Below are positions 1 to 64,000 of a stretch of 64,000 bases of DNA, one piece after another. Position numbers and translations under genes: made by a program. The notes under the pieces are model-generated. The model did no database searches. It saw nothing but the letters and a program-made list of their open reading frames with translations, and was not told the DNA's origin. Each line of letters begins with the position of its first letter. Position 1 is the stretch's first letter. Location: positions 1-64,000 of the forward strand of contig NZ_CAIPNF010000267.1 in NCBI RefSeq assembly GCF_903866365.1, in the 5' to 3' direction. This DNA is from an uncultured Thiocystis sp. (GTDB taxonomy: Bacteria; Pseudomonadota; Gammaproteobacteria; Chromatiales; Chromatiaceae).

Positions 1-112
1 ATCCATGAAAACAGCGTGACGTGGCGTCGATGTCGTGAAAAATGGCCATTCAATGACCCATTGATGAGAAAGTCACCTTGATTTTCAGCCTCCAGAGCGG
101 CTTCGCCGCGAC

Positions 113-130
113 GTCCGACCTAAGTCGGAC
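113..130. other. Perfect 7-bp palindrome downstream of the PBP gene
   Basis: A 7-bp perfect inverted repeat (GTCCGAC / GTCGGAC) with a 4-base loop lies 6 bases past the stop of the minus-strand penicillin-binding protein gene. It has no T-run on either strand, so it may be a weak terminator, an mRNA 3' stabiliser or an intergenic repeat. Nothing else was recognised in bases 1-112. Confidence 0.45.
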
Positions 131-136
131 AGGCTC

Positions 137-1720
137 CTAGTCGCGAATCAGCCCCAACGCCTGCGCGCGCAGCAGCAGATCCCGCGCGATCGGGGCCGCG
201 ACCGCGGAGCCATAACCGCCCTGTTCGACCAGCACGGCGATCGCCAGCTCCGGGCGGTCGGCGGGGGCGAAGCCGACGAACCAACTGTGCGAATCCCCCT
301 GGGGATTCTGCGCGGTGCCGGTCTTGCCCGCGATGGCGAGGGTCGGTTGGTCGATGCCGCGCCCCGTGCCCTCCGTGACAACCTTGCGCAGCATGGGCGC
401 GAGTTTCCCGGCCGTTGTCTCGCTCATGAAGCGGGCGAGCGGCCTGGGCGGTTCGTTTTCGATCAGCCGGGGCGTCATCGCCAGTCCCTGATTGGCCACC
501 GCGCCCGCCATGATGGCCATGTAGGCCGGCGTCACCAGCAATCGCCCCTGCCCGATGGACATCTGCGCCAGGCCATAGCGATCCGAGCGATCGAGACGCG
601 GCGCCTGACCGGTGCGCATCGCCCAGACGCCATAGGGACTCTCATGGAGCCGGATCTGACGATTGAGTTGGAACCGGTCGGTCATGGCGTCGAAGGCGTC
701 GTGACCGTACCGCACCCCGAGTTGCGCGAAAAAGACGTTGGACGATTTCGCCAGCGCCCGCGTCAGATCCAGCCGTCCATACCCCTTCCAGACCGTTCCA
801 TTGTTGCGCGCGCCGTAATATTCGTGATCGCGAATCTTGCGATAGCGAGCCGAGGTCGTGAAACCGTCCGCCGGACAGTCGAGCGTGCCCGCGAATCCCT
901 GTTCGAGCGCCAGACTGGCCAGGGCGATCTTGAAGGTGGAGCCCGGCGGATAGAGTCCCTGGGTCGCGCGGTTCAGCAAGGGCGAGGCGGGATCGCCGCC
1001 CTGAAAGAGCGCCGGGGTGATCTGGTTGGGGTCGTAGGAAGGGACGCTCGCCAGCACGCGAATCGCGCCATCGATCGTATTCAGCAGCACCACCGCGCCC
1101 CGGCACTCGCCGAGCCGTTCGACCGCGAGGCGTTGCAGGTCGGCGTCCAGCGTCAGGGTCAGATCCTGTCCGCGCGGGCGCTTCTCCTGGACCACCAGCT
1201 GCCGGCCCAGTTCGCTCCAGTTTTTCAGACTTGCGGCCGTGCCGCCATTCAGATGAACGGTCGCCACGGCCTCCATCCCGGTCGCCCCGAACATCGGTTG
1301 CGTGTAGCCGACCACCGGCGAGAACACCGGCCCATCGGGATAGATCCGGTAGACCTTGCCAAGAATCTCCTCGCTGTAGGCGAGCACCTCGCCCCGGCGG
1401 TCGAGAATCCGGCCGCGTTCAATCCAGTGGGCAGGATTGAACTCGCGTCGGTCGTGCAGCTGCATGAAGGCGATGAATTCGGGACGGAAGACACCGGTCA
1501 GTTGCCAGGTCGCCTGATAGAGCAAGAGACCGAGAAACAACAGAGACAGCAGAATCGTCGGGACACGAAAGGCGCCCGTCGGCTTGGCCAGATGCCGCAA
1601 TTGGGTGAATTCGCGAACCTCATACATGGATTTGAGAAGCGCGAACACGGACACGAAAAAGGCGACCTGCAGGATCAGCCGCAGGACCGACCAGACCTCG
1701 GGATCCAGGCTCGCGGTCAT
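137..1720 (-). CDS. Class B penicillin-binding protein (PbpA/PBP2-like transpeptidase)
   Basis: Predicted membrane-anchored peptidoglycan DD-transpeptidase of 527 aa. The three active-site motifs are visible: SxxK (S261-T-F-K264), SxN (S326-S-N328) and KTG (466-468). The start at 1720 is chosen because its ATG overlaps the menC stop (ATGA), which suggests translational coupling; the longer open frame would run far into menC. Two hydrophobic stretches (about 12-32 and 53-75) precede the periplasmic part, whereas MrdA and FtsI usually have one. It is the last gene of a menB/menA/menC run, an odd place for a cell-wall enzyme. The dimerisation region is short, which resembles actinobacterial PbpA more than E. 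coli FtsI. The family is clear; its role in division or elongation is not. Confidence 0.9.
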   Translation of the reverse strand: MTASLDPEVWSVLRLILQVAFFVSVFALLKSMYEVREFTQLRHLAKPTGAFRVPTILLSLLFLGLLLYQATWQLTGVFRPEFIAFMQLHDRREFNPAHWIERGRILDRRGEVLAYSEEILGKVYRIYPDGPVFSPVVGYTQPMFGATGMEAVATVHLNGGTAASLKNWSELGRQLVVQEKRPRGQDLTLTLDADLQRLAVERLGECRGAVVLLNTIDGAIRVLASVPSYDPNQITPALFQGGDPASPLLNRATQGLYPPGSTFKIALASLALEQGFAGTLDCPADGFTTSARYRKIRDHEYYGARNNGTVWKGYGRLDLTRALAKSSNVFFAQLGVRYGHDAFDAMTDRFQLNRQIRLHESPYGVWAMRTGQAPRLDRSDRYGLAQMSIGQGRLLVTPAYMAIMAGAVANQGLAMTPRLIENEPPRPLARFMSETTAGKLAPMLRKVVTEGTGRGIDQPTLAIAGKTGTAQNPQGDSHSWFVGFAPADRPELAIAVLVEQGGYGSAVAAPIARDLLLRAQALGLIRD

Positions 1721-2763
1721 GGGGACGGCTCGAATCCCGAGCCCGCCGTCCGGGGCAGATCGATCTGACCGAGTCGCGGGCGCGGGGCGGGGCCAAGATC
1801 GGCGGCCAGCCAGTCCGCCGTCGCGAGTCCGTGCGGGATGGGACTGCCGATGGCGGCGGCCAGTTGCGCGGTCGGCCACAGACCCGCCGCGCTGTCCACC
1901 AGACCGGTGACGACGACCTCGATCCCCGCCGCCCTGGCGCGCGCGGACAGCGCGAGCGCGCGCGCCAGACCGCCGAGCGCGGCCGGTTTGAGGACGATGC
2001 GCCGCACGCCGAGTGTCGCGGGATCGAGGTCCGTGCCCAGTCCGTGCAGCGATTCGTCGCGCGCCAATGGAAAGGCCGCGCCGGCTTGAAGCCTTGTCAA
2101 CATCTCGGAGTCGGGGTTGCGCAGGGGCTCTTCGAGCGATTCGATGGGGAGCGAATTCAGTCCGTCGATCAGGCGTCTGGCCACGTCCGGTTCCCAGGCG
2201 CCATTGGCGTCGAGCCGTAATCCGATGTCGGACGGCAGATGGCGCGCAAGATCGACCAGATGTTTGAGTTCGGCGGTCGGGTCATGGATGCCTACCTTGA
2301 TCTTCAGCACCCGGAATCCCGCGTCGCAGGCCGTCTGGAGATCGGCTGGGACGAGCGTTCCAAGCGCGCCGAGCAGGGCGTTCACCGGCACCTCGTCGCG
2401 CGCGCTGTCGGAGAGCCAGCGCCGCAACGGGAGCCCCCGGCGACGGCTGGCCAGATCGAGCAGGGCGCATTCGAGGGCGAAGCGGGCGGCGGGGGCGGTC
2501 GCCAACTCCCGCGCCAGCGACTCCAGCAGGGTGTCCGCCGACCGGGACAGCGCGCAAGCCCGCGCCTGGCACAGCGCCTCCCAGGCCGCCTCGGACGTTT
2601 CGGTGCCGGCGGCCGGCAGCGGCGCGCAATCGCCATAGCCATGCAGTCCCTCGGCGCTCGCCTGGATCAGCCAGCCCCGACGCCGCGCGAAACCGCCGCG
2701 GGCGCTTGCCCAGGCACGGCGTAGCGGCAGTTCATAGGGTCTGACCTGAAGTCGCTCGATCAC
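1717..2763 (-). CDS. menC: o-Succinylbenzoate synthase (MenC), enolase superfamily
   Basis: Dehydrates SHCHC to o-succinylbenzoate in menaquinone synthesis. The 348-aa protein has the enolase-superfamily layout: capping domain, then a barrel with the lysine pair K154/K156 (KIK), metal ligands D185 (DANG), E211 or E212 (EEP) and D236 (RDES), and the second-side lysine K259. The start is GTG at 2763, overlapping the menA stop (GTGA). The 3' end overlaps the PBP start. These tight junctions mean menA, menC and the PBP gene are very likely one transcript. Related enolase-superfamily racemases are an alternative, but the menA and menB neighbours make MenC much more likely. Confidence 0.92.
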   Translation of the reverse strand: MIERLQVRPYELPLRRAWASARGGFARRRGWLIQASAEGLHGYGDCAPLPAAGTETSEAAWEALCQARACALSRSADTLLESLARELATAPAARFALECALLDLASRRRGLPLRRWLSDSARDEVPVNALLGALGTLVPADLQTACDAGFRVLKIKVGIHDPTAELKHLVDLARHLPSDIGLRLDANGAWEPDVARRLIDGLNSLPIESLEEPLRNPDSEMLTRLQAGAAFPLARDESLHGLGTDLDPATLGVRRIVLKPAALGGLARALALSARARAAGIEVVVTGLVDSAAGLWPTAQLAAAIGSPIPHGLATADWLAADLGPAPRPRLGQIDLPRTAGSGFEPSP

Positions 2764-3689
2764 GGCAATCCGGGGAGCAGAAAGCCGACGATCAACAGCA
2801 CGACGAGCAGGGACTGAAAGAGCGCCGTGCGGGCGAGTTGGGTATTGAGCGCCTCGCCACGGGCGCCGCGAAAGAGCCGGAGACTCAAAAACGCGGCCAG
2901 CGGCAGGGCGGCGAGCAGCGGCCAGGCGCCGCCGGGGAGATCCGCCGCCAGCAGGACAAGGACCGGCGCCAGCAGCAGCAGGGTATAGAGGATCCGGGCG
3001 CGCGGACGGTCGAGGTAATGACAGAGGGTCCGGCGCCCGGCCGCGCGATCAGTCTCCAGGTCGCGGTAATTGTTCACCAGCAGCACGGCGGCGGCGGGCA
3101 GTCCGAGCGCGAAACCCAGCCACAGCGGCCGCCAGCCGAAGGTCAGGGTCTGGAGATAATAGCTGCCGCCCACTGCCGCCATCCCGAAAAAGAGCAGGAC
3201 AAAGACCTCGCCGAAAGGGCCATAGGCGATGGGTCGCGGACCGCTGGTATAGGCATAGCCGGCGGCGAGCGAGGCGAGTCCGACGAGCAGAATCGGCCAG
3301 CCGCCGCGCGCGATCAGGGCCAGCCCCAGCAGAAAGGCGAGCGCGAACGTCAGGTGCGCGGCGGTCTTGACCTGCCGCGCGCTGAACCAGCCCTGGGCCG
3401 TCGCGCGCGCGGGACCGAGACGCGCGGCGGTGTCCGCACCGCGCTCGAAGTCCGCCGCGTCGTTATGCAGATTGGTTCCGATCTGGATCAGCATGGCCGC
3501 GAGCAGGGTGCAGAGCGCCGCCAGTGGGGCCAGTTGTCCCGTTTCGGCGAGCGCGAGCGCGATGCCCGCGATCACGGGGGACAGCGTCAGCGGCAAGGTC
3601 TTGGGGCGCGCGGCCGCGATCCAGCGCGTCAGGCGCGAGGGCGTTTGCGGGGCCTTTCCAGGTAGGCAAACCTGCGAGGTGTGGGTCAT
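2760..3689 (-). CDS. menA: 1,4-Dihydroxy-2-naphthoate polyprenyltransferase (MenA)
   Basis: UbiA-superfamily integral membrane prenyltransferase of 309 aa that attaches the isoprenoid tail to DHNA, giving demethylmenaquinone. The N-terminal RPKTLPL segment and the Asp-rich prenyl-diphosphate motif NLHNDAADFERG near residues 93-104 are the MenA signature. The rest is a series of hydrophobic helices, including a second polar loop with NNYRDLETD. It overlaps menC by 4 bases. The upstream side holds a palindromic repeat and the vapBC pair, which separate it from menB. Confidence 0.94.
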   Translation of the reverse strand: MTHTSQVCLPGKAPQTPSRLTRWIAAARPKTLPLTLSPVIAGIALALAETGQLAPLAALCTLLAAMLIQIGTNLHNDAADFERGADTAARLGPARATAQGWFSARQVKTAAHLTFALAFLLGLALIARGGWPILLVGLASLAAGYAYTSGPRPIAYGPFGEVFVLLFFGMAAVGGSYYLQTLTFGWRPLWLGFALGLPAAAVLLVNNYRDLETDRAAGRRTLCHYLDRPRARILYTLLLLAPVLVLLAADLPGGAWPLLAALPLAAFLSLRLFRGARGEALNTQLARTALFQSLLVVLLIVGFLLPGLP

Positions 3690-3761
3690 GATGGAGTCGA
3701 AGGTCGGTGAGTGAGTGAGGCCGAAAGGGGCCTGGCTAGGATCGGCGCCGCTCCGGGTTTC

Positions 3762-3948
3762 AGGCGATTTCCGGGAAAGTTCATACCCATGCCCAAGGCT
3801 TCAAAATGGACAGGATTAACAGGATGTTTCAAGATTCACAGGATTCAAAAACAGCTTTTGACGAAATCCTGTCCATCCTGAGAAATCCTGTTAATCCTGT
3901 CCATTAACCGCCTTTCTGTTGGGTAGATTGGTTTCAAAAAATCACCTC
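3762..3948. repeat. Palindromic intergenic repeat, copy 1 (reiterated ACAGGAT motif)
   Basis: Two arms of about 85-90 bases are imperfect inverted complements. Each begins with (A)GG(C/T)GATTT, passes through TACCCA and ATGGACAGGATTAACAGG, and contains repeated ACAGGAT/CAGGAT units. The right arm ends at the vapC stop codon. A second copy is at about 8837-8983. The whole could fold into one long hairpin. It sits between menA and vapC and may also terminate transcription. It encodes no protein. Confidence 0.8.
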
Positions 3949-4363
3949 AGACATCCGCCCAGGGATTCAGGATCCGCACGCCAGTGGGCGCGAAGTCGGG
4001 AACATTTCGGGTGACCACGGTCATGCCATGAACCAGCGCGGTCGCCGCAATGAGCGCGTCCCGCTCCGCGCGCGGATCTGGCACGTGCAGACGTGCGCAG
4101 CATTGCGCAACGGCGAGATCGACCGCGAGAATGCGCTCGGAAAACCCCGGCAAGACCTGGCTGTCGAGCCAGGCGCGCAAGATCGCCCCTTGAGCGGCAT
4201 CTTTCCGCTCCCGCGATAACACGCCAATCTCGAGTTCCAGCACGGTGATGGACGACAGAAAAAAGCTGGCAAGCGGGGTCGCGGCGGCCCAGGCCCTGAC
4301 CCTGGGGTCAGCCTTCTCCGGTCGGCGCATCTCGGAAACGACATTGGTATCCAGAACGAACAT
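3947..4363 (-). CDS. vapC: VapC/FitB-type PIN-domain ribonuclease toxin
   Basis: 138-aa PIN-domain protein, probably the toxin of a type II toxin-antitoxin module. It starts with the typical MFVLDTNVVSE strand carrying the first catalytic Asp (D5), has a middle acidic LELEIGV segment, and ends with ERDALIAATA and VVTRNVPDF, which supply the other acidic residues. The ATG at 4361-4363 shares one base with the antitoxin stop (TGATG), so the two are translationally coupled. The stop lies at the end of a palindromic repeat. RNA target unknown; FitB-like by motif spacing. Confidence 0.92.
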   Translation of the reverse strand: MFVLDTNVVSEMRRPEKADPRVRAWAAATPLASFFLSSITVLELEIGVLSRERKDAAQGAILRAWLDSQVLPGFSERILAVDLAVAQCCARLHVPDPRAERDALIAATALVHGMTVVTRNVPDFAPTGVRILNPWADV

Positions 4364-4617
4364 CAGGACAGATCCGCCGGACGCAAAAGCCCCATGACAC
4401 GCGGCGGCTCGAAATCGACATCCGGGGCCGCAGTCTGGGCCAGCGCATCCAGCAAGGTCATTCGGCCGCCCGACAGTTTTCGATAGTCGTCGATGCTCAT
4501 GAGCACATGCGCCGGTCGGCCACGGTCGGTGATGAAGACCGGACCCTGGTTGGCGGCCTTCTTGGCATCGCTGGCGTGCTGATTGAATTCCCGGCTTGAG
4601 ATGGTCGTGATCGTCAT
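4363..4617 (-). CDS. vapB: Phd/YefM-family antitoxin
   Basis: 84-aa antitoxin predicted to neutralise the adjacent PIN toxin and to repress its own promoter. The N-terminal half (ISSREFNQHASDAKKAA then GPVFITDRGRPAHVLMSIDDYRKL) is the Phd/YefM DNA-binding and dimerisation fold, and the Pro/Leu-rich C-terminus would wrap the toxin. The start at 4617 follows a GGGGTG ribosome-binding site. The pair separates menB from menA, so it was probably inserted into the men cluster. Confidence 0.9.
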   Translation of the reverse strand: MTITTISSREFNQHASDAKKAANQGPVFITDRGRPAHVLMSIDDYRKLSGGRMTLLDALAQTAAPDVDFEPPRVMGLLRPADLS

Positions 4618-4688
4618 GTGAGCACCCCATTCTGAGTGAGTAGCGACGTTACTACAGAGAGATGATCGCCGCCAGCGGGCCGCGAGTC

Positions 4689-5564
4689 TCAAGGCCGCCG
4701 CGGAAACCGGTGAAAATCCGGCTCGCGTTTTTCGAGGAAGGCATTGCGTCCCTCCTGCCCCTCCTCGGTGGTATAGAAGAGCGCGGTGGCATTGCCCGCG
4801 AGTTCCTGAATCCCGGCCAACCCGTCGGTGTCGGCATTGAAGGACGACTTGAGCACGCGCAGGGCGGTCGGCGAGAGCCGGTTCATCTGGCGGCACCAGT
4901 CGACCGTCTCGGACTCCAGTTCGCGCAGGGGCACGACGGTGTTGACCAGGCCCATGTCGAGTGCCGCCCGAGCATCGTACTGACGGCACAGAAACCAGAT
5001 CTCCTTGGCCTTTTTGAGCCCCACGGTGCGGGCCATGAGACCGGCCCCGAAACCGCCGTCAAAACTGCCGACCCGTGGGCCGGTCTGACCGAAGCGCGCG
5101 TTGTCGGCGGCAATGGTCAGGTCGCAGATCAGATGCAGCACATGTCCGCCGCCGATCGCATAGCCCGCGACCATGGCGACCACCGGCTTGGGCAGGGTGC
5201 GGATCTGGCGTTGCAGTTCCAGCACGTTCAGATGCTCCACGCCAGACTCGTCCTGATAGCCCGCGTCGCCACGGATGCGCTGATCGCCGCCCGAGCAGAA
5301 GGCCAGGTCGCCGGCGCCGGTCAGGACGATGACCCCGATCTCCGGATCCAAGTGGGCGCGATGAAAGGCGTCGATCAGCTCGCGCACCGTCTGGGGGCGA
5401 AAGGCATTGCGCACCTCCGGACGGTTGATGGTGATCTTCGCGATCCGCTCGGCCTGTTGATAGAGGATATCCCGGTAGCGGTCATCGGTGGGCGTCTCCC
5501 AGACGATCGGCGCGCGCCCGGCGCCTGGCCGGCCTTCGGGTTGCTGCATGTTGTCTGACGCCAC
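4689..5564 (-). CDS. menB: 1,4-Dihydroxy-2-naphthoyl-CoA synthase (MenB)
   Basis: Crotonase-fold enzyme that cyclises o-succinylbenzoyl-CoA to DHNA-CoA. The 291-aa protein carries the MenB-specific segments [11 protein letters not shown] (oxyanion hole and CoA region), [24 protein letters not shown] and [11 protein letters not shown], which separate it from fatty-acid enoyl-CoA hydratases. The GTG at 5564 is preferred because GAGGT lies about 6 bases upstream; an ATG at 5549 is the alternative. It is the first men gene of the minus-strand run. No menD, menE, menF or menH is in the window. Confidence 0.95.
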
Positions 5565-5785
5565 CGGTAAACCTCATTGGGATAGAAACCAGACTGGGGA
5601 TTTTATCCGCAAATGGGGCTGGATTGAGGATTGGTTTCCGATGCATCCGCCGTTGTTCGCGGGGACAGACGCGGTCGATTTGCCCGGCGGTTCCGGGTCG
5701 GTGCCGATCCGGGCGGTGGGACTCTCAGCCAGGGCTCACGACACATCGGCCCGCACTGACAGGGGGGCGTGGTTGGGGCAACGCT

Positions 5786-6271
5786 TCACTGTGTCGGCGT
5801 GGCAGCCTTGGTCCAGGGCTGGATGGCGACCGCCGTGACGCTGTTCTTCGGCGAACCCTCGATGATCCGGTCGCTATAGCTCAGATAGACCAGCGCATGG
5901 CGCGGCGCATCGTAGAAGCGGACGACCTGAAGCGTCTTGAACAGGATCGAGGTACGCTTCTTGAACACATCCTCGCCGTCGCGTTTGCCCGAACGCACAT
6001 CGTCCGACAGGTCGATCGGTCCAATCTGGACGCAGTCGAGCGAGGCATCGGAGGTGTCCTCGGCGATGCCGACCGCGCCCGAGACGCCGCCAGTCTTGGC
6101 ACGGCTGAGATAACAGGCGACACCGGGGATGAGTTCGTCCTGAAAGACCTCGATGACGATCTTGTCGTTGGGGCCCATCCATTTGAACTTGGTGGCGACG
6201 CTGCCGATTTCTTCGGCGGCGATCGGCGCGGCGAGAGCGACGAGGATCAGGGCGAGGAGGGTTTTGCGCAT
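5786..6271 (-). CDS. creA: CreA family periplasmic protein
   Basis: 161-aa protein with a cleavable signal peptide (hydrophobic residues 4-18, likely cleavage after AAA). The mature part matches the CreA family (EIGSVATKFKWMGPNDKI, ACYLSRAKTGG, SDASLDCVQIGPI). CreA is a widespread proteobacterial secreted protein with no established biochemical activity. An AAGGAG ribosome-binding site precedes the ATG. The 27 bases to the downstream FAD oxidase gene hold no obvious terminator. The 221 bases upstream, to menB, contain nothing recognised. Confidence 0.88.
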   Translation of the reverse strand: MRKTLLALILVALAAPIAAEEIGSVATKFKWMGPNDKIVIEVFQDELIPGVACYLSRAKTGGVSGAVGIAEDTSDASLDCVQIGPIDLSDDVRSGKRDGEDVFKKRTSILFKTLQVVRFYDAPRHALVYLSYSDRIIEGSPKNSVTAVAIQPWTKAATPTQ

Positions 6272-6298
6272 GGTGCATTGCTCCTTTGGGGTGTTCGC

Positions 6299-7495
6299 CT
6301 AAGCGCCGAACAGACGATCCGACTCGGCGCGGCTGCGGGTCAGCGCGTCCTCGATCGAAACCCCGAGGAACCAGTTGCCGGTGACGCCAAGCCGTTGACC
6401 GGATAGCGCCGCGTCGAGCCGTTGCACCAGATCGGTGTGGCCGTGACGCAAGGCTGGCAAACGATTGTGGACATAGGCGCGGGCGGCGATGCGCTCGGGT
6501 TTGACGCCGAGCACGGCGCAGGCATGGGCGGCCTGAGCTTCCTGACAGAGTTCGCCCGGACGGAAGTGGAAGGCGAAGCCGCGATAATTCGCGTCCGGCA
6601 GGAAGTCGCGCGAGACCGCCGAATAGAAAGCATCGTCCACGGCGATCAGCCCCGCCAGGGGCTTGAGATCCAAATCACGGTTGCGGAAGGTCAGAACCAG
6701 GGTTTCGATCTCGGCCATGCCGATCCCGGCGATGGTCGCGCGCGCCGTCTCGAACGCCTTGGGCATCAGGGCGGTGGCGGCGTCGGGCGGAACCGCCAGA
6801 GTCAGGGCGGCACAACGGATTTCGTCGGCCTTCTCGACGAGTATCCGAAAACCCTCGCCATCCGGTTCGATGGCCGAGACGCGCTGTCCGGTGCGGACCG
6901 CGATGGACGACTGGGCGGCGATGGCGTCCGGGATGGTCGAGAGCCCTTCGGCGAAGGTGAACGCTTTGATGACCTCCTTACGGCGCGGTTTACGGCGAAA
7001 CAGCGCCTCGGCCGGATAGTCGTCGGCGGGTTGACAGATGACGGCCTGGAAGGCATGGCGCAGCAGATCCCGATAGTTCCGATGACCAAGCACGGTTCCA
7101 TAATAATCGGCGACGCCGCGCCCGGCCTTGGGTGCCCGAAAGATGCGCGGGATGGAACGGGCAGCCTCCAGGAAATGCAGCGCGGACGTAATGGAGCGCC
7201 GCTTACCGTCCTTCCAGAGCGAATAGCCGACCTTGACCTTGGGCTGTACCCGGTCGGTCAAACCGAGATCGTCCAGGATCGACAGCAGGTTGCCGTAGCT
7301 GTTGAAGCAGGTGTGTCCGCCGGCCTCGGTCCAGTAACCGTCGAGCGCATCGAAATGCTGGCTGTTGAGACAGCCACCGATCCGCTCGCTGGATTCGAGA
7401 ACCAGTGTGGAAAGACCCCGGCGGGCGGAGAAATGGGCGGCGCCGAGTCCGCTGATGCCGGCGCCAATCACGATGTGGTCGAAGTCTGTGCTCAT
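6299..7495 (-). CDS. FAD-dependent amine oxidase / protoporphyrinogen oxidase-like protein
   Basis: 398-aa flavoprotein of the amine oxidase/phytoene desaturase superfamily. The N-terminal Rossmann FAD motif is clear (IVIGAGISGLGAAHFSARRG then LESSERIGGCLNS), and the C-terminal VTGNWFLGVSIEDALTRS is the second FAD-contact region typical of HemY-like protoporphyrinogen oxidases. The substrate cannot be assigned from sequence; oxidation of protoporphyrinogen IX or of an isoprenoid is possible. The start at 7495 removes a 38-residue low-complexity stretch that would overlap the upstream gene. It lies 10 bases after that gene, so the two are probably co-transcribed. Confidence 0.82.
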   Translation of the reverse strand: MSTDFDHIVIGAGISGLGAAHFSARRGLSTLVLESSERIGGCLNSQHFDALDGYWTEAGGHTCFNSYGNLLSILDDLGLTDRVQPKVKVGYSLWKDGKRRSITSALHFLEAARSIPRIFRAPKAGRGVADYYGTVLGHRNYRDLLRHAFQAVICQPADDYPAEALFRRKPRRKEVIKAFTFAEGLSTIPDAIAAQSSIAVRTGQRVSAIEPDGEGFRILVEKADEIRCAALTLAVPPDAATALMPKAFETARATIAGIGMAEIETLVLTFRNRDLDLKPLAGLIAVDDAFYSAVSRDFLPDANYRGFAFHFRPGELCQEAQAAHACAVLGVKPERIAARAYVHNRLPALRHGHTDLVQRLDAALSGQRLGVTGNWFLGVSIEDALTRSRAESDRLFGA

Positions 7496-7505
7496 TGAGT
7501 GGGCG

Positions 7506-8054
7506 TCAATCCGTGTTGTCCCTGGGGTCGGGGGTGTCGATGGCCGCCAGCGAAAGATGGCTGAGGTCCGCCGCCGGGGCAGGCGCGACGGTCGGTTCGC
7601 AGTCCTCAAGGCTCCAGTCGGGACTGGAGACGAGGCTTAGATAACTGGTATCGAGGTCCGGAATCTTAACCGGGCCGGTCGGTTCGAGAAAGCCGTCCTG
7701 GGGTGCGAGCGCGAGACCGGATGGCGCACTGGGCGCGGGCGACGCCTCGGCGCGCACCGGGGAGGCTTCGTTCGGATCGGCGTCGCCGTGCTCCGCAACC
7801 TCGGACTGAACGCGGGCCTCCTCACAGGGAGCGATGGTCAGAACCGCTCCGGCCTGGGCGAAAACCCGCTCGAACTTGGCCGCCGTGGCAACGTCGACCG
7901 CGTGTCTGACAAACACCGGCTTGCCCGTGAACAGCCGGGCGACGCCCGCGTCGTCGAGCTTGAAGAGCGCGCCCAACTGCCGGCGCACGGCACTCGGGTC
8001 GGCGTCGGGCACGAGCGTGCCGTCAAAGCTGAGGTCGAACTGAACGTCGGCCAT
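7506..8054 (-). CDS. Uncharacterised protein, two-part with Ala/Pro-rich linker
   Basis: 182-aa protein of unknown function. Residues 1-75 form a compact domain (FDLSFDGTLVPDADP, then LFKLDDAGVARLFTGKPVFVRHAVD and AQAGAVLTI) like a small N-terminal module in other gammaproteobacterial membrane-associated proteins. It is followed by an Ala/Pro/Glu-rich region without predicted fold and a C-terminal acidic patch containing two similar Leu-Ser motifs (YLSLVSS, HLSLAAI). No signal peptide or membrane segment. It precedes the FAD oxidase gene by 10 bases, suggesting a functional link. Confidence 0.65.
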   Translation of the reverse strand: MADVQFDLSFDGTLVPDADPSAVRRQLGALFKLDDAGVARLFTGKPVFVRHAVDVATAAKFERVFAQAGAVLTIAPCEEARVQSEVAEHGDADPNEASPVRAEASPAPSAPSGLALAPQDGFLEPTGPVKIPDLDTSYLSLVSSPDWSLEDCEPTVAPAPAADLSHLSLAAIDTPDPRDNTD

Positions 8055-8100
8055 GGATCTTCACCTCCGGACCCCGGCCGGGTTCCGGGGCGGTTTGCGA

Positions 8101-8688
8101 TCAGAGTGGTTTGGTCAGGCTGAAGGCGCCGCGAATGTCGCCCAGGCTGTAGCCGCGAGCCTGATCGTTAGGATAATGCTCGTCGAGCGCCGCGGCTACC
8201 TCCGGGTTGATCGTGCTGCCGTGACAGGCCAGGCAAACCTCGCCGGTGGGGATGGCCTTCATGAAGCGAAACGCCTTGCCGGCCTCGGTCTCGACCACCG
8301 TGGCTTGTGCCATGGTCTGCACATCCTCGCCCGCCGCCTTGCGTTGCTCGAACGCGGTCAGCACGTCCTGTTCCCAGGCATCGGGGGTATCGAGTTCGGC
8401 GTTGCGAGTCTTGAGACTGGTTCGCTTGACCTGCCAGCCGGTCTTTTCGCCCAGTTCGGCGGCGATGGCCGGCGCGCGCTCCTTGCAGACGCCGATGGCC
8501 TGGACTGGGCCGCCTTCATCGATCGCGGCCTTGAGTTCGCCCTGCAGTTGGGTCGCGAACGCCTTGACGATGCCCTTGGCCTCCTCGACATTGGGGTTGA
8601 CCGGCGCCTTTGCGGCAGGCGTTTCGGCGATGGCCAGGCCGACGGTCAGAAAGGCGGAGGCGGCGGTCAGACGGACAAGTGTTTTCAT
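8101..8688 (-). CDS. DUF3365 (Tll0287-like) haem-binding protein
   Basis: 195-aa secreted protein with a signal peptide (about residues 1-21) and one c-type haem motif, CLACH, in the C-terminal half. The N-terminal region with VCKERAPAIA and WQVKRTSLKTRNAELDTPDAWE matches the Tll0287/DUF3365 family, seen alone or as a sensor domain of signalling proteins. Electron transfer or redox and gas sensing is plausible. A GGAG-type site precedes the ATG. The upstream 347 bases (8689-9035) hold only the second palindromic repeat. Confidence 0.88.
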   Translation of the reverse strand: MKTLVRLTAASAFLTVGLAIAETPAAKAPVNPNVEEAKGIVKAFATQLQGELKAAIDEGGPVQAIGVCKERAPAIAAELGEKTGWQVKRTSLKTRNAELDTPDAWEQDVLTAFEQRKAAGEDVQTMAQATVVETEAGKAFRFMKAIPTGEVCLACHGSTINPEVAAALDEHYPNDQARGYSLGDIRGAFSLTKPL

Positions 8689-8836
8689 TGGAGGTCAATC
8701 TCTTCTGTTGATGGATCGGTTGAAAGGTTGAGTGGGATGCCCGGACAGTGTGACGGGTTCGGGCCCCGTTGCCTTTGATGGATCGCATCCCGAGAGTTCC
8801 CCGGCCCCGCCGATCAGACGTTTGAGACGTGGGCTT

Positions 8837-8983
8837 AGGTGATTTCCTGAAAACAATCTACCCATGGAGAGGCTGTTAATGGACAGGATTCACAGGATTT
8901 CGCAGGATGAACAGGATAGAAGCCATTGTTTTTAATCCTGTCAATCTTGCGAAATCCTGTGAATCCTGTCCGTTTACAAGTTA
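8837..8983. repeat. Palindromic intergenic repeat, copy 2
   Basis: The left arm (8837-8910) has the same order of motifs as copy 1 near 3.8 kb: AGGTGATTT, ATCTACCCA, TTAATGGACAGGATT, then CAGGAT units. The right arm (about 8936-8971) is the inverted complement of the ACAGGAT part but lacks the outer AGGTGATTT section, so this copy is truncated on its right. It fills most of the gap between the DUF3365 gene and the large c-di-GMP gene. The rest of 8689-9035 shows nothing recognisable. Confidence 0.78.
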
Positions 8984-9035
8984 GACGCGATGTCGCTCGG
9001 GACACGTTCATGGGATGTTGTTTTCGGAACTCGCC

Positions 9036-12000
9036 TCAGCCAATGGCCGCCGCGGTCGGCGCCGGTCGCAGCCAGTGTCGTTCGATTTCGCTGGCCGGAA
9101 TCGGGCGGGCATAGAGATAACCCTGCGCCTGCCGACAGCCATGGCGTCGGAGAAACGCTGCCTGCTCCTCGGTTTCCACCCCCTCGGCGATGGTAATCAG
9201 GCCCAGCGCGGCGCCCAGCGCGATGGTGGCCTTGACGATCTCGGCGTCGCCCGCGTCCAGGATGACATCCTGGACGAATTCGCGGTCGATCTTGATCTTG
9301 TCGGTGCGGAATTTGCGCAGGTACTGGAGCGAGGAAAAACCGGTGCCGAAGTCGTCGATGGCGAAATGAACCCCCAGTTCGGACAGACGCACGATGTCCG
9401 CCTGGGTCTGCGCGGTGGCCTCGATCAGCACGGTCTCGGTGAATTCGAGTTCCAGGTGCCGGGGGAGCGCGCCGGTGTCGTGCAGGATCTCCAGAATACG
9501 GTCGCCGAAGGCGAGATCGCCGACCTGCTGGGCGCACAGATTGACCGCGATCCGTCCGAAGTCGAGACCCTGTTCGGCCCACGCGCGGCTTTGCCGGCAG
9601 GCCTCGGTCAGCACCCAGTCCGACAGACCCCGGATCAGTCCGCGCTTCTCCGCCACCGCGATGAAGTCGCCTGGATGGAGCAGGCCGCGGCTGGGGTGAT
9701 GCCAGCGCACCAGCGCCTCCATGCCCACCAGACCGCCCTCGTTGAGGTCGAACTGCGGCTGATAGTGGATCAGCAACTCGTCGTGCTTGATGGCCTGGGA
9801 GAGTTCGCGGGCGATCTCCATGTCCTGCTTCAGTTGCAGGGTCATGGCGTCCTCGAAAAAGGCATGGGTGCCGCGTCCGGCCTCCTTGGCCTTGTAGAGC
9901 GCCACGTCCGCCTGGGCGATCAGCTCGTCCACGTCGCGGCTCTGTTGATTGGCGATGACGATCCCGATGCTGGTATTGATGTTGAGTCGGACGCCGTTCA
10001 GGTCGAAGTCCTGACCGAGCTGCTCGACGATCTCCCCGGCCAGCATGGCGGCGTCGGCAATCTCCTGGATGTCGCCCTGCAGCAGGGCGAACTCGTCGCC
10101 GCCGAGACGTGCCAGCAGGTCGGTGCCGCGGGTGATCGCGGTGAGCCGATCGGCCACGGCGCGCAGCAGCTCGTCGCCGACTGGATGACCGAGACTGTCG
10201 TTGACATCCTTGAAGTGGTCCAGATCCAGCAGGTGCAGAGCGAAGCGCTTGCGCTCACGCCGCAGCGCGGTGAGCGCCTGTTGCAGCTCTTCCTTGAACA
10301 GCAGCCGGTTGGGCAGGCCGGTCAGGGCGTCGTGGAAGGCGAGATGCTGGATCTCCGCCTCGGCGCGCCGCCGGGCGCTGATGTCGTGGAAGGTCACCAC
10401 CGCCCCTTCGATCCGCTGGTCGCGTCGCAGCGGGGTCGCCCAGTATTCGGCCGGAAAACAACTGCCGTCCTTGCGCCACAGGACTTCATGGGCGACATGG
10501 TGATTGCCGCCTTCGCGCGCAGCGGCCAGCATGGCGCAGTCGTTGTTAAGCAGCGGCGTACCATCGGCGCGGGAGTGATGAATCCGTTCGTGAACGACGC
10601 CGCCGATCAACTCGTCGGGGTCGAAACCGACCAGACTGGCGGCGGCCGGATTGATGAAGGTGATCCGGCCCGCGAGATCCAGACCGAAAATCCCCTCGGT
10701 GCTGGATTCCAGCAGCAGCCGCGACTGCTCCTCCGCCTTGCGGATCGCGGCCTCGGCCTGCTCGTGTTCAATGACGATCGCCGCCAGTTCGGCCGCCGAT
10801 TCGATCAGTTCCAGATCCGCCACCGTCGGCTCCATCGTCTGGGTGGCATACACGGCGAAGGTGCCGAGTACCTGTCCGGCGTGGTCCAGGATGGGTTGCG
10901 ACCAGCAGGCGCGCAGCGGTGTCTGGAGCATCAGCTCCCGATAGTCGGCCCAGTCGGGATGCGCCAGGATGTCCGCGACGATCACGCGCTGGCCGGTGAC
11001 GGCCGCGGTCCCGCAGGAACCCACGCCGAGCCCGACCCGCACGCCCTCGACGGCGCGGGTATAGGACTCGGGCAAGCGCAGGCTTGCGAGCGTGTGCAGG
11101 GTCTGGGACTCGGGGTCAAGTCGATGGATCGAGCAGATGGCGTGCGGGGCGATCTGTTCGAGATAGGCGACGATAGCCTCCAGCATGTCGGTCATGGGCC
11201 GACCGCGCGCCAGCATCTCCAGCACCCGGTTGCGGCCGTCGAGCAGCCGACGGGCGCGGCGGTAGTCGGTGATGTCCTTGGCGACGCTGACGAAACCGAC
11301 GACCCGCCCGCGCTCGTCGCGCTTGTAGTTCCAGTCCACCTGTACGTCGATCAGGCGACCGTCGCGAGTCAGATTGCGGTTGTAGTAGGTCTCGGGCGGC
11401 GGCTGGCGGAGCGCGAACGACTGGAGATCGCGCAGCAGGGCCGTGCGTTCGTCCTCAGGCACCAGATCGGCGACGCTGCGCCCGATCAGTTCCTCGGAGC
11501 GATAACCTAGCAGCCCGTGACAGGCGGGATTGGCGTACTGAATGACGCCGACGGTATCGATTTCCTGAATGGCATACTGGCTGACCTCGATCAGGGTGCG
11601 AAACCGTCGTTCGCTCGATCGCAGTGCGCGTTCGGCCCGCCGGTGCTTCGCGATCATGGTCGTCGCGGAGCGGGCGATCGTCTGGAACTCGCTGAAAGCC
11701 ATCGACGGCGGCGCAATCTCCAGTTGCGAATTGGCCGACTGCTCGAAGTATTCCAGGAAGGATTCGATATTGGCGCGCGCCCGGCGTGTCAGCCTGCGGA
11801 TCAGGAGGTAGAAGTAGGCGACGATGAGCGCGAACAGCCCGCCGATGGAAAGGATCTCCATTTGAAAGCGCTGGCGGACGGACTGACGCATGGCGCTGAC
11901 GCCTTGTTCGATCTCGTCGAGATAGGCGCCGGCTCCGACATACCAGCCCCACTCGTCGAGCGCCTCGACATAACTGAGTTTGGGCGCCGAGCGTTGGCCT

Positions 12001-12491
12001 GGGAACAGTGGCAGGACATACTCGACGAAGCCGCCGCCGGCGCGCGCCTGCTCGATCAGCGCGCGCACGATCGGCTTGCCGTTCTCGTCGATCGTCTCCA
12101 GCATGTTTTCTCCCTTGGCCGGTCCCGCTAGCGACAGACCGTCCCATTGTCCAGCGAAGACATAGGTGCCGTCCTCGAAGGACAGCCGTTCGAGCCAGTC
12201 CAGGGTCGCGCGCTGCGACTCGGCGCGCCGATCGGCCGAGGCGTTCTCCTCACCCTGGCCCGAAGCGACGAGGGCTTGCTGGTGGCGCGCGAAGGCCATC
12301 GCCTGGCGCACCGTCTGGCGCAGACGGTCCTGCTCTTGCGCCAGGGACTCCGCCCGCAGACTGGCCGTCTCCTGCCGCATTTCCAGATGCTCGAACAGGG
12401 CAACCACCATCAGGCTCATGCAGATGGCGGCGAGCGCCACGGCCAAAGTCTTGTGAGACAGGGTGGTGACGAGCGAGGGAACGGTTGGCAT
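9036..12491 (-). CDS. Membrane sCache-PAS-GAF-PAS-GGDEF-EAL cyclic-di-GMP signalling protein
   Basis: 1151-aa inner-membrane sensor for c-di-GMP turnover. Order: TM helix (about 14-34), periplasmic single Cache domain (about 90-200, with DGTYVFAGQWDG and DEWGWYVGAGAYLDEI), TM helix (215-235), PAS (295-410), GAF (430-575), PAS (590-705), GGDEF (715-880; intact GGDEF at 797-801 and an RGTD inhibitory site before it) and EAL (890-1140; EAL at 925-927, DDFGTGFSSLQYL present). Both catalytic domains look intact, though in such fusions one often dominates. The start at 12491 is the Met just before the first TM helix; 36 further in-frame residues upstream are low-complexity and overlap the divergent promoter region. 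Confidence 0.93.
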   Translation of the reverse strand: MPTVPSLVTTLSHKTLAVALAAICMSLMVVALFEHLEMRQETASLRAESLAQEQDRLRQTVRQAMAFARHQQALVASGQGEENASADRRAESQRATLDWLERLSFEDGTYVFAGQWDGLSLAGPAKGENMLETIDENGKPIVRALIEQARAGGGFVEYVLPLFPGQRSAPKLSYVEALDEWGWYVGAGAYLDEIEQGVSAMRQSVRQRFQMEILSIGGLFALIVAYFYLLIRRLTRRARANIESFLEYFEQSANSQLEIAPPSMAFSEFQTIARSATTMIAKHRRAERALRSSERRFRTLIEVSQYAIQEIDTVGVIQYANPACHGLLGYRSEELIGRSVADLVPEDERTALLRDLQSFALRQPPPETYYNRNLTRDGRLIDVQVDWNYKRDERGRVVGFVSVAKDITDYRRARRLLDGRNRVLEMLARGRPMTDMLEAIVAYLEQIAPHAICSIHRLDPESQTLHTLASLRLPESYTRAVEGVRVGLGVGSCGTAAVTGQRVIVADILAHPDWADYRELMLQTPLRACWSQPILDHAGQVLGTFAVYATQTMEPTVADLELIESAAELAAIVIEHEQAEAAIRKAEEQSRLLLESSTEGIFGLDLAGRITFINPAAASLVGFDPDELIGGVVHERIHHSRADGTPLLNNDCAMLAAAREGGNHHVAHEVLWRKDGSCFPAEYWATPLRRDQRIEGAVVTFHDISARRRAEAEIQHLAFHDALTGLPNRLLFKEELQQALTALRRERKRFALHLLDLDHFKDVNDSLGHPVGDELLRAVADRLTAITRGTDLLARLGGDEFALLQGDIQEIADAAMLAGEIVEQLGQDFDLNGVRLNINTSIGIVIANQQSRDVDELIAQADVALYKAKEAGRGTHAFFEDAMTLQLKQDMEIARELSQAIKHDELLIHYQPQFDLNEGGLVGMEALVRWHHPSRGLLHPGDFIAVAEKRGLIRGLSDWVLTEACRQSRAWAEQGLDFGRIAVNLCAQQVGDLAFGDRILEILHDTGALPRHLELEFTETVLIEATAQTQADIVRLSELGVHFAIDDFGTGFSSLQYLRKFRTDKIKIDREFVQDVILDAGDAEIVKATIALGAALGLITIAEGVETEEQAAFLRRHGCRQAQGYLYARPIPASEIERHWLRPAPTAAAIG

Positions 12492-12585
12492 GTGGATGGC
12501 TGGAGACTGCCGAAGTGGTCTGTACTGGCGTGCACTGAATCGGGGTATTCTAGTCGCTGGGCAGATTCGATGCGAAGGCGACCTC
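12492..12585. promoter_or_regulatory. Divergent promoter region between two c-di-GMP genes
   Basis: These 94 bases separate the start codons of two divergently transcribed GGDEF genes and must hold both upstream regions. A GAAGG ribosome-binding site for the plus-strand gene lies at about 12574-12578. No confident -35/-10 pair was recognised. Confidence 0.4.
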
Positions 12586-14193
12586 ATGCTGAAGACCACC
12601 TGGAAACCCTTCTGGACGTTTTTTCCTTGGCTCGCCGCAGTTCCGGTCGTGATTCTCGTGCTGATCTATCGCTGGGAAATGGCCGCTTTTTATCAGAACC
12701 TGGGCCGGGACGAGGCGCTGGCCGTCGACGCCCAAACCGAGGTCGTGACTCAGTGGCTGCACGAGGCGGTCGCCGATGTCCTCATTCTGACCGCGCAGAA
12801 CGAGCTGAGCGATTTTCTGGACACCGGCGACCGGAGCCTGTTGCCTCGGATCGCCCGCGAATATCTGGCGGTGTGCCGCAACCGGGAGGTCTACGACCAG
12901 TTGCGCTATCTGGACGAGCGGGGAAGGGAAGTGGTGCGCGTGAACTTCAACGCCGGACAACCCGCCGTCGTGCCCGACACGGCGCTCCAGGATAAACGCG
13001 GGCGTTACTATTTTACCGACGCCATGGCCCTGGACGCAGGCGGCGTCTATGTCTCGCCCCTGGATCTCAACATCGAGAACGGGGCCATCGAAATTCCCTA
13101 CAAATCCATGATCCGCATCGGCGCCCCCGTCTTCGATGCGCGCGGACGCAAGCGCGGCGTCGTTCTGGTCAATTTTCTGGCCCAGACGATGCTGGACGCC
13201 GTGGCGAAGGCCGGACTCGCCTCGCCGGGCGACCCCATGCTCCTGAATGGCGAGGGCTACTGGCTCCTCTCGCCCAATCCACCCCCGAGTTGGGGCTTCA
13301 TGTTCCCTGGGCAGGAGGAGATCCGCATGCAGAGCTTCTCGCCGCCGGCCTGGGCCGCCATGAACCAGGCGCCGTCCGGACAGGTCAACACGGAGGCAGG
13401 TCTGTTCACCTTTCGCGTCGTCCATCCCCTGGCGGAACTGGAGCGGTCGGTTGGCGAGGCGGTCGCTGGGGGCGATGCCGCCGCTGCCTATCGCTGGTTT
13501 GTGATCTCCCATGTGGCCCGGGCGCGCATCGACCGGAGCCGAACGGAGATTCTGGCCCGATTGAGTCTCGTGGGCGCGATCTTGCTGATCCTGATCGCCG
13601 TGGGCGTCCGGGCGGTGAGCGTCGTCCGGCTGGAACGCCAGCGGCACCATGACCGACTGGAACGCATGGCCCGCGTGGATGCGCTGACCGGGATCGCCAA
13701 CCGCGCCGCCTTCGAGGATCGGCTGGACGAGGAGTTCGAGCGGTCGCGGCGTCATGATCGGCGCTTCGCCCTGCTCTATCTCGATCTGGACGGATTCAAG
13801 GCAATCAACGACACCCAGGGGCACCAGGCTGGCGACCGGGTGCTCCGCGACGTGGCGGACACCCTCACGAGCAACTGCCGGAGCGTCGACCTGGCAGCTC
13901 GCTTCGGCGGCGACGAGTTCGTCCTCCTGCTCTCCGAACTGCCGGAGATCGCTCAGGCGAAGGCGATTGCCGAGAAGGTTCGGGAGCGCATCGTAGCGCT
14001 GCGCTGGAACGGCCGAGCAGTCAGCGCCAGCATCGGCATTGCTGGCTTCCCCGATCACGCCGATAGCCTGCCGGAGCTGATCCGCCTGGCCGATGCCGCC
14101 ATGTATAGCTCGAAAAAAGCCGGCAAGAATCGCGTGACCCTGGCGGCGAAGCCGCTGGGGCAGGTCTTGCAATCCAGCATCGAGGTCTCGTGA
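12586..14193 (+). CDS. Membrane Cache-domain diguanylate cyclase
   Basis: 535-aa protein with a TM helix (about 12-29), a periplasmic dCache-like sensor (40-310; RYYFTDAM, YVSPLDLNIENGAIEIPYKSMIRIGAPVFD), a second TM helix (325-343) and a C-terminal GGDEF domain. The active site is intact (RFGGDEF, GGDEF at 441-445) with an RSVD inhibitory site five residues before it, so it should make c-di-GMP with product inhibition. There is no EAL domain. The start at 12586 has GAAGG upstream and opens just before the first TM. Its last 139 bases are overlapped on the other strand by the abnormal tail of lnt. Confidence 0.93.
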   Translation: MLKTTWKPFWTFFPWLAAVPVVILVLIYRWEMAAFYQNLGRDEALAVDAQTEVVTQWLHEAVADVLILTAQNELSDFLDTGDRSLLPRIAREYLAVCRNREVYDQLRYLDERGREVVRVNFNAGQPAVVPDTALQDKRGRYYFTDAMALDAGGVYVSPLDLNIENGAIEIPYKSMIRIGAPVFDARGRKRGVVLVNFLAQTMLDAVAKAGLASPGDPMLLNGEGYWLLSPNPPPSWGFMFPGQEEIRMQSFSPPAWAAMNQAPSGQVNTEAGLFTFRVVHPLAELERSVGEAVAGGDAAAAYRWFVISHVARARIDRSRTEILARLSLVGAILLILIAVGVRAVSVVRLERQRHHDRLERMARVDALTGIANRAAFEDRLDEEFERSRRHDRRFALLYLDLDGFKAINDTQGHQAGDRVLRDVADTLTSNCRSVDLAARFGGDEFVLLLSELPEIAQAKAIAEKVRERIVALRWNGRAVSASIGIAGFPDHADSLPELIRLADAAMYSSKKAGKNRVTLAAKPLGQVLQSSIEVS

Positions 14194-15860
14194 CACGGCT
14201 CCGCGGTGTCACTCCGGTACATCATGCGGTGGAGAACGGCGGCCACAGACCATGGCAATGCACGCACCGAGAAGATGGCCGACAACCTGTACGCTGCGGC
14301 GTCTAGGATCCAGCACCTTGAAAACGACGCGTGCATGCGTTCGCCGTCCCTGAAGGCCGGGCGGAGCATTCCAGCGAACAACCCGGCCACGACTATCGCT
14401 AGGGCCAACCCGATCGCCAGCCAGTGACGAACGATGGCGTAGGGCGTCAAGCCCTGGAGTGGCCGCACCTCCGCGGCAACCCCTCCGCGCACGAATGAGG
14501 GCACCGCGGCAATAACCCGACCGCGGTCGTCGATGATGGCCGAGATTCCCGTATTGGTGGCGCGCACCATGAAGCGTCCATTTTCCAGTGCCCGCATGCG
14601 GGCAATCTCCAGATGTTGATGCGGCGCGAGCGAGTCGCCAAACCAAGCGTCATTGCTGACATTGATCAGAAATTGCGCCTCCGGAAGCGCCTGCGCCACT
14701 TCGTTCGGAAAGGCGTCCTCGTAGCAGATGGAGACGCCGGCCAGACGCGGACCAACCTCAAGCAGCGGACGCTGGTTCGTGCCGTGACTGAAATCGGACA
14801 TGGGAACCTCGAACATCTCGACGAGCGGTCCCAACCATTGCTTGAATGGCATGAATTCGCCGAAGGGCACGAGATGACGCTTCGCGTAAAGATCCTCGCG
14901 GCCGCCGATGCTCAACAGGCCGTTGTAGTAGCGTCCCGTCGCCCTGTCCATCACCGGAATGCCGAGCACGATCTCGATGCCTTCCGCCTGCGCCCGCTCC
15001 GCGAGAGGCGTTATCAGCGGATCTCGAACCTGGTCCAGAAAATCGGGCAGAGCCGTCTCCGGCCAGACGATCAGATCGGATTCAAGATGATCCTTGGTCA
15101 GTTCCAGATAGGCCTGCGCGATCGTCACACCGGCATCCGGCACCCACTTGGCGGACTGAGGAATATTCGCCTGCAGCACGCTCGCCCGAAAGGAAGCTCC
15201 CGCGGGATGGGTCCAGTCAATCTGTTGCAGGCCGACTCCCGCCAGCCAGATCGCGCCCAGCCCGAGCCCGGCGGCCATCCGGGGGCGGACCGGCCATTGG
15301 AACAGCCCCCAAAGAAGCCCGCCGGACAACGCGACCAGCAGGCTGACACCATAGACCCCAGCGATCGGCGCATAGCCAGCCAGTGGTCCGTCAATTTGGG
15401 TGTAACCGAGATTCAGCCAGGGAAAGCCGGTGAACAGCCAGCCACGCAGCCATTCGAAAAAGACATAGATGCCGGGAAACAACAGGAGCGGTCCAGCCCA
15501 GTAAGGCCCTTTGTCGAGTTTGCAGAACAGCCAGCCCGCGAGACCGTAATACAGTGCCATGGCGGCAATGAAGAGCGCCATCAGAAGGTTAGCCGCCCAG
15601 GCGCCCATGTTTCCGAACTCGTTCAGGCTGATCCGAATCCAGAAGACTCCGAAGCCCAACAAACCCACGCCGAACCACCAGCCTCGCCAGAAGCCGGCGC
15701 GTGGCGAGATGTTCGTCAAGCTCTGATGGAAAACCGCAAGCGTAATCGCGGCGAGGGGAAACCAGGAGAACGGCGCAAAACCCAATACGGTCAATGACCC
15801 GCTCGCCAGGGCGAGCAGCGTCGGCAGTATTGGAGCGCCGCGCGAGGAGAGTAAGGACAT
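14055..15860 (-). CDS. lnt: Apolipoprotein N-acyltransferase (Lnt) with atypical C-terminal tail
   Basis: Inner-membrane enzyme that N-acylates lipoproteins. Six to eight hydrophobic segments surround a nitrilase domain with the catalytic triad E268 (WPETALP), K327 (YAKRHLVPFGEFMP) and C379 (SICYEDAFP). Normal Lnt ends after the last TM helix, here near residue 503 (about nt 14350), but the frame runs another 98 residues with no Lnt-like character and crosses the 3' end of the convergent diguanylate cyclase gene. This suggests a lost stop or a small frameshift. Possible starts are 15860 (used), 15899 and 15926; none has a strong ribosome-binding site. It is not beside corC/ybeX, its frequent neighbour. 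Confidence 0.9.
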   Translation of the reverse strand: MSLLSSRGAPILPTLLALASGSLTVLGFAPFSWFPLAAITLAVFHQSLTNISPRAGFWRGWWFGVGLLGFGVFWIRISLNEFGNMGAWAANLLMALFIAAMALYYGLAGWLFCKLDKGPYWAGPLLLFPGIYVFFEWLRGWLFTGFPWLNLGYTQIDGPLAGYAPIAGVYGVSLLVALSGGLLWGLFQWPVRPRMAAGLGLGAIWLAGVGLQQIDWTHPAGASFRASVLQANIPQSAKWVPDAGVTIAQAYLELTKDHLESDLIVWPETALPDFLDQVRDPLITPLAERAQAEGIEIVLGIPVMDRATGRYYNGLLSIGGREDLYAKRHLVPFGEFMPFKQWLGPLVEMFEVPMSDFSHGTNQRPLLEVGPRLAGVSICYEDAFPNEVAQALPEAQFLINVSNDAWFGDSLAPHQHLEIARMRALENGRFMVRATNTGISAIIDDRGRVIAAVPSFVRGGVAAEVRPLQGLTPYAIVRHWLAIGLALAIVVAGLFAGMLRPAFRDGERMHASFSRCWILDAAAYRLSAIFSVRALPWSVAAVLHRMMYRSDTAEPCHETSMLDCKTCPSGFAARVTRFLPAFFELYMAASARRISSGRLSA

Positions 15861-15926
15861 CGGGGACACCGCTTGGAAGCTAAAAGAAACCGGCGTCATG
15901 CAGGCCGTGGATATCGCGACCAGCAT

Positions 15927-15968
15927 TTCGGTGGGGTTGACAAATCGTTCGGTTGGGTTGACAAATCG
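15927..15968. repeat. Tandem 21-bp repeat containing TTGACA
   Basis: Two adjacent 21-base units (15927-15947 and 15948-15968) differ at one position. Each contains GGTTGACAAATCG, so TTGACA occurs at 15937-15942 and 15958-15963. A period of two helical turns suits a doubled protein-binding site, and TTGACA resembles a -35 box for plus-strand transcription towards the hairpins downstream. A good -10 at 17-base spacing is not visible. Confidence 0.65.
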
Positions 15969-15980
15969 GCCGGCAAATAA

Positions 15981-16074
15981 GAAACTGATGATGTACTGAA
16001 ACTTCGCGTTTCAGTGCATTCCTCCATCCTCCTTTGGTGGTATTTTTAAGCGCGACACCTGTCGCGCTTTTTTT
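15981..16074 (+). ncRNA. Candidate small RNA with CCUCC motifs and intrinsic terminator
   Basis: Between divergent lnt and the DUF2934 gene lies a compact unit: an 8-bp perfect hairpin (15995-16015, loop TTCGC), a pyrimidine-rich stretch with two CCTCC motifs (16021-16034), then a strong GC stem with a 7-T tract (16049-16074). It has no open reading frame of note. CCUCC motifs are complementary to Shine-Dalgarno sequences and occur in some trans-acting sRNAs. The 5' end is a guess. It could instead be a leaderless terminator region. Confidence 0.45.
16049..16074 (+). terminator. Rho-independent terminator
   Basis: An 8-9 bp stem (AGCGCGAC pairing with GTCGCGCT) with a short loop is followed by seven T residues on the plus strand. 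No plus-strand protein gene ends just upstream (the nearest ends at 14193), which is why a short transcript starting near 15.97 kb is proposed. Confidence 0.85.
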
Positions 16075-16112
16075 ATGGGGCTTCGCGCCACCCGTGCCGC
16101 CACGGCAAGCGT

Positions 16113-16343
16113 TCAGGTCAATTGAAGCGCGTTGCGAATGCTGGCGCGTCTGGCATCCGCTTCGGTCGTGCGGCTGATTCGTCGATCGGCGATCATGGCG
16201 TCGATCAGCTGCTCGGCGCGGAACCAGTCCGCATCCGCTCCGCCGGGCGCGAAATCCCGCTGCTCCGCCAGATAATAGGCGGCGATCGCAATCATCTCCT
16301 GACGTTGTTGGGCGGTCGGTATCCTGTCGGTCTCGGTCTTCAT
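16113..16343 (-). CDS. DUF2934 domain protein
   Basis: 76-aa protein. The core (QQRQEMIAIAAYYLAEQRDF then ADWFRAEQLIDAMI) is the DUF2934 motif, a short helical segment of unknown function common in proteobacteria. No signal peptide. The ATG at 16343 opens directly before the domain; the longer in-frame extension upstream is not like other members. It stands alone, divergent from the DUF2760-Hsp70 operon, with 241 bases between. Confidence 0.82.
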   Translation of the reverse strand: MKTETDRIPTAQQRQEMIAIAAYYLAEQRDFAPGGADADWFRAEQLIDAMIADRRISRTTEADARRASIRNALQLT

Positions 16344-16584
16344 GGCGAGGAGCGTCTCTGTCGGTCTGAACGTCGTCTGGCCGCGCGGCAGGGCCGACAC
16401 GGAATAGCAGTGAAGCGCAGGCGAATTATGCCACGATCCCGCCCACCCCCCTTGGTTCCCGAAAGAGCCGTATAATCGCGACTTCAGCGCGGGCGCGTGA
16501 CTTGACGCATCTCGATACGCTCTTGATCGGCGTCTCGGCGCCTCCACCAACTTTAGCGACCTTCACAGCGAAGAGGAATCCTTC

Positions 16585-17136
16585 ATGGCATCATCGGCGC
16601 CGTCCTTTTTCCGGAGGGCATTCATTGCGTTCGGCAGTTTCCGACGCATCCTGAAAGACCCTGATTTTGCGCACGCCGTCGCGACCCTGCCGGCCGGCGA
16701 ATCCGCACATCCGGCGGCGCGGCAGGCGCGTCCCGCCGCGGCGCCGCCGGCAACGGCCGCACCGGATTCCGCGCTGCTGCTGCTCGGACTGTTGCAGAAA
16801 GAGGGGCGTCTGGTGGATTTTCTCCACGAGGACATCCAGAGTTACTCCGATCAGGAGGTCGGTTCCGCCGCGCGGATCGTCCATCAGGGCTGTCAGCGGG
16901 TGCTGCAACAGCATCTGACGATCATCCCGGTGCGCGACGAGCCGGAAGGTAGCCGGATCACCCTGGAGCGGGGTTTCGACGCCTCAGCCCTGCGGCCCAC
17001 GGGTCAGGTGGTCGGCGATCCTCCCTTTACGGGTTCGCTGGCGCATCGCGGCTGGCGCGTGGTGGAGACCCGTCTTCCGGCGGTCACGAGCGGGCATAAC
17101 CTGAAGATCCTCGCGGCGGCGGAGGTAGAGCTGTGA
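16585..17136 (+). CDS. DUF2760 domain protein (Hsp70 partner)
   Basis: 183-aa protein of the DUF2760 family. After an Ala/Pro-rich linker (about residues 35-62), the conserved part reads ALLLLGLLQKEGRLVDFLHEDI, SDQEVGSAARIVHQGC and a C-terminal HRGWRVVETRLPAV. DUF2760 proteins are typically encoded directly before an atypical Hsp70, as here, where the stop overlaps the chaperone start (GTGA). A co-chaperone or assembly role is inferred from this linkage only. No signal peptide or TM segment. Confidence 0.88.
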   Translation: MASSAPSFFRRAFIAFGSFRRILKDPDFAHAVATLPAGESAHPAARQARPAAAPPATAAPDSALLLLGLLQKEGRLVDFLHEDIQSYSDQEVGSAARIVHQGCQRVLQQHLTIIPVRDEPEGSRITLERGFDASALRPTGQVVGDPPFTGSLAHRGWRVVETRLPAVTSGHNLKILAAAEVEL

Positions 17137-18980
17137 GCGTGGGACGTTATGCCGTCGGCATCGATCTCGGGACGACCCATTGCGCGCTGTCCTACGTGGA
17201 CTCGGAAAAGAGCGAGGGGGAGAACGTCGTTCAGGCGCTGCTGCCCATCCCCCAGCTTGTCTCGCCGGGCGCGGTGGAGGCGCGGCCGCTGCTGCCCTCC
17301 TTCCTCTATCTGCCGCACCAGGACGAGTTCAGGACCGGCGACCTGGGGCTGCCCTGGCAGAGCGATTCCACCCGCATCGGCGGCGAACTGGCGCGCAATC
17401 AGGGCGCTATGACGCCGATTCGTCTGGTGTCCAGCGCCAAGAGCTGGCTCTGTCACCCGGATATCGATCGCAAGGCGCCCATTTTGCCGGCGGGCGCGCC
17501 GGACGAGATCGCGAAGGTCTCGCCCTTCGAGGCGAGCATCCATTTCCTCGCGCATCTGCGCAATGCCTGGAACGGACTGCATCCCTACGAGCCGCTGGAC
17601 CTCCAGGAGGTGACGGTCACGGTGCCCGCCTCCTTCGATCCGGCGGCGCGCGAGTTGACCGCCGAGGCGGCCAAGGCGATCGGCATCGAGCATCTGGTGC
17701 TCCTGGAAGAGCCGCAGGCGGCGCTCTATAGCTGGGTCAGCGACAGCCAGGGCGATTGGCGCAATCAGGTGCGGGTGGGCGATGTCATTCTGGTGGTCGA
17801 TGTCGGCGGCGGGACCACCGATCTGTCGCTGATCGCGGTCACCGAGAACGCGGGCGCGCTGGAACTGACCCGGGTGGCGGTCGGCGAGCACATCCTGCTC
17901 GGCGGCGACAACATGGATCTGGCGCTGGCCTATCTGCTCAAGAACAAGCTGGCGCAATCCGGCGTCGAACTGGATCGCTGGCAGTTGCAGGCGCTTACCC
18001 ACGGCTGCCGTCAGGCCAAGGAATCGCTCCTGGCCAATCCCGAGCTTGAACGCCTGCCGGTGGTGGTGCCCAGTCGCGGATCGCGCCTGATCGGCGGCAG
18101 TATCCGCACCGAACTCACGCGCGAGGAGGTCCAGACCAGCCTGATCGAGGGCTTTTTCCCGGCGATCGAGTCCAGCAGCCGACCGGCCAGCCGCGCGCGC
18201 GGCGCCCTGACCAAGGTCGGTCTGCCCTACGCGCAGGATCCGGCCGTGACCCGGCATCTCGCCGCGTTTTTGGGTCGACAGAGCGGCGCGACCGAGGATC
18301 TGGCCGGCTTCGTCGCCCAGCACCCGGACGCGAGTTTTCTGCGCCCGACCGCCGTGCTCTTCAACGGCGGCGTGTTCAAGGCCACGCCACTCCAGGCGCG
18401 TGTCCTGGAGGTGCTCAACCAGTGGCTGGCGGCCGAGGACGCGCCAGCCGCGCGCCTGCTGGAGTCACGCGATCTGGATCTGGCGGTGGCGCGCGGGGCC
18501 GCCTTCTATGCCCATGTGCGCCGTCATGGTGGGGTGCGGATTCGCGGCGGCACCTCGCATACCTACTATGTTGGCGTGGAGAGCGCGATGCCCGCCATCC
18601 CCGGTATGGAGCCCGAGCTTCAGGCGCTTTGTCTGGTTCCCTTCGGGCTGGAGGAAGGCTCCGCGCCGGTCGCGCCGCCCCAGGAATTTGGCCTGGTAGT
18701 TGGCGAGCCGGTGCGTTTCCGCTTCTTCGGCTCCAGCGTGCGCCGCGAGGACCAGGTCGGCGACCTCCTGGACGAATGGGGCGAGGACGAGCTCGACGAA
18801 CTGGATGAGATACAGACCACGCTGCCGGCCGAACACCGGAAGAAAGGCGAAGTGGTGGCCGTGCGACTGCAGGCGGCGGTCACGGAGGTCGGCACCCTGG
18901 AACTGACGGCGATCCCGGTCGATGCGACCGAGGAACGCTGGAATGTCGCCTTCAATACCCGAGGCAATCGCGGGGACTGA
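17133..18980 (+). CDS. Hsp70 family (DnaK/HscC-like) ATPase
   Basis: 615-aa Hsp70-family protein. The N-terminal ATPase domain has phosphate-1 (GIDLGTTHCALS, residues 9-20) and phosphate-2 (VVDVGGGTTDLSLI, near residue 220) motifs, and FNGGVFK near residue 410 matches the adenosine loop. The C-terminal part is shorter and more acidic (DEWGEDELDELDE) than in DnaK and lacks a Gly-rich lid tail, so it is a specialised Hsp70. The GTG start overlaps the DUF2760 stop by 4 bases. In many genomes a second, DUF3731-containing Hsp70 follows; here the next gene is glgA. Confidence 0.9.
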   Translation: MSVGRYAVGIDLGTTHCALSYVDSEKSEGENVVQALLPIPQLVSPGAVEARPLLPSFLYLPHQDEFRTGDLGLPWQSDSTRIGGELARNQGAMTPIRLVSSAKSWLCHPDIDRKAPILPAGAPDEIAKVSPFEASIHFLAHLRNAWNGLHPYEPLDLQEVTVTVPASFDPAARELTAEAAKAIGIEHLVLLEEPQAALYSWVSDSQGDWRNQVRVGDVILVVDVGGGTTDLSLIAVTENAGALELTRVAVGEHILLGGDNMDLALAYLLKNKLAQSGVELDRWQLQALTHGCRQAKESLLANPELERLPVVVPSRGSRLIGGSIRTELTREEVQTSLIEGFFPAIESSSRPASRARGALTKVGLPYAQDPAVTRHLAAFLGRQSGATEDLAGFVAQHPDASFLRPTAVLFNGGVFKATPLQARVLEVLNQWLAAEDAPAARLLESRDLDLAVARGAAFYAHVRRHGGVRIRGGTSHTYYVGVESAMPAIPGMEPELQALCLVPFGLEEGSAPVAPPQEFGLVVGEPVRFRFFGSSVRREDQVGDLLDEWGEDELDELDEIQTTLPAEHRKKGEVVAVRLQAAVTEVGTLELTAIPVDATEERWNVAFNTRGNRGD

Positions 18981-19061
18981 GTCAGACGAATCCGCGCGGC
19001 AGCGTATCGGCGCGGATTCGCCGCTTTTGACAAGTGCGACCGCAGTACACTAATAATAGAG

Positions 19062-19187
19062 AAGGGGGGTGTCCAGCTCAGTGCGGTGGATACCAGATAT
19101 TGTGATATTGGCACTCGAAGCGTCCTTTGGATGGTGTGTCGAGATCCAACTCATCGGCGCTACCGCACTCAGATGGATACCCCCCTT
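19062..19187. mobile_element. 126-bp MITE-like element with terminal inverted repeats and target duplication
   Basis: Two 26-base ends (19062-19087 and 19162-19187) are inverted complements at 23 of 26 positions, starting AAGGGGGGT. They are flanked by a direct repeat AATAGAG at 19055-19061 and 19188-19194 (8 bases, TAATAGAG, if the outer T is counted). The 74-base interior has no coding capacity. This is the structure of a non-autonomous miniature transposable element. The parent IS family is not identified. It lies between the Hsp70 gene and glgA, ending 51 bases before the glgA start. Confidence 0.82.
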
Positions 19188-19238
19188 AATAGAGTTAAGC
19201 GTTCTCCCAGAGACGACACCGCTGTAGGAACCGAGCGA

Positions 19239-21479
19239 ATGGCGAAAAAGCCGACTGGATCGAAACAGGGACCGACCGCGCGCCCGAGCGCGGCCGATAA
19301 AACTGCAACCACCGCTGCGAGCAAGCTGCCAACGAGCGAAGCCGCCCCAGAGGCATCCGGCGACGCTTCGGCCAAGCCACCCCAGGCGCCGGCTGACGCG
19401 ACCGCTGGGGGCAAGCAACCGCGCTCTGTGAACACATCCGTCGGCACCGAACCAAAGCCGGGGACGGTTTTGCAGGCGCCGGCAGCGAAGGAGAAGCCTG
19501 GGCCAGCAGCGACGAAACCGGTGTCGAAACCAGAACCTCGCGCCACAGCGAATCCGGTCGAAAAGACCGCGCACCCAGCGAAGCCCGACTCCGGTTCCTC
19601 GGCCTCGGCGAGCGCGTCACCGAAAACGACCGAGGCCGTGAGCAGGACGGTACCGGCTACCGCCCCGACAACCGACGCGAGCGCTCCGCTCATCGCGGGT
19701 GACCGTCGCCAAGCGACCAAGCCATCGCCGCCGCCACGGCCATCCGCCGCACCCAAGCCCAAGCCCATTGAGCCAACCCAGGGCAGCCTTGAGCAAGGGA
19801 CGATATCGTCGCCGTTGGCGGCGGCGACACCGGAACCCGCCGAGGAGCCGCAACCCGCGCCAGTCGTCAGCCGCGAATCCGCGCCGGAACCGCAACCGGA
19901 ACGTCCGCCGGCATCCGAGCAGGCACACGCACCGCCGTCCGAGCCGATGCCCGAGGTCGTCCCGGCGCCGCCGCCCGCCTCGCCACCGGCGCCCAGTCGC
20001 CCCAGCCTGTATGTGGTTCAAATCACGCCCGAACTGGCGGCGGTGGCGAAGGTTGGCGGTCTGGCCGACGTGGTCTTCGGTCTCAGCCGCGAGCTGGCGA
20101 TTCGCGGTAACCATGTCGAGATCATCCTGCCCAAGTATGCCTCGATGCGCTATGACCAGATCTTTGAGCTCCAGGAGGTCTACAAGGATCTTTGGGTGCC
20201 CTGGTACGACGGGGCCGTTCACTGCACGGTTTTCTTCGGCTTCGTGCATGACCGCAAGTGCTTCTTCATCGAGCCGCACTCGCCGGATAATTTTTTCAAC
20301 CGCGGCAGCATCTACGGTTTCAAGGACGATGTGCTGCGCTATGCCTTCTTCTCGCGTGCCGCGACGGAGTTCCTCTGGAAATCGGGCAAGCACCCGGACA
20401 TCATCCACTGTCACGACTGGCAGACCGCGCTGGTGCCGGTGTTTCTCTACGAGTTCTATCAAACGCTCGGCATGAAGCATCCGCGCGTCTGCCTGACCAT
20501 TCATAACTTCGCCCATCAGGGCGTGACCGGCGTCGAACTGCTGCACGCCACCGGGCTGCATCGGCCCGAGCGCTTTTTCGATCCGACCCGGATGGCCGAC
20601 AACCGTCACCCCAAGGCACTGAACCTGCTCAAGGGCGGCATCGTCTACGCCAATTTCGTGACCACCGTCTCGCCGCGCTATGCCTTCGAGACCAAGGATC
20701 AGGGCCAGGGCTTCGGCCTGGAACCGACGCTGCACACCCATCACATCAAGTATGGCGGCGTGGTCAACGGGATCGATTACGATATCTGGAACCCCGAGGT
20801 CGACCGCCACATTCCGGTGCATTACGGGATCGACTCGATCGACGGCAAATACGACAACAAACGCGCGCTTCGTCACCGCCTGATGCTCGCCGACAACGAC
20901 AAGCCGATCGTCGCCTTCATCGGCCGGCTGGATCCGCAAAAGGGTCTGGATCTGGTGCGTCACGCCATCTTCTACGCCCTGGAGCGCGGCGCGCAGTTCG
21001 TGCTGCTCGGGTCAAGTCCAGATGAGCGGATCAATGGCGATTTCTGGAACCTCAAGCGGATGCTCAACGAGAGTCCGGACTGTCATCTAGAGATCGGCTT
21101 CGACGAGGATTTGTCGCATCTCATCTATGCCGGCGCGGATATGATGCTGGTGCCAAGCCGCTTCGAGCCCTGCGGACTGACTCAGCTGATCTCGCTGCGC
21201 TACGGCACCATTCCGGTGGTGCGCGCGATCGGCGGACTGGCGGATACGGTGTTCGACAAGGACTTTTCGGATCGGCCGCTGCATGCGCGCAACGGCTATG
21301 TCTTCCAGGATTACGACAATCCCGGACTCGAATCCGCGCTCGGGCGCGCCATCGCCTGCTATCGCAACCACCCGGAGCATTTCCGCGAGCTGATGAAGAA
21401 CGCCATGCGTTCGGATTACTCCTGGAACGTTCCCGGTCAGGACTATCTAAACATCTACGATTACATCCGCGATGCCTAA
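19239..21479 (+). CDS. glgA: Glycogen synthase (GT5) with long low-complexity N-terminal extension
   Basis: ADP-glucose-dependent alpha-1,4-glucan synthase. The GT5 domain runs from about residue 256 (SLYVVQITPELAAVAKVGG, with the K-x-G-G nucleotide-sugar loop) to the end at 746 and carries AFIGRLDPQKGLDL, PSRFEPCGLTQLISLRYG and DYSWNVPGQDYLNIY. Residues 1-255 are an Ala/Pro/Lys/Thr-rich disordered tract that ordinary GlgA of about 480 aa lacks. The start at 19239 has AGGAA about 8 bases upstream; in-frame codons further upstream fall within the MITE. A strong terminator follows the stop. The next gene is a GH13 enzyme, consistent with a storage-glucan locus. Confidence 0.9.
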   Translation: MAKKPTGSKQGPTARPSAADKTATTAASKLPTSEAAPEASGDASAKPPQAPADATAGGKQPRSVNTSVGTEPKPGTVLQAPAAKEKPGPAATKPVSKPEPRATANPVEKTAHPAKPDSGSSASASASPKTTEAVSRTVPATAPTTDASAPLIAGDRRQATKPSPPPRPSAAPKPKPIEPTQGSLEQGTISSPLAAATPEPAEEPQPAPVVSRESAPEPQPERPPASEQAHAPPSEPMPEVVPAPPPASPPAPSRPSLYVVQITPELAAVAKVGGLADVVFGLSRELAIRGNHVEIILPKYASMRYDQIFELQEVYKDLWVPWYDGAVHCTVFFGFVHDRKCFFIEPHSPDNFFNRGSIYGFKDDVLRYAFFSRAATEFLWKSGKHPDIIHCHDWQTALVPVFLYEFYQTLGMKHPRVCLTIHNFAHQGVTGVELLHATGLHRPERFFDPTRMADNRHPKALNLLKGGIVYANFVTTVSPRYAFETKDQGQGFGLEPTLHTHHIKYGGVVNGIDYDIWNPEVDRHIPVHYGIDSIDGKYDNKRALRHRLMLADNDKPIVAFIGRLDPQKGLDLVRHAIFYALERGAQFVLLGSSPDERINGDFWNLKRMLNESPDCHLEIGFDEDLSHLIYAGADMMLVPSRFEPCGLTQLISLRYGTIPVVRAIGGLADTVFDKDFSDRPLHARNGYVFQDYDNPGLESALGRAIACYRNHPEHFRELMKNAMRSDYSWNVPGQDYLNIYDYIRDA

Positions 21480-21504
21480 AAAAATTCCGGGTACGGAATT
21501 TTTT
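21479..21504 (+). terminator. Rho-independent terminator after glgA
   Basis: An 11-bp perfect stem (AAAAAATTCCG pairing with CGGAATTTTTT) with loop GGTA overlaps the last base of the glgA stop and ends in a T-run. Being A/T symmetrical it could work on both strands. Confidence 0.85.
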
Positions 21505-21609
21505 GTTCTTTTATCGGGGTTTCGCGCGAGCCGGCTGGACGTTCGTGACAAGTGCTCGTGTTTGACCCCGGCACGCCGCCGCTGAGCGCGGCAAGGACTT
21601 GACTGCTTC

Positions 21610-22920
21610 ATGAAGATCTACAATCTGTTTCCGCGGCTCGCCGGGCATTTCGAGGATTGGGAGCCGCATCTGGAGCGTGCCGCAGCGATGGGCTTCGACT
21701 GGGTGTTCGTCAACCCGATCCAGAAAACCGGCCGCTCGGGCAGTCTCTATTCCATCGCCGATTATTTCGCGATCAACAAAGACTTCCTCAATCCGAACGC
21801 GCCTGTCTCGCCCAAGGAGCAGGTGCTGGCCATGGTCGCGAAGGCCGAGCGCCATGGGCTGTCGATGATGATCGATCTGGTCATCAACCATTGCGCGGTC
21901 GACTCAAGCCTGCTGAAGGAGCATCCCGAGTGGTTTCTGCACGAGGGGAAAAAGATCGCCAACCCTTTCTGTGTCGAGGCCGATGGCACCCGAGTGGTCT
22001 GGTATGACCTGGCTCAGTTCGATCACGAGCATTCGCCGGAGCGCGCCAAGCTGCTGGATTACTGCGTCAAGCTGGTGCTGCACCTGGTCAGTCTCGGGTT
22101 CCGGGGTTTCCGCTGCGATGCCGCCTATCAACTCCCCAATGAGGTCTGGAAACAACTCATTACCCGCGTCCGGCGGGAGCACCCGGAGACGATCTTCGTC
22201 GCCGAGACCCTGGGCTGTTCGCCGGAGCAGACCAAGGCGACGGCCTCCGCCGGTTTCGACGCCATCTTCAACAGTTCCAAATGGTGGGACTTCAACGGCG
22301 CCTGGCTGCTCGATCAATACAATCTGACCCGAGAGGTCGTCCCCTCGATCAGCTTTCCCGAGAGCCACGACACCGAACGGCTGTTCAGCGAATCCTGCGA
22401 CAATCCGCACGCGATGAAACAGCGCTATCTGTTCTCCGCGCTCTTTTCCGCCGGCGTCATGATCCCGATCGGCTTCGAATACGGTTTCCGCAGTCGTCTC
22501 GATGTCGTGAACACCCGACCTGAACAATGGGAGTCGCCGAACGTCGACCTGACCCATTTCATCGCTCACATCAATCGCATCAAAGACGACTATCCGGTGT
22601 TTCGGAGCGAGGGGCCGATCGAGCGTCTGGAGACCTCCAATGACGCGATTCTGATGCTGCATAAGCGTGCGCCAGACGGCAATGGCGAGGCGCTGCTGGT
22701 GCTCAACAAAGATCCCTGGAATCGCCAGTCTCTCCATGTCGAGGACCTGTATCGCTACTTGAGCGCGCCGGCTCCGCTGCTGGATGTCTCGCCCGAATGG
22801 CCGATGGAGTATCTGCCGACGCCCTTCGAGTTCGATCTGGCGCCTGGCATGGGACGGATTCTGGTGACCCCAAACAAGCAGGCAACGGGTCTGAAGTCAC
22901 GTGTGGCGCATGATCGCTGA
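21610..22920 (+). CDS. GH13 alpha-amylase family enzyme
   Basis: 436-aa glycoside hydrolase family 13 protein. The conserved regions appear in order: MMIDLVINH (region I), GFRGFRCDAAY with the nucleophile Asp (II), IFVAETLG with the acid/base Glu (III) and SFPESHDTER with the transition-state Asp (IV). A C-terminal beta domain follows. No signal peptide, so it should act in the cytoplasm on glycogen or malto-oligosaccharides made with GlgA. Whether it hydrolyses or transfers cannot be told; it does not look like GlgB or GlgX. It lies 131 bases past glgA, beyond a terminator, so it may have its own promoter. Confidence 0.86.
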   Translation: MKIYNLFPRLAGHFEDWEPHLERAAAMGFDWVFVNPIQKTGRSGSLYSIADYFAINKDFLNPNAPVSPKEQVLAMVAKAERHGLSMMIDLVINHCAVDSSLLKEHPEWFLHEGKKIANPFCVEADGTRVVWYDLAQFDHEHSPERAKLLDYCVKLVLHLVSLGFRGFRCDAAYQLPNEVWKQLITRVRREHPETIFVAETLGCSPEQTKATASAGFDAIFNSSKWWDFNGAWLLDQYNLTREVVPSISFPESHDTERLFSESCDNPHAMKQRYLFSALFSAGVMIPIGFEYGFRSRLDVVNTRPEQWESPNVDLTHFIAHINRIKDDYPVFRSEGPIERLETSNDAILMLHKRAPDGNGEALLVLNKDPWNRQSLHVEDLYRYLSAPAPLLDVSPEWPMEYLPTPFEFDLAPGMGRILVTPNKQATGLKSRVAHDR

Positions 22921-23087
22921 GGAAAAGCGCCGCTGCCTGGTGCCGGCAACCCGCTGCGGTTGGCTGGCATCGGGAACCTTGGGAAATGTCGTTTATCCGA
23001 AACGCCTCATCACCGACCATCAGAGTCGCCCAGGCTCTTCGCGACGAACAAGGCGAGCGCGGTCGAACCTTCGATAGACAAAAAACG

Positions 23088-23642
23088 ATGCCTTCACTCT
23101 TATGCAAATGGCCACCTCTACTGACCGTCATCTTCCTGATCGGTTGCGCGCAAACGCCTTCGCGGCCCGCGCCAGAAAGCGCTGAAACGACGTTCGGCGC
23201 AGTCGGCCAGCAGGAGTTCGAGCCCCAATCGGAGTCATCGCGCACGGAAAGCCCGGCAGCGCAACCTGAGGCGTCGGGTCGAGATAACAAACCCCGTTCG
23301 TTGACAATCAAACTCGGTACTCAGCAGTTCATCTATTCGGTCAATGGCGAGATCGCCAGGACCGGCCCCATTTCATCCGGGGCCGTGGGCTATCCGACGC
23401 CAACGGGGAAATTCGCGGTCCTCGGAAAGGAGAAAGACAAGGTTTCCTCCCGCTACACCAACCAGCTCGGAATGCAGGCATGGATGCCGTATGCCATTCA
23501 ATTCCACGGCCATTACTTCTTGCATGAGGGCTGGTTGCCCGGTTATCCAGACTCCCATGGCTGCGTGCGTCTGGGCGAAAAAGATGCGCGCTTTCTGTTC
23601 GAACAGATGCAGCTCGGCGACCCGGTCGACGTTGTCGACTAG
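23088..23642 (+). CDS. L,D-transpeptidase (YkuD) lipoprotein
   Basis: 184-aa predicted lipoprotein with a signal peptide ending in IFLIGC (lipobox Cys near residue 22). After a Gln/Glu/Ser-rich linker it has a YkuD domain (about 70-184) with the catalytic HEGWLPGYPDSHGCVR motif, so it should form 3-3 crosslinks or attach proteins to peptidoglycan. The start at 23088 puts the signal peptide at the N-terminus; the frame is open 34 codons further but without a signal. The 167 bases between the GH13 stop and this start show no clear site. Confidence 0.88.
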   Translation: MPSLLCKWPPLLTVIFLIGCAQTPSRPAPESAETTFGAVGQQEFEPQSESSRTESPAAQPEASGRDNKPRSLTIKLGTQQFIYSVNGEIARTGPISSGAVGYPTPTGKFAVLGKEKDKVSSRYTNQLGMQAWMPYAIQFHGHYFLHEGWLPGYPDSHGCVRLGEKDARFLFEQMQLGDPVDVVD

Positions 23643-23768
23643 ACAAACCGGAGGCCGCGTTTTCTCTCTATTCGGACAGTGTCCAGCGACCTCGACGGCA
23701 CGCCTTGAGTGGTTTACGGATCCATTCCGGACGCGTCCAAGCCAGCACGCCTTGCCGTTCGACGTCGT

Positions 23769-24722
23769 TTAAAACGCCTCCCGAAAGGCGTCGAGAAACC
23801 GACTGAAATCTTCATCGGGAAGCACGTTGATACCAGCGGCCGCCTTGCGTCCACCCCCGGTTGCAAAACGTCGGCAGAGTGCGTCCGCTCCATCCGGTCG
23901 CGACAGCGGCGCCCGCACGCTCACCAGGTAGCGTCCGCCGGAAAGCCGGGTCAGGATGGCATGCGCCTGCTCGGGCGCTTGTTGAGCCAATTCGTTCGCG
24001 AACACGCCGCTGGCACGACGCGCCCAAGATTCGGCGGGCAGGACGAACAATCGATGGGCGTCGTCCTGAAACTCCGGAAGGATGGCGCGCGCGCGCGCCA
24101 TATCATTTTCATAACCGTCACGCAGCGCGACGAACGTCGCGTCTTCCGCAATGAAGGCGAGCGGATCCGCATAGGGCTGCAAACGCCGAAACAGATCTTC
24201 GGGCGCAAAGTGCAGATCCTCGACCGTCTCTCCGTATCCGTTGTAATTCAAGTAGATTCCGAGATCCCGCAGCAAGCCGAGGTCGGACTCAGACAGTCCC
24301 AGCGATGCCGCCGCCCGTCGGGCCGATGCGTCGAAGTTGTCGCCGAAGGTTCCGACCACGGCCCAGGCGCGCTGCCGACCCTCCAGGAACTCGTCCACCA
24401 AAAGGCTCGTTCCCTTGTCCGGCAGTGTTTCCACATGGAGATCGAGCGCGGGATGCGAGGGGATCTCGCCAGGAAAATGATGGTCGAAATAGCGCACGGA
24501 AACGCCCTCGGCCAGTAATCGATCCAAGGCGGTCCGGTTTTTATCCATCGAAATGTCGAGCACGGTCACGCTCTTGGCCACCCCATTGGGAACCCGATCC
24601 AAAAGATTGATCTCGCGTTTCGGCCCGGTTACAAGAATGCTATCGATGGGTTCGGCTAACCGCAATTGTTGCAAGGCGCACAGACCGTCTGCGTCACCAT
24701 TGAAAACATCATAATGATTCAT
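23769..24722 (-). CDS. DHH family phosphoesterase
   Basis: 317-aa protein of the DHH superfamily (RecJ, NrnA and related). It begins with the metal motif FNGDADGLCAL, has the signature YFDHHFPG near residue 85, and a C-terminal DHHA1-like motif ATGGGRKAAAGIN that binds the substrate phosphate. It is shorter than RecJ, so it may be a nanoRNase or (p)ApA-type phosphodiesterase, but the substrate is unknown. The start at 24722 gives the usual short N-terminus before the first strand. It is convergent with the L,D-transpeptidase gene. Confidence 0.87.
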   Translation of the reverse strand: MNHYDVFNGDADGLCALQQLRLAEPIDSILVTGPKREINLLDRVPNGVAKSVTVLDISMDKNRTALDRLLAEGVSVRYFDHHFPGEIPSHPALDLHVETLPDKGTSLLVDEFLEGRQRAWAVVGTFGDNFDASARRAAASLGLSESDLGLLRDLGIYLNYNGYGETVEDLHFAPEDLFRRLQPYADPLAFIAEDATFVALRDGYENDMARARAILPEFQDDAHRLFVLPAESWARRASGVFANELAQQAPEQAHAILTRLSGGRYLVSVRAPLSRPDGADALCRRFATGGGRKAAAGINVLPDEDFSRFLDAFREAF

Positions 24723-24886
24723 TCTGTACCTGCAATGGGCGGACGAATCGATAAGTGCGCGGATTATCGCCCGCGCCATGGAACGAAACAAATCTCATCG
24801 GCTTGAGCAACACCAGGGCTTACACACCGATCACAACCGCTGGATTCCATCGCGCTCCAGTGCTGGAGGCACTGGCGACCCAAAAA

Positions 24887-27292
24887 TTACCCCGCCACCT
24901 TGAACAACAACGGCAGCAGATCTTCGTAACGGGAGGCGAAGTGCACCTTCAGCCCCTTGCGGACATGCTCCGGTACTTCCTCGAAGTCCCCCCGATTATC
25001 CTCCGGCAGGATGATTTCCTTGATCCCTGCCCGACGCGCGGCGATGAGCTTCTCGCGGATGCCGCCAACCGGGAAGACTTCGCCGGTGAGAGTGATCTCG
25101 CCGGTCATGGCGATGCGCCGAACCGGCTCGTTGCGGGCCAACGAGAGCAGGGCGGAGGTCAGGGTGACGCCGGCGGAGGGGCCGTCCTTGGGCGTGGCGC
25201 CGGCGGGAACGTGGACGTGAATGAATGATTTCTCGAAAAAGCCAGGATCGGCTCCGAATTCCTTGGCATGGCTGACCAGATAGCCGTAGGCGATCTCGGC
25301 GGATTCCTTCATGACATCGCCCAACTGCCCGGTCAGCTTGAAACCGCGCGCGAAGCTGTGGGTGCGCGCGGCCTCGATCGAGAGGGTCGCGCCGCCCATC
25401 GCGGTCCAGGCCAGCCCGGTGACGACGCCGGGGCCGCTCAACTTACGCTCGTCGCGAAAGACCGGGCTGCCAAGATAGCCCTTGAGGTCCGTTTCGGCGA
25501 TGTCGATCGGCGTTTCCTCGCCCTCCAGCATCCGTACCGCGACCTTGCGCACGATCTTGCCGAGTTGTTTTTCCAGCCGACGCACGCCGGCATCGCGCGC
25601 GTAGCCCTCGATCAGCGCGCGCAGGGTTTTGGTGTCCAGCTTGACCGCGCCCTTGGGTAGTCCCGCCCGGTCGATCTGGCGCGGCAGGAGATATTTTTTG
25701 GCGATCTGGAGCTTTTCCTCCGCAATGTAGCCGGAGAGCTGAATGACCTCCATGCGGTCGAGCAGCGGGCCGGGAATGCTGTCCAACTGGTTGGCGGTGC
25801 AGACGAACAGCACCTTGGACAGATCGAAGCGCAGATCCAGATAGTGGTCGAGAAAATCCGAGTTCTGTTCCGGGTCGAGCACTTCGAGCAGCGCCGAGGC
25901 TGGGTCGCCGTGATAGGAAGCGCCGATCTTGTCGATCTCGTCGAGCATGATCACGGGGTTGGCGGTCCCGGCGTCCTTCATGGCCTGTAGAAACTTGCCG
26001 GGCATGGCGCCGATATAGGTGCGCCGGTGGCCCTTGATCTCGGCCTCGTCGCGGATGCCGCCGACCGAGAAACGGAAGAACCGTCGCCCGAGCGCATCGG
26101 CGATGGAGTGGCCGATGGAGGTTTTGCCCACGCCGGGCGGGCCGACCAGCAGGATGATGGAGCCGGCGATCTCGCCCTTATGGATACCGACCGCGAGGAA
26201 TTCGAGGATGCGCTTTTTGACATCCTCCAGCCCGTAGTGGTCGCGGTCGAGGACACGGCGGGCACGCTTCAGATCCAGCTTGTCCGCCGAGTGCTTGCCC
26301 CAGGGCAGCAGGGTAATCCAGTCGAGATAGTTGCGGGTGACCGAATACTCGGGCGATCCGGTCTCCAGGATGCCCATCTTCTCCAGCTCCTCCTCGACCT
26401 GTTTTTTCGCCTGTTCGGTCAGGGTCAATTCCTTGATCCGCGACCGGAACTTGTCGATCTCGGCGGTGCGGTCATCCTTGGCGATGCCCAGCTCTTTCTG
26501 GATGGCCTTGAGCTGCTCGCGCAGAAAAAATTCGCGCTGCTGCTTCTGCATCTTCTCCTCGACCGTGCGCCGGATCTTCTGTTGGGCGCGGGCCAGTTCA
26601 AGTTCGTTGTTCAGCAGGACCAGCACCTTTTCCATGCGCTGGAGGAGCGGCAGAATCTCCAGCACGTCCTGCAACTGTTCCTTGGTGGAGGTCGTCAGAC
26701 TGGCCGCGAAGTCGGCGAGGTGCGAGGGGTCGTCCGGTCCGAAGCGGTCCAGGAACATCCGCAGTTCTTCCACGTACAGCGGATTGAGCGGCAGCAACTC
26801 CTTGATGGTGTTGATGACCGCCATGGCATACGCCTTGATTTCGCTGCTCGGCGGGCCGGAGGGTTCGGGCAGATAGGTGACGCGGGCGCGGAAGGGCACC
26901 GCGGGGTTTGCCCAATCGGCAATGCGGAAGCGCTGTAGACATTCCACCAGCACCTGCAGATGACCGTCCTGTTGATGAATGCGATGCACCCGGCAGGCGG
27001 TGCCGATGGCGTGGAAATTCCCGGTGTTGGCTTCCTCCGAGGTTTCGCTGTCCACCAGGAGGACACCGAGCATTTTGTGATCGGTGTCGGCCACCGCCTT
27101 CATGGTCGAGGCCCAATGATCGGCATCCATCATCAACGGAACCGCCTGCCCGGGGAAGAAGGGCCGGGAGGCAACGGGCAGGATATGAATTTCGGTGGGC
27201 AGCACATCGTTGGCGCGCGCGAGCTGGATCGGCTCCAGATTCTCGCTGACGCTGTCCTCGTTCACATGATCCCCGCGTTCCTCATCCGACAT
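24887..27292 (-). CDS. lon: ATP-dependent protease Lon
   Basis: Cytoplasmic ATP-dependent serine protease of 801 aa, the normal length. Domains: N-terminal LON substrate-binding domain (IHILPVASRPFFPGQAVPL onwards), long coiled region (KQQREFFLREQLKAIQKELG), AAA+ module with Walker A GPPGVGKTS and Walker B VIMLDEIDKIG, and the protease domain with catalytic Ser in KDGPSAGVTL and the Lys in REKLIAARRAG. The start at 27292 is chosen because the additional 48 upstream codons read into a transposase remnant. The first 25 residues before the LON domain are acidic. Confidence 0.95.
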   Translation of the reverse strand: MSDEERGDHVNEDSVSENLEPIQLARANDVLPTEIHILPVASRPFFPGQAVPLMMDADHWASTMKAVADTDHKMLGVLLVDSETSEEANTGNFHAIGTACRVHRIHQQDGHLQVLVECLQRFRIADWANPAVPFRARVTYLPEPSGPPSSEIKAYAMAVINTIKELLPLNPLYVEELRMFLDRFGPDDPSHLADFAASLTTSTKEQLQDVLEILPLLQRMEKVLVLLNNELELARAQQKIRRTVEEKMQKQQREFFLREQLKAIQKELGIAKDDRTAEIDKFRSRIKELTLTEQAKKQVEEELEKMGILETGSPEYSVTRNYLDWITLLPWGKHSADKLDLKRARRVLDRDHYGLEDVKKRILEFLAVGIHKGEIAGSIILLVGPPGVGKTSIGHSIADALGRRFFRFSVGGIRDEAEIKGHRRTYIGAMPGKFLQAMKDAGTANPVIMLDEIDKIGASYHGDPASALLEVLDPEQNSDFLDHYLDLRFDLSKVLFVCTANQLDSIPGPLLDRMEVIQLSGYIAEEKLQIAKKYLLPRQIDRAGLPKGAVKLDTKTLRALIEGYARDAGVRRLEKQLGKIVRKVAVRMLEGEETPIDIAETDLKGYLGSPVFRDERKLSGPGVVTGLAWTAMGGATLSIEAARTHSFARGFKLTGQLGDVMKESAEIAYGYLVSHAKEFGADPGFFEKSFIHVHVPAGATPKDGPSAGVTLTSALLSLARNEPVRRIAMTGEITLTGEVFPVGGIREKLIAARRAGIKEIILPEDNRGDFEEVPEHVRKGLKVHFASRYEDLLPLLFKVAG

Positions 27293-27336
27293 GCCATGTA
27301 CCTCGCTTGAAAAACCCTGATCCGGGGTAGTGAATT

Positions 27337-27515
27337 TCAGGTCTTTGGCGTGGATTTGCAAGCCAGCGGGGTGAATGAAGACTCGCTCACCCAGTTGCGC
27401 AACGTCTGCTCGACACCATCCTTGGCCACGACGCAACGGTCTTGCCGTCCATGACCCGCTTGCTCGCCTGCTCCTTGAACGCGGCGGTGGACGCTTGCTT
27501 CGGAATCTTCCGCAT
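27337..27515 (-). pseudogene. IS3-type transposase OrfA remnant (frameshifted)
   Basis: The minus strand from 27515 reads MRKIPKQASTAAFKEQASKR, then a DGKTVA motif; a shift to the next frame then continues VVAKDGVEQTLRNWV before a TGA at 27337. Together these are the helix-turn-helix start of an IS3-family OrfA. The frameshift and loss of the rest, including all of OrfB, make it a dead fragment. It lies between lon and the restriction-modification cassette and may mark how that island arrived. Confidence 0.7.
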
Positions 27516-27588
27516 CGTCAGGCAGTAGGCATTTCGGCGCGGGTGACTTAGGCTAGACGCCTTCCGTCCGTCACCACAAGGAACCGCT

Positions 27589-27843
27589 GTGTCCAGTCTC
27601 ACGGACCTGATCGCCCAGGCCAAGGCCAAAGACCCGCAACTCGGCGCCGACTTGGCGGTGGTCGCCGAGTTCCGCGACACCCTCTATCCCGGCCTGGGCA
27701 GCACCGGGCGCGTTGCGCGCGGCGACGACACGCCTTTTCACGGCGTCATCAAAGCCGCGAATCACCTCGCATTGAAGGTACTGACTCAGATCCTGAAGCC
27801 ACTGGAGAAGGAAACGTTTGATGGCAAAAACAACGTGCTTTGA
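27589..27843 (+). CDS. Small protein opening the putative restriction-modification operon
   Basis: 84-aa protein of unknown function. GTG start with AAGGA about 6 bases upstream. The sequence is soluble and largely helical (SLTDLIAQAKAKDP, VVAEFRDTLYPG, AANHLALKVLTQILKPLE). It overlaps the next gene by 23 bases, which places that gene's ribosome-binding site inside this one, a coupling pattern. It has no visible helix-turn-helix, so it is not an obvious controller protein. It could be a nuclease subunit or immunity partner. It could also be an N-terminal piece split off the nuclease by an old frameshift, but the good start signal of the next gene argues against that. Confidence 0.6.
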   Translation: MSSLTDLIAQAKAKDPQLGADLAVVAEFRDTLYPGLGSTGRVARGDDTPFHGVIKAANHLALKVLTQILKPLEKETFDGKNNVL

Positions 27844-28636
27844 CATCTTCGAGCAGTGCGTCCGGGCGGTGCAAGACGGGGATCTGATCGAATCCGTCAG
27901 TGCGAAAGACAAGGAATTTCACTTTCAGAACTGGTTTCAGAAGCGCCTGCAAAGCCTTGCATTGCACTTCGAGGGGTCGGGGCGCAACACCTACCCCGAT
28001 TTCTGCCTAGTCGAGTACACCGAAGGCTTCGAAATCAAAGGATTGGCGTGGCCCGGCCGCGAACGTGACTATGACTCGAACAGCCAAGTACCAACCGGCA
28101 ACCACAACGGGCGGCAAATCTTTTATGTGTTCGGGCGCTATCCGGCTGATCTGACGCTCTACGCTGACCAAGGCAACGGACAGCGGCAATACCCCGTGGT
28201 CGACCTGGTGCTGTGCCACGGCGATTTTCTGAACGCAGATCATCACTACGTTCACAAGAACAAGAGCGTGAAAGGCTTCGGCACCTACGGCGACATCATG
28301 ATTCGTGACCGAAAGATGTATGTCGCGCCGACGCCCTTCGCGCTGACCGAAGGCACGACCGGTCTCATGACGCTGATTCTGCCCGAGGTCTTCCCGGCAG
28401 ACCGGCGTTATCGAAAAGTGGGACGTTTGAGTCGCGTCGAGGCGGACACGCTGGTCGTTGGCTACACCTTCGACCTTCGCACGAACGAGCTGACTGCGGA
28501 ACGGATTGCGAATCCGAGTGGCGGGACAGAGCATCGCTTTGTCGCCTACCGCCTCAAAGACCAAACGGCGAGGCTTGTCGCCATGGTCGAGCGATCACCC
28601 GTCCTAGGTGAAACGAACACGACGGATGGAGAATGA
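27821..28636 (+). CDS. Predicted PD-(D/E)XK restriction endonuclease
   Basis: 271-aa protein that I do not recognise from a named enzyme. Residues 59-73 show the pattern of a PD-(D/E)XK nuclease: P59-D60 in a strand, then ten residues, then E71-I72-K73, preceded by a helix (FQNWFQKRLQSLALHF) of the kind that supplies a metal-binding acid. Conserved-looking SNSQVPTGNHNGRQ and YVFGRYP segments follow. The ATG has GGAGAAGGA upstream and the stop overlaps the methyltransferase start (ATGA). Nuclease plus methyltransferase in one coupled unit suggests a type II-like restriction system. Function is inferred from motif and context. Confidence 0.68.
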   Translation: MAKTTCFDIFEQCVRAVQDGDLIESVSAKDKEFHFQNWFQKRLQSLALHFEGSGRNTYPDFCLVEYTEGFEIKGLAWPGRERDYDSNSQVPTGNHNGRQIFYVFGRYPADLTLYADQGNGQRQYPVVDLVLCHGDFLNADHHYVHKNKSVKGFGTYGDIMIRDRKMYVAPTPFALTEGTTGLMTLILPEVFPADRRYRKVGRLSRVEADTLVVGYTFDLRTNELTAERIANPSGGTEHRFVAYRLKDQTARLVAMVERSPVLGETNTTDGE

Positions 28637-30756
28637 ACATCGTCGTCGAATCTATTGCAACGCCAGCCAAAACCGGCGCGGCGACAGCACTCGAAGACGA
28701 TTTTCCGATCGTGGAGGTGAGCGAAGTCGCCGAACAAGAAAGCTGGCGCAAGGAAATTAACCGCCCCATTTATCACATCCATAAGTGGTGGGCGACGCGC
28801 CTCGGCTCGGTGTTCCGCGCGATCGTCCTAGCGGCCTTAAGCCCTCCTGGCTTCAATATCTGGCAGGCCTTTTATGAGCGTCATCGGCTGTCGGGCAAGG
28901 TCGTGCTCGACCCCTTCATGGGGAGTGGCACCACGCTTGGCGAAGCGCTAAAGCTGGGCGCGAAGGCCATCGGCTGCGACATCAATCCGGTCAGTAGCTT
29001 CCTGGTGCGGCAGGCCTTCACGCGAGTACCCGAGGCAACGTTGCGCGCCGCGTTCGCCCGTCTGGAAAACGAGGTTGCGCCGAAGATTCGCCATTACTAT
29101 CGAACCCGGGACCCGCTGACCGGCGAAGCAATTTCGGTGCTCTATTTCTTTTGGGTCAAGATACTCGAAGCGCCGGACGGGGACACCGTACCGCTCATGT
29201 CGCGCTATGTATTCGCCCAGGATGCCTACCCGAAAAAAAAACCACGGGCACAGATCGTCTGCCCCGAATGCTGGGGGCTGATTGAAGACCGCTACGACGC
29301 GATCGCGCTCACCTGTCCGCACTGCGCCCATGACTTTAATCCGCAGGAAGGTCCGGCCGCCGGTCAGTATGTGACGACGAAAGCAGGAAACCGCTATCGC
29401 ATCAAGGAGCTTATGCCCGCCGACGGCACTCCGCCACGGCATCGGCTCTACGCCATGCTCGCGCTACGTCCGAGTGGAGAGAAAGCGTATTTTCCCGCGC
29501 GAGCCGTCGATCACGCGCTGTTTGCCGAAGCGGAAGCGAGGTTGCGGACAGAAGCCCTGCCGCTGCCCACCTTGGCAGTCAGGCCTGGTCACAACACCAA
29601 TCAGGCGCGAGGCTACAATTATTCGCACTGGCGCGATTTCTTCAACGCGCGGCAGTTACTGTGCCTCGGCTTGCTGCTGCAAGCCATTATGAGAATCGAA
29701 GACGATGCCGTGCGGGAGCAGATGCTTTGTCTGTTCTCTAGCACGCTGGAGTTCAACAATCTGTTCTGTAGCTACAAGGGCGAGGGAACGGGGGCGGTGC
29801 GGCATATGTTTTCGCACCACATCCTGAAGCCGGAACGTGCCCCGCTGGAGAACTCGGTGTGGGGAACGGACAAGAGTAGCGGCACGTTCAGCACCTTGTT
29901 TGAGTCGCGTCTGCTACGGGCGAAACGCTACCTTGACGAGCCGTTCGAGGTCGGGTTTGAGAGCGACTTGTTCGGGAAACGCACTGGAAGTGCAAAAATC
30001 GTAGCCAGTGCGCCGATTGATGTGCCATGCGCCGCGTCATGGCATGATCTTGCCAGCAGCGCCAATGGTGTGCTGATCCTGAACGGCGACAGCGCGCGGC
30101 TGCCGCTTCCTCGCGGGTCGGTGGATGCGGTCGTGACTGATCCACCTTACTTTGATTTTGTGCACTACAGCGAACTGAGCGACTTTTTCTTCGCTTGGCT
30201 AGCGCCAGCACTGAAAGACCGTTACCCATGGTTCGACAAGGCCGACTCATCGAACCGAGGCGAAGTACAGCAGAAAGACCCCCGCACTTTTGCACGTCAG
30301 CTTACCCATGTGTTCGCTGAGAGCCATCGCGTATTAAAAGATGATGGCGTGTTGGCATTCAGCTTTCATCATTCACGTTCCGAAGGTTGGGCGGCGATCC
30401 ATGAGGCGTTAACCAATGCGGGCTTCTGCGTGGTCGCAGCTCACCCGGTACATGCCGAACTACGCACGGCCAGCCCTAAGAGCGCGGCTAGCGACCCCAT
30501 CAGCCTGGATGCAATCCTGGTCTGCCGGAAGTGGCCACGCATCGCGGAACGCCCATTTGACGAAGATGACGTCACACGCCATGTCAAAGCACAAGCGCGG
30601 AAGCTGGAGAACGCCGGTCTGACCATTTCAGGGGCGGATCGCTTCGTGATTGGGGCCTCGCAGCTGCTCATCGCCGTATCGGATGAACGGCTTGCATTTG
30701 AGGACTTCAGGGATAGATTGGAATGCCTGCGCCTACGGCTAGCCACTCGCTTCTGA
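28633..30756 (+). CDS. DNA methyltransferase with zinc-ribbon insertion (COG1743/DUF1156-like)
   Basis: 707-aa predicted DNA N6-adenine or N4-cytosine methyltransferase. The SAM-binding motif DPFMGSGTTLGEA is at 93-105 and the catalytic DPPY at 503-506, so the order is motif I before IV, separated by a long insertion holding a four-cysteine ribbon (CPEC 210-213, CPHC 228-231) and a probable target-recognition region. The N-terminal IHKWWATRLGSVFRAIVL resembles DUF1156-type methylases, which occur with phage-defence genes. It starts with an ATGA overlap on the nuclease gene. Base composition is less GC-rich than the flanks, as expected of an acquired gene. Recognition site unknown. Confidence 0.82.
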   Translation: MNIVVESIATPAKTGAATALEDDFPIVEVSEVAEQESWRKEINRPIYHIHKWWATRLGSVFRAIVLAALSPPGFNIWQAFYERHRLSGKVVLDPFMGSGTTLGEALKLGAKAIGCDINPVSSFLVRQAFTRVPEATLRAAFARLENEVAPKIRHYYRTRDPLTGEAISVLYFFWVKILEAPDGDTVPLMSRYVFAQDAYPKKKPRAQIVCPECWGLIEDRYDAIALTCPHCAHDFNPQEGPAAGQYVTTKAGNRYRIKELMPADGTPPRHRLYAMLALRPSGEKAYFPARAVDHALFAEAEARLRTEALPLPTLAVRPGHNTNQARGYNYSHWRDFFNARQLLCLGLLLQAIMRIEDDAVREQMLCLFSSTLEFNNLFCSYKGEGTGAVRHMFSHHILKPERAPLENSVWGTDKSSGTFSTLFESRLLRAKRYLDEPFEVGFESDLFGKRTGSAKIVASAPIDVPCAASWHDLASSANGVLILNGDSARLPLPRGSVDAVVTDPPYFDFVHYSELSDFFFAWLAPALKDRYPWFDKADSSNRGEVQQKDPRTFARQLTHVFAESHRVLKDDGVLAFSFHHSRSEGWAAIHEALTNAGFCVVAAHPVHAELRTASPKSAASDPISLDAILVCRKWPRIAERPFDEDDVTRHVKAQARKLENAGLTISGADRFVIGASQLLIAVSDERLAFEDFRDRLECLRLRLATRF

Positions 30757-30795
30757 CGGAGAGGCAGGCACTCAGTTCACAAAAATCCCGATCAT

Positions 30796-31035
30796 ATGGA
30801 TTGCCTGCCGCCGTTCTTCGATGTCAAGCCGGTCGCGGATGCGCAGCCGAAGCTCCAGGGCCTGGCGCGCTACGGCGAGACCCACCCGGCGGCGTACCGG
30901 CGCATCGAGGCGGTCGCCAAGGTCGGGGGGACGCTGCGCCTGCTGGATCTAACGGACGCCGACGTCCGTCAGGCGGTGGCCGAGGCGCAGGACGCGGCCA
31001 ATCTCTACGCGGGGGCGTTCGCGAGCGACGATTGA
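30796..31035 (+). CDS. Small hypothetical protein downstream of the methyltransferase
   Basis: 79-aa ORF, 39 bases after the methyltransferase stop and 23 bases before a good terminator, so it may be the last gene of the island transcript. The sequence (AYRRIEAVAKVGGTLRLLD then DADVRQAVAEAQDAANLYAG) suggests a small helical protein; no motif or family recognised. Its third-position GC is higher than in the preceding methylase, more like the core genome. It could be a remnant of a larger gene. Confidence 0.45.
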   Translation: MDCLPPFFDVKPVADAQPKLQGLARYGETHPAAYRRIEAVAKVGGTLRLLDLTDADVRQAVAEAQDAANLYAGAFASDD

Positions 31036-31058
31036 TCTCAACCGGCTCGTCTCCGCCC

Positions 31059-31082
31059 AGCCCGCTTTGCGCGGGCTTTTTT
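31059..31082 (+). terminator. Rho-independent terminator closing the island
   Basis: A 7-bp stem (AGCCCGC pairing with GCGGGCT), 5-base loop and six T residues on the plus strand, 23 bases past the 79-aa ORF. It is convergent with ksgA, whose stop is 150 bases further on; the bases between hold nothing recognised. Confidence 0.82.
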
Positions 31083-31231
31083 GTGCCTGCTACGCCGGCT
31101 GTCTCGCTCGCGCTGACCTCCGCTGCCGGTTTCGCGCTTTCAAAGGGCTGGATCTTCACTGCCATCCCGCCGGAGCAGATCAATCTTTCGCTGGTCGGTC
31201 CCTGGCTGCAACTGGCGCAGGGCGCGTCCGA

Positions 31232-32065
31232 TCAGTTTGATTTGTCTGGGGTTTTCGCTCCATCAAGCGCGGTGCTGCAAGTCAGCGATTTGCAAGCCGC
31301 ATTCGCGAGCCGGGCGTAACTCGCGACATCCAGGTTTTCCGCCCGCAGCGTCTGATCGATTCCGGTTTCCTCGAACAGGCTCTGATCGATCAGTTTGGAA
31401 AGGCTGTTGCGCAGGGTCTTGCGCCGCTGTCCGAAGGCGGCCGCGACGATGCGGGCATGAAGCGCCGGATCGTCGATCGGATGGGGCTGGGGGCGCAGCG
31501 GGCGCAGACGCACAAAGGCGGATTCGACCTTGGGGGCGGGCGTGAAGGCGCCGGGTCCGATCCGAAACAGACAGCTTGCGCTGCACAGGCTCTGCACCAT
31601 GACCGAGAGACGCCCATAGATCTTGTCGCCTGGGTCGGCGACGATCCGATCCACGACTTCCTTTTGCAGCATCAGATGCAGATCGAGGATGCCGTCGGAT
31701 TGTTCCAGGAAATGAAACAGGATGGGGGTGGAGATGTTGTAGGGCAGGTTGCCAACGATGCGCAGGCGGTCGCCAGCGCCGGCCAGATCACGCAGATCGA
31801 ACTTGAGCGCGTCGACATTGTGGATGCGCAGATCCCCGAGCGGACCCAGACGCTGGCGCAGCGGTTCAATGAGATCGCGGTCGAGTTCGACCACATCGAG
31901 CGCGCCGGCGGCGGTCAGCAAGCCTTTGGTGATGGCGCCCTGTCCGGGGCCGATCTCCAGCAGTCGCTCGCCGGGTTTGGCGTCAATGACGGAGTGGATC
32001 CGCGCGATGATCGCGGGGTCGTGGAGAAAATTCTGGCCGAAGCGTTTGCGGGGATGGTGTTCCAT
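31232..32065 (-). CDS. rsmA: 16S rRNA (A1518/A1519-N6)-dimethyltransferase KsgA/RsmA
   Basis: 277-aa methyltransferase that dimethylates two adjacent adenines in helix 45 of 16S rRNA during small-subunit maturation. The family start RKRFGQNFL, the SAM motif LLEIGPGQGAIT, motif IV GNLPYNISTPILFHF and the C-terminal FGQRRKTLRNSL are all present. The start at 32065 gives the usual few residues before RKRFGQ; 24 further in-frame codons upstream do not look like KsgA. Its usual neighbours pdxA and apaG are absent, so it is probably expressed alone. Confidence 0.95.
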   Translation of the reverse strand: MEHHPRKRFGQNFLHDPAIIARIHSVIDAKPGERLLEIGPGQGAITKGLLTAAGALDVVELDRDLIEPLRQRLGPLGDLRIHNVDALKFDLRDLAGAGDRLRIVGNLPYNISTPILFHFLEQSDGILDLHLMLQKEVVDRIVADPGDKIYGRLSVMVQSLCSASCLFRIGPGAFTPAPKVESAFVRLRPLRPQPHPIDDPALHARIVAAAFGQRRKTLRNSLSKLIDQSLFEETGIDQTLRAENLDVASYARLANAACKSLTCSTALDGAKTPDKSN

Positions 32066-32149
32066 CCGGCTAGGGTACTCGAAAGCACGGGCGGGCGCTG
32101 ACGATTGAAGGATGATGCCTCGGCTCCCGCAAGGCACGTCGGTCTTCGC

Positions 32150-32896
32150 TCAATCCGGTTGCATAAACTCCTGAACGTCATCCGGGTTTGGTAGCTTTTC
32201 AACCGTTGACTCAATCCATCGTTCCGCAATGGCGTTGATCTCGGTGGCCTTCATGCCTTGCACCGACAGCAGGGGGCCGATGACAAGATCAATCGTTCCG
32301 GGACGCTTGATCAAACTTCGACGCCCCCAGAAATATCCCGCATTGTGAGCGACCGGAAGCACAGGACAGCGAGTACGCTCGGCAAGCAGGGCGCCACCGA
32401 TGGCATAAGGGCGACGGGTGCCAGGCGCAACACGCGTCCCTTCAGGAAACACGATCACCCAGCGCCCCTGCCCCAGCAGCCTTTCTCCTTCGCGAATCAC
32501 CTTCGTCACCGCGCGCCGTCCCGCCGAGCGGTCAATGGCGATGGGCTGAAGGTAGCGCAAGGCCCATCCAAAAAAAGGAAGATGCATCAACTCCTGTTTC
32601 AACACCCAGGTTTGCTCAAGAGGCAGAAGTGCGCGTAATGCGATTATCTCCCACGCAGACTGATGTTTGCACAGAACGATCGCTGGGTCGCGCGGTAATC
32701 TGTCGACATCGTGCAGTCGATAGTCGAGACGGCAAATCACTCGCAAGGCGACAAGATTCGACCGCGCCCATGCCCTGCTGAGTCGTGACACGGCTGACGC
32801 CGGTTTCATCCAGCCAATGAGAAGGATCGCACTTGAAAAGAGAATGCTGGTACCAATGAAAAAAACTTGATAAATCAAAGAACGAAACAAGATCAT
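32150..32896 (-). CDS. 1-Acyl-sn-glycerol-3-phosphate acyltransferase (PlsC family)
   Basis: 248-aa membrane-bound acyltransferase with an N-terminal hydrophobic helix (about 5-28). The catalytic HX4D motif appears as HQSAWE, with Glu in place of Asp, a variant seen in this PlsC subgroup. The second motif is FPEGTR and the third a VLPVAHNAGYFW block. It probably makes phosphatidic acid from lysophosphatidic acid. The start at 32896 is 2 bases after the gmhB stop, so it belongs to the glyQ-glyS-gmhB-plsC string conserved in many gammaproteobacteria. Confidence 0.88.
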   Translation of the reverse strand: MILFRSLIYQVFFIGTSILFSSAILLIGWMKPASAVSRLSRAWARSNLVALRVICRLDYRLHDVDRLPRDPAIVLCKHQSAWEIIALRALLPLEQTWVLKQELMHLPFFGWALRYLQPIAIDRSAGRRAVTKVIREGERLLGQGRWVIVFPEGTRVAPGTRRPYAIGGALLAERTRCPVLPVAHNAGYFWGRRSLIKRPGTIDLVIGPLLSVQGMKATEINAIAERWIESTVEKLPNPDDVQEFMQPD

Positions 32897-32898
32897 GG

Positions 32899-33465
32899 TC
32901 AGCCTTGATTGCGAATCAAACGATTGGCGACAGCAACGAGATCGTGACAAACGGGAACATCGCGCAACAGACCGTCATGATCGCTTTTCTCGATGCTTGC
33001 GAGCGTGCGCCGACCCTTGCCCGTCATGACAAGCCAGGGCTCGGCTCCCACAAGACGCGCGGCGATCAGATCGCCGATCGAATCGCCAACCACGGGAACC
33101 GCTGTCAGATCGACATTCATACGACGTGCGATTTCTTCAAGCAAACCAGCTTTTGGCTTACGGCACGGACAGTTTTCATCGGGGCCATGGGGACAGAAGG
33201 CAATCATCTCGATGCGGCCACCCTGCGCCGCGACTAGATTCCTCAACTGTTGATGCATGGCGTTCAAATCGCCGAGGCTGAAGAGCCCTCGTCCGAGGCC
33301 GGATTGATTGGTCGCGACGGCAATACGAAAGCCCGCATGAGACAAGCGAGCAATGGCTTCGATGCTCCCCGGGAGCGGAATCCATTCGTTCAGTGACTTG
33401 ATGTAGGCGTCAGAGTCTTCGTTGATGACCCCATCGCGATCCAGTATCAAGACACGTTCGGGCAT
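32899..33465 (-). CDS. gmhB: D-glycero-beta-D-manno-heptose-1,7-bisphosphate 7-phosphatase (GmhB)
   Basis: 188-aa HAD-superfamily phosphatase in ADP-heptose synthesis for the LPS core. Motifs: nucleophile DRDGVINED, ATNQSGLGRG, the zinc-binding group FCPHGPDENCPCRKP, and VVGDSIGDLIAA. The start at 33465 gives the family N-terminus; a GTG at 33477 that overlaps the glyS stop (GTGA) is a good alternative, adding four residues. It lies between glyS and the PlsC-like gene in one operon. Confidence 0.92.
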   Translation of the reverse strand: MPERVLILDRDGVINEDSDAYIKSLNEWIPLPGSIEAIARLSHAGFRIAVATNQSGLGRGLFSLGDLNAMHQQLRNLVAAQGGRIEMIAFCPHGPDENCPCRKPKAGLLEEIARRMNVDLTAVPVVGDSIGDLIAARLVGAEPWLVMTGKGRRTLASIEKSDHDGLLRDVPVCHDLVAVANRLIRNQG

Positions 33466-33473
33466 TGCTCGGA

Positions 33474-35564
33474 TCACGGTGACTGCAGACGTGCAATATC
33501 GGCGACGAGCATGAACAGTCCTGCGACGGAACCAAGCAGGCGCAGTCGGTTCTGGCGTATCGGACGATCTTCCGACATCACCATGACATCCGCGAAGAAG
33601 GCGTCGACATCATCTCTGAGGTCAGCCAATGCTTCCAGAATACCGATGTAGTCCCGTTGTTCGGCATAGGGCACGACCAAATCGCTCAATTCGGCAACCC
33701 TGGCCGCTAACCGAATCTCCGCTGGATCCGTCAGCAGCGTCACATCGACCGTTCCGATACCGTCGGCAGCGGCCTCGTTTTTGCTCAGGATGTTACGGAT
33801 GCGTTTATTGGCCGCGGCGAGCGCAGCCGCGGCTGGCAGCATTCGGAAGGCAGCGACCGCAGAGATCCGTCGATCCAAATCCCAGGGGTTTGTGACACCA
33901 CTCTGGATCACGGCCTCGATCGTATCGCCCTCAACCCCGCGCTCGCCGTAATACCCATGCAGGCGCTCCAGCATATAGGCGAGCACCGCTTCAACCACGT
34001 CATCGCTCAGGGTGCCGGGCGTGAAACCCTGGAAGGCGTTGTTCAGCAGGTCGCGCAGATCGAGATCCAGGGGCGTTTCGATCAGAAGACGCAAAACCGC
34101 GATGGATGCGCGCCGCAGACCATAGGGATCTCGGGTTCCGGTCGGACGCAGGCCGATTCCGAAGATGCCGACAAGCGTATCGATACGATCGGCGATGGCC
34201 AACGCCATTCCGCAAGCGCTCGACGGCAAGGCATCGCCCGCAAACCGGGGGAGATACTGCTCCTCCATGGCGGCGCTGATACAGGGATCTTCATGGGAAC
34301 GTTCAGCGTAATAGCGCCCCATAATGCCCTGCAGCCCCGGGAATTCGAAGACCATCGAGGTCACGAGATCGCACTTGGCGAGCTGAGCACATCGCTCGAT
34401 CTGCCGTGGATCGCTTCCGAGCAGCGGCGCCAGATCACGACCGAGACGGCCAACGCGACGGCTTTTATCCGCCAGGGTTCCCAGCTTGTCCTGGAAGACA
34501 ACCGTTTCCAAACGCTCGGCGAAGGCGCTGAGCGGCTGTTTGAGATCCTTTGACCAAAAGAATGCCGCATCCGAGAAACGGGGCCGAATCACCCGTTCGT
34601 TCCCCGCGCGCACCTGCCCGGGATCGCGGCTGACCACATTGGCGACGGCGATGAACAAGGCTTGAAGGACGCCGTGCGCGTCTTCCACCGGAAAATATTT
34701 CTGGTGATTTTGCATGGTTTCGATCAGAACTTCAGGCGGCATCTCCAGATAACTGCTGTCGAAGCGACACAGCAGCGCCTGGGGCCACTCCACCAGGGCG
34801 GTCACCTCATCGAGTAAGCCAGGGTCGATGCGCGCTTTTAACCCCTGCGCGGCCGCCAAGGCATTGGCCTGCTCCAGAATCAGGTCGCGTCGGCGCTCGA
34901 AGGATGCCTCCACAGATCCGGTCGCACGCAGCGACTCGGGGTAATCGGCAGCCGAGCCGAGGGAGATGCGATCCGGGTGATGGAAGCGATGCCCGCGGGT
35001 AAATCCGCCCGCCTCGACGCCGAGCACCACGCCGGGAATGGGATTCGCGCCCAGCATCAGACACACCCATTGCACGGGTCGGACAAATTCTTCTTCCCGA
35101 TCTCCCCAACGCATCCGTTTCGGAATGGGCAATTCCGCAAGCGCGGCCTCGGTCATGGCAGGGACCAAGTGCGCGGTCTCCAAACCAGGCTGAAGATTGC
35201 GGAAGGTGAGCCAGGCACCTTTATCGGTCTCTTCGCGTCCCAGTGCGTCGACCTCGACACCGCATGAACGCGCAAACCCAAGCGCGGCGGGCGTTGGCAG
35301 ACCGTCGGCCTTGAATGCCGCCTGCACGGCAGGTCCACGCCGAATCGTCGTCTGGTCGGGCTGGTGCGTGCGGGTCTCGCGCACCAGCAGCGCGAGTCGT
35401 CTCGGCGTCGCGAATCGTTCGATCGTTGCGTGCGCGATCCCATGCTCCCTGAGCTGGCGCAGAAAACCCTCGGCAAATGCCTTCGAGAGCGTCAGCAAGG
35501 CTTTCGGCGGGAGTTCCTCGGTTCCGATCTCGATCAGCAGATCAGCAAATGTATCCAACGTCAT
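33474..35564 (-). CDS. glyS: Glycine--tRNA ligase beta subunit
   Basis: 696-aa beta subunit of the bacterial alpha2-beta2 glycyl-tRNA synthetase, normal length. The N-terminal DLLIEIGTEELPPKAL, the MRWGDREEEFVRPVQW block, the HD-like region around AKCDLVTSMVFEFPGLQGIMGRYY, and the C-terminal anticodon-binding region with FFADVMVMSED are characteristic. It supplies tRNA contacts while GlyQ holds the aminoacylation site. It follows glyQ by 6 bases and overlaps or abuts gmhB. Confidence 0.97.
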   Translation of the reverse strand: MTLDTFADLLIEIGTEELPPKALLTLSKAFAEGFLRQLREHGIAHATIERFATPRRLALLVRETRTHQPDQTTIRRGPAVQAAFKADGLPTPAALGFARSCGVEVDALGREETDKGAWLTFRNLQPGLETAHLVPAMTEAALAELPIPKRMRWGDREEEFVRPVQWVCLMLGANPIPGVVLGVEAGGFTRGHRFHHPDRISLGSAADYPESLRATGSVEASFERRRDLILEQANALAAAQGLKARIDPGLLDEVTALVEWPQALLCRFDSSYLEMPPEVLIETMQNHQKYFPVEDAHGVLQALFIAVANVVSRDPGQVRAGNERVIRPRFSDAAFFWSKDLKQPLSAFAERLETVVFQDKLGTLADKSRRVGRLGRDLAPLLGSDPRQIERCAQLAKCDLVTSMVFEFPGLQGIMGRYYAERSHEDPCISAAMEEQYLPRFAGDALPSSACGMALAIADRIDTLVGIFGIGLRPTGTRDPYGLRRASIAVLRLLIETPLDLDLRDLLNNAFQGFTPGTLSDDVVEAVLAYMLERLHGYYGERGVEGDTIEAVIQSGVTNPWDLDRRISAVAAFRMLPAAAALAAANKRIRNILSKNEAAADGIGTVDVTLLTDPAEIRLAARVAELSDLVVPYAEQRDYIGILEALADLRDDVDAFFADVMVMSEDRPIRQNRLRLLGSVAGLFMLVADIARLQSP

Positions 35565-35570
35565 CTCCCG

Positions 35571-36476
35571 CTAATGTGAAAGCATCGGAAAGGCAAGCGC
35601 CTCCCGGCTTTCGTAATAGGCTTGAGCCACCGCGCGCGACAATGCGCGCACGCGCAGGATGAATCGCTGACGCTCCGTGACCGAAATTGCACCCCTGGCG
35701 TCAAGGAGGTTAAAGGTATGGGACGCCCGCAGGACTTGCTCGTAGGCAGGCAGGGGCAACCCTTTTTCGACCAGTCCCGCACTGAGCCTTTCGCAGGTGT
35801 CGAATTGGGTCAACAGCGAGGCGGTATCCGCGACTTCGAAATTGTAGGCTGACTGCTCGACTTCATTCTGATGGAAGACGTCGCCATAGGTCACGACCCC
35901 CGCCTGCGAACGGCTCCACACCAGGTCGTAAACGCTCTCGACTTCTTGCAGATACATGGCGATGCGTTCGAGTCCATAAGTAATTTCGCCAGTCACGGGA
36001 CGACAATCCAGGCCGCCGACCTGCTGAAAATAGGTAAACTGGGTCACTTCCATCCCATTGAGCCAGATCTCCCAGCCAAGGCCCCAGGCACCCAGGGTCG
36101 GCGACTCCCAGTTGTCTTCGACAAATCGAATATCATGCACCAGCGGATCGATGCCAAGACGTCGCAAAGAATTCAGATAGAGTTCCTGAATGTCGAGTGG
36201 CGACGGTTTGAGAACGACCTGGAATTGATAATAATGCTGGAGACGATTCGGATTTTCACCGTAACGCCCATCGGTCGGGCGTCGCGAGGGTTGAACATAG
36301 GCACTGCGCCAGGGTTCGGGGCCGATTGAGCGAAGGAAGGTCGAAGGATGGAAGGTGCCAGCGCCAACCTCCATGTCGTAGGGCTGAACGACGACGCAAC
36401 CAAGATCCGCCCAATAGCGTTGCAGGGCAAATACAAGACCTTGAAAGGTCGATAGATCCTCGGATTCGAGACTCAA
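35571..36476 (-). CDS. glyQ: Glycine--tRNA ligase alpha subunit
   Basis: 301-aa catalytic subunit of heterotetrameric glycyl-tRNA synthetase. The sequence is highly conserved: [58 protein letters not shown] and [13 protein letters not shown]. First gene of the glyQ-glyS-gmhB-plsC run. Its upstream region holds a decayed transporter gene on the other strand. A promoter is expected around 36480-36560 but no clear hexamers are visible. Confidence 0.97.
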
Positions 36477-36638
36477 AACTGGCTCCTTGAAGCGAGGCGG
36501 CGAAGAAAGATCCGAAGTATATCGGTTAGAGCCAAGTCAACGCCAATGCAGCGCTATTTACAAATCGGGAGGTTTTTGGATTGCCGTGCATCACCTAACG
36601 TATACTCACAGACAGACGCATCCGCCGCCTCTTGTGCG

Positions 36639-36890
36639 ATGAAATCCCCGCGACCCCTTACAACGGCTTTCCGCCGAAGGCAGCCACGCCGTGTCTCGCG
36701 CCGCGATCATCGGGGCGCTCGTCAATTTCGTGTGATCTCTCATCAAGGTGCTTGCCGGAATCGAGGGCATTCCCAGGCGCTGGTGGCCGACGGTCTGCAT
36801 TCGCTCTCGGATCTCCTGACCGATAACCTGGTGCTTGTTGCCGGCCGTCAGGCAGTCCAAGGTCCGGGCTCGGATCATTGGATCAATGCT
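36639..36890 (+). pseudogene. Cation diffusion facilitator (FieF-like) fragment, degraded
   Basis: Reading across two frames gives VSRAAIIGALVNFV, a stop, SLIKVLAGIEG, then after a one-base deletion GHSQALVADGLHSLSDLLTD and NLVLVAGRQA. That is the first two TM helices of a CDF metal-efflux protein, including the DGxHSLSD metal-binding pattern of TM2. Homology ends soon after a DH at about 36882 and the remaining four helices are missing. An in-frame stop, a frameshift and a lost C-terminus mean it is not functional. Confidence 0.75.
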
Positions 36891-37167
36891 CGCACTATTC
36901 TGGTGCCCCGAATCATGATGACTTACTATTTGAGTGCGTGTCAGGGGGTCGAGACACTCCCCGAGATGCCGCGAGGGGAAAAACCGAGTTCGTCGTCAAA
37001 CAGCGCCAAGATGATGAAAACCGATTTTCAGAGGACGCCGAACCTCTTTCGAACCAAACATTGATGGATGCGTTGCTTATACGACAAGGCTTTAGAGAAG
37101 CTTACGACCATGAAAATGCCACGCAAAGAGCGACATTCAATCCATCCGGAGCAGAATCCCTTCGGTT

Positions 37168-37185
37168 TTGGCTCTATCATTGCAT
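37168..37185 (+). promoter_or_regulatory. Sigma-54 (RpoN) -24/-12 promoter for glnA
   Basis: TTGGCTCTATCATTGCAT matches the sigma-54 consensus with GG at 37170-37171 and GC at 37182-37183 separated by the required 10 bases. Transcription would start near 37195, giving a leader of about 220 bases before glnA. It fits NtrC control, since ntrB-ntrC lie downstream. No confident NtrC dyad was found upstream. Confidence 0.7.
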
Positions 37186-37417
37186 GCGGGTTGCGAAGCG
37201 GGAGAATACTGGGGATTTATGTCCCGGTTTCCTGTGATTTGCGCCGCCAGGGTTCGCTGTAATCGCGAGGTTCGTGAGCATCGCGCAACGCATCCATCAC
37301 CTGTTATGCGTCGGCGCCAACAGAGGCAGGATCCTCATGGATTGACTCCATCGCTAGCGTCGCGCATCGTACCAGCCGGTCATATTTTCTCAGTACACAG
37401 CATCGGAGACAATCCCA

Positions 37418-38820
37418 ATGACAGACGTCATTAAAATGATCAAAGACAACGAAGTGAAGTTCGTCGATCTTCGCTTCACGGATACCCGCGGGAAGGAGCA
37501 GCACGTCTCCATGCCAGCCAGCGTGATCGACGAAGACATGTTCAGGGACGGCAAGATGTTCGATGGCTCGTCGATCGCCGGATGGAAAGGCATCGAGGCC
37601 TCCGACATGGTTCTCATGCCAGAGCCCGATACCGCTGTGATGGATCCCTTCACCGACGAAAATACGCTGATCATCCGTTGCGATATTCTCGAACCCGAGA
37701 CCATGACCGGCTATGAGCGCGATCCTCGCTCGGTGGCGAAGCGGGCCGAGGCCTACCTGAAGTCGACCGGCATCGCCGATACCGCCTATTTTGGACCGGA
37801 ACCCGAGTTTTTCATTCTGGACGACGTCCGCTGGGGCTCCGACATGAGCGGGTGCTTCTACAAGATCGACTCGGAAGAGGCTGGCTGGAACTCCGAGCGC
37901 GTCTTCCCGGATGGCAACATGGGTCATCGACCGGGAACCAAGGGCGGTTATTTCCCCGTCCCGCCGGTCGATTCACTCAACGATCTGCGCGCGGCCATGT
38001 GCTTGACCCTGGAGGAAATGGGCGTTCCGGTCGAGGTCCATCACCACGAGGTCGCCACTGCGGGACAGTGCGAGATCGGCACCCGCTTCGATACGCTGTC
38101 CGCCGCGCCGACAAAAATCAAATCACCAAGTACGTGATCCAGAATGTCGCGCACGCCTATGGCAAGACGGCAACCTTCATGCCCAAGCCGATCGTCGGCG
38201 ACAACGGCACCGGCATGCACGTCCATCAATCGCTGAGCAAGGACGGCCAGAACCTGTTCGCCGGCGACAAATACGGTGGGCTGTCCGACACGGCGCTGTA
38301 TTACATCGGCGGCATCATCAAGCACGCTCGCGCGCTGAATGCACTGACCAATGCCTCGACCAATTCCTATAAGCGTCTGGTCCCTGGATTCGAGGCCCCG
38401 GTCATGCTGGCCTACTCGGCACGCAACCGCTCCGCCTCCATCCGCATCCCCTTCAGCGCCAGCCCCAAGGGCCGCCGTATCGAGGTACGTTTCCCGGACT
38501 CCACCGGCAATCCCTACCTGGCATTCTCGGCCATGATGCTGGCCGGTCTGGACGGTATTCAAAACAAGATCCATCCCGGCGACGCCATGGACAAGGATCT
38601 TTACGACCTGCCGCCCGAGGAGGCGAAGTCGATTCCGACCGTCTGCTATTCGCTGGATATGGCGCTGGACGCGCTGGATCAGGATCGCGATTTTCTGACC
38701 GCCGGCGGTGTCTTCAGCGACGATTTGATCGACAGTTACATCACCTTGAAAATGGCTGAAGTGACACGGTTGCGCATGACCACGCATCCGGTCGAATTCG
38801 ACATGTATTACAGCCTGTAA
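37418..38820 (+). pseudogene. glnA: Glutamine synthetase type I (glnA), one-base frameshift
   Basis: Makes glutamine from glutamate and ammonia. The first frame (37418-38137) encodes [20 protein letters not shown] to GTRFDTL, then runs off into SAAPTKIK and a stop. The second frame continues at [17 protein letters not shown] and ends properly at 38820. Inserting one G after 38098 (CTG-GTC-CGC) restores [14 protein letters not shown] and a normal 467-residue enzyme. All key parts remain: [15 protein letters not shown], the [13 protein letters not shown] loop and the adenylylation Tyr in [10 protein letters not shown]. Since everything else is pristine, a sequencing or assembly error is as likely as real inactivation. 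Sigma-54 promoter upstream; ntrBC downstream. Confidence 0.9.
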
Positions 38821-38919
38821 AGGACTTCGGCGGAGACATTCGATCTCTTAGTGCAGGGACGCACTCAACAGCAAACATGCACTTGGACCGATGTACATTT
38901 CCTGATGCTAGGCTATCCC

Positions 38920-39444
38920 ATGCGGATGAGTACAATCGCATTTGGCATCGCGTCGCTACTGATTTTCACCCGCCTCAACGCAGAGGTTTACCGCTGGATT
39001 GACGCAAATGGAAACCTGCACTTCTCCGACCGTCAGCCGCGGGAGGCCTTGCCTGCCAACGTTTTGGATCGTGACGCCATCCCGACCGAACCGAAGATCG
39101 ATCTGACACCAAAACCGGACGATGCACAGTATCCCGGCCCTTATTCGGCATTTGCGATTGTCTTACCGAGCGCGAACGAGGTTCTCATTCAAGAAACCGG
39201 CGAGATCTCCATCGCGTTCATCCTCGATCCACCGCTCGTCGAGGGTCACCAGATCGATGTCGAACTCGATGAAACCATTATCCCGCTGATCAAACCGGCG
39301 ACTCAATTTAAACTTACCGGCGCCGCCTTTGGTAGCCATCGTTTACAAGTACGGATACGCAATACCGAAGGCTTCACCGTCGCCCAGACGCCCCTCCAGA
39401 TTTTCCATCTTCGCAAACCCGAACAACCGGGGCAATTACCCTAA
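38920..39444 (+). CDS. DUF4124 domain secreted protein
   Basis: 174-aa protein with a signal peptide (about residues 1-21) followed by the DUF4124 motif EVYRWIDANGNLHFSDRQP. The rest is an immunoglobulin-like beta region (TGEISIAFILDPPLVEGHQIDVELD, then SHRLQVRIRN). DUF4124 proteins are common envelope proteins of unknown role and often sit between glnA and ntrB in gammaproteobacteria. The start at 38920 follows an AGG about 8 bases upstream; ATGs at 38905 and 38926 are alternatives. Confidence 0.85.
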   Translation: MRMSTIAFGIASLLIFTRLNAEVYRWIDANGNLHFSDRQPREALPANVLDRDAIPTEPKIDLTPKPDDAQYPGPYSAFAIVLPSANEVLIQETGEISIAFILDPPLVEGHQIDVELDETIIPLIKPATQFKLTGAAFGSHRLQVRIRNTEGFTVAQTPLQIFHLRKPEQPGQLP

Positions 39445-39690
39445 GGATCGACGCGCAGTCGATGCCATGCGATCACGGACGAGTCGCCGGTTCCATCAGG
39501 AAATCGATCCTCTGGATCCTTAAATTGGCATGAATTATGCTTTTTACAATGGAGCGCCATCAATGCGCCCGAATGGCCCACTCCGTTGGATTCCGTTATC
39601 GAAACCCTAAACATGACCGAAGATCCGGACCATCGGTGCTTTCCTTGGTCCCGGTCGGAGGCGAAGCAGACAGCCACACGGATCCATCCA

Positions 39691-40770
39691 ATGACAATTC
39701 GACAATTGGGCAAAACGACTCTCGAACGGATGATTCTTGACCATCTGAATACCGCGGTCATGTTATTCGACAAACAGTTGTGCCTAACGTATCTCAATCC
39801 GGCAGCCGAAATCCTGTTCGAAGTGAGTTCGAGACATTTGGTTGGTCAGCATGCGGCACATCTGCTTCCTTGCCCCGACAGCAATGTCGAGCAACGTTTA
39901 GCCGCCGCGCTCTCTTCGCGTCATCCATTTACTGAACGCGAGATCAATATCACTGTCGCCGACCGCACCAAAACAGTGAACTGCACCGTTCTGCCCCTAT
40001 TCCATTTTGACGCGGAAGACGAAGTGCTGGTGGAACTGAACCAGGTGGACCGTCAGTTACGCATTACACGCGAAGAGCATCTGCTCTCGCAGCATCAGGC
40101 CACTCAGACACTGATCAGAGGCCTGGCGCATGAAATCAAAAATCCGCTTGGCGGTCTACGCGGCGCGGCGCAGCTACTGGAGCGGGAACTCCCCGACCCC
40201 GGATTGCGTGAATATACGCGAATCATTATCGACGAAGCCGATCGCTTGCAGGCCCTGATGAACCGGATGCTCGGCCCGAATCGAATGCCGCGGCGCGCAA
40301 TGGTCAACATTCACGACGTGCTGGAACATGTCCGTGGGCTAATCCTCGCGGAATCGCCGCTCGGTCCTGAAATTCGACGCGATTACGATCCCAGTATTCC
40401 AGACTTTATGGCCGACCAGGATCGTCTGATCCAGGCGTTTCTGAATCTTGCCCGCAATGCCGCCGCGGCCGCTGGCGTGCATGGCCATGTTGAACTCAAA
40501 ACCCGGGTATTAAGACAATTCACGATCGGAAACCGCCGCCATCGACTGATTCTATTGGCTCAGATACGTGACGACGGCCCTGGCATCCCTGACGAAATTC
40601 GCGATCAGATTTTCTTTCCCATGGTCTCCGGTCATCCCGGAGGCAGTGGACTGGGACTGCCCATCGCCCAGGAACTGGTCAGTCAGCACGCTGGACTGAT
40701 CGAGTGCAATAGTCGTCCAGGCGACACGGCGTTTATCGTTTATCTGCCGCTGGAGTCAGACCATGACTAG
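39691..40770 (+). CDS. glnL: Nitrogen-regulation sensor histidine kinase NtrB (GlnL)
   Basis: 359-aa cytoplasmic kinase/phosphatase that controls NtrC in response to PII. An N-terminal PAS domain (ILDHLNTAVMLFDKQLCLTYLNPAAE) leads to the H-box GLAHEIKNPLGGLRGAAQLL (His in AHEIKNP), then the N-box NLARNAAAAA and G-boxes DDGPGIP and GGSGLGLPIAQELV. No TM segments, as expected. The ATG at 39691 gives the usual length; upstream in-frame starts exist (39613) but add non-family residues. It overlaps ntrC by 8 bases. Confidence 0.93.
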   Translation: MTIRQLGKTTLERMILDHLNTAVMLFDKQLCLTYLNPAAEILFEVSSRHLVGQHAAHLLPCPDSNVEQRLAAALSSRHPFTEREINITVADRTKTVNCTVLPLFHFDAEDEVLVELNQVDRQLRITREEHLLSQHQATQTLIRGLAHEIKNPLGGLRGAAQLLERELPDPGLREYTRIIIDEADRLQALMNRMLGPNRMPRRAMVNIHDVLEHVRGLILAESPLGPEIRRDYDPSIPDFMADQDRLIQAFLNLARNAAAAAGVHGHVELKTRVLRQFTIGNRRHRLILLAQIRDDGPGIPDEIRDQIFFPMVSGHPGGSGLGLPIAQELVSQHAGLIECNSRPGDTAFIVYLPLESDHD

Positions 40771-42187
40771 AGAACCCAAGGTATGGGTCATCGATGATGA
40801 CCGCTCGATTCGCTGGGTACTGGATCGCGCACTCCGCAAGGCGGAAATGCATGTCACCTGTTTCTCGAACGGAGTGGGGATCATCGAGGCGCTGCAACGG
40901 GAACAGCCCGATGTCATCCTCACCGATATCCGCATGCCGGGTATCGATGGCCTTGACCTGCTCCGTCAGGTGACGGCCCGCTATCCGGGTCTGCCCGTTA
41001 TTATCATGACCGCGCATTCGGATCTGGACAGCGCGGTCTCGGCCTTTCACAGCGGTGCGTTCGAATATCTCCCCAAGCCCTTCGACCTTGACGAAGCCGT
41101 CTCCCAGATCAGTCGTGCCTGTCGCCGCGGGCGCGATGAACGCATCGAAGAGGTTGCGGAGGTCAAGGCACCGGACATCATCGGCGAGGCTCCTGCCATG
41201 CAGGAGGTGTTTCGCGCCATTGGTCGTCTTGCCCGGTCCAATATTACCGTCCTCATCAATGGCGAATCCGGAACCGGCAAGGAACTGGTCGCGCACGCCT
41301 TGCATCGGCACAGCCCAAGAAGCGATCGGCCGTTCATCGCGCTGAACATGGCGGCGATTCCTCGCGACCTCCTGGAATCGGAACTGTTCGGTCATGAACG
41401 CGGCTCCTTTACCGGGGCGCAGGCACGACGCGAGGGGCGCTTCGAGCAAGCCAATGGCGGCACGCTGTTCCTGGATGAAATCGGCGACATGCCCGCCGAA
41501 ATGCAGACCCGCCTGTTGCGCGTGCTGGCCGACGGCGAGTTCTATCGGGTTGGCGGCATGGCGCCAATCCGGGTCGATGTCCGCATCATTGCCGCCACCC
41601 ATCAGAATCTCGAAGACCTTGTTCGCCAAGGCCGCTTTCGGGAAGATCTCTTCCACCGACTCAATGTCATTCGCATCCACCTGCCGGCCCTGCGCGATCG
41701 ACGCGAGGATATTCCATTACTGATGCGTCACTTTCTGGCCCATGCCGCCTTGGAATTAAGCTGCGAACCAAAGAGTCTGCTTCAGGGCGCGATCGACCAC
41801 CTGAAACGACTCGATTGGCCGGGTAATGTACGACAACTGGAAAACACGGCGCGCTGGCTAACCGTCATGGCGTCGAGCAAGCACATTCAGGCCGAAGACC
41901 TGCCGCCCGAGTTGAATGCCACCTTCGTGGAGCCATCGAACGATGACTCCTGGGAACTGGTTCTGCGCCGCTGGTCTCGCCAGAAATTGAATCAGGGCCA
42001 GGAATCGCTACTTGATACGGCATTACCGGCCTTCGAGAAAATCATGATTCAATCGGCCCTGGAACATACTGGTGGCCGGCGTCAGGAAGCGGCCCGTCTT
42101 CTCGGCTGGGGCAGAAACACCTTGACAAGAAAAATCAAGGAGTTATGTGTCGATGCCGGAGATCCGCTCGCCAACGAAGACAAATAA
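40763..42187 (+). CDS. glnG: Nitrogen-regulation response regulator NtrC (GlnG)
   Basis: 474-aa sigma-54 activator. Receiver domain (2-120) with the phospho-acceptor in [18 protein letters not shown]+ domain with Walker A GESGTGKE, the sigma-54 contact loop GSFTGAQ (GAFTGA variant with Ser), and Walker [15 protein letters not shown]-terminal Fis-type helix-turn-helix [23 protein letters not shown]. Translationally coupled to ntrB. It should activate the sigma-54 promoter ahead of glnA in this same locus. Confidence 0.96.
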
Positions 42188-42264
42188 ACGGCTTCAGGCA
42201 TCGCCTGTGTCGTTTGTGACAAACCACACTCATTCATTCTACATGTGCGGACCAGGAGATCGAT

Positions 42265-42660
42265 TTGGACAGCACCAGCATTGAACTCAAAGGCGCCGAG
42301 ATTTCCTCGATCGACTTCAAGCAAGGATGTCTCCGCATGCATATCGCACGCGCCTCTCTGATCAAAACCTTGACGGGATCGAACGAGAGAACCCGCTGGT
42401 GGCAGGCTGGAATCTTGCGCATGGATGACGCGGTCTTGTCGTCGCCACTTCCGCTCGGTCCCTTGGTCTGCACTGGCGGAGATCTTGACGAAAACATTTA
42501 CACGTATCGGGATATGATCCCCATCCCACTCGCCAGTCGAGGTCACATCCGCTGCGAATTGCACTTCGAGGGCGAAGCCTCGCCTTTCGTCGTCACCGCA
42601 TCCACGGTGGAACTTGAGATGCAGGGCACTCCCAAATACCTTGAGCATCTACGGACATAA
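42265..42660 (+). CDS. Uncharacterised protein downstream of ntrC
   Basis: 131-aa soluble protein of unknown function. The start is TTG at 42265 with CAGGAG about 6 bases upstream; there is no ATG before residue 25. The sequence (IELKGAEISSIDFKQGCLRMHIARA, then RWWQAGILRMDDAV and a C-terminal VTASTVELEM) looks like an all-beta fold, perhaps a jelly-roll or lipid-binding type; no catalytic motif seen. It ends at a bidirectional terminator and lies 77 bases after ntrC. Confidence 0.7.
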   Translation: MDSTSIELKGAEISSIDFKQGCLRMHIARASLIKTLTGSNERTRWWQAGILRMDDAVLSSPLPLGPLVCTGGDLDENIYTYRDMIPIPLASRGHIRCELHFEGEASPFVVTASTVELEMQGTPKYLEHLRT

Positions 42661-42661
42661 A

Positions 42662-42685
42662 AAACCCGCGCGATGGCGCGGGTTT
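42662..42685. terminator. Bidirectional terminator
   Basis: A perfect 10-bp stem (AAACCCGCGC / GCGCGGGTTT) with loop GATG, directly after the plus-strand stop at 42660. On the minus strand it ends in six T residues, so it best serves the convergent gene at 42821-43042. Confidence 0.88.
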
Positions 42686-42820
42686 CATGGTGACGTCAAG
42701 ATCGCTTTACCGATGGAGAGCCGTCTCTCGGTCACTTAGACCGCGTCTACTCCGAAACTCGCACCTTCATGCCAAACCCGGTCGGACGCTCGCAACCGCA
42801 TCTGACATGATGAAGGCGGC

Positions 42821-43042
42821 TTAACGTACGGAGCCGACGATTTCGTGAGCAATATCCACGACACGATTGGCCATGTCGAGATACTCTTGGCGATAGTCCG
42901 CCAGCAACCCTTCAGTGGAAGCCCAGTAATCCTTTCCGGACACACCGTGTTGGTGCTCATAATCGATAAACTGCTTTTGCATTTCAAGCATCTTATCGAT
43001 CAGTTCCTGTTTTTCTGATTTCAGCGCGGCGATGTCGCTCAT
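42821..43042 (-). CDS. Small helical conserved-looking protein
   Basis: 73-aa protein with a predicted coiled coil at the N-terminus (SDIAALKSEKQELIDKMLEMQ) and an aromatic, conserved-looking middle (QFIDYEHQHGVSGKDYWAS). No signal peptide, cysteine or TM segment. The start at 43042 follows a purine-rich GGGGGACA; an ATG 15 bases upstream is possible. Single gene ending at a good terminator, so it is expressed by itself. I do not recognise a named family. Confidence 0.7.
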   Translation of the reverse strand: MSDIAALKSEKQELIDKMLEMQKQFIDYEHQHGVSGKDYWASTEGLLADYRQEYLDMANRVVDIAHEIVGSVR

Positions 43043-43176
43043 GGATGTGTCCCCCATCGGTTGTGGGTCTGTTATGGAAATAGAATTCAGTAGATACCGA
43101 AGCTGTAATATAGCATGCGCGATTGAACATAAGTCAATCCGACAAAACGTCTAGGTTTACCCCTCGGATCAGTCAC

Positions 43177-43641
43177 GTGTTTGATGTCATTCTCTACGAA
43201 CCCGAGATTCCGCCCAATACAGGCAACGTCATGCGCCTGAGCGTCAACGCGGGAGCCCGTTTGAATTTGATTCAACCGCTCGGATTCTCCCTGGACGATC
43301 GTTTGCTGCGACGGGCAGGACTCGACTACCGCGAATGGGCGGATGTCCGTGTCCACGCATCACTGGACGACTGCCTTGCCAGCCTCTCCCGGCCGCGCGT
43401 ATTCGGCGTTAGCACCAAGGGCAACGTTTCTTATACGCGACCCTGGTATCAGGCGGGCGATGCGCTGCTTTTCGGCCCCGAAACACGTGGACTTCCAGAC
43501 ACCATACTGGCCGCTTTACCAAGCGAACGACGCATCCATATCCCGATGTATCCCGGTAACCGCAGCATGAATCTGTCGAATGCGGTTGCCGTGGTTCTGT
43601 TCGAAGCCTGGCGACAACAAGGATTCGCTGGCGCACGCTAG
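43177..43641 (+). CDS. trmL: tRNA (cytidine/uridine-34-2'-O)-methyltransferase TrmL
   Basis: 154-aa SPOUT-class methyltransferase modifying the wobble nucleotide of some leucine tRNAs. Signature segments: LYEPEIPPNTGNVMRLS, LLFGPETRGLP and the C-terminal trefoil knot IPMYPGNRSMNLSNAVAVVLFEAWRQ. The GTG at 43177 gives the usual start just before FDVILYEP; the frame continues open upstream but unlike TrmL. It is convergent with gpsA, as in E. coli, where yibK (trmL) lies by the secB-gpsA operon. Confidence 0.93.
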   Translation: MFDVILYEPEIPPNTGNVMRLSVNAGARLNLIQPLGFSLDDRLLRRAGLDYREWADVRVHASLDDCLASLSRPRVFGVSTKGNVSYTRPWYQAGDALLFGPETRGLPDTILAALPSERRIHIPMYPGNRSMNLSNAVAVVLFEAWRQQGFAGAR

Positions 43642-43679
43642 CGGCCAGGCCGCCGGAAATCATCGAACCGGCGTGTCAG

Positions 43680-44690
43680 TCAACCGATCTCCGGCCTGGG
43701 CTCTCGCTCCAGCAATGCGCGCGTGGCCTGTTCCGGCGAAACCTGCTCGTAGAGAACGCGGTAAACCTGCTCGCTGATGGGCATCTCAACGCCGAGCTTC
43801 TCGGACATGGCGTGAATCGATAACGCCGTCACCACCCCTTCGACCTCCTGGCCAATTTCAGCCAATGCCTCGGAAACGCCCAGTCCGCGCGCGAGGGCCA
43901 GACCCATCCGACGATTACGCGACTGATTGTCCGTGCAGGTCAGCACCAGATCGCCCACCCCGGCAAGTCCGGTAAACGTTTCGGCGCGCCCGCCCAGCGC
44001 GGTACCGATGCGGATAAGCTCCGCCAGGCCACGAGTGATCAGGGCGGCACGGGTGTTCGCGCCGAAGCCCAGACCATCGGCAATGCCGGTGGCGATCGCG
44101 AGCACATTCTTCGCGGCGCCACAGACTTCGACTCCCACGATATCCTCGCTGGTATAGGCACGGAAACGTTCGCCGCGCAGGAGGCTGGCGATCCGTTCGG
44201 CAAAGTCAGCCTGGTTGGATGCGACCGTGACCGCGGTCGGAAGATCCCGCGCCACCTCTTGAGCAAAGCTGGGACCGGAGATCACGGCAAGCGGTCGCGC
44301 TCCGACCACGGCTTGGGCCGCCATGTGAAGGAGTTGCCCAGTGATTGGATCAAGACCTTTGGTGGCCCAGGCGATGCCGATGTCATCCGACAACCGCGCG
44401 GCCACGTCTTTGATTACCTGTCCGAAGGCGTGACTTGGAACCGCAATCAGACAGTCTGTCGCTCCCGCGAGCGCTTCGTCCAGCGACGCGGTCGGCGTCA
44501 GACCCGCCGGCAAGGGAAAGCCGGGAAGAAACTGGCGGTTCTCGCCATCCCGACGAAGCGCCTCGATCTGAGCGCTCTCATGTCCCCAGAGACGCACCCG
44601 ATGACCATGACGACACAGCAGGATGCCCAGCGCGGTCCCCCAGGAACCCGAGCCGAGGAGCGCAATGGTCGCGACGGCGGAGTCGCTCAA
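43680..44690 (-). CDS. gpsA: Glycerol-3-phosphate dehydrogenase [NAD(P)+]
   Basis: 336-aa cytoplasmic enzyme that reduces dihydroxyacetone phosphate to sn-glycerol 3-phosphate for phospholipids. N-terminal dinucleotide motif LLGSGSWGTALGILL, ATKGLDP, and the catalytic lysine region GVEVCGAAKNVLAIATGI followed by GNNTRAALITRGLAE-like FGANTRAALITRGLAE. The start is TTG at 44690 and overlaps the secB stop (TTGA), implying coupling; no ATG is nearby. Length normal. Confidence 0.95.
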   Translation of the reverse strand: MSDSAVATIALLGSGSWGTALGILLCRHGHRVRLWGHESAQIEALRRDGENRQFLPGFPLPAGLTPTASLDEALAGATDCLIAVPSHAFGQVIKDVAARLSDDIGIAWATKGLDPITGQLLHMAAQAVVGARPLAVISGPSFAQEVARDLPTAVTVASNQADFAERIASLLRGERFRAYTSEDIVGVEVCGAAKNVLAIATGIADGLGFGANTRAALITRGLAELIRIGTALGGRAETFTGLAGVGDLVLTCTDNQSRNRRMGLALARGLGVSEALAEIGQEVEGVVTALSIHAMSEKLGVEMPISEQVYRVLYEQVSPEQATRALLEREPRPEIG

Positions 44691-45169
44691 TGCTGGCTCG
44701 GCTTGGCGCCGCTGTCCGGTGCCTGATCCATGGCCTGCTGTTGATGCTGAGCAAAGAGCGCATCGAAATTGACGTGCTGGAGTACAAGCTGCGGAAAACT
44801 GCCCTTGACGACGAGATCGGACACCACTTCCCGCGCATAAGGGAAGAGCAATGTCGGACAGTAGGCGCCGAGCATGGGACCAAGCTCCGACTCCGCAAAG
44901 CCACTCATGCTGAAGATGCCGGCTTGCTGGACTTCCACGATGAAGGCCGTCTTTTCTTCCATCAGGGCGGACACGGTGACCGAGAGAACCACTTCGTAGA
45001 GATGCTCATCGAGACGATTGATCTTGGTCGTGATGTTGAGGTCGTGTTTCGGTTTCCATTCCCCACGGAAGATCGCGGGCGCATTTGGCGATTCGAAGGA
45101 GACATCCTTGGTGTAAACGCGCTGAACGGAGAATTGACGCTCGGGGGGGTGTTGCTCGTGCTCGGCCAT
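44687..45169 (-). CDS. secB: Protein-export chaperone SecB
   Basis: 160-aa SecB: holds precursor proteins unfolded and hands them to SecA. Typical segments FSVQRVYTKDVSFESPNAP, LNITTKINRLDEHLYEVVLSVTV, and GPMLGAYCPTLLFPYAREVVSDLV. The N-terminus (MAEHEQHPPERQ) and C-terminal tail are variable as usual. It lies 56 bases after a membrane rhodanese. In E. coli the order is yibN-grxC-secB-gpsA; the glutaredoxin gene is missing here. Confidence 0.96.
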   Translation of the reverse strand: MAEHEQHPPERQFSVQRVYTKDVSFESPNAPAIFRGEWKPKHDLNITTKINRLDEHLYEVVLSVTVSALMEEKTAFIVEVQQAGIFSMSGFAESELGPMLGAYCPTLLFPYAREVVSDLVVKGSFPQLVLQHVNFDALFAQHQQQAMDQAPDSGAKPSQH

Positions 45170-45225
45170 ACTGGGTTCCTGATTCGATAAGTGAAAGATG
45201 AAGCGTTAACGATGCCAACCCAGGA

Positions 45226-45657
45226 TCAGCGTTTTTTGCGGGTAAGCGGCAGATTGGCGGACTCCCAGGCCATGAGACCGCCGCGCAGATTGTAGATCTC
45301 CTCGTAACCTTCCTTGCGCAACTGGCTGCACGCCATGGACGACTGAGAACCGGATCGACAACTGACGACCATCGGTTTGCCTTTATACTTCGTTAGGGTA
45401 GCCAGCTGATTTTTGAATCCATTCATTGGGATGTTCAGGGCATTGATGATATGACCCTTGGCGAAATCGGCCGCCGGTCGAACGTCGATGACCACGGCAT
45501 CGCGGTGGTTCATCATCTCGGTTGCCTGCAGAGGATCGACGCTGCCCTGGCCGCCAACGATCAAATTATGGGTCAGCAGCCCGACAATCACGGCCAACGC
45601 CAAAAACAGGTACCAGTGATTCCCTACAAACTCGACGAGTTGGTCTAATAGCGGCAT
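45226..45657 (-). CDS. Membrane-anchored rhodanese-like protein (YibN)
   Basis: 143-aa protein with one N-terminal TM helix (about 13-34) and a rhodanese domain (45-140). The active-site loop is CRSGSQSS, with the catalytic Cys near residue 98, and the fold start VDPLQATEMMNHRDAVVIDVR is standard. It should handle sulfane sulfur or act as a Cys-based carrier at the membrane. It precedes secB-gpsA, matching the yibN position. A persulfide-type ArsR regulator is encoded about 190 bases upstream on the same strand. Confidence 0.9.
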   Translation of the reverse strand: MPLLDQLVEFVGNHWYLFLALAVIVGLLTHNLIVGGQGSVDPLQATEMMNHRDAVVIDVRPAADFAKGHIINALNIPMNGFKNQLATLTKYKGKPMVVSCRSGSQSSMACSQLRKEGYEEIYNLRGGLMAWESANLPLTRKKR

Positions 45658-45848
45658 CGGTCTGCTGTCTCATTTTAGCATTTAGGGTTGAAGCGCCACT
45701 TTGAGATAAAGCGACGGGAAAGTCGCGTGATCGACCCGATATCCGCGCACGCATCACGCGCTCGCGGACACCGCTAAATCAGCTTGCTGCGAATTTTTGA
45801 AGTATAAAGAACGCGCCCGAGCGCGTCATCCTGGATCGGAGGAGGGCA

Positions 45849-46217
45849 CTAGCCGACGTGATGGCAAAAAACCTCGCGCATCATCCCAATCAAGCGCAGG
45901 GTTCGTACGTCGCTGACCCGATAATAGACACGATTAGCGTCCTTGCGGGAGGCCAGAATCCCTTTGTCGCGGAGAATGGCCAGATGCTGAGAAATGTTGC
46001 TCTGGGAGGTTCCGACATGATCGACAATTTCCTGCACGCTGATCTCCCGATCTCCAAGCGTGCACAGAATCTTGAGTCGCAGCGGATGAGACATGGCTTT
46101 CAGGGAACGGGAAGCGCGTTCGATATCGTCGTCATCCGCGAAAAGATCGATGTCCTCCCGGTCGTTCTCCGGTCGGTTCAGAATCGGTCGGGAAAGATGG
46201 CTCAGGTTCGTCACCAT
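45849..46217 (-). CDS. ArsR-family regulator, SqrR/BigR-like cysteine pair
   Basis: 122-aa winged-helix repressor (SHPLRLKILCTLGDREISV, then TSQSNISQHLAILRDKGI recognition helix and wing KDANRVYYRV). Cys52 in RLKILC and Cys118 in the last helix are 66 residues apart, the same as C41/C107 of the sulfide sensor SqrR. It lacks the CxC metal motif of ArsR. This supports a persulfide-sensing role, as inference. It has an acidic 30-residue N-terminal extension. Divergent from envC and upstream of the rhodanese gene. Confidence 0.85.
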   Translation of the reverse strand: MVTNLSHLSRPILNRPENDREDIDLFADDDDIERASRSLKAMSHPLRLKILCTLGDREISVQEIVDHVGTSQSNISQHLAILRDKGILASRKDANRVYYRVSDVRTLRLIGMMREVFCHHVG

Positions 46218-46418
46218 TAGGAAAGCGTATCTGATTTATTTATCACCATACAATAATAAACGCTTTCTTGCCGACTGCGAAGAGCGCGCACCATTAACAC
46301 ATGGTTCACGAAAGTTCGGGTTCCGATCACCTTGGTCTCTCCGATGCTCAATTTTTCTACTCGCCGCCTCGCTTTTTTTCGCGCGGGATGCGTAACCACG
46401 CCATCAACCATATACTCG

Positions 46419-47624
46419 ATGCCGCTGCGCCGACGCGTCAAGCGCCATCGATCTCTGTGGTTGGTATGCGCCTTGTTGGCCGGGCCCTCTCCCTCAAGCG
46501 CCGCGGACGTTCCCAGTCTCGAACGACGCGAGCAGGAGTTGGTCGATATGGAGCGGCAGCGCGAGACGATCGGCGCGGAACTGATCGGGCGCGAAGCCGA
46601 GCGGAGGGCGCTTGTCGCCGAGTTGGAAGCGCGTGAGCGGAATGTTGCCGAATTAAGCCTGGCCAATCGCGAACTCGAACGTCTTGTGCGAGAACAAACG
46701 CGCGTGGCCAATGCGCTCAGGACACGCCGGGAGGAGGAACGTCAAGCCTTGCACAAGGAACGGGAGCTCTTGACCGAACTGGTACGCACGGCCTATGTCA
46801 TGGGGCGCGCGGATCGGTTGCGGCTGCTCCTCAATCAGGAGGATCCAACCCAGGCCAGCCGGGTCATGTCCTATTTCGCGTATTTCAATCGGGAGCGGGT
46901 CCGGCGGATTCTAGCGGTCCAACAGCGCGCGGAACGGCTTGCCGATCTGGCGCGCGATGCCGAACTGGAGGCGACGCGTCTCGCCGAGCTGGCCCGGAGT
47001 CAGGAGGCAACCCGTCTGCGGCTGGAACAGGCCAAGCAACAACGCACTCTGGTCTTGAAGCAACTGGAGGAAACCATTGCAAGCCGGGCGGAAAATCTGC
47101 AAACCCTGCGCAAAGATGCCGACTCGCTCCGCCTGTTGGTTGAACATTTGCGGCAGCGGGCGCAAATACGCGCTGAACTGAATATCGATCGCGAACCCTT
47201 TCGTGAGCGCAAGGGGAAACTTACCTGGCCCCTCCTGGAGGGCCGCATTGTGACGAGTTTCGGCGACCGGAAGGAAGACTCGGAACTGCGTTGGGATGGC
47301 GTATTGCTGGCGGCGCGCGAAGGCGAGGAGGTACGGGCGGTGAACGACGGACGAGTCGTCTATGCCGACTGGCTGCGCGGCTTCGGGTTGCTGCTGGTGA
47401 TCGATCACGGCGATGGCTTCATGACGCTGTATGGCCACAATCAAGCCTTGCTCCGGGAACTTGGCGAGTGGGTCGCGACCGGCGAGGAGATTGCCCTCAG
47501 CGGGAACAGTGGCGGACGCGCCACGCCAGTGCTGTACTTTGCGATTCGACATCAGGGACACCCACAGGATCCGGCCGCTTGGTGCGACGGTCCAGGCAGG
47601 CAGGAAGCCGTGGCGCAACCGTGA
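46419..47624 (+). CDS. envC: Murein hydrolase activator EnvC
   Basis: 401-aa periplasmic activator of division amidases. Signal peptide at the N-terminus (RSLWLVCALLAG), then a long coiled coil (about 28-235, rich in Glu/Arg/Leu) and a degenerate LytM/M23 domain (about 275-395). The M23 metal ligands are incomplete (RWDG instead of HxGxD-type start), as in EnvC, so it activates rather than cuts. The start at 46419 places the signal peptide first. It precedes ctpA, a frequent arrangement in gammaproteobacteria. Confidence 0.9.
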   Translation: MPLRRRVKRHRSLWLVCALLAGPSPSSAADVPSLERREQELVDMERQRETIGAELIGREAERRALVAELEARERNVAELSLANRELERLVREQTRVANALRTRREEERQALHKERELLTELVRTAYVMGRADRLRLLLNQEDPTQASRVMSYFAYFNRERVRRILAVQQRAERLADLARDAELEATRLAELARSQEATRLRLEQAKQQRTLVLKQLEETIASRAENLQTLRKDADSLRLLVEHLRQRAQIRAELNIDREPFRERKGKLTWPLLEGRIVTSFGDRKEDSELRWDGVLLAAREGEEVRAVNDGRVVYADWLRGFGLLLVIDHGDGFMTLYGHNQALLRELGEWVATGEEIALSGNSGGRATPVLYFAIRHQGHPQDPAAWCDGPGRQEAVAQP

Positions 47625-47852
47625 TCGTTCGCCGCCCTGCCGTCTCGATCGATCAAACATTGGAATTTGTGACCGGCGCGTTCCGAATCACCTGAACCCG
47701 CGCTATTTTGGTCCGAGCCGATCTTTTGATCGGCCGGAAAACATGCGATCCTAACAACAGTCTCGGCCCACGTCCCCCGCACCACCCCCAAGGAAGTGTG
47801 TCTGATCCGAATGGCACACACTCTAAACACTGATTAAGAATTTATCGACACC

Positions 47853-49181
47853 ATGATGCGCCCTCAGTTTGCATTGCTGTTTAGCGTTGGAATCCTGGCC
47901 GGCGCGGTCGCCCGTTACAGCGGGATGGCACACGCCGAGGAGGCGCTGCCCGCTCCGGCGAGCCCCCCATCGCAAGAGCGGAAGCTCCCCCTCGATGAGC
48001 TGCGGACATTTGCCGATGTCTTCGGTCGGATCAAAGCGGACTATGTCGAAGAGGCACAAGACAAGTCTTTGATCGAAAATGCCATCCGCGGAATGCTCTC
48101 TGGACTCGATCCTCACTCCGCCTATCTGAACGAGCAAGAATACCGCGACTTGCAAGTCGGAACTCGCGGAGAATTCGGCGGCCTCGGCATTGAGGTTGGC
48201 CTGGAAGACGGCTTCGTGAAGGTGATCGCTCCCATTGACGATACGCCCGCTCAGCGGGCTGGCGTTCAGGCCGGAGACACGATCATCCGTATCGATGACA
48301 AGCCAGTGAAAGGTTTGAGTCTGAACGATGCGGTTAAATTGATGCGCGGCGAGCCCGGAACCAAAATCCAGCTCACGATTTTGCGCGGAACCGATCAAAA
48401 ACCCTTCGATCTGACCATCGAGCGCGCGGTGATCCAGGTCGCGAGCGTCAAGAGCCGAACGCTCGAACCAGGTTTTGGCTACGTGCGACTCGCGAATTTC
48501 CAAGGCCCCACGACCGAGGACATGCTGAAGGCCATCGAGGAATTGAAGCGCGCGAACGACGGTGTCCTCAATGGACTGGTGCTGGATCTACGCAACAATC
48601 CTGGCGGAGTCCTGAACGGCGCGGTAGGGGTCAGCGATGCCTTTTTGACGGGCGGTCTGATCGTCTATACCCAAGGTCGCGTGAAAGACAGCAAAATGCA
48701 GTTCAAGGCGGGGCCAGACGATGTCTTGGCTGGCGCGCCCATCATCGTACTCGTCAACGGCGGCAGCGCATCGGCCTCCGAGATCGTCGCCGGCGCCTTG
48801 CAGGATCACAAGCGCGCCGTCATTATGGGCACCCAAACTTTCGGTAAGGGCTCGGTCCAGACGATCGTTCCGATCGACGACACCAGCGCGCTCAAACTGA
48901 CGACAGCGCGCTACTACACGCCATCGGGGCGTTCGATTCAAGCCCAAGGCATCGCGCCGGACATCAAGCTCGAACGCGGCGAATTCAAACCGCTCACCGA
49001 GCAGGATATGAGCTCCCTGAAAGAAGCGGATCTGATTCGTCACCTCGGTCAGGAAACACCCACCGATCAATCCAAGGAAAAAACCGCAAATTCGCCGCTT
49101 GTCGCCGAGGATTTCCAACTGGCTGAGGCGCTGAATGTACTCAAGGGATTGAATATCCTCGGGCACCCTGTCAATCAGTAA
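47853..49181 (+). CDS. ctpA: Carboxy-terminal processing protease (S41, CtpA)
   Basis: 442-aa periplasmic serine protease with signal peptide (about 1-27). Order: N-terminal helical region (FADVFGRIKADYVEEAQ), PDZ domain (about 95-180; GLGIEVGLEDGFVKVIAPIDDTPA), and S41 catalytic core with GGSASASEIVAGALQD (residues 304-319, catalytic Ser) and the Lys in GTQTFGKGSVQT. It trims or degrades envelope proteins and, with EnvC upstream, belongs to cell-wall turnover. The 228-base upstream gap contains a 7-bp dyad (47795-47822). Confidence 0.93.
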   Translation: MMRPQFALLFSVGILAGAVARYSGMAHAEEALPAPASPPSQERKLPLDELRTFADVFGRIKADYVEEAQDKSLIENAIRGMLSGLDPHSAYLNEQEYRDLQVGTRGEFGGLGIEVGLEDGFVKVIAPIDDTPAQRAGVQAGDTIIRIDDKPVKGLSLNDAVKLMRGEPGTKIQLTILRGTDQKPFDLTIERAVIQVASVKSRTLEPGFGYVRLANFQGPTTEDMLKAIEELKRANDGVLNGLVLDLRNNPGGVLNGAVGVSDAFLTGGLIVYTQGRVKDSKMQFKAGPDDVLAGAPIIVLVNGGSASASEIVAGALQDHKRAVIMGTQTFGKGSVQTIVPIDDTSALKLTTARYYTPSGRSIQAQGIAPDIKLERGEFKPLTEQDMSSLKEADLIRHLGQETPTDQSKEKTANSPLVAEDFQLAEALNVLKGLNILGHPVNQ

Positions 49182-49201
49182 ACTCTTGACGGAGACAAAA
49201 C

Positions 49202-49759
49202 ATGCCCCGGGTACTCGTTCCCCTCGCGCCAGGTTGTGAAGAACTGGAGGCCGTGACCATCATTGACCTGCTGCGTCGCGCCGACATCGACGTGGTCACG
49301 GCAAGTCTGGAGGAGGGCCCCGTGACCGCCAGTCGCGGTACGGTGCTGCTGGCCGATACCGTGCTTGACGCCGTCCTGGAGGAGGACTTCGACATGATCG
49401 TGCTGCCCGGCGGACTGCCCGGCGCCGACCATCTGGAAACGGATGAGCGGGTCATCGCCCTGCTGCGTCGTCAGCAGTCCGCCGGGCGCTATGCGGCCGC
49501 GATCTGCGCCGCCCCCAAGGTACTGGCGCGCGCCGGTCTGCTCGATGACAAGACGGCGACCTGCTATCCGGGATCGGTGAACGCAAACGCTTATCCGCGC
49601 GTCAAGTTCGTCGCGACACCCGTGGTGGCGGACGGGCTGGTGGTGACGAGTCGCGGTCCGGGAACCGCCATGGATTTTGCGCTACAACTGATCGAGTTGC
49701 TGCAAGGCCGCGACCGTCGCGATCAAGTGGAAAACGCCCTGGTCAGAGCCGCCGTATGA
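49202..49759 (+). CDS. DJ-1/PfpI family protein (YajL-like)
   Basis: 185-aa cytoplasmic protein of the DJ-1 superfamily. The nucleophile elbow AAAICAAPKVLARAGLL holds the reactive Cys (near 102), the acidic Glu of LAPGCEELEAVT is in place, and a His-equivalent region follows at SRGPGTAMDFAL. Members protect against glycation and oxidative damage or act as chaperones. It lies 20 bases after ctpA and may share its transcript. Confidence 0.92.
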   Translation: MPRVLVPLAPGCEELEAVTIIDLLRRADIDVVTASLEEGPVTASRGTVLLADTVLDAVLEEDFDMIVLPGGLPGADHLETDERVIALLRRQQSAGRYAAAICAAPKVLARAGLLDDKTATCYPGSVNANAYPRVKFVATPVVADGLVVTSRGPGTAMDFALQLIELLQGRDRRDQVENALVRAAV

Positions 49760-49820
49760 ACCGATACGGCGGTGCTTTTGTCACCCGAACCGCCTGCTGC
49801 GAACCCGTTGCGCTTTTCGC

Positions 49821-49849
49821 TTCATCCCTCGGCTTCGCTCAGGACAGGC
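49821..49849. repeat. Short interspersed GC-rich repeat of the CTTCGCTCAGGACAGG type
   Basis: The stretch containing CATCCCTCGGCTTCGCTCAG followed by GACAGGC resembles a repeat scattered through many proteobacterial genomes, which reads as PSASLRTG when translated. It lies between the DJ-1 gene and the likely start of the glycosyltransferase, and is a reason to reject the longer start for that gene. Only one copy seen here. Confidence 0.45.
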
Positions 49850-49852
49850 GCG

Positions 49853-51007
49853 ATGAATCCTGAACCGCCAATGCTTGTCCCCGGCAACCTCCACGGCATG
49901 GCGCTACCGATTCTGGCCGCCGCGCCCGTTGTCTCGTTGTTCTTGAGTGCGTTCGTCACAGGCTGGCTCTCGTCGAACGCGAGGGCTGGGCGCGGCCCCA
50001 TGGATCTGCCGAATCATCGCTCGCTCCACAGTATCCCGGTGCCCCGCACCGGCGGCCTGGCGGTCTTGACGAGTGTGCTCGCGCCACTGCTCATACTGGC
50101 TGGACTGGGCGTTTTCGCGCTGGAATACGCATGGCTGTGCGCAGCACTGGCACTCGTCGCCACTATTTCGTTTCTTGACGATTTGGGCGACGTATCGCCC
50201 TGGACAAGACTCCTGGCCCACCTGGCGGGGGCACTGCTCTTGATCGCCGGCGGCTTGCACTGGTCGGTTCTCGACTTGCCAGGAATCATGCTGACCCTGC
50301 CCGCGCTGGTGGGCGGCGGCCTGACCCTCCTCTACATCGTCTGGATGATCAATCTGTATAATTTCATGGACGGCATGGATGGTTTCGCCAGCGGCATGGC
50401 GGTCTTCGGTTTCGCGGCACTGGCGATTCTGGGCTGGTCGGGCGGCGAGCCGCTGTTCGGTCTCATCGCCACCTGTATCGTCGCGGCCGCGGCAGGATTT
50501 CTGCGCGGAAACTATCCGCCAGCACGCATTTTTCTTGGCGACGCAGGCTCCTCAGGCCTCGGCTTGCTGGCCGCCGGTCTATCGCTCTGGGGCGTCCAGC
50601 TCGGCCTGTTTCCGCTCTGGACCGCTTGGCTTGCCTTCTCGCCTTTTATCGTCGATGCGACCTGGACACTCCTGACCAGACTGCTGCGGCACGAACGTGT
50701 CTGGGAGCCGCACCGCTCCCATCACTACCAGCGCCTGGTTCTCGCTGGCTGGGGTCATCGCAAAACCCTGCTGCGTGGCTATCTGCTCATGGCGGCCGCG
50801 GCCGTCTGCGCGGTCGCATCGCCCCGACTGCCGGCGCACGAACAATGGTTACTGCTCGGCGCCTGGACGACCCTCTATATCCTGATTCACATCAAGGTGG
50901 GGCTAATCGAGCGCGCCTCGACTCCGTTCAGCGCAAGCGCCGTGACTTCCCGCGGTCCCTGTGACTCGACTCGGCACAACCCAAGGTCGACATCGAATCG
51001 CCCATGA
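49853..51007 (+). CDS. WecA/WbpL-type undecaprenyl-phosphate glycosyl-1-phosphate transferase
   Basis: 384-aa polytopic membrane enzyme of the MraY/WecA family (glycosyltransferase 4) that starts a lipid-linked glycan. About ten hydrophobic helices, with the conserved cytoplasmic loops DLPNHRSLHSIPVPRTGG, FLDDLGD (Asp pair), NLYNFMDGMDG and FLGDAGSSGLG, and a C-terminal HRSHHYQRL loop. The start could be 49853, 49871 or 49898; the open frame before 49853 is a repeat. Its stop overlaps the next gene start (ATGA), giving a two-gene polysaccharide unit. Confidence 0.9.
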   Translation: MNPEPPMLVPGNLHGMALPILAAAPVVSLFLSAFVTGWLSSNARAGRGPMDLPNHRSLHSIPVPRTGGLAVLTSVLAPLLILAGLGVFALEYAWLCAALALVATISFLDDLGDVSPWTRLLAHLAGALLLIAGGLHWSVLDLPGIMLTLPALVGGGLTLLYIVWMINLYNFMDGMDGFASGMAVFGFAALAILGWSGGEPLFGLIATCIVAAAAGFLRGNYPPARIFLGDAGSSGLGLLAAGLSLWGVQLGLFPLWTAWLAFSPFIVDATWTLLTRLLRHERVWEPHRSHHYQRLVLAGWGHRKTLLRGYLLMAAAAVCAVASPRLPAHEQWLLLGAWTTLYILIHIKVGLIERASTPFSASAVTSRGPCDSTRHNPRSTSNRP

Positions 51008-52962
51008 ATCCGATGATCGACCGGCTGCGGTCGCGCACCGCGGCCTTTGCCCATGATCTGCTGACCATCCCGGCAAGCTGGTTCCTGGCCTATTGGCTGC
51101 GCTTCAATCTCGATCGGATTCCGCCGGATTTCGTCACCGGCGCGCTGCAGTCGCTGCCCTGGGTCATCCTGATCCAGGGAGCGGTCTATTGGCTCTTTGG
51201 TCTGTATCGCGGCGTCTGGCGCTTTGCCTCCGTTCCGGACCTGGTGCGGATCACCAAGGCGGTGCTCACCGGAACCGCAGCGATTGTCGTCCTGCTGTTC
51301 ATCGTCAACCGCTCGGCCTTAGTCCCGCGCTCGGTCCCAGTCCTCTATCTCGGGCTGCAGCTCGTGCTTCTGGCGGGTCCACGCTTGATTTACCGCTGGC
51401 TCAAGGATCATCGGCTCAATCTGTCGTCCGGCCAGCGGGTGCTGATCGTCGGAGCCGGTCGCGCTGGCGAGATGCTCGCCCGCGACATGCTCCGCGATCC
51501 GCATCGCGCCTATTTTCCGCTGGGCTTCGTCGACGACAAACTGCGACGCCAGGGCTCCGAGGTCCATGGTGTCCCCGTGCTGGGACCGACCGAGTCCATC
51601 CCCGAACTCGTCGAGCGCCTGGGCATCGACCTGCTGATGCTGGCCATACCGAGCGCGACGGCGCGGGAGATGCGTCGTCTGGTCGAGCTCTGCGAACACA
51701 CCGGCGTGGCATTCCGGACCGTCCCCGAGCTGCGCAGCCTGATGTCGGGCCAGGTCAATCTCAGTCAGTTGCGGCCGGTGTCGATCGAAGACCTGCTTGG
51801 CCGCGAGCCGATTCAGCTCGATTGGAACGCGATTCACGACGGGCTCGCGGGTCGCGATATCCTGATCACCGGCGCCGGCGGTTCCATCGGCTCCGAACTG
51901 GTCCGCCAGATTGCCGGCGCCGGCCCGGCCCGCCTGATCCTGCTCGATCACAGCGAATTCAATCTTTACCGCATCGAGATGGAATTGCTGGAGACCTATC
52001 CGACACTCTGTTTTTCGCGTCATCTGCTCGATGTCGCCGACGCCAGCGCGGTCGCGGCGTTGTTTCGGGACGAGCGTCCCGGGATCGTCTTTCACGCCGC
52101 CGCCTACAAGCATGTTCCACTACTTGAAAACCAGCTCCGCGCGGCGGTCCGCAACAATGTCATGGGCACCCGCATCGTCGCCGAGGCGGCGGCGGCCAGC
52201 GGCTGCGAGCGCTTCGTCCTGATCTCCACCGACAAAGCGGTGAACCCGTCGAACGTGATGGGCGCGACCAAGCGGATCGCCGAGTCGATCTGTCAGATTC
52301 TGGACGGACAGTCCGCGTGCCGCTTCATCACCGTGCGCTTCGGCAATGTGCTGGGATCGGCGGGCAGCGTGGTGCCCCTGTTTCAGCGTCAGATCGCGCG
52401 CGGCGGCCCAGTCACCGTCACCCACCCGGAGATCGAGCGGTTTTTCATGACCATTCCCGAGGCCTGTCAGCTCATCATGCAGGCCGCCACGATCGGTGCT
52501 GGCGGAGAAATCTTTGTCCTCGACATGGGCGAGCCCATCAAGATCCGCTATCTTGCCGAACAGATGATCCGCCTGTCCGGACATGAAGCTGGCGAAGGCA
52601 TTGCCATCGACTATATCGGCCTGCGTCCGGGCGAAAAACTGTTCGAAGAGTTGTTTTATGCCTCTGAAGAACTCGTTGCAACGCAACACCCCAAGATTCG
52701 GGTGGCGCGGCGCGGCGCCGGACTGAACCGCATGGCGATCGCACAGGGCCTGGAGGCACTCCGTCAGTCCGCCGAGACGGCCGACCAGTCCGGAATGATC
52801 GCGGCGTTCGCAGACCTGGTGCCGGAATGGCGCGGGATACCGGACTGCGCCCACTCAACAACGTGCGACCCGACCAAACCGCATCCAGTGCATTGCGTTG
52901 TTTCGACCGACACTCTAGCGACGTGTCCAGCCGCGGCGATCGGTGAGGCACGTTTGCAATGA
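51004..52962 (+). CDS. Membrane nucleotide-sugar 4,6-dehydratase/epimerase (WbpM/CapD/FlaA1)
   Basis: 652-aa protein with four N-terminal TM helices (about 15-125), a first Rossmann domain (VLIVGAGRAGEMLARD), and a second catalytic Rossmann domain (ITGAGGSIGSELV at about 290) with the FlaA1-type STDKAVNPSNVMGATKR in place of YxxxK. It should act on UDP-GlcNAc-type sugars for O-antigen or exopolysaccharide. The last 40 residues form a Cys/His-rich, non-family tail (four Cys). It overlaps the WecA-like gene by 4 bases; gspE follows after 45 bases. Confidence 0.92.
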   Translation: MNPMIDRLRSRTAAFAHDLLTIPASWFLAYWLRFNLDRIPPDFVTGALQSLPWVILIQGAVYWLFGLYRGVWRFASVPDLVRITKAVLTGTAAIVVLLFIVNRSALVPRSVPVLYLGLQLVLLAGPRLIYRWLKDHRLNLSSGQRVLIVGAGRAGEMLARDMLRDPHRAYFPLGFVDDKLRRQGSEVHGVPVLGPTESIPELVERLGIDLLMLAIPSATAREMRRLVELCEHTGVAFRTVPELRSLMSGQVNLSQLRPVSIEDLLGREPIQLDWNAIHDGLAGRDILITGAGGSIGSELVRQIAGAGPARLILLDHSEFNLYRIEMELLETYPTLCFSRHLLDVADASAVAALFRDERPGIVFHAAAYKHVPLLENQLRAAVRNNVMGTRIVAEAAAASGCERFVLISTDKAVNPSNVMGATKRIAESICQILDGQSACRFITVRFGNVLGSAGSVVPLFQRQIARGGPVTVTHPEIERFFMTIPEACQLIMQAATIGAGGEIFVLDMGEPIKIRYLAEQMIRLSGHEAGEGIAIDYIGLRPGEKLFEELFYASEELVATQHPKIRVARRGAGLNRMAIAQGLEALRQSAETADQSGMIAAFADLVPEWRGIPDCAHSTTCDPTKPHPVHCVVSTDTLATCPAAAIGEARLQ

Positions 52963-53007
52963 TCCACTCAAGCCGCCCGATCCTGAGCGCGCCAAGGGAA
53001 GCCCCTG

Positions 53008-54786
53008 ATGCAAGACGACACGATTCTCGACAAGGCACCCGTCATTCGTGCATTACGCGACGATCCGAACGATGCCCCACTCGGCGAAACTGTACTTGAT
53101 ACCCCGGACATCACACCTGAATCGGGCGTGGTCGCCTCGCTGCAAGCGCAGGGTAAACTGACCCCTGGCGATCTCGCGCGCGCGCGTCGCCTGGCCGAGG
53201 ATGGCGGCGATCAATTGCTGCCGATGCTGGTGCGTCTGGGTTTGATCTCGGAGCGTGACATGGCCCGGTCAATGTCCGAGGTCTTGGGACTGCCACTCGC
53301 GGACGCCACGGCCTTTCCGAGCGAGCCAGTGCGGGAAGACCTCTTTTCATTACGCTTCCTCAAGGACTCCCGCGTGCTGCCACTGGCCGACGATGAGCAA
53401 CACATCGAGGTCGCGCTAGCCAACCCCATCGACGGCTTTGTCATTGCGGCAATCCAGATGGCGGCGGGCAAAGCGGTGCACGCATCGGTCGCCCCGCCGA
53501 CCGAGATCGAGGCCGCCATCGAGCGTCTCTATGAAAAAGTCGAGGAGACGCCCACGGATCCCGATGCCGACTTCGGCGATTTCGATGAAGAAGACATCGA
53601 GCATCTCAAGGATCTGGCCAGCGAGGCGCCAGTCATCCGCATGGTCAATCAGCTCATCCAGAAGGCCGTCGAATCGCGCGCCTCGGACATCCACATCGAA
53701 CCTTTCGCCGACGAATTAAAGGTACGCTATCGAGTTGACGGCATCCTGAAAGAGGTCGACGCGCCGCCCGTGCGCTCGACCGCCGCCGTCATCTCGCGGA
53801 TCAAGATCATGGCCAAGCTCAATATCGCCGAACGCCGTCTGCCCCAGGACGGTCGCATCCCGATCCGCATCCAGGGCAAGGAGCTCGATCTGCGCGTCTC
53901 GACGGTGCCGACCATGTTTGGCGAGAGCGTGGTGATGCGTCTGCTCGACAAGGAAAGCGTGCGCTTCGATCTCGACGCGCTCGGGTTCGATGGCTCGCCG
54001 CGCGAACGTCTCCGGGTGATTCTGGAGCAACCTTACGGTATCCTGCTGGTGACCGGGCCGACCGGCTCGGGCAAAAGCACCACCCTCTATACCGCGCTCA
54101 GCCGTCTCAACACCGAGGAACGCAAGATCATCACGGTCGAGGATCCGGTCGAGTACCAGTTGCCCGGCATCAACCAGATCCAGGTCAAGGCGGCGATCGG
54201 CATGACCTTTTCCGGCGCGTTGCGCGCCATCGTCCGGCAGGATCCCGACATCATCATGGTCGGCGAAATGCGCGACCTGGAGACCGCGCGGATCGCGGTG
54301 CAGTCGGCGTTGACCGGACATGTCGTGCTCTCCACCCTGCACACCAACGATGCCGCCAGCGGCGTGACCCGTCTACTGGACATGGGCGTCGAGGATTACC
54401 TGCTCACCTCCACCATCAATGGCATCCTCGCCCAGCGTCTGGTGCGCCGGCTCTGTCCGCACTGTCGGGCGTCCTATCGCGCACTCCCCGAGCTGGCCGA
54501 GCGCTTCGCCCATATGGCCGGCGTCTCCAATGACATCGATCTGCATCGAGCGGTTGGCTGCGAGGCCTGCAACGGCACCGGTTATCGTGGCCGTCTGGTC
54601 ATCACCGAGGTCTTGATGATGACGGATCAGATCCGCAAGGCGGTGCTCGGCCACGCCACCGCAACCGAGATCCGGCGGATTGCCGTCGACGAGGGGATGG
54701 AAACCATGTACCAGGATGGACTGCGTAAAGCGCTCGATGGCCGCACGACCATCGAAGAAGTCCTGCGCGTGGCCGAGGACAATTAA
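53008..54786 (+). CDS. gspE: Type II secretion ATPase GspE
   Basis: 592-aa cytoplasmic ATPase that drives pseudopilus assembly. The N-terminal GspE/MshEN domains (about 30-170) lead to the ATPase core with Walker A GPTGSGKSTTLY (near 350), Asp box HIEPF, Walker B IMVGEMRDLETA and the His box LHTNDA. A zinc-binding four-Cys insertion (CPHC and CEAC, about 487-515) is typical of GspE/PilB. It opens the gspEFGHIJKLMND run on this strand. Confidence 0.95.
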   Translation: MQDDTILDKAPVIRALRDDPNDAPLGETVLDTPDITPESGVVASLQAQGKLTPGDLARARRLAEDGGDQLLPMLVRLGLISERDMARSMSEVLGLPLADATAFPSEPVREDLFSLRFLKDSRVLPLADDEQHIEVALANPIDGFVIAAIQMAAGKAVHASVAPPTEIEAAIERLYEKVEETPTDPDADFGDFDEEDIEHLKDLASEAPVIRMVNQLIQKAVESRASDIHIEPFADELKVRYRVDGILKEVDAPPVRSTAAVISRIKIMAKLNIAERRLPQDGRIPIRIQGKELDLRVSTVPTMFGESVVMRLLDKESVRFDLDALGFDGSPRERLRVILEQPYGILLVTGPTGSGKSTTLYTALSRLNTEERKIITVEDPVEYQLPGINQIQVKAAIGMTFSGALRAIVRQDPDIIMVGEMRDLETARIAVQSALTGHVVLSTLHTNDAASGVTRLLDMGVEDYLLTSTINGILAQRLVRRLCPHCRASYRALPELAERFAHMAGVSNDIDLHRAVGCEACNGTGYRGRLVITEVLMMTDQIRKAVLGHATATEIRRIAVDEGMETMYQDGLRKALDGRTTIEEVLRVAEDN

Positions 54787-54867
54787 ACCTCGGCTCGCCG
54801 ATCGCCGTCGGTCACGATGGGGCGGGACGCATTTGACATCTCACAGATCGCTCCGGACACGTTTTCA

Positions 54868-56076
54868 ATGCCAAAATTTTTCTACAAGGCCGTCAAACTC
54901 GATGGCGAGTCTGTCGAGGGCGAGCTTGAGGCCGCGGACGAAGCGGCCGTGATGCGTCAGCTGCAAAAGGATGGGCTGATTCTGATCCAGGCCCGCACGT
55001 CCAAAAGCCTGTTCGCCCAACTAAGACGCGCGCGGCGGCGGCGACTCAGCCAAAAAGAGATCGGTATCCTGACCCGTGAGCTGGCAACACTCCTGGAAGC
55101 AGGCATGACCCTGGACCGCTCGTTGCAGATTCTGGTCGATCTCACCGAACCTGATCATCTGGTCCACGTCCTTTCGGACCTTCAGGAGCGGGTGCGTGGA
55201 GGGGCCACCTTTTCCAGCGCGCTGGATGTCCAGGACGGTCAGTTTCCGCGGCTCTATGTCAACATGGTCAAGGCCGGCGAGGCCAGCGGCGCTCTGGATC
55301 AGGTGCTCGATCGTCTGGCCGATTATCTGGAGCGGGTCGCCGAACTGCGCCAGACCGTCACCTCCGCCCTGGTTTACCCCGCCATCCTGCTCTTCGTCGC
55401 CGCGCTCTCGGTCATCATGCTGCTGGTGTTCGTGGTTCCGCAGTTCTCTGCTCTGTTCGAAGATATGGGCGCGGCCCTGCCATTGCCAACACAAATTGTG
55501 GTCGCGGCGGGGGATCTGTTCCGGAACTATTGGTGGGCCATGCTGTGTGCGATCGCCTTGATTGCGGTGGCTCTCGAACGCTGGATGCAAAATCCCGTGG
55601 TGCGTGAGCGGTTCGATCACAAGGTGCTCGACCTACCCCTGTTCGGCGATCTGATCTGGAAAATGGAGACCGCCCGACTTTGCCACACATTGTCGACACT
55701 GCTGAAAAACGGCCTGCCGCTACTGAACGCCCTGACGCTGGCCCGGGAGGTGGTGTCCAATCGCAAACTGTCCGGTCTGCTGAATGAAGCGGGCGACGAC
55801 CTCAAACATGGCCGGGGGCTCGCCGGGCCACTGGTTCGACTTCAGGCCCTACCGGATCTGGCGCTCCAGATGATCCGGGTCGGCGAGGAGTCGGGTAGCC
55901 TGGACGCCATGCTGGCCAAGGTGGCAAACATCTATGATCGGGAGACTCGAAACAGCGTTCAGAGTATGCTCACCATGTTGGAACCGATGCTGATCATTGG
56001 ACTTGGCGTGATCGTGGCCGGCATCATCATGTCCATTCTGATGGCCATATTGGGAGCCAACGATCTGGTCTTTTGA
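54868..56076 (+). CDS. gspF: Type II secretion inner-membrane protein GspF
   Basis: 402-aa platform protein with two copies of the T2SSF domain: the first (about 65-190; LTRELATLLEAGMTLDRSLQIL) and second (about 270-395; LCHTLSTLLKNGLPLLNALTLA). Three TM helices flank them. It links GspE to the pseudopilus. The start at 54868 gives the standard MPKFFYKA beginning; 17 further codons upstream are not GspF-like. Confidence 0.95.
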   Translation: MPKFFYKAVKLDGESVEGELEAADEAAVMRQLQKDGLILIQARTSKSLFAQLRRARRRRLSQKEIGILTRELATLLEAGMTLDRSLQILVDLTEPDHLVHVLSDLQERVRGGATFSSALDVQDGQFPRLYVNMVKAGEASGALDQVLDRLADYLERVAELRQTVTSALVYPAILLFVAALSVIMLLVFVVPQFSALFEDMGAALPLPTQIVVAAGDLFRNYWWAMLCAIALIAVALERWMQNPVVRERFDHKVLDLPLFGDLIWKMETARLCHTLSTLLKNGLPLLNALTLAREVVSNRKLSGLLNEAGDDLKHGRGLAGPLVRLQALPDLALQMIRVGEESGSLDAMLAKVANIYDRETRNSVQSMLTMLEPMLIIGLGVIVAGIIMSILMAILGANDLVF

Positions 56077-56169
56077 CCGGCCCGCTTCCACACTTGGCCA
56101 CTCCACCCTTGCGTCCTAAAATACCCGCGCGCAATCAATCAGACCAAGCACGGGAATCGAGGTATCCAG

Positions 56170-56589
56170 ATGCATTCAATCAACTCCAGACATCGCCGCG
56201 GCTTCACGCTGGTCGAACTGCTCGTCGTTCTTGCCATCCTCGGGCTGCTCGCCGGGCTGGTTGGCCCACAGGTGATGAAGTTTCTCGGCAGTTCCAAGAC
56301 CAAGACGGCCAAGCTCCAGATCGAAGACCTTGCGGCCACGCTCGATCTGTACCGGCTGGAGCTTGGCTATTATCCCAGTGACATCAAGGCGCTGGTCGAA
56401 AAGCCCGGCGATGTGCCGAACTGGAATGGACCTTATCTGAAAAAAGGCGATATCCCGAAAGACCCCTGGGGCTTCGAATACCAATACCGCTATCCAGGAG
56501 AAAACGGCAGTTTCGACATCTGGTCGCTCGGCGCCGACAATCGAGATGGCGGCGAAGGCGAGAACGCCGATATCCGCAACTGGGAATAG
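56170..56589 (+). CDS. gspG: Major pseudopilin GspG
   Basis: 139-aa major pseudopilin. Prepilin-peptidase site HRRG|FTLVELLVVLAI: cleavage after G11, with Glu at +5 of the mature protein. The C-terminal calcium-site region is present (SLGADNRDGGEGENADIRNW). It builds the pseudopilus shaft. 93 bases follow gspF. Confidence 0.96.
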   Translation: MHSINSRHRRGFTLVELLVVLAILGLLAGLVGPQVMKFLGSSKTKTAKLQIEDLAATLDLYRLELGYYPSDIKALVEKPGDVPNWNGPYLKKGDIPKDPWGFEYQYRYPGENGSFDIWSLGADNRDGGEGENADIRNWE

Positions 56590-56652
56590 TGTGTCGCATC
56601 GCTAGATCTATCCAGAGCGAAGTCAAAGGGTGCCGCGCAACCCATCAATGCC

Positions 56653-57135
56653 ATGTTAATCACACGACCTGCCATCGCGTTTTCACGCACCCGGCATGCT
56701 GGTTTCACTCTCGTCGAACTGCTGGTGGTGCTCGCCATCGCCGCGCTCATGATGACGGCGGTTCCCTCGCTGTTTTCCGCCTCGTTTCCAGGGCTTGAAA
56801 TGAAGTCGGCGGCACGCCGCACCGCCGCGACCCTGCGACTGGCAAGGGAATCCGCCATTCGCCGGGGAACCGATACCGAGTTGCTGATCGACGTGGATGC
56901 GCACCGACTCGATCTCCAGGGCTATCGCAGCTTCAGGTTTCCGACGCGGCTGACGATCCAATTGGAGACGGCCAGTCGCGAGATGCTGGATGATCGGCGG
57001 GGTGTCATCCGCTTTTTCCCGGATGGAAGCTCGACCGGCGGGCGCATCATCGTGGAAAATCAGGGGCATGGCTACCAGATCGGGGTGATCTGGCTGACTG
57101 GACGCATCGAGCTGGCACCCTGGGAGGCGCCTTGA
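56653..57135 (+). CDS. gspH: Minor pseudopilin GspH
   Basis: 160-aa minor pseudopilin. The type IV signal is RTRHAG|FTLVELLVVLAIAA, with cleavage after residue 17 and Glu at +5. The following beta-rich part (AARRTAATLRLARESAIRRG) matches GspH. Its stop overlaps the TTG start of gspI. Confidence 0.92.
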   Translation: MLITRPAIAFSRTRHAGFTLVELLVVLAIAALMMTAVPSLFSASFPGLEMKSAARRTAATLRLARESAIRRGTDTELLIDVDAHRLDLQGYRSFRFPTRLTIQLETASREMLDDRRGVIRFFPDGSSTGGRIIVENQGHGYQIGVIWLTGRIELAPWEAP

Positions 57136-57548
57136 ACATCCACTGTCAGCGTGGCTTCTCGCTGCTGGAGGTCTTGGTGGCCTTCGCGATCCTGGCCATC
57201 ACGCTGGGCGTGCTCATGGAAATCTTTTCCCGCGCGAGTCTGGCCGCCATCGTCTCGTCCCGGTACAGTCAAGCGGCATCGCTCGTCGAGTCAAAGCTCG
57301 CCGCTGCCGGTGTCGAGGTGCCATTGGAGGAGGGCTCTTTCGCGGGCGAGACCGAGGATGGCTTCGCTTGGGAGGTGACCATGGCGCCCTTCGAGATCGC
57401 GGATGAAACCATGTCCGCCGGACTTCGCTCAGGACAACTGGAGTTGCCGTCCACTCCATACCGCGTGAATGCGACCGCCCTCTGGCAGGATACCGGTCAA
57501 GTTCGCCGCTTGACCGTGTCGACCCTGCGTCTCGGCGAACGTCGCTAG
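57132..57548 (+). CDS. gspI: Minor pseudopilin GspI
   Basis: 138-aa minor pseudopilin. Very short leader before QRG|FSLLEVLVAFAILA (cleavage after G8). The start is TTG at 57132, overlapping the gspH stop (TTGA). The mature part with ASLVESKLAAAGVE and LEEGSFAGETEDGF fits GspI, which nucleates the GspI-J-K tip complex. Confidence 0.92.
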   Translation: MNIHCQRGFSLLEVLVAFAILAITLGVLMEIFSRASLAAIVSSRYSQAASLVESKLAAAGVEVPLEEGSFAGETEDGFAWEVTMAPFEIADETMSAGLRSGQLELPSTPYRVNATALWQDTGQVRRLTVSTLRLGERR

Positions 57549-57560
57549 GTGAAGTGTCAA

Positions 57561-58268
57561 ATGCTTCATTCTGCGCGACAAGCGGAACAGATTCGCGGCT
57601 TTACCCTGGTCGAGCTCCTGATTGCCCTAGCCATGATCAGCCTGATTACGCTACTGCTGTTTTCAGGACTCCGTCTAGGTTCGCGTGCCTGGGAAAGTAT
57701 CGATGCCGCCGCCGAACAAGTTGGCGCACTCCGTCTCGCACATGGCTTTTTAAGTCGCACCCTGAGTCAGGCGAGGTTCGTGACCACCATCATCGATGGC
57801 GAATCCGTCGTGATTTTTGGCGGAGATGCCCAGCACATCGAATTTACCGCGCCCTTGTCGCAACATGTCGGCGTTTCCGGTCTCTATGTCCTCAGTCTGA
57901 CACTTGAGGACCATGGAGACTTTCGCGCACTCATGCTGACGCGCTGGCTGTTGCACCCGGAGATCCTGGATGGCGGCGACGAATTCCCACCTTGGGTGCC
58001 ACTGGGAAAAGATCAGGCCATGTCGATGAACGACCTTCCATCCGAGATGGATGCCGCCGGTGGGGCATTCGGTCGAACCCTGCTGCTTGATCATGTTGAC
58101 GTTTTCGACATCGCCTACTATGGCATTCGCGATGAAGAGACGGACCCCGACTGGCATCCGGACTGGTTCGATCAATCGAGTTTACCGACCAAAATACGCA
58201 TCCGTCTGACCACGCTCTCCCGAACATGGCCCGATCTCGTCATCGCCCTTCCCTCACAACCAAGCTGA
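57561..58268 (+). CDS. gspJ: Minor pseudopilin GspJ
   Basis: 235-aa minor pseudopilin; leader and signal EQIRG|FTLVELLIALAMISL, cleavage after residue 13. The ATG at 57561 is preferred because AGGTG lies about 9 bases upstream; a GTG at 57549 directly after the gspI stop would add four residues. Part of the tip complex with GspI and GspK. Confidence 0.92.
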   Translation: MLHSARQAEQIRGFTLVELLIALAMISLITLLLFSGLRLGSRAWESIDAAAEQVGALRLAHGFLSRTLSQARFVTTIIDGESVVIFGGDAQHIEFTAPLSQHVGVSGLYVLSLTLEDHGDFRALMLTRWLLHPEILDGGDEFPPWVPLGKDQAMSMNDLPSEMDAAGGAFGRTLLLDHVDVFDIAYYGIRDEETDPDWHPDWFDQSSLPTKIRIRLTTLSRTWPDLVIALPSQPS

Positions 58269-59218
58269 TGACTCACCCGACTCGTCAACGCGGCATTGCC
58301 TTGATGCTGGTCATGTGGGTGCTGACCCTGCTCACGGTCATGGCGGTCAGTATGACCGCCGCCCAGCGCACCGAAATCGCGCTCACCGACAATCATGTCG
58401 CGGAAACCCGTTTTCGAGTCATGAGCGATGCCGCGATCGCGTATACGGCCTTACAGTTCATGTCCCTCGACTCCGCTCCGGACGAACCGCCGCCGCTCGA
58501 GGATGACGAAGAGGCGCAAACGTCCGTTTGGCGACCGAATGGCTCGCCTCGAATCTGGCATTTCGCGGGCGCGGAGATGACGATCGCGGTCTTTAACGAA
58601 CTGTCTCGGATCAATCTGAATCAGGCCGAGCCGGCACTGCTTGCCACCCTGCTGAAGGTTCTTCAGGCACCCGAGGATCAAGCGGAACCGCTAGCAGCCG
58701 CCATCGTCGACTGGCGTGACGAGGACGATCTCGTGCAGCTTAACGGCGCGGAAGATGACGACTATCAAAACGCAGGGATCGCTTTCGGTGCTAAGGATGA
58801 ACCCTTTATCGTCGTCGAGGAATTACGCCAGGTTCTCGGGATGACCCAGGATATCTACCGGCGGCTGGCTCCAGAGGTTACCCTTGAAGGCGAGGGAGAA
58901 GACCTGGTCGTCGAGTTTGCTTCCCCTGCCGTCCTTGCCGCGACTCAGGGACTCTCGCTGGAAGATGCTCAACTTCAGATTGCCGAGCGGGACTTGACGA
59001 CCGTTCCCGGCGCGAGAGAACCCCTGACACTGGATCGTGGCGGACCGATCTATCGCATCCAGGTGACCGAGCAATTGAGCGGGCGGCAGGGGCGTCGGAT
59101 GGAGGCGCTGATGGAACTGATGCCTGGTCAGCAACCGCCTTATCTGGTTCACTGGCGGCGTTTCGGACTCGATTCCGAAGCGCCATCCAATCCGTCATTG
59201 GAGTCAGAGAGTGGTTAA
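58268..59218 (+). CDS. gspK: Minor pseudopilin GspK
   Basis: 316-aa large minor pseudopilin. The signal TRQRG|IALMLVMWVLTLLTVMA lacks the Glu at +5, the normal feature of GspK as the tip subunit. The start shares one base with the gspJ stop (TGATG). The helical domain with NELSRINLNQAEPALLATLL and WRDEDDL matches T2SSK. Confidence 0.92.
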   Translation: MTHPTRQRGIALMLVMWVLTLLTVMAVSMTAAQRTEIALTDNHVAETRFRVMSDAAIAYTALQFMSLDSAPDEPPPLEDDEEAQTSVWRPNGSPRIWHFAGAEMTIAVFNELSRINLNQAEPALLATLLKVLQAPEDQAEPLAAAIVDWRDEDDLVQLNGAEDDDYQNAGIAFGAKDEPFIVVEELRQVLGMTQDIYRRLAPEVTLEGEGEDLVVEFASPAVLAATQGLSLEDAQLQIAERDLTTVPGAREPLTLDRGGPIYRIQVTEQLSGRQGRRMEALMELMPGQQPPYLVHWRRFGLDSEAPSNPSLESESG

Positions 59219-59362
59219 ACAGCGTCTACCCGGACGGTCCTGTATGCTGGCGCACAAAACCGAGCGATCGCAACGATACCGGGCACGGTTTAGATCATTG
59301 CGAGCACTCGCGATCCATCGCCAAAACCCTGTTTAAGCTCTGTTTGGAGCCGCATCCCGCTC

Positions 59363-60463
59363 ATGACGCTCACCGATCGTTTGAACCGCCTTCTCCAGGG
59401 TCTGCCCCGAACGGGGCCTGACGCTCCCGAAGGGCTACAGGATCTCCTGGAGCGACTTGCGGTTTGCCTGCCGACGTTTGTCAGGCAAGCTCTCGCGAGT
59501 CGCCATCGGCGTCTGATTGTCGAGGTTGATGACACAACAGGGCATTTATTACTAGCGACCGGTCAGGCACAAGAGGCGATCGGAGAATTCGATCTCAACG
59601 CCACCACGACGCTGCCTGGCGTTGTCGATGAGCGAGGCAGGGACCATGGACATACGACGGTGCTTTTGCTGCCCCAGGATGCCATTCTGACCAGGACCGT
59701 CTCGTTTCCCGCTCAGGTGCGGAGCAATCTGCATCAGGTACTGCAACACGAGCTGGATCGTCTTTCGCCCTTTCAGCCACATGAAGTGGTCTTCGACTAC
59801 ACGCTGCGCCCCGGCTCCAAGCAAGCCAACCGTTTGACCCTCGACCTGGCGCTTTGCCGACGCGATCATCTTGAGGGCTGGATCAAACGCATGGCCGATG
59901 CAGGCTCACCGATTGACCGGATCAGTTGGCGGGGCGCCTGGCCGCGCGCCAATCTGATGCCAGTGCAGGAACGTCCAAGCCGCCGCAAGAATGCATTCGG
60001 CATGAACGGTGTATTGGCCATCATGACGATCCTGTTGGCCTTGAGCATTCTACTGACTCCGGTGTGGCAGAAGAACCGCATCGCCCAAGCATTGGAGACG
60101 GAGGTGCGCAACACCCGTACCCAAGCCGTTGCCGTGGATGAATTGCGACAGGAGCTGGAACAGGCCCGCCGGGGCAGCACTGCGGTTCTCCAACAGAAGT
60201 GGGATCAACCGCCGATTTTGAAAATGCTGCGCGAACTGACGGACCGTCTTCCCGATGACACCTGGATCCAGAGTTTTGAATACAATCAGGGCCAGGTCGA
60301 TCTGCGCGGCGAATCGGGACAGGCAACGGCCCTGATCGCTATCCTCGAACAGGCGCCCGGCATTGATGGCGTCTCGTTCAAGTCCCCGGTCACGCAAATC
60401 GCCCGCACCGGCAGTGAACGCTTCAATATTTCTTTCCGTTTTACCAACCAGGGGGAAGATTGA
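59363..60463 (+). CDS. gspL: Type II secretion protein GspL
   Basis: 366-aa protein with a cytoplasmic part (1-205) that contacts GspE, one TM helix (about 213-233, VLAIMTILLALSILLTPVW) and a periplasmic PilN/ferredoxin-like domain. It resembles the PilMN-type GspL of this group; the actin-like N-terminal domain is only partly recognisable. 144 bases without a gene precede it, longer than the other junctions here. Confidence 0.85.
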   Translation: MTLTDRLNRLLQGLPRTGPDAPEGLQDLLERLAVCLPTFVRQALASRHRRLIVEVDDTTGHLLLATGQAQEAIGEFDLNATTTLPGVVDERGRDHGHTTVLLLPQDAILTRTVSFPAQVRSNLHQVLQHELDRLSPFQPHEVVFDYTLRPGSKQANRLTLDLALCRRDHLEGWIKRMADAGSPIDRISWRGAWPRANLMPVQERPSRRKNAFGMNGVLAIMTILLALSILLTPVWQKNRIAQALETEVRNTRTQAVAVDELRQELEQARRGSTAVLQQKWDQPPILKMLRELTDRLPDDTWIQSFEYNQGQVDLRGESGQATALIAILEQAPGIDGVSFKSPVTQIARTGSERFNISFRFTNQGED

Positions 60464-61074
60464 TGCCAAATCCTTCTCCAAAAATCTTTTGCGCACTCGT
60501 CTGGATTGTGGTGGTCATGGTTCCGCTAACGCTTCTCGCGGGCATCCTGATTCCATGGGCGGACGAGCTTGCGAGTCTGGACCAACGCATGGCGACCAGC
60601 GAAGAACAACTGACCCGTTATCGGCGGTTGGTACAAACGCTACCCAGCCTCAAAGACGAACTGGAACGCGTGCGGAAAAACGAAGCCTTTAAAGAATTTT
60701 ATTTCAAGGCGCCAACACCCTCTCTCGCCGGGGCTCAACTCCAAAGCCAGGTTCAGGAAATCGTCATGGCCGCCAAGGGCCGGTTAGTCAGTACCCAACT
60801 GCTTCCGGAAGATAAAAACCAGGATCCGCCAAGAGTGCGTGTTCGCACCCAGATTCAGGGCACGACCGAGGCGCTGCTCGATGTGCTGCTGCAGATCGAA
60901 CAAGCCCGACCCTTCCTCTTTGTCGAACAGATCTCGGTACGTTCCTCGGCGCGCCCGCAGCTTCCGACGCAGAATGCACGTGGGATGATGCGTCGCGCAC
61001 CGACGAATCCGGCCGGAGAATTGACGGTCAGACTGGATATCTTTGGCTTTGCGCTCGCTGGAGGTGACACTTGA
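60463..61074 (+). CDS. gspM: Type II secretion protein GspM
   Basis: 203-aa inner-membrane protein with one N-terminal TM helix (about 9-30), a coiled segment (DQRMATSEEQLTRYRRLVQTL) and a small periplasmic domain (QVQEIVMAAKGRLVSTQLLPE). The ATG shares one base with the gspL stop (TGATG). Works with GspL on the platform. Confidence 0.86.
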   Translation: MPNPSPKIFCALVWIVVVMVPLTLLAGILIPWADELASLDQRMATSEEQLTRYRRLVQTLPSLKDELERVRKNEAFKEFYFKAPTPSLAGAQLQSQVQEIVMAAKGRLVSTQLLPEDKNQDPPRVRVRTQIQGTTEALLDVLLQIEQARPFLFVEQISVRSSARPQLPTQNARGMMRRAPTNPAGELTVRLDIFGFALAGGDT

Positions 61075-61652
61075 CAAAGGCGCTGCCTGGCATGTTCGCG
61101 TTAGCGCTGCTAGCGCTCCTGATCCTGCAGTGGAAGGATTGGCCTCCACCGCCTTCGAGTATTGACCTCGATGAGACATCGGCCACGGACGCAGGAGCGG
61201 TCACAGAAGCGGGGCAGGATCCCCTGGCCAACTTAAAACCGCCCGACGACAGAGACAATTTCGCGAGTATCACCGAGCGCCCGCTGTTCCGGCCTGACCG
61301 AAAACCTGAGCCGCCCCCTGACGAAACGCCAGCGGCAACGACTGATCCAGGGACGAACGTTGAATTGGATACCCTGGATTTGAGTGCCGTGATGCTCACG
61401 CCGACGCTCGCCTCCGCCTGGGTGAAGGATCCCAGTCAACCAAAACTGCAACGCCTGCGCATTGGTGACGATCTCGAAGGGTGGTCTGTCCGCGACATTC
61501 TGGACGACCGTGTCCTATTGGAGCGACAGGGTGAAGAGTATGCGCTAATATTGCGCGACTATAGCAAAGCAACTCCAGCAGCACCGACGCCAATCCCGCG
61601 ACGCCCAGTCAGGGCGCCAGCACGCGCGGAACCCCCAGTCATTGATCGATAG
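61071..61652 (+). CDS. Type II secretion protein GspN/GspC-like
   Basis: 193-aa protein with an N-terminal TM helix (about 7-20), a Pro/Asp-rich linker and a small homology-region-like domain (ITERPLFRPDRKP, then LSAVMLTPTLASAWVKD and GWSVRDILDDRVLLERQGEE) resembling the HR domain of GspC or PilP. There is no PDZ domain. It probably connects the platform to the secretin. TTG start overlapping the gspM stop (TTGA). Confidence 0.75.
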   Translation: MTKALPGMFALALLALLILQWKDWPPPPSSIDLDETSATDAGAVTEAGQDPLANLKPPDDRDNFASITERPLFRPDRKPEPPPDETPAATTDPGTNVELDTLDLSAVMLTPTLASAWVKDPSQPKLQRLRIGDDLEGWSVRDILDDRVLLERQGEEYALILRDYSKATPAAPTPIPRRPVRAPARAEPPVIDR

Positions 61653-61686
61653 GTCGTGATGCGGCGACCGTCAATATCGAGGCCCA

Positions 61687-63885
61687 ATGTACTCCAACAC
61701 TTACCATCTCCGCCGAATCCAGGACGGACGCTGGCTGCGAGCAATCGTGCTGGTCGGCTTTGCACTTTACCTGAGCGCATGCGAACGCAGTTATTGGGAT
61801 CCCACCGTCAAGGTTGGCGATCCGGGCGGACACATCGTCGATCGCGATCAGTCGCTCAAGCGGGATGCATTCAAAGAACGCGGCGGGACGGGCGCCGAGA
61901 CCATCGCGCTTGGCGGTGACGACGCTGGAGCACCGAAGACCGTCGATTCGCTGCAAAGAGGATCTGGCACCTTTGTCCGCAAGATCACGCCACCCAGCGT
62001 CGATACCACGCCCGGCGATGTAACCCTGAACTTCGACGGCACCGATATCCGCGAGGTCGTCAAGGTCATTTTAGGAGATTTGCTGAAGGTCAACTATGTC
62101 CTTCACCCATCGGTTCAGGGGGTTACCTCCTTGCAGACAGGACGGCCATTAAGGCGCGAGCATCTCATTCCGACCCTCGAAACCTTGTTGCGGATGAATA
62201 ATGCGGCGATCGTCTTTCGCGATGGCACCTACGAAGTGGTGCCAGTCGCCAATGCCATCCAAGGCAAGGTGGTTCCACAGCTTGGCGAATCAACGCGAGC
62301 GCTTCCCCAGGGCTACAGCATTCAGGTCGTCCCGCTGCGCTATATTGGCGCCGAGGAAATGAGTAGTATCCTTCAACCATTAGCGCCGGAAGGCAGCGTC
62401 ATTCGAATCGATAATCTGCGTAACCTGGTGGTGATCGCAGGAACCAGTCCCGAGATGGGAAATCTGCTCGATACCATTCGGGTCTTCGATGTGGATTGGA
62501 TGTCCGGTCTCTCGGTTGGTTTTTTTGTCCTTGAATTCGCCAAAGCCAACGAAGTCGTGACACAACTTCAAAGCTTGCTGGCCGACGAGGGCGGAAACAA
62601 TCCGCTCAAGGGGCTTTTCCGGTTCGTGCCGATCGAAAGCGCGAATGCGCTCCTCGTCGTCTCGCCCCAAGAGCGCTACATCCAACAGGCCCGCAATTGG
62701 ATCGAACGGCTGGATATGGCGGAAGCTAGCGGCGATGCCGCGGAACGTCTGTTTGTCTATCGGGTCAAGCACGGAGACGCTGGGGCGCTTGCCGACATCC
62801 TCTCAGAATTGTTCGGAGGCGCGAGCAGTAGCGACCGCAATCGGTCCAAGGGCAGCGTAGCGCCTGGACTCGAGCGTTCGAGCATCGGATCCAAGAAAAC
62901 AGCGGATGCCACCAATACGGATTCCGAGAGCAATCAATCCAATCAACCCCTGAAAGCTTCATCGCGCGAAATCGAGATGTCATCGAGCGTCAGTATCGTC
63001 GCCGATGCAGTCAACAACTCTTTATTGGTCAGATCCAATCCGCGAGATTTCAAGAAAATACTGGATGCATTAAAGCAACTCGATATCGTGCCTCTTCAGG
63101 TTCTGGTCGAGGCAACCATTGTCGAAATTACACTCACTGGCAATCTCCAGTACGGCGTCCAATGGGAACTGTTTGGTCCCTCGGTCAAGGGCAAAGCTTT
63201 TGCTTCGCTCGACGGCAGTCTCGACGATGCAACCACGGCGGGCATCAAGACCTCGTTTCCCGGATTCAACTGGGCCTTGATCTCAAACCCTGGAACCATC
63301 CGCGCCACCTTGAGCGCCTTGGCGGGCGAGAATCTCGTCAATGTCCTGTCTTCCCCATCCGTCATGGTGTTGGACAACCAAACCGCGAAAATACAGGTCG
63401 GCCAGGAAGTCCCCGTGGCGACTTCGCAACAGCAAAGCACCTCGACGACGGATCGCGTGATTAACACCATCGAATACCGGGATACCGGAGTGATGCTGTC
63501 GGTCAAACCGCGTGTCACTCCGGGCGGGCTTGTCCAGATGGAGATCGAGCAGGAGGTCAGCACGGTAGCGCCAACCAAAAGTTCCACTCTCGATTCGCCG
63601 ACCTTCCAAACCCGTAACATCACCAGCTCGGTGGCGGTACGTTCCAATCAGGCGGTTGTGCTCGGCGGACTCATCCAGGACCAGCGCACCGATGGCAAGC
63701 AAGGCGTTCCGGGGCTCTACAGTCTGCCTTTTGTCGGAGCGCTCTTCGGCGAACGCACCAAGCAGGCCGACCGTACCGAGTTAGTCGTGGTACTGACGCC
63801 CAAGGTCATCTCAAGCGACCAGGACATCGAATCGGTCACGGAAGACTTTCGCTCCAAGGTGCGTGGTTTGAATTTCAAGTTCTAA
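61687..63885 (+). CDS. gspD: Type II secretion outer-membrane secretin GspD
   Basis: 732-aa secretin forming the outer-membrane channel. An N-terminal lipobox-like LSAC near residue 32 suggests a lipoprotein. N0 domain (about 108-185; VTLNFDGTDIREVVKVILGDLL), N1-N3 repeats, a Ser/Asn-rich linker (about 380-425), and the secretin core with VGQEVPVATSQQ and VVLGGLIQDQRTDGKQGVPGL. Last gene of the gsp run; its stop overlaps by 3 bases the stop of a convergent PilT/PilU gene. Confidence 0.95.
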   Translation: MYSNTYHLRRIQDGRWLRAIVLVGFALYLSACERSYWDPTVKVGDPGGHIVDRDQSLKRDAFKERGGTGAETIALGGDDAGAPKTVDSLQRGSGTFVRKITPPSVDTTPGDVTLNFDGTDIREVVKVILGDLLKVNYVLHPSVQGVTSLQTGRPLRREHLIPTLETLLRMNNAAIVFRDGTYEVVPVANAIQGKVVPQLGESTRALPQGYSIQVVPLRYIGAEEMSSILQPLAPEGSVIRIDNLRNLVVIAGTSPEMGNLLDTIRVFDVDWMSGLSVGFFVLEFAKANEVVTQLQSLLADEGGNNPLKGLFRFVPIESANALLVVSPQERYIQQARNWIERLDMAEASGDAAERLFVYRVKHGDAGALADILSELFGGASSSDRNRSKGSVAPGLERSSIGSKKTADATNTDSESNQSNQPLKASSREIEMSSSVSIVADAVNNSLLVRSNPRDFKKILDALKQLDIVPLQVLVEATIVEITLTGNLQYGVQWELFGPSVKGKAFASLDGSLDDATTAGIKTSFPGFNWALISNPGTIRATLSALAGENLVNVLSSPSVMVLDNQTAKIQVGQEVPVATSQQQSTSTTDRVINTIEYRDTGVMLSVKPRVTPGGLVQMEIEQEVSTVAPTKSSTLDSPTFQTRNITSSVAVRSNQAVVLGGLIQDQRTDGKQGVPGLYSLPFVGALFGERTKQADRTELVVVLTPKVISSDQDIESVTEDFRSKVRGLNFKF

Positions 63886-64000
63886 CCGAAGTGGATCTTC
63901 GCCTCCAGGTTCGGAGCCGAATCTGCGTTGGCGAGGGCCTCTTCCAAGGTAATCGCACCCTCGCGATAGAGTTCCAGGAGCGCTTCGTCGAAGGTCTTGA
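63882..64000 (-). CDS. PilT/PilU-type twitching ATPase, C-terminal end (partial)
   Basis: The minus strand from the window edge to a TAG at 63882 encodes KTFDEALLELYREGAITLEE followed by ALANADSAPNLEAKIHFG. This is the C-terminal signature of PilT/PilU retraction ATPases (TFD-L--LY--G-I---EAL--ADS-N-L). Only about 39 residues are inside the window, so PilU versus PilT cannot be settled. Confidence 0.8.
   Translation of the reverse strand, partial: KTFDEALLELYREGAITLEEALANADSAPNLEAKIHFG

Follow-up and report, generated by a model that had tools for sequence, protein, structure and literature searches.

An IS1595-related MITE inserted directly upstream of glgA in an uncultured Thiocystis sp.

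The short non-coding feature directly upstream of the glycogen synthase gene glgA is, with a probability of roughly 95%, a genuine non-autonomous MITE whose ends are those of an insertion sequence (IS) of the IS1595 family. It lies in the 64,000-nucleotide stretch analyzed here (the window). The preliminary description had proposed that an intact MITE, bounded by a target-site duplication, lies at this place, and the repeats, the further copies, the partner IS, and the empty sites in relatives all upheld the proposal. The insertion is an ordinary event, by now well supported at this site, and the element belongs to a known kind; an IS1595-type partner has been identified for it. The coordinates of the element and its surroundings are given in Table 1.

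Table 1. Features of the glgA upstream region (positions in the window).
Feature	Position	Strand	Basis
Hsp70-like gene, upstream	17133..18980	+	ORF and family match
Putative glgA −10 box TACACT, common to several relatives	19046..19051	+	Alignment and hexamer scores; inferred
Left target-site duplication TAATAGAG, 8 bp	19054..19061	+	Direct repeat; single copy in the empty sites of G004 and G005
MITE, 125 bp, non-coding, IS1595-related	19062..19186	.	99–100% identical copies on C394, C113, and C302; 8-bp duplication
Left terminal inverted repeat, 26 nt, AA then core GGGGGGTGTCCAGCTCAGTGCGGT	19062..19087	+	Matches left end of the C443 IS
Right terminal inverted repeat, 26 nt, final base common to the right duplication	19162..19187	−	92–100% identical ends occur on contigs from other phyla
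Right target-site duplication TAATAGAG, 8 bp	19187..19194	+	Direct repeat
glgA, encoding a glycogen synthase whose N-terminal extension is Pro/Ala-rich	19239..21479	+	ORF and family matches

Structure of the Element

The element was short (125 bp), non-coding, and without a transposase gene. Its terminal inverted repeats measured 26 nt each with 74 nt between them and were complementary at 23 of 26 positions (88%), exactly as first reported. When the window was searched for the right-end 26-mer with up to 3 mismatches, only two sites were returned, namely the two arms, against 0 expected from 100 shuffles. The element strand was strongly self-complementary, with a predicted fold of −67 kcal/mol compared with −40.4 ± 4.3 kcal/mol for shuffled sequences (z = −6.2). 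An Rfam scan of the window gave no match.

The longest direct repeat at the flanks was 8 bp, which sets the length of the element at 125 bp. The AATAGAG repeat, originally given as 7 or 8 bases, was thus retained at 8 bp, and the original size of 126 bp was corrected. A length of 8 bp is also the usual one in the IS1595 family (PMC8101967). The duplication was not flush with the G run and left an extra AA on the left and a T on the right; the duplication of the second complete copy (on contig C394, below) was flush. Two elements from other genomes, L073 and L063, had duplications likewise offset by 1–2 nt from the G/C run, and the choice of ends in this group may be slightly loose.

Further Copies and the Partner Insertion Sequence

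Copies of the element were searched for in the 5.5-Mb assembly (503 contigs). At least three more were found, 99–100% identical and at unrelated sites, giving four sites in the genome. The second complete copy (C394:2552-2676; L017) was 99% identical to the window element, interrupted an open reading frame, and lay between perfect 8-bp repeats, TCGCGGAA. In the same-genus relative G005, this locus was uninterrupted and held one TCGCGGAA within a 317-aa ORF of unknown function. The copy on C113 (positions 1-120) was 99% identical and was cut by the contig end, and that on C302 (30187-30256) was 100% identical over 70 nt up to the contig end. The protein encoded downstream of the C302 copy resembled dihydroorotase at its start, as judged by eye. 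The flanks of the C113 and C302 copies lie about 2.5 Mb apart in the same-genus relative G004, so these two are separate insertions. At both loci, the homology of the relatives stopped short of the insertion points.

An IS with the same ends, for which the preliminary description had proposed a search along with one for further copies, was present on contig C443. This full-length 1.13-kb IS (C443:37551-38684; L016 2052-3185) had terminal repeats nearly identical to those of the element, and its left end was 84% identical to the element over 45 nt. Its intact 353-aa ORF encoded an IS1595-family transposase with a zinc ribbon and a DDE domain (DDE_Tnp_IS1595, 9e-31; Zn_ribbon_IS1595, 2e-11; NCBIfam IS1595, 8e-58; accessions PF12762, PF12760, and NF033547). 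PMC8101967 describes 8-bp duplications as usual in this family and an N-terminal zinc finger in most members; both the window copy and the C394 copy had duplications of this size. A direct repeat was sought at the ends of the C443 IS and none was found, so this IS may have been rearranged. Two further IS right ends occurred at the ends of contigs C8 and C300.

Judged from the shared ends and the duplications, the window element is non-autonomous, derives from an IS1595-family IS, and was very probably mobilized in trans. The IS1595-type transposase of this genome, or a close relative of that enzyme, would recognize the shared ends and move the element to a new site, with formation of an 8-bp duplication.

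Site History in Related Genomes

In two same-genus genomes, G004 and G005, whose Hsp70-like protein was 98% identical, the glgA site was empty. As the preliminary description had anticipated, the interval (...CACTAATAATAGAGTCGTTAAGCG...) held a single AATAGAG. The TCG that follows AATAGAG in both empty sites was missing from the right flank in the window. The element was also sought in 53 related genomes, and no match was obtained. Judged from the empty sites and from this absence, the insertion is recent and lineage-specific.

Recent insertion had originally been read from the near-perfect ends. The age estimate stood, since the copies were 99–100% identical and relatives lacked the element; the argument from the ends did not. 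The differences between the two ends were the same in the C394 and window copies, so the three inverted-repeat mismatches characterize the element family and did not arise by decay once this copy had inserted. The perfection of the inverted repeat therefore says little about age.

The locus gives a clean pair of filled and empty sites, and the genome that carries the MITE also holds its recognizable partner IS; together these make a trans-mobilization test of the IS1595-family transposase straightforward. For the host, the insertion is specific to this lineage and lies in the probable leader of a glycogen gene.

Position Relative to glgA and Predicted Effect

The element separated the putative −10 box of glgA from the ribosome-binding site, and its end 51 bases ahead of the glgA start was confirmed (19187 to ATG 19239). 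Several family members carried TACACTA or TACAAT near the expected −10 position of their glgA leaders, and in all family members aligned the start codon was preceded by an AGG-type ribosome-binding site. The spacing from a TTGACA hexamer (19027-19032) was 13 nt to TACACT and 19 nt to an alternative hexamer, AATAAT (19052-19057). We also considered an N-terminal extension of glgA running in frame through the element (ORF from 19086). It was rejected because ATG 19239 and the AGG-type ribosome-binding site are kept in relatives without the element.

The element follows just after TACACT, close to where transcription is expected to start, and therefore probably forms a hairpin in the glgA 5′-UTR. 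In this lineage it landed recently between the likely promoter and the ribosome-binding site. A glgA transcript initiated at that promoter would begin with the element, or immediately ahead of it, and its 5′ leader would be a long stem-loop. With the promoter core and ribosome-binding site intact, glgA expression would most likely continue. The predicted accessibility of the ribosome-binding site was 0.48 with the element and 0.47 without it. An effect of the element on glgA is possible, and a neutral or mild one is most likely on these predictions; a small effect might arise through protection of the mRNA by the 5′ stem-loop.

Alternative Explanations

The strong hairpin (z −6.2) in the probable glgA 5′ leader could also be expected of a conserved regulatory stem-loop, such as a riboregulator or attenuator, whose likeness to a MITE is only superficial. 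However, such a stem-loop was absent from the glgA leaders in all six same-genus genomes and in the other family members examined, near-identical copies of the element occurred at unrelated loci, and Rfam returned no match. The empty sites had already refuted an ancestral stem-loop, and we give this explanation next to no weight. Another possible source is a different IS family whose G-rich end is alike by chance. The middle of the element (about positions 46-99) indeed matched nothing in the C443 IS, but the 26-nt ends were held in common with the IS1595-type IS, the similarity continued at 84% over the left 45 nt, and the 8-bp duplications are typical of IS1595 (PMC8101967). Origin from another family is very improbable.

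A MITE that has since been co-opted to control glgA, for example by stabilizing the mRNA or by damping read-through from the Hsp70-like gene, would agree with both the strong hairpin and the site between putative −10 box and ribosome-binding site. Against this, the insertion is recent and bears no sign of selection, a promoter and terminator scan of 18900-19300 found neither a promoter nor a U-tract terminator, and the predicted ribosome-binding-site accessibility was unchanged. Co-option is accordingly unlikely. It is equally doubtful that the hairpin is now a functional glgA 5′ leader that alters mRNA stability or read-through, and hence glycogen storage compared with sister species. A MITE with IS1595-family ends, of small or no consequence for glgA, remains our preferred reading.

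Comparison with Known Elements and Similar Ends Elsewhere

The nearest named match seen for the C443 transposase was that of ISCsp2 in the IS1595 family (51–53% identical). The window element shares with this family the IS1595-type ends present in its own genome and the 8-bp duplications, but it has no transposase and its middle is unrelated to the C443 IS. Around one copy of ISCsp2, ends were sought and no long G-rich repeat like that of the element was seen. According to PMC11578231, MITEPye1 of Paracoccus yeei is likewise small and non-coding with IS-like inverted repeats and direct repeats, and it resembles the window element in its strong predicted hairpin and low copy number. In the same paper MITEPye1 is related to IS1182, whereas the probable mobilizing family of the window element is IS1595. 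The passages available from the open-access IS1595 and MITE literature, which they cover in part, do not describe an IS1595-MITE pairing in bacteria.

A collection was scanned for the end pattern with the window's own records excluded. Viral contigs gave no match to the pattern, and plasmids gave none to the whole element. The pattern matched 14 contigs, from Verrucomicrobia, Competibacteraceae, Myxococcales, Desulfocapsa, and other MAGs. L063 (JAJXZI010000038) was a full IS1595-type element with similar ends. L073 (DYDL01000044, 539-823), from a Desulfocapsa sp. MAG, was an internally deleted IS1595 derivative of 281 bp with its own 8-bp duplication, and over 26 nt one of its ends was 100% identical to that on the right of the window element. 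In contrast with the window element, L073 retained the 3′ end of the transposase gene and is therefore a simple internal-deletion derivative. One Verrucomicrobia MAG (CAINDV01) showed IS1595-type ends on eight contigs (L062, L064-L069, and L072), all within about 200 bases of a stretch end, as expected where a multi-copy IS breaks the assembly.
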